A DNA stretch of 32,358 nucleotides. Origin: Akkermansia muciniphila. Lineage in GTDB: Bacteria > Verrucomicrobiota > Verrucomicrobiia > Limisphaerales > JADLHS01. The translations under genes and the position numbers were made by a program. The stretch lies in the NCBI GenBank assembly GCA_945882065.1, contig CAMCWI010000013.1, forward strand, positions 1 through 32,358, given 5' to 3'. The notes beneath the pieces were generated by a model. The model was not told the origin of the DNA. It was given only the letters and a program-made list of their open reading frames with translations, and did no database searches. Of this stretch, positions 1 through 32,358 are shown one piece after another; position 1 is the stretch's first letter; every line of letters starts with the position of its first letter.

Positions 1-417
1 CCCGGCGCGACGAATGTGATTCCGGGCGAAGCGAAATTGAGCCTCGATGTGCGGCACCCAGACGATGAGACGCGCAATCGTGCCTGCAAAGAATTGCAGC
101 AACGCGCGCAGGAGATCGCCACGGCGCGCGGCGTGTTTGCGAACTGGCAGACGACGCATCAAGGCAACGCGGTGATCTGCAACCGGAGTTTCACGGCGCT
201 GATGGAAACCGCAGTGAAGCGGCATCAGAAAGACGCACCCTTGCTCGCGAGCGGCGCGGGACATGACGCGGCGACGATGGCGGCGATCTGTCCTGTGGCG
301 ATATTGTTCGTGCGCTGCAAAGGCGGCATCAGCCACAACCCGGCGGAGTCGGCCACGGAAGCGGACGTGGGCGTGGCGATTGGGGTGATGAAGGAGTTTT
401 TGAAATTGTTGTCCTAA
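1..417 (+). CDS. allC: Allantoate amidohydrolase, C-terminal part (partial gene)
   Basis: The reading frame is open from the first base, so the gene begins outside the window and about 138 C-terminal residues are visible. M20-family zinc amidohydrolases of this type hydrolyse allantoate to ureidoglycine, CO2 and ammonia. The visible part has the family's late motifs: the VIPGEAKLSLDVRH strand that returns to the catalytic domain, SGAGHDAATMA with the last metal-binding His, and LFVRCKGGISHNPAES. The last motif is typical of allantoate amidohydrolase/N-carbamoyl-amino-acid hydrolase. The neighbours (allantoinase, ureidoglycine aminohydrolase and a second M20 enzyme) favour allantoate as substrate. 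The next gene starts 3 bp downstream. N-carbamoyl-amino-acid hydrolase is the main alternative. Confidence 0.8.
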   Translation, partial: PGATNVIPGEAKLSLDVRHPDDETRNRACKELQQRAQEIATARGVFANWQTTHQGNAVICNRSFTALMETAVKRHQKDAPLLASGAGHDAATMAAICPVAILFVRCKGGISHNPAESATEADVGVAIGVMKEFLKLLS

Positions 418-420
418 ATT

Positions 421-1020
421 ATGAAAAGGATTCCATCAATACTGATACAGATTGGAGCGTTCGCAGGTTTGGTCATAATCGTTCTCGTTCCAATGTTGGT
501 TGCCGAGAATTGGCTTGGCTTAAAAAAGCCGTGGCCAATGATAATTGGATTGGTTTTTTTGATCGCGACCTTAGGAGCTTTATTTTCTCGGATAATCCGT
601 TCCCAACGCAAAGAGAACGCAATAACAAAGAGCAGTCATCATCTTGTTTTTGGAGATGTGCGACATTTCAAAAAACGTTGGGAGTGTTCTGTGTCAGGTA
701 TTCAAGGCTTTAATAAAATAGACATCGGGGGCGACTCGGATTCGCCAACCGCTGACCAAGCCTCAACTATGCTATCAGTGCGTGACCGACTTCACGAATT
801 TGTCTCTCGTGCTATTGAAAACGCCAATGAAGGTTTTGGGTCTGAGAAGTTTTCACTGAAACGCGAAGACGTTCAGATTGAAAGTATTTATTTGCCCGCA
901 ACTGGAATCGGTTCATTCGATTTGGATTTTGCAGTTCCACTATACCAAAAGAATTTTCCTTGGGGTTTTAGCGCTAGTTTTATTGATTTCGAAATAGATG
1001 AAATTTCAGACAACCACTGA
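421..1020 (+). CDS. Hypothetical membrane protein, two N-terminal helices
   Basis: I do not recognise this 199-residue protein. Residues about 6-28 and 39-57 are hydrophobic and look like two transmembrane helices joined by a short loop. The rest is a soluble, mildly acidic domain of about 135 residues with no motif I can name. The gene starts 3 bp after the amidohydrolase stop, so it is probably cotranscribed. Its DNA is visibly richer in A and T than the flanking pathway genes, and its codons end in A/T far more often, which suggests a recent arrival. It has no obvious role in ureide breakdown. The gene call is fairly safe because the frame is long, starts with ATG and has protein-like composition. 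Confidence 0.65.
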   Translation: MKRIPSILIQIGAFAGLVIIVLVPMLVAENWLGLKKPWPMIIGLVFLIATLGALFSRIIRSQRKENAITKSSHHLVFGDVRHFKKRWECSVSGIQGFNKIDIGGDSDSPTADQASTMLSVRDRLHEFVSRAIENANEGFGSEKFSLKREDVQIESIYLPATGIGSFDLDFAVPLYQKNFPWGFSASFIDFEIDEISDNH

Positions 1021-1050
1021 TGCAAAGATTGATACATGGGGTCACGCTCG

Positions 1051-1083
1051 CCCTCACCCTAACCCTCTCCCCCGGGGAGAGGG
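1051..1083. repeat. GC-rich interspersed palindrome
   Basis: CCCTCACCCTAACCCTCTCC leads into a near-perfect palindrome at 1063-1083, with CCCTCTCCCC opposite GGGGAGAGGG around a single central base. This motif recurs between genes in many bacterial genomes. It lies 30 bp after the hypothetical gene and could act as a terminator or mRNA-stabilising hairpin. Confidence 0.6.
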
Positions 1084-1171
1084 AACAGTAGCGATGCGTT
1101 TCTTTGCTATCGAAAGCAACCATATCAAATCCAGCGATAAGAATGTTCGTGAGGCGGGAAACGGTTCTCGA

Positions 1172-1281
1172 CCGGAGTGCGCCCGTCACCGGGCGCAGCG
1201 ACTACCGCCAACCAAGCCGCAGACAATTTGCACGCTGCGTGATCCGCCACATTGCTGTGCCCGAGGACGGGCACACTCCGG
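1172..1281. repeat. Structured dispersed repeat, copy A
   Basis: The element is bounded by CCGGAGTG (1172-1179) and its reverse complement CACTCCGG (1274-1281). Inside are a hairpin GCGCCCG-TCAC-CGGGCGC (1179-1196), the block AGCGACTACCGC directly after it, and a second hairpin TGTGCCCG-AGGA-CGGGCACA (1256-1275). A second copy with the same layout lies at 7061-7178. Together with the palindrome at 1051-1083 it fills most of the 315-bp gap between the hypothetical gene and allB. No other gene is apparent in that gap. Confidence 0.75.
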
Positions 1282-1335
1282 CGCGTTTCGTTGCATCGGC
1301 AAGCGGCGGTCAAATATTCTTCCAGCAATCCATCA

Positions 1336-2760
1336 ATGAAAGAACTCGATTTGATTTTACGCGACGGAACGGTGGTGACGCACGAGGGCGAAAGCGTTGC
1401 AGACATCGGCATTGCTGACGGACGGATTGTCGCTGTTGGAAACATTCCTGGCGGCAAGGCGCGTGAGGAGATCAAGGCTGATGGGCTGCACATTTTTCCG
1501 GGGCTGATTGATTCGCATGTTCACTTCAATGAGCCGGGGCGCGCGGATTGGGAGGGGATTGAAACCGGTTCACGCGCGCTGGCGGCTGGCGGCGGCACGA
1601 TGTTCTTCGATATGCCGCTCAACGCGCATCCACCGACGTGCGATGCGGCGAGCTTTGATGAGAAGGCCGGTCTGGCGGCGGAAAAATCTTTCACGGACTT
1701 CGCGCTGTGGGGCGGGCTTGTGCCGGGGAATCTGCATTGTCTCGAGCAATTGGCCGAGCGCGGGGTGATCGGGTTCAAGGCGTTCATGTCGAACAGCGGC
1801 ATCGAGGATTTTTCCTGCGTGGATGAAACGACGTTGCGCGAGGGGATGAAGCGCGCGGCAAAGCTGGGCAAGTTGGTGGCGGTTCATGCAGAGAGCGAGA
1901 TCACCACGAGCGAATTGTCGAAACGCGCGCAGGACAAAGGCAAGACTTCCATCCGCGATTATCTGGATTCGCGCCCGATCTACGCGGAGTTGGATGCGAT
2001 CCATCGCGCGATCCAACTGGCGGGTGAGACGAAGTGCGCGTTGCACATCGTGCATGTGAGTTCAGGCGCGGGTGTGGCGTTGGTAGCGAGCGCGCAGAAG
2101 CAAGGCGTGGATGTGACGTGCGAGACGTGTCCGCATTATCTCGTGCTTACTGAGGATGACGTGGAGAAGCTCGGCGCAGTGGCGAAGTGCGCGCCGCCGT
2201 TGCGCCCGAAGTCGGCACAGGATGTTTTGTGGCGTTACGTGGAGAATGGTTACGTGAGCACGATCGGATCGGATCACTCGCCGTCGATGCCGGAGATGAA
2301 GCGGGATAAAAAATTTTTCAAGGTGTGGGGCGGGATTTCAGGAGTGCAGCATACGTTGCCGCTGCTCTTATCTCGTAGCAGCCGACGTGAGTCGGCTCAA
2401 ACTGAAAACGGAGCAGGAAGTCAGAGCCGACTCACGTCGGCTGCTACGAGTAATGAAGTGGAGTTGGTGCTCTCACACATCGCGCGGCTCACGTCGTTCA
2501 ATGTTGCTGAACGTTTTAATCTACCGAAGACAAAGGGGCGCATCGCGGTCGGGGCGGATGCGGACTTGGCGCTGGTGGACTTGAAGGCGCAATTCACCGT
2601 GCGCGCGGAGGATTTATTGTATCGCCATCGGCAGAGTCCGTATGTGGGGCGCGCGTTGACAGGGCGCGTGGTTCGCAGCATCCTGCGCGGGAAGACGGTG
2701 TTTCACGATGGAAAGATTGTTTCGCAGCCGATGGGTCAGTTGGTAAAACCGAACCCTTAA
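1336..2760 (+). CDS. allB: Allantoinase
   Basis: This 474-residue cyclic amidohydrolase opens the allantoin ring to allantoate. The metal-centre residues of the dihydroorotase/allantoinase family are in place: H61 and H63 in DSHVHFNEPG, the carboxylated lysine K148 in GFKAF, H184 in VHAESE, H240 in HIVHVSS and D313 in GSDHSPS. CETCPHYL and WGGISGVQ favour allantoinase over hydantoinase. The ATG at 1336 was chosen because it is directly followed by the first beta strand; an upstream in-frame extension would run into the repeat copy A. Residues about 346-372 (SRSSRRESAQ to LTSAATS) are absent from normal family members and are encoded by a palindromic repeat. Without them the protein has the usual length of about 447 residues. 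The frame survives, so the enzyme may still be active. Confidence 0.93.
   Translation: MKELDLILRDGTVVTHEGESVADIGIADGRIVAVGNIPGGKAREEIKADGLHIFPGLIDSHVHFNEPGRADWEGIETGSRALAAGGGTMFFDMPLNAHPPTCDAASFDEKAGLAAEKSFTDFALWGGLVPGNLHCLEQLAERGVIGFKAFMSNSGIEDFSCVDETTLREGMKRAAKLGKLVAVHAESEITTSELSKRAQDKGKTSIRDYLDSRPIYAELDAIHRAIQLAGETKCALHIVHVSSGAGVALVASAQKQGVDVTCETCPHYLVLTEDDVEKLGAVAKCAPPLRPKSAQDVLWRYVENGYVSTIGSDHSPSMPEMKRDKKFFKVWGGISGVQHTLPLLLSRSSRRESAQTENGAGSQSRLTSAATSNEVELVLSHIARLTSFNVAERFNLPKTKGRIAVGADADLALVDLKAQFTVRAEDLLYRHRQSPYVGRALTGRVVRSILRGKTVFHDGKIVSQPMGQLVKPNP
2372..2450. repeat. Palindromic repeat inserted in frame within allB
   Basis: A perfect 27-bp inverted repeat (arms 2372-2398 and 2424-2450) surrounds a 25-bp centre. 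The left arm begins CTCGTAGCAGCCGACG and the right arm is its exact reverse complement. The arms can form a long hairpin in the mRNA. All three parts are translated as part of allantoinase, adding about 27 residues between the LPLLL segment and the NEVEL segment. The arm sequence resembles intergenic repeats I recall from Verrucomicrobiota, but I cannot count copies here. Confidence 0.9.
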
Positions 2761-2770
2761 TCAAACAGAG

Positions 2771-2789
2771 GACGACTCCTTACGTCGTC
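2771..2789. repeat. Short inverted repeat between allB and allE
   Basis: GACGAC (2771-2776) and GTCGTC (2784-2789) flank TCCTTAC in the 47-bp gap before allE. The short hairpin may be a trimmed member of a dispersed repeat family. It is weak evidence for any function. Confidence 0.35.
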
Positions 2790-2807
2790 GCAGCAAAACG
2801 AAAAATC

Positions 2808-3557
2808 ATGTCAGACCTATTTGGATTCACTCGCACGGTGGTGAAGCCGCGTTACGCGCTCATCACACCGGATGGTTTTGTGAACAGTCACCTGCCCGGC
2901 TGGAAAAACGCCGTGTGCGTGGTGAATATTTCTCCGGCGATGACCGGCCCGCGCTTTACACAGCTTCACATCTCGTTGGAGAAAGATGGCGTCGGCGAAG
3001 GGAACACAGGTGTCAATCAGTACGTCATATACGTGATCGAAGGCGCAGGCACGATTGATCTCGCGGAGAAGCGGCATCGGCTGGAGCGTGGCAGTTACAT
3101 CTATCTGCCGCCAGGCAAGGACATGGTGATCAAGAACGGTCACGCAGCAGCGATGAAATTGTTGATCTTTCAGAAGCGCTACGTGGTGCTCAAAGGCGTG
3201 CCCGCTCCGGCGACAATCGTCGGTCACGAACGCGACGTGAAAGGTCAACCGTTCCTCGGCAATGAAGACGCACGCTTACAGGTGTTATTGCCCGATCATC
3301 AGTCGTTCGACATGGCGGTGAATATTTTTACTTATCAGCCGGGCGCTACGTTGCCGTTCGTGGAGACGCACATCATGGAGCACGGATTGTTGATGCTCAA
3401 AGGTCAGGGTGTTTATCGCCTGGATGAAGATTATCATCCCGTGAAAGCTGGTGATATGATCTGGATGGCGGCGTATTGTCCGCAGTGGTTTGTGGCGATG
3501 GGAAAAACTCCCGCGAGCTATATCTATTATAAAGACGTGAACCGCGACCCGATGTAA
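2808..3557 (+). CDS. allE: (S)-ureidoglycine aminohydrolase (bicupin)
   Basis: This 249-residue protein matches the AllE/YlbA/UGHY family, which removes ammonia from the unstable intermediate (S)-ureidoglycine to give (S)-ureidoglycolate. The N terminus (FGFTRTVVKPRYALITPDGFV) and the PGWKNAVCVVNISPAM segment are characteristic. Two cupin barrels follow, at roughly residues 60-120 and 165-235. The second carries the manganese-site pattern E-H-x-x-E-H in VETHIMEHG. The length is normal for the family. Its position between allantoinase and the M20 enzymes supports the pathway assignment. The GAF gene starts 4 bp downstream. Confidence 0.93.
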   Translation: MSDLFGFTRTVVKPRYALITPDGFVNSHLPGWKNAVCVVNISPAMTGPRFTQLHISLEKDGVGEGNTGVNQYVIYVIEGAGTIDLAEKRHRLERGSYIYLPPGKDMVIKNGHAAAMKLLIFQKRYVVLKGVPAPATIVGHERDVKGQPFLGNEDARLQVLLPDHQSFDMAVNIFTYQPGATLPFVETHIMEHGLLMLKGQGVYRLDEDYHPVKAGDMIWMAAYCPQWFVAMGKTPASYIYYKDVNRDPM

Positions 3558-3561
3558 AACC

Positions 3562-4191
3562 ATGAAACCCCCAACACCAAAAAACGAAGCCAAACGCCTC
3601 AACGTCCTCTGGCAATACGATGTTCTCGACACCGTGCCGGAGCAGGTGTTTGACGAACTGGCAGAACTGGCGGGGCATATTTGCGAAGCACCCATCGCGC
3701 TCATCACGCTGGTGGATGAAAAGCGGCAGTGGTTCAAGGCGCGCGTAGGCACAAGCGTCAGGGAAACCACTCGCAACATTTCATTTTGCGCTCACGCCAT
3801 CTTGCAGGATGAATTGTTCGTCGTATCCGATGCGAGCAAGGATCCACGTTTTAAGAAAAACCCGTTGGTAACGGGACAACCGAAGATTCGTTTTTACGCG
3901 GGCGCACCATTGAAGTCGCCGGATGGTTACGCGTTGGGAACGCTCTGCGTGGTGGACAGCAAACCGCGCATCCTGCGAGAGGAACAGAAAAAATCTCTGC
4001 GCATCCTAGCGCGGCATGTAGAGACACAACTGGAACTCCGCCGCCACGCGAAGGAACTCGCCGAGGCCCGTTTACATGGTGACCGGCAACACGCCGAACT
4101 CGCGCGGGCGAATGTGGAAATCGCCAAGTTGCGCGGACAACTGGCCTCACAAAAATCCAGGTCATCGGCCAAGCGCAAATCCGCGAAGTGA
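3562..4191 (+). CDS. Stand-alone GAF-domain protein
   Basis: This 209-residue protein has one GAF domain (about residues 30-155; recognisable segments are IALITLVDEKRQWFKA, SFCAHAI and GAPLKSPDGYALGTLCVVD). A charged, probably coiled-coil tail (about 155-200) ends in a basic stretch. GAF domains of this type usually sit at the front of sensor kinases or diguanylate cyclases, but no kinase, GGDEF or HTH output domain follows. It could be a ligand-sensing partner of another protein. It lies 4 bp after allE and its TGA overlaps the ATG of the next gene by one base (TGATG), so it is translationally tied to the ureide enzymes. The ligand is unknown. Confidence 0.85.
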   Translation: MKPPTPKNEAKRLNVLWQYDVLDTVPEQVFDELAELAGHICEAPIALITLVDEKRQWFKARVGTSVRETTRNISFCAHAILQDELFVVSDASKDPRFKKNPLVTGQPKIRFYAGAPLKSPDGYALGTLCVVDSKPRILREEQKKSLRILARHVETQLELRRHAKELAEARLHGDRQHAELARANVEIAKLRGQLASQKSRSSAKRKSAK

Positions 4192-5438
4192 TGTCCATGC
4201 AATCTCTCGTCATCGAGGAGCAGGCACTCCAGCGGGAGATTGACGAGCTTGCACTCATCACCGAAGCCGCTCCGCCCGTCGTGACGCGCGTCCTGTTTTC
4301 GGAAGCTGATCTTCAAGGTCGCGAGTTCGTAAGAAATCTTTATCGCGAGGCGGGACTGATTTTGCGTGAGGACGCGGTCGGAAACATTTTCGGGCGCTGG
4401 GATGGCGCGGACAAAAAACTTCCTGCTGTCGCAACAGGCTCGCACATTGACGCCATCCCCAATGCTGGCAAGTACGACGGCGTGGTGGGCGTGCTCGGTG
4501 CGCTCGAAGCCATTCGCGCATTGAAGGCCGCTGGTTTCCAACCCCGCCGCAGCATCGAACTGATCATCTTCACCTCGGAAGAACCCACGCGCTTTGGCAT
4601 CGGCTGTCTCGGCAGCCGCTTGCTGGTTGGCCTGCTGTCACTCGAACGTGTCGCAGCGTTACGTGATCGTGACGGGAAGGATTTGGAGTTCTGGCGTAAG
4701 CAAGGTGGCTGTGTTGGGACGCTTACTTCCGTGAAGTTACCCAAGGATTGCTACGCTGCATTTGTCGAGTTGCATATCGAGCAAGGGCCGGTTCTCGAAG
4801 CCGAGAACATCGCCATCGGTGTTGTGGAGAAAATTGCCGCGCCCAGCACGCTGCGGATTCAACTCACCGGCGTAGGTGGACACGCGGGTGCAACGCTGAT
4901 GCCCGGTCGCAAAGACGCATTGCTCGCGGGTGCAGAGATTGCGCTCGCGGTTGAACGCGCCGCTTCAACCACCGCCAGTTCTGACACGGTGGGCACGACC
5001 GGATTTTTCCGCATCGAACCCGGTGCGGTGAACAGTGTTCCCTGCCGCGCTTGGCTGGAGATTGATTTACGAGACACGCTCCTGAAGACGCGCGATGCGG
5101 CGTTGCAACAGATTGAAACCGCCGTGCAGGAGATTTGCACACGCCGCAAGATCGAGTGTGCGATGGAGCGGTTGAACGTTGACCCGCCCGCGATCTGCGA
5201 TGCGCGTCTCGTCGAGACTGTGGCGACCGTCTGCGATGACTTGGATCTTTCCGTGAAGCGAATGATCAGCCGCGCCTATCACGACTCACTTTTTATGGCG
5301 CAGGTTTGCCCTACCACGATGATCTTCATCCCCTGTTTCAAAGGTTACAGCCATCGTCCGGATGAGTATTCCTCACCCGCACAGATCAAGAATGGCGTTG
5401 CGGTGCTTGCTCAAACGCTGGCAAAGTTGGCAGCGTAA
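4191..5438 (+). CDS. Ureidoglycolate amidohydrolase-like M20 enzyme
   Basis: This 415-residue M20-family zinc amidohydrolase carries the metal ligands H85 (GSHIDAIP), D96 (GKYDGVVG), the E130/E131 pair (FTSEEPTRFG), the His of ELHIEQGP and a C-terminal His in the YSHRPDE segment. TSEEPTRFGIGCLGSRLL is very close to plant ureidoglycolate amidohydrolase, which splits ureidoglycolate into glyoxylate, CO2 and two ammonia. The separate M20 gene at the start of the window has the allantoate-type C terminus, so the two probably catalyse steps two and four. The ATG at 4191 overlaps the GAF stop codon; a GTG one codon earlier is possible. Allantoate amidohydrolase is the alternative call. Confidence 0.85.
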   Translation: MSMQSLVIEEQALQREIDELALITEAAPPVVTRVLFSEADLQGREFVRNLYREAGLILREDAVGNIFGRWDGADKKLPAVATGSHIDAIPNAGKYDGVVGVLGALEAIRALKAAGFQPRRSIELIIFTSEEPTRFGIGCLGSRLLVGLLSLERVAALRDRDGKDLEFWRKQGGCVGTLTSVKLPKDCYAAFVELHIEQGPVLEAENIAIGVVEKIAAPSTLRIQLTGVGGHAGATLMPGRKDALLAGAEIALAVERAASTTASSDTVGTTGFFRIEPGAVNSVPCRAWLEIDLRDTLLKTRDAALQQIETAVQEICTRRKIECAMERLNVDPPAICDARLVETVATVCDDLDLSVKRMISRAYHDSLFMAQVCPTTMIFIPCFKGYSHRPDEYSSPAQIKNGVAVLAQTLAKLAA

Positions 5439-5448
5439 CAGTTATTCC

Positions 5449-7059
5449 ATGACCGAACACATCATGCTCGCACACGGTATTGAACTTAAATCGCCCGTTC
5501 AGCCGGAAGCATCACACATCCTGAGCGAAGGCGCACTGCACTTTGTCGCGAAGCTCGCGCGGGAATTTCAGCCCACTCGTGAAAAGCTGCTCGCACGCCG
5601 CGCCGAACGACAACTGGAGATTGATGGCGGCTCGTTCCCCGATTTCCTGTTCACCACACATCACATCCGCGAGGACAATTCATGGAAGGTCGCGTCCATC
5701 CCGGCGGACTTACAGGATCGCCGCACAGAAATCACCGGGCCGGTGGATCGTAAGATGGTCATCAACGCGCTGAACTCCGGCGCAAAGGTTTTCATGGCGG
5801 ACTTCGAGGACGCCACCTCGCCGACATGGAAGAACTTGATCGAAGGTCAGGCAAATCTTTTCGATGCCGTGCGGCGCACGATCTCGTTCAACACGCCGGA
5901 GAAGGAATATAAACTCAACGACCAAACCGCGACGTTGATGGTGCGTCCGCGCGGCTGGCATCTGCCGGAGAAGCATATGCTCGTGGACGGAAAGCCAGTT
6001 TCCGCCAGCTTGTTTGATTTTGGATTGTTCTTCTATCACAACGCCCGCGAGTTGTTGCAACGCGGCAGCGGCCCGTATTTCTATCTCCCGAAACTAGAGA
6101 GCCATCTCGAAGCGCGGCTCTGGAACGACATCTTCAACTTCGCCCAAGACACGCTCGCCATCCCGCGCGGCTCGATTCGCGCGACGGTGTTGATCGAGAC
6201 GATTCTGGCGTCGTTCGAGGTGGAAGAGATCCTCTACGAACTGCGCGATCACTCGGCGGGGTTGAATTGCGGGCGCTGGGATTACATCTTCAGCTTCATC
6301 AAAAAATTCCGCGCGCACTACCAGTTCCTTTTGCCAGATCGCGCGCAGATCACAATGACGTCGCCGATGATGCGGGCTTACTGCCTGAACGTGATCAAGA
6401 TTTGTCACAAGCGCGGCGCACACGCAATGGGCGGGATGGCGGCGCAGATTCCAATCAAGAACGACGCGACCGCGAACGACGACGCGCTGGACAAGGTGTT
6501 CGCAGACAAGGAACGCGAAGCCACGGACGGACACGATGGGACGTGGGTGGCGCATCCGGGCTTGGTGCCGGTGGCGTTGCGGGCGTTCAATCGTCACATG
6601 CCGGGCGCGAACCAGATTGCCCGTCAGCGTGATGATGTGAACGTGACGGCGGAGGATTTTTTGAGCGTGCCCAAGGGCACGATCACTACGGATGGATTGC
6701 GCTCCAACATCCGCGTGGGCGTGCAATATCTTGAAGCGTGGCTCGGCGGGAACGGATGCGTGCCGCTCTACAATCTGATGGAAGACGCGGCCACGGCGGA
6801 AATCTCGCGCTCGCAAGTGTGGCAATGGCTGCGCTACGGGCCGATGATCACGGATGGGGCTTTGCGCGGACGGGAAGTAGAGCTTGGCCTCTACCATGAA
6901 TTGCTTGAGAAAGAAATGACCCGCATGGAAAACGAGATCGGAGCGGAGCGCTTTGCTAAAAGCCATTTCGTCCGCGCGGCGAAACTGTTCAGCGATATGT
7001 CCAAGGCGCGGCAGTTCCCGGAGTTTCTGACATTGCCAGCGTATGAGTTGATTGATTAG
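5449..7059 (+). CDS. aceB: Malate synthase A
   Basis: This 536-residue enzyme, the normal length for type A malate synthase, condenses glyoxylate with acetyl-CoA to malate. Family segments are VFMADFEDATSPTW (about 114-127), the active-site arginine region VRPRGWHLPEKH (about 165-176), GLNCGRWDYIFSFIK, MTSPMMRAYCLNVIK, GGMAAQIPIK, DGTWVAHPGLVPVA and the catalytic aspartate region MEDAATAEISRSQ. The ATG at 5449 lies 10 bp after the preceding stop; a longer frame starting at 5362 would overlap that gene. No isocitrate lyase is nearby, so the glyoxylate most likely comes from the ureide enzymes just upstream. Confidence 0.95.
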   Translation: MTEHIMLAHGIELKSPVQPEASHILSEGALHFVAKLAREFQPTREKLLARRAERQLEIDGGSFPDFLFTTHHIREDNSWKVASIPADLQDRRTEITGPVDRKMVINALNSGAKVFMADFEDATSPTWKNLIEGQANLFDAVRRTISFNTPEKEYKLNDQTATLMVRPRGWHLPEKHMLVDGKPVSASLFDFGLFFYHNARELLQRGSGPYFYLPKLESHLEARLWNDIFNFAQDTLAIPRGSIRATVLIETILASFEVEEILYELRDHSAGLNCGRWDYIFSFIKKFRAHYQFLLPDRAQITMTSPMMRAYCLNVIKICHKRGAHAMGGMAAQIPIKNDATANDDALDKVFADKEREATDGHDGTWVAHPGLVPVALRAFNRHMPGANQIARQRDDVNVTAEDFLSVPKGTITTDGLRSNIRVGVQYLEAWLGGNGCVPLYNLMEDAATAEISRSQVWQWLRYGPMITDGALRGREVELGLYHELLEKEMTRMENEIGAERFAKSHFVRAAKLFSDMSKARQFPEFLTLPAYELID

Positions 7060-7060
7060 C

Positions 7061-7178
7061 TGCGGAGTGCTCCGAACGCTTTCGGGGCAGCGACTTCCGC
7101 AAACACCGTGGTCAGGAATTCAGGAAAGCCGCTCTCCCCGCCGTGAATTGCTGTGGCCGAGGACGGCCACACTCCGCA
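7061..7178. repeat. Structured dispersed repeat, copy B
   Basis: Ends TGCGGAGTG (7061-7069) and CACTCCGCA (7170-7178) are inverted repeats. Inside are a hairpin GCTCCGAA-CGCT-TTCGGGGC (7069-7088), the block AGCGACTTCCGC (7089-7100) and a second hairpin TGTGGCCG-AGGA-CGGCCACA (7152-7171). The layout equals copy A at 1172-1281, and one stem pair differs by a compensatory exchange. It begins directly after the aceB stop codon. Confidence 0.75.
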
Positions 7179-7182
7179 CAAA

Positions 7183-7212
7183 AAAAGACCGACTCTTGCG
7201 AGCCGGTCTTTT
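7183..7212. terminator. Bidirectional intrinsic terminator
   Basis: AAAAGACCG (7183-7191) pairs with CGGTCTTTT (7204-7212), with an inner CTC/GAG pairing and a TTGC loop. A-tract and T-tract flank the stem, so it can end both the aceB transcript (+) and the converging PEP-CTERM gene (-). Confidence 0.85.
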
Positions 7213-7227
7213 GTATTCGTTTAGGGG

Positions 7228-8352
7228 TTATTTGCGTGAACGACGCAAGGCGACTAAAGCACTGATACCAAGACCAAGAATCGCGCCTGTGGCGGGTTCG
7301 GGGACTGTGGCCGTGAAAGCTTGAATCCCTTGGTTGGAACTCATGGCGTAGAGTTTGACAGAAGTTGTGCCATCACCGTTATCGGTCTGCGCACCAAACG
7401 CAACGTCACCAGTTCCATTGATATTGGATGTGAGCGCCCCCAATGTGTTATTCCCTGAACCAAGCAACACCAAGGCTAACGGGTTGGACGCGTCATACAC
7501 GCGGACGAATGAGTCGCCAGTACTGATCGTGGCGAGGACATTGAGTCCGTTGACGGTGGCAAACGCCATCGCCCTTTCGGCAACTGAGATCAACCCGGTT
7601 GCAGTTCCGAGCAATGTACCAGCAGCACCAGAGAATGTTGTCTCGCGCAAGGTCAAGCTGCCTTGATTGCCCCAAACCTGGCCGCCCGGCCCAATGGTCA
7701 GGCTAAGACGGAAATCGCCAGCGAGCGGAGGGGTTCCAACAAAACCGACGGTCGTGGAAGTTCCCGTCGTCGGATCAATGACTGCATAGCCGTTGTTTCC
7801 CGCGATGGCAGGTGACGCAGCAAAGCCCGAAACCAGACGTGTCGAACTCCCGATGCCTGTCACGGCCAAGGTGCTGTCACCCAGACGTGCGCCAGTCAGT
7901 GCATTCCCGGAAAACGCAACAACAGGTGCTGACGCATTGTTCGCGTAGCTATACACCTTGAATGAAGCAGCAGCCCCCATGGCTCCTTGAAGATTCCCGA
8001 CATAGATTCTTCCGTCGCCAGCAACTGCAACCTTGTTGACAGCAAATGTGCCGCCCGTGATTCCCGTGTTGTTCAATGCGCCGACATCGGCACCTGTTGA
8101 TGAATTCAATCGGCGAATGTTATTTCCACCAAGGCGACTGACGAGCAACAGCTCGGAGTTAAAAGGGTCATACGCAAGGCCGCGCTCAAGACTGCCCGTG
8201 CCGAGGAATGTGTAGCCACCCTCACCCGGCGCAAGCCAGCCATCCGCACTCGGGCTGAACGTGGTCAACGGAGACATGCCGAATTGAGCACTCGAGTTAG
8301 TCGCGGCGGAGATAGCCGCTGCGGTCATCGCTAGTAAAAAAAACTTCTTCAT
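7228..8352 (-). CDS. PEP-CTERM secreted protein
   Basis: This 374-residue exported protein has a signal peptide at residues 1-22 (MKKFFLLAM, hydrophobic core, likely cut after SSA). The C-terminal sorting signal is VPEPATGAILGLG, followed by a short hydrophobic helix and the basic tail RRSRK. PEP-CTERM proteins are processed by exosortase and reach the cell surface or biofilm matrix. The middle is rich in Gly, Ser, Thr and Asn, with repeated short strands (for example GDGRIYVGNLQG) that suggest a beta-propeller. No catalytic motif is visible. No exosortase is in the window. The gene is monocistronic and convergent with aceB. Confidence 0.85.
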   Translation of the reverse strand: MKKFFLLAMTAAAISAATNSSAQFGMSPLTTFSPSADGWLAPGEGGYTFLGTGSLERGLAYDPFNSELLLVSRLGGNNIRRLNSSTGADVGALNNTGITGGTFAVNKVAVAGDGRIYVGNLQGAMGAAASFKVYSYANNASAPVVAFSGNALTGARLGDSTLAVTGIGSSTRLVSGFAASPAIAGNNGYAVIDPTTGTSTTVGFVGTPPLAGDFRLSLTIGPGGQVWGNQGSLTLRETTFSGAAGTLLGTATGLISVAERAMAFATVNGLNVLATISTGDSFVRVYDASNPLALVLLGSGNNTLGALTSNINGTGDVAFGAQTDNGDGTTSVKLYAMSSNQGIQAFTATVPEPATGAILGLGISALVALRRSRK

Positions 8353-8509
8353 AGATTTTTCTGATTGGGTTGTGAATTGAACGTGTTCTTTATATCCCTC
8401 TTTTCAAAAGCGTGAACCTGCATAAACATGTGAAATCCAAATCGTCATCCGTGTTTCACCCGATGAAGCCAGCAGGACAGACTCATTTAATTTTCTGATT
8501 AACACAGTA

Positions 8510-8632
8510 GCTTTAGCCCGGTGTAAGCAGATTAAAATGGAGTTTCCAGCCGTTTCAACGGCGTAGGGAATAGAGAGAAACCGTTGAAACGGTTCTCACA
8601 AGGTTTTGCGCGCAGTGACACCGGGCTAAAGC
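8510..8632. repeat. Nested palindromic repeat
   Basis: Outer arms GCTTTAGCCCGGTGT (8510-8524) and ACACCGGGCTAAAGC (8618-8632) are perfect inverted repeats. Inside, CCGTTTCAACGG (8550-8561) and CCGTTGAAACGG (8581-8592) form a second inverted pair, and each is nearly self-palindromic. The element occupies much of the 358-bp gap between the divergent PEP-CTERM and methyltransferase genes. The rest of that gap (8353-8509) is AT-richer and presumably holds the PEP-CTERM promoter, but I cannot place -35/-10 boxes with confidence. Confidence 0.85.
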
Positions 8633-8710
8633 CGCGGTGTCAATGAAATCACCAACCCCAATGCAGAATTAGATGCGTCTGCCCTGGATGCATTCATTCG
8701 CAGGATTGAA

Positions 8711-10486
8711 TTGTCACGCACCAACCGCTTTACTCTCCGCGCCATGCTCGACAATCGAACCTCGTTCAAGCGAATCCATTTCGTTTCCAGCCGCGATACT
8801 GCGCATCTCCCAGCCGCCTTGTATGACGCACTCGCCGTCAGCACGGCGAATGGCGTCGCGCATGGAAAACTGATCGCGCCCCCGCAGGTCTTGCTCGCTG
8901 AATCCCTGCGACTGCTGCGTCCGGGTGGTTTACTGTTCATTTACGGATGCCCGGCGGAACTGCCGCACTGGGGCCAACACATCCTCGCCACAGCGGAACT
9001 TTCTGTACAAGCCATCTTCAAATACTGGCTCGCTCTGGACATTAGCGAAGAGTCTCGCGGTGCGTTTCTGCAACCGAACCATCGCGGGATGTTGATGTTC
9101 ATGAAGATCGATCCCGCGTTGAAGAAGCCTGCCAAGTTCGTCCTGCACACCAGCGAGACTCGCGTGCCGCATCGCAACTGCACCGCCTGCGGACAAAACG
9201 TGAAGGATTGGGGCGGCAAGAAACATTTGTTGAATCCATCTGGCGCAGCATTGTCGGACGTGTGGCGCGATCTGCCCCGGCGCAAACTGCGCGACGAGAA
9301 GATTCCTGACGATGTTCTGGAACGCATCGCCAAACTCTCCGGCGCGAACGCCGGGAACAGCCTGCATCTCGTGGCGGCATTTCCAGCGAGCCAACAAGCT
9401 GACGTTGACGAAATCAAACGCGTCACCTTCGAGTCGCCAAAAACCATCGCCAAACTTTCCGCCATCAAGCCTGACTCCGTTCATGCGGGCGATTGCATCT
9501 CGTTCCTCAAACGCGTGGAAGTGCTGCATCCAGAAGGCGCGTTCGATCTCGCGTTCGCCGATCCCCCTTACAACCTCGAAAAGAAATATAGCCAGTGGAA
9601 CGATGCGATGGCCAACCAGCACTATCTCGATTGGTGCAATGCTTGGCTCGATGGCATGGTTGCCACGCTCAAACCCGGCGGCAGTCTCTTCGTGCTGAAC
9701 CTCCCCAAGTGGGCGACCCATCACGCAGCGTTTTTGAATCGACGACTCGATTTCCGTCACTGGATCGCGTGGGACGCGCTCTCTGATCCGCGCGGCAAAC
9801 TCATGCCCGCTCACTACGCGTTGCTCTGGTACACCAAGCCCGGCGGGAAGACCGTTTGCAATTATTCCCCCGTCAGCGAGAAATTGCGCGATGGATTTGT
9901 GTCGCCGCCGGACTCACTTCAATATTGTCTCCGCGCCAAATGCGTGAGAGATCGCAAGACCCTTGGCGACGACGTGAAGGTTGAACTCTCCGATCTCTGG
10001 TACGACATCCATCGCATCCGCCACAAGCGCGACCGCGACGCGCATCCGTGTCAGTTGCCGGACAAACTCATGGAACGCATCATCAAACTCGCCACGCGTC
10101 CCGGCGATGTAGTGTTCGATCCGTTCTGCGGCGCCGGCACGACCGCCATCGCCGCGATGAAGCTTGGTCGGAAGTTCGTCGTCATCGATGTGGATGAGAA
10201 ATACGTGGAGATCACGAAGCGCAAACTCGCCGACATGCGCGAACACGCCGACATGTTCGGCGAATTCATCGTGCCGCGCGAATCCACCAAGGTTCTTCAC
10301 CGCGAAGTCACCAAGCGCGAGGTTGAATCCTACCTACAAGAATTCGCCAAACGATTGAAACGTGTGCCGACGGAGGAAGAAGTCGCCACCGACAGGCCGG
10401 GAATGCTGGAAGAGATTGACCACATCTACGCCACGCGTAGTGCCGCATTCAAGCGAGCGAAGATTGGTCTAAAGGCTACCGATTAA
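8711..10486 (+). CDS. Orphan beta-class DNA methyltransferase with degenerate first domain
   Basis: This 591-residue protein has two methyltransferase-like halves. The second (about 255-510) carries the catalytic DPPY (284-287) and then, later in the chain, the SAM-binding DPFCGAGTT (470-478). That is the beta-class order of N6-adenine or N4-cytosine methyltransferases. The first half (1-225) keeps the fold landmarks LRPGGLLFIYG and LSDVWRDLPRR but has no DPPY and no FxGxG motif, so it probably helps recognise DNA rather than methylate it. A charged helical tail follows residue 510. No restriction enzyme is nearby. The start is uncertain: TTG 8711 is the first usual start codon, ATG 8744 is next, and the same frame is open and coding-like back to 8630, where it meets the palindromic repeat. 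Confidence 0.85.
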   Translation: MSRTNRFTLRAMLDNRTSFKRIHFVSSRDTAHLPAALYDALAVSTANGVAHGKLIAPPQVLLAESLRLLRPGGLLFIYGCPAELPHWGQHILATAELSVQAIFKYWLALDISEESRGAFLQPNHRGMLMFMKIDPALKKPAKFVLHTSETRVPHRNCTACGQNVKDWGGKKHLLNPSGAALSDVWRDLPRRKLRDEKIPDDVLERIAKLSGANAGNSLHLVAAFPASQQADVDEIKRVTFESPKTIAKLSAIKPDSVHAGDCISFLKRVEVLHPEGAFDLAFADPPYNLEKKYSQWNDAMANQHYLDWCNAWLDGMVATLKPGGSLFVLNLPKWATHHAAFLNRRLDFRHWIAWDALSDPRGKLMPAHYALLWYTKPGGKTVCNYSPVSEKLRDGFVSPPDSLQYCLRAKCVRDRKTLGDDVKVELSDLWYDIHRIRHKRDRDAHPCQLPDKLMERIIKLATRPGDVVFDPFCGAGTTAIAAMKLGRKFVVIDVDEKYVEITKRKLADMREHADMFGEFIVPRESTKVLHREVTKREVESYLQEFAKRLKRVPTEEEVATDRPGMLEEIDHIYATRSAAFKRAKIGLKATD

Positions 10487-10580
10487 AACGAAGTATTGCA
10501 GCGGTTCTATCATTGCAATGCATTAGTCTAATTACTCAAGATTGACCCCTTTTTTCTCTACACGAGCGACTGAACCGCTT

Positions 10581-10951
10581 TCATTGCATATCCCAAGCTG
10601 TGACGGGCAGCGTTTCGGACATGCCCCAACCTTTAACGTATATTTTGTTCGTGAACGTGTCGTTGGTTGGGTTGAAATAACGTCCGCAATCGTAGGCTAG
10701 AATGGTCTTCTTTGATCCGTTGACGCTGACGTATTGGTTTCGTCCGCACACAACGGAAATTTTACGAACAATGCTTCCGTCTACCTTGGCAGTTTGGGTG
10801 GAGTCATTCTTGAGCAGCACTGTCGACGTTGAATCTTCTAAGCTCACCAGAGTCCGTCGTCAGTGACCTGTAAGACCTCGCTTCTGACAATCCAGTGGCT
10901 AAATCGCCCATTGGCAGATCCTTCACCGTAACTATTTTGCGAGATGAATAA
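10581..10951 (-). pseudogene. Remnant of a small protein gene with a frameshift
   Basis: An 88-residue frame (GTG at 10847 to stop at 10581) has coding-like sequence such as RNQYVSVNGSKKTILAYDCGRYF. Directly upstream, in another frame, 10951-10847 reads SYGEGSANGRFSHWIV and then RSEVLQVTDDGLW before a stop at 10846-10844. Joining the two by restoring one base near 10846 gives one continuous domain, so a single-base deletion is likely. The upstream part has no ATG, GTG or TTG, so the 5' end is also lost. From memory the VLQVxDDGL...QYxxxxGxxKTxxAYDxG pattern recalls small proteins of Verrucomicrobiota. The region is less GC-rich than its surroundings. Confidence 0.5.
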
Positions 10952-11446
10952 TTAATTCCTCAGATTTCGCCTCGCAATCGTCTCAGCGTCCCTCCCAAAG
11001 ACCACTAGAACCGGATTTGCATAACCGAGAAGCCCAATCTGCTGTTGGAGTTTTTGGATGTTTTCTCGTTCAAAGTCTTTGTTGGTTCGCAGAAAGCTCA
11101 TCATCTTTCCCGAAGACTTTTCTTCAAAGTCCTTGATGATGTCTGTCATGTAGTATCCCCAATAGTTTGTATGCTTGAGGGCGTGCCGAATCTTGAAGTC
11201 TGTAGCCATTGGTCTGGGATCATGGAAATTGCCGAAGGGCCGTTCGATCCTACGAGAAATATTCAGCCCGAGAAGAATCGCATTTCCATGTAACGTTCCG
11301 AGAAGCGTTCGGTTCTTGACCGGGTCATATACCGAAAGGTCGTGAATATTGTCCTTTGGTTTCTCACCTTCTTCTGCCCACACGGCCCAGCTTGCAAAAT
11401 GGCCAAAGCGCTTGAGAACCTCGATAAAGGTCTCAATGCTGATCAT
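10952..11446 (-). CDS. Uncharacterised protein, possible uracil-DNA-glycosylase fold
   Basis: This 164-residue protein starts at the ATG at 11446; an ATG at 11464 would add six residues. The segment ILLGLNIS (57-64), NFHDPRP (73-79), KIRHALKHTNYWGYYMTDIIKD (85-106, written with its key residues W96, G97 and D102) and NPVLVVFGRDA (144-154) matches a pattern I recall from unnamed proteins with a uracil-DNA-glycosylase-like core. No enzymatic activity is established for them. The chain stops soon after the VVFGRDA strand, where I would expect a further C-terminal segment, so it may be truncated. The same frame continues past the stop into the neighbouring remnant. The region is less GC-rich than its neighbours, suggesting acquisition. 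Confidence 0.55.
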   Translation of the reverse strand: MISIETFIEVLKRFGHFASWAVWAEEGEKPKDNIHDLSVYDPVKNRTLLGTLHGNAILLGLNISRRIERPFGNFHDPRPMATDFKIRHALKHTNYWGYYMTDIIKDFEEKSSGKMMSFLRTNKDFERENIQKLQQQIGLLGYANPVLVVFGRDAETIARRNLRN

Positions 11447-11508
11447 TGGGCAATACCTGTGCACCTTTTTCGGCCAGACCGCGGGGTTTTTCTTTCGCGC
11501 CCGCCGCT

Positions 11509-13620
11509 CTACACAAACACAATCTCCGTGGTCGCCGCCTTCTCATCCCAACCACGCGTTGGGTCGGCGGTGACGGAGGAGATGTCTTTGATGGAAATTT
11601 GCCGACCACGCGTCTTCGGTGATTTGATTTCGATCTTAGCGGGATCGCACGTCTGTTGATTGATCTTCTGGTGCGGCGCGGGTTTATAGCGGACGTAGAG
11701 CACCTTTGGCGTTTCCGGCGCGAAGAACAGGATGCGCGATTTGTCCGGGATGCAGAGATACGCCTTGTTCATGATCGTGCCGCCGAACGTGAAGCGCTTC
11801 AGGTAGCTCGCCTTGCGATCCGTATAGGCGCAAGTGAACACCGCCTCGCGATCCGGCAATCCGCAATAGTACAGCTCCGGCCCGACGAATAATTTCTCCG
11901 GCAGCTCCGCGACCTTGTACGTGCCGTCCTTGAACACGAGCAAAATCTTGTCGAACTTCGTACACTCCAGCTTGAATTCCTCGCCGCTCACCTTGTAGCC
12001 CACGTAACCGCTCTCGCGATCATAGGCGACCTTGAACGACTTGAACGCCACCGCCTTCACGTCCACTTCCTCGTGGCGCGCGGACTTGGTGGTCAGGCGC
12101 GGATACATCGGGCCGTATTTCTCCAGCAACGCCTCCAGATGCCCGATGACATACTTGGTCAGGTTCTTGAGATTCTTCAACGTCTCGGCAAGTTCCGCCT
12201 TCGTCTTCTCCATCTCCTCGCGATGCTTGTTGATGTCGAAGAGCGAAATCCGGCGAATGCGAACTTGCAACAACCGCTCCACATCCGCATCCACGATGTC
12301 GCGCACGAGTTCCTTCTTGAACGGCTTGAACCCGTCATAAACCGCTTCCATCACGGCCTCGTTCGTCTTGCACTTCTCAATCGCCTTGTAGATGCGTTCC
12401 TCGATGAAGATGCGTTCCAGCGTGCGATAATGCAGTTCATCGAGCAGGTTCTTCTCCCGCAACTCCAGTTCGCGCTTGAGGATGCGGACGAGTTGATCGG
12501 TGTTCTCGCGCAACACCTCGCTCACGGTCAGTTCCACCGGGCGATTGTCCTTGATGACGATGATGCGGCTGGAAATGGAAACTTCGCAATCGGTGAACGC
12601 ATACAGCGCATCAATCATCTTTTCTGCCTCGACCCCCGCGTGGCAGCGGATTTCAATCTCCACATTCTCCGACGTGAAATCGTTGATGGACTTCACCTTC
12701 AACTTGCCCTTTTGCACCGCGTCTTCGATGGACGATATGAGCGACTCGGTCGTGGTCGTGGGCGGAATCTCTTTGATGACGACGGTGGATTCGTCCTTAG
12801 TCTTGATCTTGGCGCGGACTTTGACCGTGCCTTTGCCGTCCTGATAATCGCGCGCGTCCATCAAGCCGCCGGTGGTGAAATCAGGCAGACACTTGAACGG
12901 CTGCTTCTTGAGAATCGCGATCTGCGCTTCGAGCAACTCGGGGAAATTGTGCGACAAAATCCGCGCGCTCAATCCGACCGCGATGCCTTCCGTGCCGAGC
13001 ATAAGCGTGAGCGGCAATTTGCAGGGCAACGTCACTGGCTCTCTGTTGCGCCCGTCGTAGCTGGGAATGAAATCCGTGATGGAATCGTTGAAAACCTCAG
13101 TACGCGCGAGTTCCGTCAGCCGGCACTCGATGTAACGCGAGGCCGCCGCCGGATCGCCGGTGAAGATGTTGCCGAAGTTTCCCTGACCTTCGATGAGATA
13201 GCGTTTGTTCGCCAGCACCACGAGCGCATCGCCGATGGACGCGTCGCCGTGCGGATGATACTGCATCGTGTGACCGACGACGTTGGCAACCTTGATGAAG
13301 CGACCATCATCCTTCTCGTGCAACGCCCACATGATGCGCCGCTGCACCGGCTTCAAGCCGTCCGCGAGATTCGGAATCGCGCGATCGCGGATGACGTAGC
13401 TGGCGTAATCCAGAAACCCGCGATCCACGCGCGTGTGCAAGCCGACGCCAAGTTGCTTCGGATCAAACGGCTTGTGGACGACGGCCTCGACGACTTCGGC
13501 AACGACGTGGTCCGCACCGTTACCATTCGCGTCGGCGGGTTTATTCGCGGGCGCGGGTTTCGCGCCTTCGATGGCCAATTCTGGCTGATCCGAATCTTTT
13601 TTCTTCTTTCCTGAACTCAT
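11509..13620 (-). CDS. parC: DNA topoisomerase IV / gyrase subunit A
   Basis: This 703-residue type IIA topoisomerase breakage-reunion subunit has DYASYVIRDRAIP (71-83), the DGLKPVQRRIMW helix (87-98), YHPHGDASIGDA (121-132) and the catalytic tyrosine Y163 in AASRYIECRL, which forms the covalent link to DNA. Residues 380-500 hold the coiled-coil/tower region (RELELREKNLLDELH, MEKTKAELAETLKNL). The C-terminal part is short, about 200 residues, and I see no GyrA-box, so ParC-like topoisomerase IV is favoured over gyrase. A low-complexity, Lys/Ala/Pro-rich extension of about 55 residues precedes the core. The ATPase partner is not in the window. Confidence 0.88.
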   Translation of the reverse strand: MSSGKKKKDSDQPELAIEGAKPAPANKPADANGNGADHVVAEVVEAVVHKPFDPKQLGVGLHTRVDRGFLDYASYVIRDRAIPNLADGLKPVQRRIMWALHEKDDGRFIKVANVVGHTMQYHPHGDASIGDALVVLANKRYLIEGQGNFGNIFTGDPAAASRYIECRLTELARTEVFNDSITDFIPSYDGRNREPVTLPCKLPLTLMLGTEGIAVGLSARILSHNFPELLEAQIAILKKQPFKCLPDFTTGGLMDARDYQDGKGTVKVRAKIKTKDESTVVIKEIPPTTTTESLISSIEDAVQKGKLKVKSINDFTSENVEIEIRCHAGVEAEKMIDALYAFTDCEVSISSRIIVIKDNRPVELTVSEVLRENTDQLVRILKRELELREKNLLDELHYRTLERIFIEERIYKAIEKCKTNEAVMEAVYDGFKPFKKELVRDIVDADVERLLQVRIRRISLFDINKHREEMEKTKAELAETLKNLKNLTKYVIGHLEALLEKYGPMYPRLTTKSARHEEVDVKAVAFKSFKVAYDRESGYVGYKVSGEEFKLECTKFDKILLVFKDGTYKVAELPEKLFVGPELYYCGLPDREAVFTCAYTDRKASYLKRFTFGGTIMNKAYLCIPDKSRILFFAPETPKVLYVRYKPAPHQKINQQTCDPAKIEIKSPKTRGRQISIKDISSVTADPTRGWDEKAATTEIVFV

Positions 13621-13680
13621 GAGCGGCGCGCATTAAGCAACAGAACGCCCGCGATGGCAAGATTTCAACCCACGTTTGCA

Positions 13681-13850
13681 GCGGCGGGCATCTCTGCCTG
13701 CCGTAGAGCCGTGGCTCTCCCAGCCCGGCGGAAAGAACCTCACGCAGAATCAAATCGCTTAGAATTTTCGTGAGCCGCAGCAAATCCGCATGCCATTTCC
13801 GGGCGGCAGGGATGCCCGCCCTCTACGTCAGGCAAGATGCCCGTCGCTAC
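13681..13850. repeat. Inverted cluster of GGCGGGCATC-type repeats
   Basis: One unit on the + strand (13681-13710) contains GGCGGGCATC, then CTGCC and CGTAGAG. Two units on the - strand (13821-13850 and 13801-13820) contain ACGGGCATC with GCCTGACGTAGAG, and GGCGGGCATCCCTGCC. The facing units form a large imperfect inverted repeat around about 110 bp. This fills much of the 390-bp gap between the divergent topoisomerase and response-regulator genes. The rest of the gap (13851-14010) shows no gene, and I cannot place a promoter with confidence. Confidence 0.65.
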
Positions 13851-14010
13851 ATTCGCGCCATTCGCGTCAAACAATTTTCCGTTTCACACGGTCTGCGTCG
13901 TTTGTGGTTCATGGTTTCTGCCGTCACACGCATGCTTGCCTCGCGGTGGCGGGAATGTTATTCACCACACACGTTGCGGGATAAGCCGAGGCGTTTCCGA
14001 CACCTCTTTC

Positions 14011-14685
14011 ATGAGCACTGTAAAAAAGAAAATCAAAATTCTGATCGTGGATGATCATCCGGTCGTCCGCAAAGGGTTGTTGTCGTGCCTTGCCGCCAAG
14101 GATCATCTCAAGATCGTAGGCGAGGCTGGCAACGGCAAGGATGCCATCAAGCTGGTGAAGGAACTCGCGCCGGACATCGTGCTCATGGACGTCTCCATGC
14201 CGGGCATGGATGGCTTGGAAGTTACCGAAGCGTTGAAGAAAGATTCTCCCCAGACCAAGGTGCTCATTCTCTCGATGGAATCAGGTCGCGGCCCGGTGTT
14301 ACGCATCATCAAGGCGGGCGCGCGCGGATATGTTTTGAAAGACGCGCCTACAGATGAACTCGTGAAGGCGATTGAAACTGTTCACGCAGGCGAGGCTTAT
14401 TTCAGCGGCCTGGTCGCGCAGATCGCGTTGAACCAATATGTCTCTGACGCGGATGACACCAAGCCCGTCGCCAAATTGAGCGAACGCGAACGCGAAGTCC
14501 TCGCGCTTATCGCCGAAGGCAAGAGCAACAAGGAAATTTCCCAACACCTCGGCATCGGCGTGCGAACCACGGAGACGCATCGCGAACGCATCATGCGGAA
14601 GCTGGACATCCACAGCGTCGCCGGGCTGACCAAGTTCGCCATCGCCAACGGCATCTCCGCGCTCGAAGAGAAGCCCAAAGCCTAA
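14011..14685 (+). CDS. NarL/LuxR-type response regulator
   Basis: This 224-residue two-component regulator has a receiver domain (about 8-125) with the acidic pair in IVDDHP, phospho-acceptor D60 in VLMDVSMPGMDG, S89 in LILSME and K110 in YVLKDAP. A LuxR-type helix-turn-helix follows (about 155-215; LSEREREVLALIAEGKSNKE, then VRTTETHRERIMRKL). The ATG at 14011 was chosen because it directly precedes the basic stretch leading to the first beta strand; an in-frame extension back to 13837 would enter repeat DNA. No histidine kinase is next to it. The symporter gene starts 12 bp after its stop, so the two are probably cotranscribed. Confidence 0.92.
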   Translation: MSTVKKKIKILIVDDHPVVRKGLLSCLAAKDHLKIVGEAGNGKDAIKLVKELAPDIVLMDVSMPGMDGLEVTEALKKDSPQTKVLILSMESGRGPVLRIIKAGARGYVLKDAPTDELVKAIETVHAGEAYFSGLVAQIALNQYVSDADDTKPVAKLSEREREVLALIAEGKSNKEISQHLGIGVRTTETHRERIMRKLDIHSVAGLTKFAIANGISALEEKPKA

Positions 14686-14697
14686 GCTGGCTGCCGC

Positions 14698-16155
14698 ATG
14701 TCACCGGCATTGATCCTCGGTTGCGTGGGCGGATACTTCGCGTTCCTGCTGCTCATCGCTTGGTACACGAGCCGCAACGCCGGCAACGACGCCTACTTCC
14801 TTGGAAACAAATCCTCACCGTGGTACGCCGTGGCGTTTGGCTTGATCGGTGATTCACTTTCCGGAGTCACCTTCATCTCCGTTCCGGGGAAAGTTGCAGC
14901 AGATAAATTTTCTTACCTGCAAATCGTTTTTGGCTACGTGATAGGCTACGTCGTCATCGCGGAAATCCTGTTGCCGCTTTACTACAAGCTGAACCTCACC
15001 TCCATCTACGGCTATCTGCGACAACGCTTCGGGCCGAACTCACAAAAGATCGGCTCAGTGTTCTTTCTGTTGTCGCGATTGCTCGGCGCGGCGGCGCGGC
15101 TGTTCCTCGCAGCAAGCGTGTTTCAATTGTTCGTGTTCGATCAATGGAAGATTCCGTTCTGGCTGACGGTCAGCGTGACCATTGCTTTGATTTTGCTCTA
15201 CACGTATCGCGGCGGCATCAAGACGCTCGTGTGGACGGACACGTTTCAATCCACATTCCTTCTGCTGGGCGTGATTTTTTCCATCGTCGCCATCGCCCGC
15301 TCGCTGGATTTGAACTTCAGTGACTTGATCTCCACCGTGAAAAACAGCGAGATGTCGCAGACATTCTTTTGGGAGTGGCGCGAGACAAATTATTTCTGGA
15401 AACAATTTTGCGCGGGCGCGTTCATCGCCATCGCTATGACGGGACTGGATCAAAACATGATGCAGAAGAATCTGAGCTGCCGCTCGCTCGCCGCTGCGAA
15501 GAAAAACATCTACGCCTTCACCAGTGTGATGGTGCTGGTGAACCTGCTCTTTGTTTCGCTCGGTGTGTTGTTGTTCCACTACGCCGCGAGCAAAGGCATC
15601 GCGATTCCCAGATCGACGGACAAACTCTTCCCCATGCTCGCGCTGGATCACTTGGGAACATTCGCCGCGATAGTCTTCGTCATCGGTCTGACAGCAGCCA
15701 CGTTCTCTAGCGCGGACTCGGTGCTGACCACGCTGACCACGTCGTTCTGCATGGATATTCTCGGCACAGAGGAGCGAAAAGATTTGACCGACGCGCAGCG
15801 CACTTCGATGCGTCATAAAGTCCATATCGGTTTCGCTGTATTGCTCTGGCTGGTGATCCTCGGATTCCCAGCATTGCAAAAAAAATACGCCATCATTGAC
15901 GCCATCTTCACGCTCGCCAGTTACACGTACGGCCCGCTGCTGGGATTGTTCGCGTTCGGTTTATTTGCGAAAGCAAAAGCTAATGACCGCTGGGTGCCGC
16001 TGGTTTGCCTCGTGTCCCCGCTTATTTGTTACGTGTTGCAACGAAACTCCGCCGCATGGTTTCACGGCTACAAGATCGGCTTTGAACTGCTGATCCTGAA
16101 CGGGCTTCTGACGTTCATCGGGCTTTGGGTGATTCGTAAAGTGGACGCATCCTGA
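14698..16155 (+). CDS. Sodium:solute symporter (SSS family)
   Basis: This 485-residue integral membrane protein has about 13 hydrophobic helices and belongs to the sodium/solute symporter family. Family marks are the N-terminal YFLGNKSSPWYAVAFGLIGDSLSGVTF segment (SSPWYA and GDSLSGVTF are the key parts), YRGGIKTLVWTDTFQS and the late GLTAATFSSADSVLTTLTTSF signature with sodium-site Ser/Thr residues. Family members carry sugars, amino acids, proline, pantothenate or nucleobases, and the substrate cannot be read here. The 12-bp gap to the preceding response regulator suggests one transcript. A nested hairpin follows the gene. Confidence 0.9.
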   Translation: MSPALILGCVGGYFAFLLLIAWYTSRNAGNDAYFLGNKSSPWYAVAFGLIGDSLSGVTFISVPGKVAADKFSYLQIVFGYVIGYVVIAEILLPLYYKLNLTSIYGYLRQRFGPNSQKIGSVFFLLSRLLGAAARLFLAASVFQLFVFDQWKIPFWLTVSVTIALILLYTYRGGIKTLVWTDTFQSTFLLLGVIFSIVAIARSLDLNFSDLISTVKNSEMSQTFFWEWRETNYFWKQFCAGAFIAIAMTGLDQNMMQKNLSCRSLAAAKKNIYAFTSVMVLVNLLFVSLGVLLFHYAASKGIAIPRSTDKLFPMLALDHLGTFAAIVFVIGLTAATFSSADSVLTTLTTSFCMDILGTEERKDLTDAQRTSMRHKVHIGFAVLLWLVILGFPALQKKYAIIDAIFTLASYTYGPLLGLFAFGLFAKAKANDRWVPLVCLVSPLICYVLQRNSAAWFHGYKIGFELLILNGLLTFIGLWVIRKVDAS

Positions 16156-16214
16156 CGGGGTGTGACCCGTGTGTGTGTGTGACCGAAACTGCCGAGCAAA
16201 CGCTCCGGCTCTTG

Positions 16215-16265
16215 ATCTTATCTTTCTTAATCTCTATCCGGAGAGATTAAGATTAAGAAAAAGAT
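16215..16265. terminator. Nested hairpin, likely bidirectional terminator
   Basis: CTTAATCTCT (16226-16235) and AGAGATTAAG (16242-16251) pair around ATCCGG, inside outer arms GATCTT (16215-16220) and AAGATC (16260-16265). It lies between the converging symporter (+) and GspF-like (-) genes. The flanks are A/T-rich but lack a long T-tract. Confidence 0.55.
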
Positions 16266-16301
16266 CATGAGCAAGAACTCAAACTACGCGCCACCTCCGT
16301 T

Positions 16302-17315
16302 TCAGAAGTTCGTGATCTTGTCCTGTTCTGAAAACAGGTTGCTGTAAAAACCCACGATGCGCCACCCGATCAGCAGCGCGATGCCGAGGTAGATGAAGCG
16401 CGGCACCCATTGCGAAACGGCGTGAATCTTTCGAGTCCCTTCCTCCTGATAATATTGGCGCATCCGCTTGAGCGTCTCGTCAAGTTTGCCGCTGATTTCG
16501 CCGGAGTGATATTGGTTGTCGAACATGTCGGGGAATTTGCCCGATGCACCAATCGCTTCCGACGGCGTTTGACCGGCCAGCACGGCGGGTTTCCACGCAT
16601 ACACGGCTCGGCGCAATTCAGGCGAGCCACTCACGGTCGCCGCGAGTTCCCAAGCTTCCACGATGGAAACCCCGGCGTTGATGAGTGCTTCGAGAGCCAT
16701 CGAGAGTCGAGCGAGCGCGAGTTCGCGCCGGCCTGTGCCGAGAATGGGAATGGAATGCAGGACGCGTTCGACGAAGGAGCGCCACGCTTCGCCGTGTTTA
16801 CCTTGCCCAGCGTAGATCAACAGCACGCCGAGGACATACACGGGGATCAGAACGCCGAATGTCTTAAGCGCGTAAATGAGCAAACTAATTTTCCCGGTGA
16901 AAACATCTGCGAACGGCAGAATAAAAACTGCGAAGTGGAACAGGAACACCGGATACGCTAGGTCGGAGATCATCTGTCGCGCCATGCGCGCTCGGTCGGT
17001 GTAGTAATCCGCTAGCACGCGGAAGCACGCATCGAGTCTGCCGCTGCGCTCTCCGGCCTTTAGCAAGGCGATGTCGAAGGAGGGAATCCAATTGCCTGTT
17101 TGCGCGAGTGCTTCGGTGAACGTGCTGCCGTTGGTGATCTCCTGAATGGCGATGCGGAGTGGAGCGCGGAACGAACGCGAGGGCGGATGACGCCCGATCT
17201 GTTCGAGCGACCGCAGAATGGGCAGGCCAGCGACGGTGAGTTGGGCGAGTTGATGGTAAAGTTCTGCCCGGCGGGTCAACTGCCCCGGTGTGATGACGAT
17301 GGCACTGGGTGACAT
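16302..17315 (-). CDS. Type II secretion / type IV pilus inner-membrane protein (GspF/PilC family)
   Basis: This 337-residue protein has one to two T2SSF domains. A cytoplasmic helical segment (about 15-115; QLAQLTVAGLPILRSLEQ, TEALAQTGNWIPSFDIALLKAGERSGRLD) is followed by hydrophobic helices around 125-185. A second similar segment (ALEALINAGVSIVEAWELAA to KFPDMFDNQYHSGEISGKLDETLK) precedes a C-terminal membrane helix (FIYLGIALLIGW). Family members form the inner-membrane platform for pilus or pseudopilus assembly. The ATG at 17315 was preferred to an upstream TTG at 17336. No ATPase, pseudopilin or secretin gene adjoins it, so it is an orphan here. Confidence 0.85.
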   Translation of the reverse strand: MSPSAIVITPGQLTRRAELYHQLAQLTVAGLPILRSLEQIGRHPPSRSFRAPLRIAIQEITNGSTFTEALAQTGNWIPSFDIALLKAGERSGRLDACFRVLADYYTDRARMARQMISDLAYPVFLFHFAVFILPFADVFTGKISLLIYALKTFGVLIPVYVLGVLLIYAGQGKHGEAWRSFVERVLHSIPILGTGRRELALARLSMALEALINAGVSIVEAWELAATVSGSPELRRAVYAWKPAVLAGQTPSEAIGASGKFPDMFDNQYHSGEISGKLDETLKRMRQYYQEEGTRKIHAVSQWVPRFIYLGIALLIGWRIVGFYSNLFSEQDKITNF

Positions 17316-17341
17316 TTTTTGTTTTGTCCCGAACAAAAGTT

Positions 17342-17369
17342 AAAGCGCCGGATTTTCACCCGGCGCTTT
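17342..17369 (-). terminator. Intrinsic terminator after thioredoxin gene
   Basis: AAAGCGCCGG (17342-17351) pairs perfectly with CCGGCGCTTT (17360-17369) around an eight-base loop. It lies 35 bp past the thioredoxin stop on the - strand and separates that gene from the GspF-like gene. Confidence 0.8.
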
Positions 17370-17403
17370 GCGAAACTTGAATCAGTCTTGCCGACCTTGC
17401 GGC

Positions 17404-17742
17404 TTAGAGCGCGCCATCAATCAGCGACTTCAACTTGGGCTTGCCGCCCGCGATACCAACTTGTTGGGCGACAATCTGGCCGCCTTTGAACACGAGAAAC
17501 ATCGGGATGGATTGCACGCGATAGGTGGCAGCCAGTTGCTGGTTCGCACCTTCATCAATGTTGAGCTTCGCGATCTTGGCTTTGCCCGTGTATTCCTCGG
17601 CCATTTCGTTCAGGACGGGCGCGACCTGTTTGCAAGGTCCACACCATTCCGCCCAGAAATCAACGAGGACAGGTGTGGCGGATTTGAGAACTTCAGCTTC
17701 AAAGTTTTCAGCGGTCAACGTAACGATAGCGGGTGATGCCAT
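17404..17742 (-). CDS. trxA: Thioredoxin
   Basis: This 112-residue cytoplasmic disulfide reductase has the active site WCGPC at residues 33-37 within VDFWAEWCGPCKQVAP and the cis-proline P80 in VQSIPMF. The glycine-containing strand FLVFKGGQIV and the C-terminal helix complete the fold. Length and layout are those of ordinary bacterial TrxA, and there is no signal peptide. It is followed by a strong terminator and preceded, 44 bp upstream, by the Pro/Ala-rich membrane-protein gene on the same strand. Confidence 0.95.
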   Translation of the reverse strand: MASPAIVTLTAENFEAEVLKSATPVLVDFWAEWCGPCKQVAPVLNEMAEEYTGKAKIAKLNIDEGANQQLAATYRVQSIPMFLVFKGGQIVAQQVGIAGGKPKLKSLIDGAL

Positions 17743-17786
17743 ATTAAAAATAAATTGGATTGTGAATCGGTGAAACGTCCGGACTT

Positions 17787-18224
17787 TCAGACAGGAGGAA
17801 TGTCATACAGGAATGCGAGATAGACTGCGCCAGCGACGGCGATGATTCCGGCAATCATTGCAGCGATTGCGAGAGCTTTGTCCATTCCACTCACGGTCGC
17901 GCCAGCAGCGGCAGCGGGACGGCTGACAGGACGTTGTGCGGCAGGTGCCGCAGCGGCGCCGGGCTTTTGCGCGACGGGTGCGGATGAAGCGCGCGGAGCA
18001 AGGGCGGGCGCGGACGATGCAACTGTCGGCGCGGCAGGAGCAATGGGCGCACCGGCTGCACCCGTCGGACCGCCGGGCGGCAGCGTGGGCAATTTGATTG
18101 TCGGAGCAGCAGACGGCTTCGGCGGAAGATTGATGCGGACGGTTTCCTTCTTGGGTTGAACCTTGCCGGTTTCTTTTTTCGGTGGCATCGCGCCCGCTGG
18201 GACGTTTGGAATGTTCTCAGACAT
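17787..18224 (-). CDS. Pro/Ala-rich tail-anchored membrane protein
   Basis: This 145-residue protein has a long disordered-looking N-terminal part rich in Pro, Ala and Lys (KKETGKVQPKKETVRINLPP near residues 16-35, then many AP/PA pairs). It has one hydrophobic helix close to the C terminus (about 117-140; ALAIAAMIAGIIAVAGAVYLA), so most of the chain probably faces one side of the membrane. I do not recognise a named family, though similar small proteins next to thioredoxin or secretion genes are familiar from Verrucomicrobiota. The gene and trxA lie on the same strand 44 bp apart. Its upstream region borders the transposase insertion. Confidence 0.75.
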   Translation of the reverse strand: MSENIPNVPAGAMPPKKETGKVQPKKETVRINLPPKPSAAPTIKLPTLPPGGPTGAAGAPIAPAAPTVASSAPALAPRASSAPVAQKPGAAAAPAAQRPVSRPAAAAGATVSGMDKALAIAAMIAGIIAVAGAVYLAFLYDIPPV

Positions 18225-18261
18225 AAAATTAGTTGAGCAAAGATTAGAATCCTCTCCGGGT

Positions 18262-18311
18262 GTGTCAAACTCTTATTCGGGCGTGTGTCAGGAACGGGCG
18301 CAACTTGACAC
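18262..18311. repeat. Possible insertion-sequence end
   Basis: GTGTCAA (18262-18268) and TTGACAC (18305-18311) are inverted, and GTGTGTCA and CGGGCG each occur twice in the same 50 bp. It lies just outside the 3' end of the transposase gene, where an IS terminal repeat is expected. No matching end was found on the other side. Confidence 0.4.
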
Positions 18312-18319
18312 TGCCCCGA

Positions 18320-19528
18320 TTAGGAAGTGATCCAGAGATCATCCCAGTGGTGATTGTGCCGGGCTTCGGTCAGCGCGCCGAGGTTGCGCATTCCTTTGGA
18401 GGTCCAAAATTGTCCGGAACGTTTGAACCGGCATTGGCGTTGCCGACAGGTGGACTCGATTGGTCCCCAGCCACGGCGGTGCAGGTTCTGATAGTTCATG
18501 CGGCTGGCGTGTGTGGCAAAATAGTTCTGCTCACGTTTGACCACTTCGGCTGCGGGGCCGCGCGGAACTTTCAGCCTGGCGATCTCCTGGAGCAATTGTT
18601 TCTCCCGTCCATGCCGCAGTTGGTGGCGACGCGGCTCAACCCACTTGGCGGTCAGTGCCTCATCCTCGCCATGCAACGCCCGTCCCAGTTCCCAGAGGTG
18701 TTGGCTGGCATGATAAAAGTCCAACACTTCGGTCGCACCAGCCCAGCGGTCTTGCACCAAATTCCAGATCCAGGGCGCGCCATCGCCAGCGACCAACTTG
18801 GCCTGCGCGCGTCCCAGTCCCCCGCGCAAGGCTTCCCAATTCAAGCGGCGTCCAAACTCCACGGGGTCGCCTTGCCACCCGATCACGACCCTCTCGTTGA
18901 TCACCCCGCGTCCCCCTGAGGTGACTCCGGATTGTTCCAATGGATAAGCGATGCCTGTCTTCCATTCATGCCATTCCACGCGGTTTTCCTTCGTCTTCTT
19001 CTTTCCCCAACCCAGCCGGCGTTGACGCACTTGCCAGCCGTCGAGCATCAGCACAGCTAGTTTTGTTGGGGCTCGTTGGGGCTCACGTTCCTGAGGTGCT
19101 GTTTTGAATTGCTCCACTGTCCGCGCCTCGGCCCGCTCTCCCAAACGTTGCGTCAAGGCGTGCAACGTCGAGTCATCCACGTTGACTCCCCACTTGTGCG
19201 CCACCGCCGCAGCCTCTTCGTAGGTAGATGTGGCCGTCACCGTAAAGGCCAACTTGTCTTCCAGAGCCAGACTGAGTTGTTGATGGCAGGTTAGTCCCCA
19301 ATGTTCACACACAGGACAACCCCAGTGCTTGTCGCTGGAATCCTGACCGTAGAGCACCTCAAGTTGTATCACCCCCACAACGGTGTGCAGTTGCATCAAT
19401 CGGATGCGCCGATGCACGAGCCGCTGGCCGCTCAGGGGGGAAACTTCGCCGTGCTGTCCGGCTTCTGCTTGCAGTCGTTGTTGGAGTCGTTGACGTGTCC
19501 ACTCGCGTCCCTCGGCTTGACGGCTCAA
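18320..19528 (-). CDS. ISKra4-like transposase, probably 5'-truncated
   Basis: This frame of about 402 residues has the layout of ISKra4-type DDE transposases. A zinc-ribbon-like CPVCEHWG (about 76-83) is followed by the first acidic residue in VLMLDGWQV, VAGDGAPWIWNLVQ, the second acidic residue in VLDFYHASQHLW and the last in GPIESTCRQRQCRFKRSGQFW. The only available start is a TTG at 19528. The N-terminal helical region ahead of the zinc ribbon is shorter than I expect, and the frame upstream overlaps the neighbouring membrane-protein gene, so the 5' end is probably lost. A possible terminal repeat lies only at the 3' side. It is likely an immobile remnant. Confidence 0.75.
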   Translation of the reverse strand: MSRQAEGREWTRQRLQQRLQAEAGQHGEVSPLSGQRLVHRRIRLMQLHTVVGVIQLEVLYGQDSSDKHWGCPVCEHWGLTCHQQLSLALEDKLAFTVTATSTYEEAAAVAHKWGVNVDDSTLHALTQRLGERAEARTVEQFKTAPQEREPQRAPTKLAVLMLDGWQVRQRRLGWGKKKTKENRVEWHEWKTGIAYPLEQSGVTSGGRGVINERVVIGWQGDPVEFGRRLNWEALRGGLGRAQAKLVAGDGAPWIWNLVQDRWAGATEVLDFYHASQHLWELGRALHGEDEALTAKWVEPRRHQLRHGREKQLLQEIARLKVPRGPAAEVVKREQNYFATHASRMNYQNLHRRGWGPIESTCRQRQCRFKRSGQFWTSKGMRNLGALTEARHNHHWDDLWITS

Positions 19529-19819
19529 ACCAGTACCGTCAACACGATCTCGACAAGAATCCCCAGCACTGCCAGCGTTTTCATCAAGTCTGTTCGTTCC
19601 CCGAAGAACAGCAGCCCGCTAGCAAACGCCACCACCAAAGCCAGCGCGACTCCTGGAACGCTCCAACGCCAGTGGAATTCATTGCGCGACCACCAGCGGC
19701 GTTGCCAGCCGATCATGAATGGCGTGATGTGAATCACCCAACTCTCGGACGTATTCCGTGTCGGTGTGGTAGATGCCCCAGAGTTCACTATCCGTCTTTG
19801 GAGTCACAGTGGTACTCAT
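19525..19819 (-). pseudogene. Small membrane protein gene, apparently frame-disrupted
   Basis: An ATG at 19819 opens a frame reading MSTTVTPKTDSELWGIYHTD and then EYVRELGDSHH, which stops at 19679. A second frame starting by GTG at 19788 continues to 19525 with GWQRRWWSRNEFHWRWSVPG and two hydrophobic helices (VALALVVAFASGLLFF and TLAVLGILVEIVLTVLV). The first frame looks like the natural N terminus and the second like the membrane part, so a frameshift around 19690-19740 is likely. Alternatively only the second frame is real. Its stop codon overlaps the beginning of the transposase frame, so the insertion may have cut or ended it. Family unknown. Confidence 0.4.
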
Positions 19820-20026
19820 GCTTGGCAGTTCATCACAGGAGGCGACTCCGAAGATGTATTAGCTACAAAAAATGCGCGAACAGCCCGTGTAATGTCCGGG
19901 GCGTGGTCGCGGCATATTCAAGAAACCGTCTTGAAAAGAGCTTACCCCCTGGCGATTGTTTTTGAGTGACGGCCAGTAGTCAGGTGAGGATTCTCCAGTG
20001 CCTTGGTCTGTCGCTTGCCTGCTTTG

Positions 20027-20929
20027 CTAACAATCCTGTTTGCCGAACGATTTTTGACTCGTGATTGTTATCACGGCGGGGTGATTGATCCGGCGTTCGG
20101 CGGTGATGGCGTGGAACTGCACTCGACATTTTTCGGTTTGGCCAACGGTGTGGAAACCGTGGTGTTTCAGTGCGGCGACGGCAGCCACGGTGGGCAGCGC
20201 AATAAACCCCAGTCCCTCGGCGGCCATCACTTTCATCAGTGCCAGATCTTCAAACTCCGCCACGACGCGCGGCTGAATGGCTTGTCCGCGAAACCAGGTT
20301 TCCAAAGCGCGCCGCAAGACTGTGTTCTCCGACGGCAGCAGCGCGGGTGCGTTGTGAAGTGATTTTGGAAAACCGCGTTTCAATCTCGTGGCCAGCTTCT
20401 TCTCAGCACAGAAGGTTGTTCCGCTTTCGCCCAGCGTGTGGGTGAACGTCTTGAAGCTCGTGCTGCTCGATGCCGGTTCGTCGGAGAGGACAAGGTCGAG
20501 ACGATGCGCGGCGAGCTGGGCGAGCAAATCCTCCATCTTACCTTCGCGACAGATGACATGCACGGGTTGTGACAATGCAAAGGCTGGTTTGAGAATTTCG
20601 TTCGTGACCAGTTTGGGAAAGGAATCTGTCACGCCCACGTAGAGACGCAAGGCGCGCGTGCCTGGACGCTGTTTGACGGCGTTCATCAACTCACGACCCA
20701 ACGAGAAAATATCCTCCGCGTAACCAAAGACGACGCGGCCGGCGGCGGTGAGCTTGTTGTTCCGGCCTTCGCGCTGAAAAAGTTTTTCACCGAACGCCGA
20801 TTCCAGTTCGCGGATCTGTTCTGAGATGGACGGCTGGGAAACGCCGAGCTTCTCTGCGGCGCGCGCGAGGCTGCCTTCCTTCGCCACAACGTAAAAGTAT
20901 CGCAGGTGATGATAATTGAGCCATTCCAC
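20027..20929 (-). CDS. LysR-family regulator, NhaR-like
   Basis: This LysR-type transcriptional regulator of about 300 residues has an N-terminal winged helix-turn-helix. YHHLRYFYVVAKEGSLARAA, then LGVSQPSISEQIRELE, is the pattern of NhaR, which activates sodium/proton antiporter genes. The effector-binding domain follows from about residue 90 (LYVGVTDSFPKLV, LDLVLSDEPAS, GLGFIALPTVAA). The GTG at 20929 was chosen because NhaR-type proteins begin a few residues before the NYHHL motif; a GTG at 20959 would add ten residues. Only the DNA-binding half strongly supports the NhaR label, since no antiporter gene adjoins it. The gap 19820-20026 downstream shows nothing recognisable. Confidence 0.88.
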   Translation of the reverse strand: MEWLNYHHLRYFYVVAKEGSLARAAEKLGVSQPSISEQIRELESAFGEKLFQREGRNNKLTAAGRVVFGYAEDIFSLGRELMNAVKQRPGTRALRLYVGVTDSFPKLVTNEILKPAFALSQPVHVICREGKMEDLLAQLAAHRLDLVLSDEPASSSTSFKTFTHTLGESGTTFCAEKKLATRLKRGFPKSLHNAPALLPSENTVLRRALETWFRGQAIQPRVVAEFEDLALMKVMAAEGLGFIALPTVAAVAALKHHGFHTVGQTEKCRVQFHAITAERRINHPAVITITSQKSFGKQDC

Positions 20930-21004
20930 AGCGCGGGCAGGATGTGACACGACGACCACCCGTGCAATCGGAAATGCGCGGAGGCGGCACTTCCTTCGTC
21001 CGTG

Positions 21005-22276
21005 CTATTTCAACGTGCCGGATTTGCTGCTTTCGCTCCACCGGTATGCGACCAGTGCATTCAACTCGCGCACGAATAGTTCGTCCCCGGCAACAGCCAG
21101 ATGCGCCCACGTTTCGGCACTGGTGAGCTTGCGTTGATCAAGCAGGTCAAACTTTTCCCGGTTCGCGCGGAACAGAAACAATTTTCCGCCCTGATCCAGC
21201 GCGAGGATGCGGTCACCCTGGGCCACGAGGTTCATGTACTTACCGAAGGATTGCTCGCTGGTCCACAGTTCGCGCCCCGTCGCGACTTCAATGGCCATCA
21301 CGCGCTGGCTTTTGAGATGCGTGTAGGCCACGCCGTCAATGACGACGGGCGTGCTCATGTAACCTTGCGCCTTGTGCCGCCACGCTTCGGTGACGGTGAA
21401 CTTGCCGTCGGCCTGCGCGATCTTGAATCCAATGGTCTTGCCCCCGTAGGCGCTGGTGAAGAGCATGTCTTTGTCGGCGACCGGAGTGAGAATGTTCATG
21501 CCGCGAAAGGCTTCGATCGGCTGCTCCCAGAGCACCTTGCCGTCCGCCGGATCCACGCCCGCAAGTTTTTCGCGCGTCTGCACGACGAGTTGTTTTTTTC
21601 CTGCGAGGGTGGCGAACATCGGTGAGGAGAACGCGCTACCCATCATGCCACCTTTGTCTTGCATCGCCTGCCATAAAATCTTGCCGGTGAGCTTGTCGAG
21701 TTTCGCGAGTGATCCACCCGCTTGGACGTAAACCGCGTCCCCCTCCACCAACGGGGAACAGACAAAGCCGAAGTCCGGTAGCGCTGTGCCGAGTTCCTTG
21801 ACAAAATCTTTGCGCCACCGTTCCGCGCCGGTCGCGGTGTCGAGACAAACCAAAACATCGCGCATCCCCGCCACGTAGAGTCGTACCCCATCCAACGCGG
21901 GCGTGGAACGGATCCAATCGCCATTCGACTTGGCGAAGAACGGCACGGTCATCGCGCCTTCCCACTGGACGCGCCAAAGCTCCTTGCCGGTCTTGCGATC
22001 CAAGGCGAGAACGGTCTCAAACTTCTTGCCCTTTGATTCGGTGGTGAAAACCCGGTCGCCCGCGACGATAGGGCCGGAATAGCTGGGCCCTAATTCCACG
22101 CGCCACACTTGGCCGAGGTGATTCGCATCGAGCTTCGCGGGCCAGGTCGGACCAGTGAACTGCCCGTCGCGGGTCGGCCCGCGCCACTGTGGCCAACTCG
22201 TGTCGGCGGCGAAAGTTGAGCCAGCGATGAAGATCGTGACCACAAGCGTGGCGAGCGGAAGTTGAAGTGGGTTCAT
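21005..22276 (-). CDS. Secreted PQQ-like beta-propeller protein
   Basis: This 423-residue protein has a signal peptide (residues 1-23, cut likely after TFA) and then WPQWRGPTRDGQ, the usual start of PQQ-like repeat proteins in Planctomycetota and Verrucomicrobiota. Repeating blades follow, with motifs such as LDRKTGKELWRVQWE, LDTATGAERWRKDF, LDKLTGKILWQA, VDPADGKVLWEQ and IEVATGRELW, giving about seven or eight blades. The fold is that of BamB and quinoprotein dehydrogenases. I see no dehydrogenase active-site segment, so a structural or binding role in the periplasm is more likely. The LysR gene lies 76 bp downstream on the same strand. Confidence 0.88.
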   Translation of the reverse strand: MNPLQLPLATLVVTIFIAGSTFAADTSWPQWRGPTRDGQFTGPTWPAKLDANHLGQVWRVELGPSYSGPIVAGDRVFTTESKGKKFETVLALDRKTGKELWRVQWEGAMTVPFFAKSNGDWIRSTPALDGVRLYVAGMRDVLVCLDTATGAERWRKDFVKELGTALPDFGFVCSPLVEGDAVYVQAGGSLAKLDKLTGKILWQAMQDKGGMMGSAFSSPMFATLAGKKQLVVQTREKLAGVDPADGKVLWEQPIEAFRGMNILTPVADKDMLFTSAYGGKTIGFKIAQADGKFTVTEAWRHKAQGYMSTPVVIDGVAYTHLKSQRVMAIEVATGRELWTSEQSFGKYMNLVAQGDRILALDQGGKLFLFRANREKFDLLDQRKLTSAETWAHLAVAGDELFVRELNALVAYRWSESSKSGTLK

Positions 22277-22363
22277 GGTATCGCGCTGAAAGAATGATTA
22301 TTTGCAGTCGGAAACAAAGTTTTTTTTCTGGGGGTGGATGCAATCAAAATCAGGGATTGGAAG

Positions 22364-23116
22364 TCAGGCGCGCGCTTGCACACTGCTCAAGCCGCCATCC
22401 ACGGCGAGCACTTGACCGGTCACCCAGCCGTTCTCCGGCGACAAAAACCAGCGAATGGCGTTGGCTACTTCATCGGGTTCGCCGATGCGGCCCAGCGGAT
22501 GCAGGGCGGCGGACATTTTGAGCGAGGTTTCGTTTTTCGTGAGCGACTGCGTCAGCGGCGTGCGTGTGAGGCCGGGCGCGACGCAGTTGACTCGGATGTT
22601 ATACCGCGCGTAGGTGGCCGCCGCGGACAGCGCGAGGCCAGCGACTCCGGCTTTGGCAGCGGCTATGGCTTCATGGTTGATCATGCCGCGCTGGGCAACT
22701 GCGGAGGACATGAGGACAATCGAGCCGCCGCCGGTCTTCATCATCCGCGCCGTGGCGGACCGCAAAATGTGGAAGGCCGAAGTTAGGTTAGCCCCCAGCA
22801 CCGCCGCCCACTCCGCGTCGCTCGTCAAGTGCGCGGGCTTGAGCAGGAGCGACCCAGCGCAATTCACCACGCCATCCACGCGGCCATATTTTTCACTGAC
22901 TCCGGCCACGCAACGCTCGACCGCCGCGGAATCAGTCGCATCCAAACTAAAGGCTTCGGCGTGCAACTCATCGGCGAGGGCGTCCAGCCGACCCTGATCA
23001 CGCGCCACGAGGATTAATTGACAACCGTGCGCTGCCAATTGCCGCGCCAGCACCGAGCCGATGCCGCCCGTCGCACCAAAAATAATCACCCGCCGATTTT
23101 CAAAAGCATTGTTCAT
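22364..23116 (-). CDS. SDR-family protein lacking the catalytic tyrosine
   Basis: This 250-residue Rossmann-fold protein belongs to the short-chain dehydrogenase/reductase family. The cofactor loop GATGGIG (about 14-20), the NCAG variant of NNAG and the active-site serine in IVLMSSAVAQ are present, and the usual late segment VNCVAPGLTRTPL is intact. The YxxxK motif reads IAAAK: counting from the SS pair, isoleucine occupies the tyrosine position while the lysine is kept. The NHEAIAAAKAG context is one I recall from a subgroup of bacterial SDRs, so it may be a natural variant rather than decay. The ATG at 23116 gives a normal N terminus. The DUF2071 gene lies just upstream on the same strand, suggesting one operon. 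Confidence 0.88.
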   Translation of the reverse strand: MNNAFENRRVIIFGATGGIGSVLARQLAAHGCQLILVARDQGRLDALADELHAEAFSLDATDSAAVERCVAGVSEKYGRVDGVVNCAGSLLLKPAHLTSDAEWAAVLGANLTSAFHILRSATARMMKTGGGSIVLMSSAVAQRGMINHEAIAAAKAGVAGLALSAAATYARYNIRVNCVAPGLTRTPLTQSLTKNETSLKMSAALHPLGRIGEPDEVANAIRWFLSPENGWVTGQVLAVDGGLSSVQARA

Positions 23117-23183
23117 AGTCGCAATTGGCCGTTCAACATTTGCCGCACTTTCGGTGCTTGTCAAAGCTGCCACGGTGAAATTC

Positions 23184-23954
23184 TTATCCGGCGACCGCCT
23201 GCAGCGGAAAGACGGTCACATCCACACCGCGCGACATGAGGATGTGATCGGGCGGCCGGCCGGTGGGCGAAAAGCCGTTGAGAGTCAGCAAGTGTTCATC
23301 CCACGCCGTCACCTCGGCCCGGCACAGCGGATACGGCTGATGGAAAACCGCGCCGCGTCGGAGACCGCTGGGCGCACTGGAATAAAGCCGGTAGCGCTCG
23401 ACGAGAAAGAACTCCAATGATACGGGCGGCGGCTCAAGCAACGCGGCGCCCGGGGCATACTCAAAGAAACACCGGCGGCCCGACTCGCCCGGGCGCACGG
23501 ACTCGTAGCGAATGACACCGGCTGAAGTGCGGCTCGATGCCATCTTTGCGTGCTCGTAGGGCAGATGGAAAAAGCGGCGGGCAATGGCCACGGCCAATGG
23601 TTGATTCGCATCCAGCGAGTAGAACCAGACACCCGGCACGCCCGCCCGGTCATAGACGTAGGTGCGCAAATTCATTTCCATGAAGTTCGAGATGCTAGGC
23701 ACGGCAGGCAGGAAGCGCGGGCGGATGTTGCGCATGAAGAAAGGCACGACGCCGAGATACGCTTTGCCGCCGAAATTATCCACAAACAATCCGTCCGGCA
23801 GCGTCGCCTGAATCGCAGCGACCGAATACTCCCAGTGCAGGAAGAGTAAATCGCGCCACTCCTGATACATGACGGGATTCCCCACTGGCAGCAACCGCGC
23901 CGCCAGACGCTGAGGCAGGTCGGGAGAGCGCGGGTTAATCTCACTGGATGTCAT
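23184..23954 (-). CDS. DUF2071 (YqjF-like) protein
   Basis: This protein of about 256 residues matches DUF2071. Key segments are LLFLHWEYSVAAIQATLP, VDNFGGKAYLGVVPFFMRN, the SISNFMEMNLRTYV region, GVPGVWFYSLDANQPLAVAI ending at ARRFFHLPYEHAKM, and a C-terminal LVERYRLYS segment. The biochemical role of the family is unknown. The ATG at 23954 was chosen; one at 23966 would add four residues. The gene is divergent from the renalase-like flavoprotein across a 100-bp spacer that probably holds both promoters. The SDR gene follows 67 bp downstream. Proteins of this type often accompany flavoprotein and lipid-modifying genes. Confidence 0.85.
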   Translation of the reverse strand: MTSSEINPRSPDLPQRLAARLLPVGNPVMYQEWRDLLFLHWEYSVAAIQATLPDGLFVDNFGGKAYLGVVPFFMRNIRPRFLPAVPSISNFMEMNLRTYVYDRAGVPGVWFYSLDANQPLAVAIARRFFHLPYEHAKMASSRTSAGVIRYESVRPGESGRRCFFEYAPGAALLEPPPVSLEFFLVERYRLYSSAPSGLRRGAVFHQPYPLCRAEVTAWDEHLLTLNGFSPTGRPPDHILMSRGVDVTVFPLQAVAG

Positions 23955-24054
23955 GCTTGGCAACATTAGCTGAGAAGGCAGGCGCGAACAAATGATCAAA
24001 GATTTCAGCACAAGTCGCGGGCCTGAGTTGCGCCCTGCATGATTTGCAGCAAAC

Positions 24055-25047
24055 ATGAGCCTTGTCATGAACCTACCGGAGCAGAACACGGACGTCCTGG
24101 TCATCGGCGCGGGAATGGCCGGTTTGAGCGCGGCGGCGGAATTGCAACGCGCCGGGCGCCGCGTGCGCGTGCTCGATAAAGGCCGCGGCGTGGGCGGACG
24201 GCTGGCGAGCCGACGCATTGGTGAGGCCAGCTTCGATCATGGGGCGCAATTCATCACGACGCGCGACCCGCGCTTCGCCGCCGCGCTGGCGAGTTGGCGG
24301 CAGACCGGCGTGGTCGAGGAATGGTGTCGTGGTTTCGCGGAAAAGGCCGACGGTCATCCGCGCTGGCGGGGAAAACCCAGCATGAACTCAGTGGCGAAAC
24401 ATCTCGCGCACGGCCTCGAGGTCTTCGTGGAGAAGCAGGTCGTTGCGTTGCATTGCCTGCAAGATCAATGGCGTGCGGAAACCAATACGGGAGAAGTTTA
24501 CTCAGCGAGCGCCGTGGTGCTGACGCCTCCGGTGCCGCAGTCGTTGGCCCTGATGGCAGCGGGCGGATTTGTGCTTCCGCCGGAAATGCACGCCCGCCTG
24601 GCCGCCATTGATTACGAGCGTTGCCTCGCGGTCATGGCCGTGCTCGACGGGCCGTCGCACCTGCCACCGCCCGGCGGTCTCGCGCCCGCCGAGGGACCGA
24701 TCGCCTGGATCGCGGACAATCAGTTGAAGGGCATTTCGGCCGAGCCTGCCGTCACGATCCACGCCACGCACGCCTTCAGCCTGGAGCATTGGGATGGCGA
24801 CCGGCCGGTGAGTGGTCGGCTGCTGCTCGAAGCGGCGGCGGAATGGTTGGGCGCGGGCATCAAGACTTTTCAAGTCCATGGCTGGCGTTACAGCAAACCG
24901 ATGCGGGTGCATGAGCAAGCCTGCGTGATTTTGAATCAGTTTCCGCCGCTGGTGTTGGCCGGCGATGCCTTTGCCGGACCAAAAGTTGAGGGTGCGGCGC
25001 TCTCGGGTTGGGCAGCCGCCGAAGCCATTTTGAAATCCACGACATGA
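24055..25047 (+). CDS. Renalase-like NAD(P)/FAD-dependent oxidoreductase
   Basis: This 330-residue flavoprotein has an N-terminal dinucleotide fold, VLVIGAGMAGLSAAAELQ (about 14-31), then the second FAD motif GRGVGGRLASRR and FDHGAQFITTRDPRF, which mark the renalase-like (COG3380) group. The C terminus closes the FAD site with PPLVLAGDAFAGPKVEGAALSG. Human renalase oxidises isomers of reduced nicotinamide; the bacterial substrate is unknown. Start codons at 24055 and 24067 are both possible, and 24055 is given. A hairpin element and a 133-bp gap separate it from the ABC transporter genes on the same strand. Confidence 0.85.
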   Translation: MSLVMNLPEQNTDVLVIGAGMAGLSAAAELQRAGRRVRVLDKGRGVGGRLASRRIGEASFDHGAQFITTRDPRFAAALASWRQTGVVEEWCRGFAEKADGHPRWRGKPSMNSVAKHLAHGLEVFVEKQVVALHCLQDQWRAETNTGEVYSASAVVLTPPVPQSLALMAAGGFVLPPEMHARLAAIDYERCLAVMAVLDGPSHLPPPGGLAPAEGPIAWIADNQLKGISAEPAVTIHATHAFSLEHWDGDRPVSGRLLLEAAAEWLGAGIKTFQVHGWRYSKPMRVHEQACVILNQFPPLVLAGDAFAGPKVEGAALSGWAAAEAILKSTT

Positions 25048-25120
25048 CGCCCAAAGCCAGCAAAACTTTTCCAACGCAACTGGTGACACCGACAAGTATG
25101 AAGGCACAATCTCATTCACG

Positions 25121-25161
25121 GCTTGATTCTGCGGGGTCGCCGCCCCACGGTGAAATCAAGC
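25121..25161. repeat. Strong hairpin between flavoprotein and ABC genes
   Basis: GCTTGATT (25121-25128) pairs with AATCAAGC (25154-25161), and an inner CTGCGGGG pairs with CCCCACGG (one mismatch, one G-T) around TCGCCG. The 41-bp stem-loop may be a terminator-like element or another dispersed palindrome; it has no T-tract. Confidence 0.6.
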
Positions 25162-25180
25162 AATTCAAACCGTTGCCCGC

Positions 25181-25906
25181 ATGACCACGACTTCGTCACC
25201 CGACCCGCGCTCCAGCCCAACCGGCAACGGCCGGCTGGTGTTGGAGGTTTGCGGCGTTTCGAAATCCTATGCTGGCCGCCCGGTGCTGCAGGACGCATCG
25301 TTTCAACTGCACGCGGGTCAGCGGCTGGCGCTCACCGGCCCTTCCGGCAGCGGCAAGACCACGTTGCTCAATTGCCTGGGCGGGGTGGATCGGCCTGACT
25401 CCGGCTCGATTGTGTTGCACGGCGACGCGCTGGAAAAACTTACCAGCGATCAACTCGCCCGGGTTCGCCGCCAACGGGTCGGCACGGTGTTTCAATTCTT
25501 TCATCTGCTGCCCACGCTGACGGCGTTTGAGAATGTCGAGTTTCCCCTGCAATTGATCGGCGTGCCGCCGGACCAGCGGCGGTTGCGCGTGGAATCGTTG
25601 CTCGAACGCGTCCATCTTACCGCGCGCGCCCAGGCATTTCCCGCGCAGCTTTCCGGCGGCGAAATGCAGCGGGTGGCCATCGCGCGGGCGCTCATCCATC
25701 AACCCGACCTCATTCTCGCGGACGAACCGACCGGCAATTTGGATTCGGCCAACGGCGAGAACATCCTCGCACTCCTGCACGATCTCACCGAAGAAACGCA
25801 CACGGCGTTGGTGCTCGTCACCCACAGCCTGGAAGCGACCCGCATTTGTCATCGCACGATCCATTTGCGCGACGGCGCGGTGGTCTCGGAGACGGTGCGT
25901 TCCTGA
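25181..25906 (+). CDS. ABC transporter ATP-binding protein (LolD/AttE-like)
   Basis: This 241-residue ATPase has Walker A GPSGSGKTT (about 53-61), the Q-loop in VFQFFHLLPTLTAFENVEFP, signature LSGGEMQRVAIARAL, Walker B LILADEPTGNLDS and the switch histidine in VLVTHS. The sequence is of the MacB/LolD type that works with FtsX-like permeases to move lipids, lipoproteins or peptides by pulling on periplasmic domains. The permease gene starts 4 bp downstream and a secreted lipocalin-like protein follows. This is the gene order of the AttE-AttF-AttG-AttH systems. The substrate is not known. Confidence 0.93.
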   Translation: MTTTSSPDPRSSPTGNGRLVLEVCGVSKSYAGRPVLQDASFQLHAGQRLALTGPSGSGKTTLLNCLGGVDRPDSGSIVLHGDALEKLTSDQLARVRRQRVGTVFQFFHLLPTLTAFENVEFPLQLIGVPPDQRRLRVESLLERVHLTARAQAFPAQLSGGEMQRVAIARALIHQPDLILADEPTGNLDSANGENILALLHDLTEETHTALVLVTHSLEATRICHRTIHLRDGAVVSETVRS

Positions 25907-25910
25907 TTGC

Positions 25911-28565
25911 ATGGATGCTCTGTCTGCCAGCGGCTTGACGGCCACCCTGCTGCGAAAGTTCGCGCTGCGGCATTGGCGGGCCGCGCCCCGGCAGTCCGCG
26001 CTGTTGGTTCTTATCCTGGCGCTCGGCATCGCGGTCTTCTTTTCCATCCGCCTGGCGAATCGCGCGGCGCTGGCCAGTTTTCAAAACTTCACCGACCTGA
26101 TCACGCAAGAGAGCGATTGGTTGATTACCGCGCCAGCGGGTCTGCTGCCGGAATCATTGTTGCCGGAATTGCGGGAGCGATTGAACCCGCAGCCGGTCAG
26201 TATCATCCCTGTCTTCGAGACCACGGCGGCCCGCCCGCAAACCGACCCGGACGAAGCCATCGGGTCACGCGAGACTTTCCAATTGCTCGGGGTGGACCTG
26301 ATTGGCGTACAAAATCTCGCGGCCCGACGCGTTCAGGATCGTTCGTGGTTTGGGCAGGCCGACGCTGCCGCATCGACGGCGGGCAGCGCGGAAAGTTTTT
26401 GGCAAATCTTCCGCAACCCGCACGCGGTTTTCATCAGCGCGGCTCTGGCGGCGCGTGACCAACTCAAACTGGGCGACTCGTTGACCCTGGTGGTGAACGA
26501 AAAAATCGTGACGCTCGAAGTGGCGGGCATTATTCCGGCCACCGCGGAAGGCCCGCGTGCTCCGGCCACGCTGCTGGTCATGGACCTGCCGGCGCTCCAG
26601 AAGCTTACCGGTCAGGCAGGCTCGCTCAGCCGGATTGAATTTGTCGTGGAAGAAGGCCCGGAGGTCGAAGCGCAGCGCGCCCGGCTACGCGCACAATTGG
26701 AGAGCTGGAGCGAGGAGCGCTGGCTCGTCTCCTCGCCCGCAGATCGTCGGGCGAGCGCGGCCACGATGACCCGGGCCTTTCGGGTCAACCTCACCATTCT
26801 CTCGCTGATCGCCTTGCTGGTGGGCCTCTATCTCATCTTTCAGGCGCTGGACGGCGCGGTCGTCCGGCGGCGGGAAGAGATCGGAATTCTGCGGTCATTG
26901 GGTGTCGAGGAATATCTGATCCGGCGCGTGTGGTTGCTGGAGGCGGCGTTGTTGGGGCTGGCGGGTGGAGCGCTCGGTGCGGTGCTCGGTTGGGCCGGCG
27001 CGCAGTTTTCGGTGCGACTGGTGGGCCGCACGGTGAACGCGCTTTATTACTCAACCAGCGTTGACGCCGCGCGACTTGAATGGGGCGAACTGGTGGCGGC
27101 GCTTTTACTGGCGGTGGCCACCAGTCTCCTGGCCGGTTGGCTTCCGGCGCGCGCCGCCGCGCGAACGCCGCCGGCGCAGATTCTCGTCCGCCATGCGCTC
27201 GCGCCGCCGGGCCTGCAATTCTGGCGCAAGGAATGGCTGGGCGCGCTGCTGGTCCTGGCGGGATTTGCTCTGGTGTGGCTGCCGCCCCTGCGTTTTGCAG
27301 GTGGGGTGCGCTTCCCGTTGGCGGGCTATTTCGCCGGGCTGGGTTGGATCATCGGCGGCGGCATCCTGAGCGGGGCGACCCTGCGCGCGCTGGCTCGGTT
27401 GGCCCGGCCGTTGGGGCGCTGGTTGATTCCGGTGAAGATCGCCGCCGGTCACCTGGTTCAACCATCGGGTCGGCATCGGCTCGCGGTGGCAGGATTGGTC
27501 TGCGCCATCGCCATGACGGCGGGCATGACGATTCTGGTCGCGAGCTTTGATACCACCATGCGCGGTTGGGTCGAACGGACCTTCCAGGCGGACCTCTACA
27601 TTTCCAGCAGCGGCGCGCATAGTGCCGCGACGGAAAACCGCATTTCACCGGACACCTGGAAAAGCATTCTCGCGCACCCCGCCGTCGCCGACGTGAACCT
27701 GGTGCAGACGTGCGATGTGCAACTCCCGGCAGGGAAGACGATGCTGTCCGGCGCGGAGCTGGAGGTGATGCAGCGGCGAACGGCCGTGCCCTGGATGCAA
27801 CCGCCGCTTGCGGACGACGTTTTCGTTTTCGAAAAAAATGCCACGCTCGCGCTGGTCAGCGAAAGTTTCAGCGAACGGTTTTCGCTGCGGCGAGGGGACG
27901 CATTCACGCTGCCGACACCGCAGGGCAAAAAGGAACTCACGATTGCCGGCGTCTTCTCCGATTACGGAAACGAACGCGGCTCGATTCTGGTGGAGCGACG
28001 GCATTTCGCGGCGTGGTTTCAAAACGAACAGGTGTCGGGCCTGATGGTTTTTCTCCAAGCTGGCTTCGCGGCGGAGTCGCTGCGGGCGGAATGGTTGGCG
28101 CGCCATCCCGGACTGCGGGTCTTCAGCAACGCCCAATTGCGCGTGGAGATTCTCCGCATCTTCCGGCAAACCTTCGCGATCACTTACGCGCTCGAAGTCA
28201 TCGGCGTGCTGGTGGCCGTGATCGGACTGGGCCTGACCCTGGTGAGCGTGCTGCTGGAACGGCGGGCGGAACTGACGACGCTCCGCGCCCTCGGTCTGAA
28301 TCGCGGCGAGATCGCCCAGGCCACTGCCTGCGAAGGGCTGGTCCTGGCCGTCGCGGGAGTCGCCGTGGGCGTGGCCGTGAGTCTGGCGCTGGGGTGGATG
28401 CTCATTTTTGTGATCAACAAACAAACCTTCGGCTGGACGCTGGGTTTCGACGTGCCGTGGCTGCAAATCGCAGGGCTCGCGTTCCTAGTGATCAGCGCCG
28501 GTACCGGCGTGGCCTACGGTGTGGGCCGGTGGGGCGCGACGCTCCCGGCGGATCAGGAGGAATAG
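25911..28565 (+). CDS. ABC transporter permease with two FtsX-like halves
   Basis: This 884-residue inner-membrane protein has about ten membrane helices. One helix (about 25-45) is followed by a large periplasmic domain (about 50-290). A first FtsX-type helix group (about 293-415) contains RREEIGILRSLGVEEYLIRR and more helices lie around 440-480. A second helix at about 523-545 and a second periplasmic domain come next. A last FtsX group (about 745-870) contains ERRAELTTLRALGLNRGEIAQ. The two RxLG coupling motifs suggest that both halves contact the ATPase, so one polypeptide could do the work of two permeases (AttF and AttG). The ATPase lies 4 bp upstream and the lipocalin-like gene 3 bp downstream. 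Confidence 0.92.
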   Translation: MDALSASGLTATLLRKFALRHWRAAPRQSALLVLILALGIAVFFSIRLANRAALASFQNFTDLITQESDWLITAPAGLLPESLLPELRERLNPQPVSIIPVFETTAARPQTDPDEAIGSRETFQLLGVDLIGVQNLAARRVQDRSWFGQADAAASTAGSAESFWQIFRNPHAVFISAALAARDQLKLGDSLTLVVNEKIVTLEVAGIIPATAEGPRAPATLLVMDLPALQKLTGQAGSLSRIEFVVEEGPEVEAQRARLRAQLESWSEERWLVSSPADRRASAATMTRAFRVNLTILSLIALLVGLYLIFQALDGAVVRRREEIGILRSLGVEEYLIRRVWLLEAALLGLAGGALGAVLGWAGAQFSVRLVGRTVNALYYSTSVDAARLEWGELVAALLLAVATSLLAGWLPARAAARTPPAQILVRHALAPPGLQFWRKEWLGALLVLAGFALVWLPPLRFAGGVRFPLAGYFAGLGWIIGGGILSGATLRALARLARPLGRWLIPVKIAAGHLVQPSGRHRLAVAGLVCAIAMTAGMTILVASFDTTMRGWVERTFQADLYISSSGAHSAATENRISPDTWKSILAHPAVADVNLVQTCDVQLPAGKTMLSGAELEVMQRRTAVPWMQPPLADDVFVFEKNATLALVSESFSERFSLRRGDAFTLPTPQGKKELTIAGVFSDYGNERGSILVERRHFAAWFQNEQVSGLMVFLQAGFAAESLRAEWLARHPGLRVFSNAQLRVEILRIFRQTFAITYALEVIGVLVAVIGLGLTLVSVLLERRAELTTLRALGLNRGEIAQATACEGLVLAVAGVAVGVAVSLALGWMLIFVINKQTFGWTLGFDVPWLQIAGLAFLVISAGTGVAYGVGRWGATLPADQEE

Positions 28566-28568
28566 ACC

Positions 28569-29762
28569 ATGAGATCGACTCCAACATTCCGGCGATGGAG
28601 ACGGATGCATTTTTGCCGCGCGCCGATTCTGGCAGCGGCGGTTTTAAGCGTGGTCATGCTATTGCCCGCCGCCGAATTTCAGCCCCCGTTAAAAACAACC
28701 GATGGCTTCGCAGTGCCGCAACCGGGGCGGCGCTTTGAGTTCCCGCGCGATCACGGCAGCCATCCCGAGTTCAAGATCGAGTGGTGGTACGTGACGGGAC
28801 ATTTGTTCGGCGAACAAGATCGTCGCTTCGGTTTTCAGGCAACCTTCTTCCGCCGCGCCGGTCCACCGCCAACCAATGAAAGCGCGATCACAGCCACTTC
28901 CGCAGCCTTCGGCAATGACGAGTTGCATCTCGCGCACATGGCGCTGCTGGATGTGCAGGGCGGGCGGTTCATCCACGAAGAGCGGCTGAACCGTGCGGGC
29001 TGGGATGCCGGGTCGAGCACGAACACGCTGGCGGTGTGGAACGGCAATTGGTTTTTGCGCTTGGGCACGAACGCCAACGGCGCTTTGTCCATGCAGGGTT
29101 CGATTCGCGGTGAAGCCAACTTTTCGCTCGCGCTCACCCCGACCAAGCCACTCGTCGTCTTTGGTGAGAATGGCGTTTCCCGGAAAGGCGCTTCCCCGAC
29201 GGCCTCGAGTCACTACCTGACGTTCTCGCGACTGGCGGTGGCCGGCGAGGTGACGCTGGAGGGCCGGAAGCAATCGGTCCGCGGGGCGGCGTGGATGGAT
29301 CACGAGATCAGCAGCAGTCAACTGGATGACGATCAGGCGGGTTGGGATTGGGCCAGTCTGCAACTCAACGATGGCCGGGAAATCATGGCGTATCGGTTGC
29401 GCAAAAAGGACGGACGCACCGACCCGTTCTCTCAACTGGCCTGGGTAAATACGCAGGGGGTCGTCACGAATTTCAACAGCACGCAATTCTCCTGGACGAC
29501 GGTGCGGACGTGGAAAAGCCCCGTCACGGGCGGCATTTATCCGGTGACTGTGAAGCTGGCCACGACCGATCCCGCCAGCGGACGACCCGTAACGTTCACG
29601 CTGGAGCCGATTGTTTTGCGGCAGGAGTTGACTGGCGGGCTGGGGGGCATTCCGTATTGGGAAGGTGCCTGCCATGTGCTCAACGAGCAGGGCGCAAACG
29701 TCGGCTCCGCTTACCTGGAACTGACGGGCTACGTCGGGAGTCTGGCGGATCGTTTCAAATAA
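28569..29762 (+). CDS. AttH/CrtC-like secreted lipocalin-domain protein
   Basis: This 397-residue protein has an N-terminal signal or membrane anchor (hydrophobic at about 17-34). The family's opening motif follows: FPRDHGSHPEFKIEWWYVTG, then HLFGEQDRRFGFQATFFRR. Two lipocalin-like beta-barrels follow, with AWMDHEISSSQLDDDQAGWD and WASLQLNDGREIMAYRLR in the second half. Relatives are AttH of Agrobacterium and carotenoid 1,2-hydratase (CrtC). The first is linked to ABC export, and the second adds water to carotenoids. No carotenoid synthesis genes are present, and the tight coupling to the ABC genes (3 bp) favours the AttH-type role. The ligand is probably a lipid, by inference only. Confidence 0.88.
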   Translation: MRSTPTFRRWRRMHFCRAPILAAAVLSVVMLLPAAEFQPPLKTTDGFAVPQPGRRFEFPRDHGSHPEFKIEWWYVTGHLFGEQDRRFGFQATFFRRAGPPPTNESAITATSAAFGNDELHLAHMALLDVQGGRFIHEERLNRAGWDAGSSTNTLAVWNGNWFLRLGTNANGALSMQGSIRGEANFSLALTPTKPLVVFGENGVSRKGASPTASSHYLTFSRLAVAGEVTLEGRKQSVRGAAWMDHEISSSQLDDDQAGWDWASLQLNDGREIMAYRLRKKDGRTDPFSQLAWVNTQGVVTNFNSTQFSWTTVRTWKSPVTGGIYPVTVKLATTDPASGRPVTFTLEPIVLRQELTGGLGGIPYWEGACHVLNEQGANVGSAYLELTGYVGSLADRFK

Positions 29763-29803
29763 AAGCGGTGAGGCGACCTTGAAACCCATCCCGAAGATGC
29801 GCA

Positions 29804-30022
29804 GTGGAAAAAAAACAACAATTGCCGGCGAAGCTCTATGCCCACTGCAGTCGTCCAGTCATCCGCCTCGCTCTGATCGATCGTCCCGAGGATCTCCGCG
29901 TTCGCCCGTTCGCCACCGGCGGGTTCTTTCAGTTCTGGGAGCGACTCCGTAAGACACTCGTTGCAAATTCAACCGGAAACGGTTTCGCGGAACAACAAAC
30001 TCTGATTGAATTTCGCCCATGA
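29804..30022 (+). CDS. Possible small hypothetical protein
   Basis: A 72-residue frame starts at GTG 29804 and ends with a TGA that overlaps the ATG of the next gene by four bases (ATGA), a typical operon junction. Third codon positions are mostly G or C, as in real neighbours. I recognise no domain; the sequence is basic and contains RRLRKTL-like stretches. The alternative is that 29763-30018 is simply non-coding. It also contains a short palindrome AACCG-GAAA-CGGTT at 29971-29984. Confidence 0.3.
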   Translation: MEKKQQLPAKLYAHCSRPVIRLALIDRPEDLRVRPFATGGFFQFWERLRKTLVANSTGNGFAEQQTLIEFRP

Positions 30023-31266
30023 GCGCGGTGGAGAAAAAAGTGCTGATCTTGGGCGGCGGACTGGCCGGTCTGGCTTGTGCCCTCCGCCTGCAGGCAGCCG
30101 GCGCCCGGCCCCTCATCTTCGAGCGAAGCGACGGCGTTGGCGGCCGGGTGAGGACCGATCAGCTGGATGGATTTCTGCTGGACCGTGGTTTTCAGGTGTT
30201 TCTCGATGCCTACCCTGAAGCGGGCGATCTCCTGGATAAGGAAAGCCTCGATCTGCGGGCCTTCAGACCCGGTGCGCTGATCTACCGGACTTCCGGCAGG
30301 GTGCGGATGATGGATGTTTTCCGCGAACCGCGTCACCTCCTGGAAAGCGCCCTCGCGCCGGTTGGCTCGTTGGCGGACAAACTGCGAGTGGCCAGACTGA
30401 GGTGGCGCTTGATGCGTCTGACCACCGAAGAAATCGCCGGGCATGAAGACATGACCACGGAGAGTTATCTCAGGTACGCGGGATTTTCTCCAGCGATGAT
30501 TGATGGGTTTTTCCGCTCGTTCTACGGGGGTATTTTTCTCGAACGGGAACTCCAGACCTCGAGCCGGATGTTCGAATTCACCTTCAAGATGTTTTCGCAG
30601 GGAAGCGCCACTCTGCCGTCGAGAGGGATGGGGGAAATTCCCCGCCAGTTGGCTTCCCGCCTCCCTCCGGGCACGATCCGCCTCGGCGCGCAGGTCACGC
30701 GAATCCAGCCGGGAAGCATCACCCTTGAATCCGGCGAGCAATTCCGAGGCGATGCCGTGGTCGTTGCCACGGATGCGACGACTGCGGCAGGATTGGTATC
30801 TGCCGGAGGGATTGACGGGCCCGTTTGGCGGTCAGTGACCTGTTTGTATTTCGCCGCCGCTCGCTCGCCCCTTTGCGAGTCGATCATCGCTCTCAATGGC
30901 ACGGGCTGCGGCTTGGTGAACAACGTATGCGTTCCGTCCGATCTCGCGCCGGCCTATGCGCCGCCCGGCCGGGCGCTCGTCTCCGTTAGCGTTCTGGGAA
31001 CAGTGGATTCAGCCGACCTGGAATCGCGGGTCTTGGCCGAGCTTGAGGCCTGGTTCGGCGGCGCGGTGCGCGAATGGCGACACCTCCGCACCTATCGGAT
31101 CGAGCGGGCGCTTCCCCGGCAGGAGCCCGGCAACGGATTCACCGGGCCGGGTTTTCGCCAGGCAGCGGGCGTTTACGTCTGCGGCGATCATCTTTGGAGC
31201 GCATCCATCGAAGGCGCAATTATCTCGGGCCTGAGGACAGCGGATGCGATCCTGAAGCCATCATGA
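30019..31266 (+). CDS. FAD-dependent amine-oxidase/desaturase-like protein
   Basis: This 415-residue flavoprotein has the dinucleotide fold VLILGGGLAGLACALRL (about 8-24) and the second motif SDGVGGRVRTD. A central substrate domain (about 90-290) contains YAGFSPAMIDGFFRSFYGG. A C-terminal FAD segment, GVYVCGDHLWSASIEGAIISG, closes the fold. The fold is that of protoporphyrinogen oxidase, phytoene desaturase and amine oxidases; the exact substrate is unclear. It is distinct from the renalase-like gene at 24055. The last gene of the pair overlaps it by four bases (ATGA), so the SRPBCC protein is translated with it, which suggests a shared lipophilic substrate. Confidence 0.88.
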   Translation: MSAVEKKVLILGGGLAGLACALRLQAAGARPLIFERSDGVGGRVRTDQLDGFLLDRGFQVFLDAYPEAGDLLDKESLDLRAFRPGALIYRTSGRVRMMDVFREPRHLLESALAPVGSLADKLRVARLRWRLMRLTTEEIAGHEDMTTESYLRYAGFSPAMIDGFFRSFYGGIFLERELQTSSRMFEFTFKMFSQGSATLPSRGMGEIPRQLASRLPPGTIRLGAQVTRIQPGSITLESGEQFRGDAVVVATDATTAAGLVSAGGIDGPVWRSVTCLYFAAARSPLCESIIALNGTGCGLVNNVCVPSDLAPAYAPPGRALVSVSVLGTVDSADLESRVLAELEAWFGGAVREWRHLRTYRIERALPRQEPGNGFTGPGFRQAAGVYVCGDHLWSASIEGAIISGLRTADAILKPS

Positions 31267-31733
31267 AACTCCCAATGCCATCGATCTTCCATGCCAGCAC
31301 CCCGCTCCGCGCCAGCGTGGAGACCATGTTTGAATTCCACAGCAATCCGCGCAATTTACCCGAGGTCATGCCCCCGACCTTGAAACTGGTGAGCCTCAAA
31401 ACGGATGGTCCGGCCCAGGAGGGGCGCATGATCGAACTGCATTGCCGTGATTGGTGGATTATCCCGATGCACTGGACCTGTCGCTGGAAGACCGTGCAAG
31501 CACCCGATCTGCTGGTGGATGAGATCGTGGAAGGTCCATTCACCTTGTTCATTCACGAGCACCGCTTCGAGCGACGAGGGCCCGCCGAATGCATCATGCA
31601 TGACAGAGTCACCTATCAGTGGGGACGCGCCTGGTGGGGCCGACTCGTTTCCGAGACCGGCGTGAGGGTCTATCTGAAATTGCTTTTCAAATACCGCCAT
31701 CATCGCACCCGGAAATGGGCGATGACGAAGTGA
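31263..31733 (+). CDS. SRPBCC-family ligand-binding protein
   Basis: This 156-residue protein has the helix-grip fold of polyketide cyclase/START-like proteins. The N-terminal strand FHASTPLRASVETMFEFHSN, then NLPEVMPP, the central WWIIPMHWTCRWKTVQ and the late DRVTYQWGRAWWGRLVSET segments are characteristic. Such proteins hold hydrophobic molecules, and relatives often lie beside flavoprotein, SDR and photolyase genes. The ATG at 31263 overlaps the stop of the preceding flavoprotein gene by four bases; an in-frame extension to 31074 lies wholly inside that gene. Translation coupling suggests the two proteins work together. Confidence 0.88.
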   Translation: MKLPMPSIFHASTPLRASVETMFEFHSNPRNLPEVMPPTLKLVSLKTDGPAQEGRMIELHCRDWWIIPMHWTCRWKTVQAPDLLVDEIVEGPFTLFIHEHRFERRGPAECIMHDRVTYQWGRAWWGRLVSETGVRVYLKLLFKYRHHRTRKWAMTK

Positions 31734-31770
31734 CGGCGGCAGTAACCCACCCTGACCGAATACCGGGTGG

Positions 31771-32100
31771 TCAGAATGCTGCCAGACAGAGGTAGGCATT
31801 CAGCACCAGATAGAACAGTGCCGGGGTCGTTTGCAGGAAAGTATCTTTGATTTTAATCCGGACGCCCACCGCGACCAGCATCATCAGGGCGAGGCCAGCC
31901 GCCGCCGCGCGCCCCAGCCACGGTTGGCCCAGGCCAGCCAGCAAACCCAGCGCTGCGCAAAACTGCAATCCTCCGATCAGTGCGCGCTGCGAACCAAAGC
32001 CATAGCGTGCGAACTCCCGTTTTAGGGAGTCGGAGAGAAAGCACGCCGCGCCGTATCCAAGGAAGGAAATGGCCGAGCAAAGAATCAGAGCGACGTTCAA
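31771..32100 (-). CDS. DoxX-like membrane protein
   Basis: This 109-residue protein has four hydrophobic helices (about 1-20, 40-58, 64-82 and 92-109). The pattern QRALIGGLQFCAALGLLAG, the loop VRIKIKDTF and the terminal LFYLVLNAYLCLAAF resemble DoxX-family quinone-related membrane proteins. It is convergent with the SRPBCC gene. A short hairpin (CCACCC 31747-31752 with GGGTGG 31765-31770) lies between the two genes and may act as a terminator. The function is unproven. Many such small proteins accompany oxidoreductases in stress-related clusters. Confidence 0.75.
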   Translation of the reverse strand: MNVALILCSAISFLGYGAACFLSDSLKREFARYGFGSQRALIGGLQFCAALGLLAGLGQPWLGRAAAAGLALMMLVAVGVRIKIKDTFLQTTPALFYLVLNAYLCLAAF

Positions 32101-32228
32101 GAGTGAAAGTATAGAGCGTGAATCCGACTGCGCAAACTTCGTTCGTCAGAACTACCTGCTGCTAAGGGTGAAACTTGCATTTTTTACAGTCACGTCCTGT
32201 CACCACACCCGCCAAAAACCATTCAATT

Positions 32229-32262
32229 TTCAGCACAATTCGGCACAAACTTCGGCACAGAC
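32229..32262. repeat. Short tandem repeat TTCGGCACA
   Basis: Three tandem imperfect units begin TTCAGCACA, TTCGGCACA and TTCGGCACA (10, 12 and 12 bp). They lie in the 258-bp end of the window (32101-32358), where I see no gene, tRNA or other feature. They could be binding sites upstream of a gene beyond the window. Confidence 0.4.
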
Positions 32263-32358
32263 TTGTCGAGACGCTTTATAGCGGCGGCGTTTGCCTGACG
32301 CAAGTCCTAACCTGTCGCAATGCCTTGATAACACAGGCTCTTCTTCGTGTGGAGACCC

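Follow-up and report, generated by a model that had tools for sequence, protein, structure and literature searches.

Palindromic repeats that lie in frame within coding sequences are a known kind of element, described in Opitutus terrae in 2013 and in Rickettsia. The RPEs of Rickettsia are, in a review's account, palindromes of about 150 bp that lie in frame in unrelated genes, are translated and are thought to be structurally tolerated (Ogata 2000, 2002, reviewed in PMC10969869); two of their families, RPE-4 and RPE-6, are CGTC-tagged (PMC3733652). GTAG REPs have likewise been reported within ORFs (Di Nocera et al. 2013, PMC3733652); Opitutus terrae, a member of the Verrucomicrobia, has the largest number of them, and the genes hit include uvrA and that for DNA ligase. 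Dimers or groups, coding for 20-30 residues, make up over half of the intragenic GTAG inserts listed in that study; loops or linkers were suggested as tolerated places, recB is hit at about the same site in two Xanthomonas species, and a flanking gene may take its stop codon from the TAG of GTAG (PMC3733652). In Pseudomonas fluorescens SBW25, only 14 of 1,067 REP 16-mers overlap genes (PMC3116915). We have analysed a palindrome within the allantoinase gene allB of a verrucomicrobial draft genome and conclude that it is a GTAG-type REPIN (an inverted REP doublet, BIME type), which very probably inserted as mobile DNA into allB and is tolerated in frame as a predicted translated loop.

The features of the window (the whole stretch of DNA that was analysed, 32,358 nucleotides) on which this conclusion bears are as follows.
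1336..2760, + strand: allB, the allantoinase gene (474 aa) that carries the insert, assigned by its open frame, the AllB model and the fold.
2372..2450, no strand assigned: 27-bp perfect inverted repeat with a 25-bp centre, corresponding to AllB residues 346-372.
2375..2397, + strand: left REP arm, GTAG followed by C and the hairpin AGCCGAC-GTGA-GTCGGCT, read as SSRRESA; an exact match to the genome's commonest arm type.
2398..2424, + strand: REPIN spacer, of a plan like that of other copies, e.g. the mnmA copy (L025).
2425..2447, - strand: right REP arm, inverted, read as SRLTSAAT, the preferred phase; like the left arm, it matches the commonest type exactly.

The left arm of the inverted repeat (2372-2398) is CTCGTAGCAGCCGACGTGAGTCGGCTC and the right arm (2424-2450) is its exact reverse complement over 27 bp, so that the palindrome was recovered within allB exactly, and at the same coordinates, as the original prediction had described it. 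Two matches to the 23-nt arm are seen in the window, compared with none expected from 100 window shuffles, and the inverted repeat folds as RNA at -61.5 kcal/mol (z = -10.9) and as DNA with the same z of -10.9. The lack of arm matches in the shuffles, together with fold z-scores near -10.9, excludes a chance origin. Within the element, two GTAG-tagged hairpins stand face to face with GTAG outermost, spanning 73 bp from GTAG to CTAC. It thus has the mark of GTAG REPs, a short palindrome preceded on its 5' side by the tetranucleotide GTAG (or GTGG), and, as an inverted doublet folding into one hairpin, the structure of a REPIN; most sites in the genome are such +/- pairs, of 61-108 bp.

The original prediction had treated the element as an unclassified palindrome with Rickettsia as its main precedent. 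It is indeed a real mobile palindrome, and its in-frame position resembles that of the RPEs, but it can be classified as a REP doublet, and the GTAG REPs of Opitutus terrae, from the same superfamily and phylum, are the nearer precedent. The likeness to the latter extends to GTAG-tagged palindromes, often dimers, in ORFs, with uvrA again targeted; however, Opitutus terrae belongs to a different order, and the likeness is one of description rather than of compared REP sequences. As with RPEs, insertion in frame within genes is evident from the continuity of frame and domains, from which translation would follow. Unlike the RPE families, from which we separate it by description rather than by alignment, the allB element is GTAG-tagged at both ends and only 73 bp long. 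It shares with the REPINs of SBW25 the inverted REP doublet forming one hairpin (PMC3116915), but differs in that many sites lie inside genes and in that a cognate RAYT, known in SBW25, was not found here.

The allB frame contains no stop codon from 1336 to 2760, palindrome included. Its product scores 557 bits against TIGR03178 (allantoinase AllB; cut-off 358), is 44% identical to the solved structure 3hm7 (TM 0.88-0.97), has the predicted fold of solved allantoinases and has its nearest named database relatives in Limisphaerales and other Verrucomicrobia. The metal-ligand positions H63, K148, H184, H240 and D313 are invariant in 31 orthologues, and H61 is nearly so. Genes for a cupin, a GAF domain, an M20 peptidase and malate synthase (Pfam) lie 3' of allB, which fits a purine-breakdown cluster. 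We modelled the protein with AlphaFold2, as the original prediction had suggested: mean pLDDT is 91.9, falling below 50 at residues 357-372, which sit between helices 337-357 and 372-393. From this model the insert is read as a disordered surface loop joining two helices, and most likely the REPIN peptide has no function in AllB. About 27 extra residues had been predicted without a break in frame; the element does account for 27 and the frame is open, but orthologues with a short loop are about 23 residues shorter here, since remodelling has also affected the native loop.

Other repeats are present in the same window. Copies of ATTGCTGTGCCCGAGGACGGGCACACTCCG, 93% identical, lie at 1251-1280 (upstream of allB) and 7147-7176 (after the malate synthase gene), and belong to a different family from the allB REPIN. 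The palindrome CCCTCACCCTAACCCTCTCCCCCGGGGAGAGGG occupies 1048-1090, also upstream of allB; a similar repeat, of the type CCCTCTCCC..GGAGAGGG, occurs in uvrD of the related genome G002. At 8498-8644, a 27-nt inverted repeat (85%), TAGCTTTAGCCCGGTGT..ACACCGGGCTAAAGC, surrounds an inner hairpin, CCGTTTCAACGG..CCGTTGAAACGG, and is probably another dispersed repeat.

The source genome (G000) is a draft of 348 contigs that total 3.86 Mb, with a completeness of 89.7%. Searching it with the arm gave 63 copies at up to three mismatches, against none for a reversed-pattern control, so that the arm is multi-copy and dispersed; the original prediction had named a lack of further copies as telling against it. 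Arm matches were also found in 73 of 146 related genomes. A census by arm pattern in fetched loci of the source genome gave 53 distinct sites, which we called coding where an ORF was open through the element and codon usage was coding on both sides (a simple codon score), with domain models in addition. Twenty of these 53 lie in frame within coding ORFs, or 19 non-redundant sites when two near-identical dnaX contigs are counted once, and the genes include ileS, mutS, uvrA, uvrD, mnmA, dnaX and prpD. A single Pfam or NCBIfam model spans the element in PrpD, MutS, MnmA, a LolD-like ABC ATPase, a carbamoyltransferase, UvrD, a DUF3516 helicase and IleS, and domain matches flank it in UvrA, DnaX, a class III aminotransferase, an RND pump and others. 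Since IleS, MnmA and DnaX are normally indispensable, or almost so, the REPIN peptide must be tolerated in them. Among the source genome sites examined, none was found to break a gene out of frame; two candidates for such breakage were rejected, as their sites are gaps between neighbouring genes. The proposal that a verrucomicrobial palindrome spreads into genes and is tolerated there as peptide is thus supported by the 63 arms and the 19 non-redundant in-frame sites.

The pattern extends to relatives. In G010, from another genus of the family, 20 of 35 sites are in frame in genes, including those for AlaRS and MutS, an approximate fraction, since good arm matches guided the choice of sites. 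A mainly extragenic location is usual for GTAG REPs, though it is no part of their structural definition, and intragenic units are included in PMC3733652; extragenic sites are the majority in the source genome and the minority in this selected set. One REPIN lies in AroA of G007, and the REPIN in MutS is common to three genera and is therefore long-lived rather than an error of assembly. Several individual loci may also be recorded: mutS of G010 (L336) carries two separate in-frame REPINs; a class III aminotransferase gene of the source genome (C235, L236) carries, in frame, a single REP arm followed by a GGAGAAA-type repeat; dnaX with the same REPIN occurs on contigs C234 (L235) and C299 (L256) at about 93% identity, which suggests a duplicate or a mixed draft genome; and on contig C322 (L251, 2126) the TAG of the REP's GTAG is the stop codon of the upstream gene.

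The draft state of the genome, with its 348 contigs and two similar dnaX contigs, might lead one to regard the insert as an artefact of assembly or binning, or allB as a pseudogene. We consider this extremely improbable, since the same kind of insert recurs in many genes and genomes, that in MutS across genera, and since AllB retains its catalytic residues and an open frame. Translational bypass elements exist in other systems, and the hairpins might similarly mark an insert that is bypassed by the ribosome or removed from the RNA. Beyond the presence of hairpins nothing favours this suggestion, which is equally far-fetched, since frame and stop codons would then be irrelevant, yet the intragenic copies are in frame and stop-free and none was found out of frame.

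The phase in which the repeat is read was also compared between sites. Of the three phases of the left REP arm two are readable, the third reading TAG; no phase of the right arm contains a stop. When 34 intragenic doublets from the source genome and G010 were compared, leaving out near-identical kinase copies, taking sites as independent and ignoring spacer constraints, 25 read the right arm as SRLTSAAT where one-third would be expected (binomial p ~2e-6). This phase was used at 15/17 sites in the source genome and 10/17 in G010; the other phases read RADSRRLL and EPTHVGCY. We infer from these sequences that the preference may reflect selection for a bland hydrophilic peptide. We also sought target duplications from element length modulo 3, but length alone shows nothing, the counts for remainders 1/2/0 being 12/4/2 in intragenic doublets and 9/6/4 in the others.

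It could instead be argued that the palindrome is kept in allB mainly as RNA or DNA, through translation slowing, mRNA stability or the binding of gyrase or RAYT. The hairpin is very stable, and in MutS orthologues the REP arms are identical at 44-46 of 46 positions while spacers are identical at 15-17 of 22. However, homogenisation, or the shared descent of a repeat under constraint, would conserve the arms as well, copies lie in many unrelated genes, and the phase preference points to selection on the peptide, so that we regard such a role as rather unlikely.

We compared the insertion point in AllB with that of other family members. Most orthologues have a short loop, TEGxxxR, at this position, and 26 of 31 aligned proteins are without a long insert, as the original prediction had expected; not foreseen were the four other orthologues with long inserts. 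The five inserts are:
Insert 1: the window REPIN (GTAG, 73 bp).
Insert 2: in L066, a GTAG REPIN of another subtype, with many of that type in its genome.
Insert 3: in L034/L063, a 90-bp palindrome with 29 matches in its genome.
Insert 4: in L070, a palindrome whose arm occurs 106 times in the same genome.
Insert 5: in L180, a sequence that is single-copy in its genome.
Four of the five are thus palindromic repeats that are dispersed in the respective genomes, and they represent three unrelated families; the L180 insert was rejected as a repeat on account of its single copy. Long loops do therefore exist elsewhere, which might have weakened the case, but as they are mostly other repeats they strengthen it. 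No other internal insert of at least five residues in rare columns was found among the 31 proteins. When the loop was left out of the AllB tree, well-supported branches required the state to change five times independently. Shared CTCTTATC flanks had suggested that the REPINs of the window and of L066 have one ancestor; this was rejected as the two lie in different well-supported clades with insert-free sisters; that the L066 arm is of a subtype common in its own genome also argues against a shared origin. The nearest AllB orthologues are 72-75% identical and differ in loop length, so that an exact empty site, a target duplication or a loss cannot be read.

Loops that bear REPINs in UvrA, the LolD-like ABC protein, PrpD, UvrD and MutS carry other palindromes or short tandem repeats in orthologues of other species. 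The tandem repeats at these loops include (GGCAATC)n, (GAAATCC)n and (AGAAAGC)n; those with 7-nt units in prpD, LolD-like and uvrD orthologues (L261, L262, L263, L273, L283, L287) occupy the same loops in other species of the family. The relatives' loops at REPIN sites vary in length and do not fix the insertion boundaries. Five independent long inserts at one AllB loop, with none elsewhere in the protein, four of them dispersed repeats of unrelated families, and the similar occupation of loops in other proteins, might indicate that the AllB loop is a docking site which attracts or repeatedly exchanges mobile repeats at the same codons, and not just a position at which chance insertions persist. 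This idea is possible but in our judgement doubtful, since survivorship at the most permissive loop would give the same pattern without targeting, and neither a target motif nor an exchange event was seen directly.

The explanation that we consider very probable is, rather, that a mobile REPIN landed in allB, as at 18 other non-redundant in-frame sites elsewhere in the genome, and that, lying in the allB frame without a stop, it would be translated into a 27-residue, hydrophilic, disordered surface loop between helices. Insertions would land widely, and those surviving purifying selection would be the ones in frame and in a permissive loop. A RAYT-type HuH (Y1) transposase, working in trans on the single-stranded hairpins, may have spread the copies. 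Other GTAG REPs are mobilised in this way, with cleavage at CT beside the hairpin and an important part for GTAG (PMC8266576). A REPtron for the allB-type REP was sought in the source genome and eight relatives and not found: there were no arms of the allB type near the two Y1 transposases of the source genome (89.7% complete), and none of 30 fetched loci in the relatives had a transposase tightly flanked by such an arm. Three of these 30 loci have allB-type arms at a distance of 0.5-1 kb, and several are flanked by other GTAG repeats. In relatives, the Y1 transposase genes of L294, L315 and L313 lie near other GTAG hairpins, GTAGCCCACGGC..GCCGTGGG and GTAGCTCGACATT..AATGTCGAG, and these loci are possible REPtrons for other REP families.

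In comparison with the Opitutus terrae report, 38-57% of the sites examined here are intragenic, three unrelated families occupy one loop and a phase preference has been measured. Both the recurrent insertion of unrelated repeats in one permissive loop and the reading-frame preference look new; a limited literature search found no description of either. For annotators, a REP sequence inside such genes is not to be equated with an assembly error. This study extends protein-coding palindromes to metagenome-derived verrucomicrobia, where they occur at high frequency, essential enzymes included. That unrelated repeats have repeatedly colonised one AllB loop amounts to a natural experiment on which positions in proteins tolerate insertions, and on whether mobile repeats furnish new protein sequence. 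More speculatively, permissive loops in Limisphaerales might be shared landing or exchange sites, at which unrelated palindromes and tandem repeats turn over in frame, under phase selection, and so diversify the loops of core enzymes.
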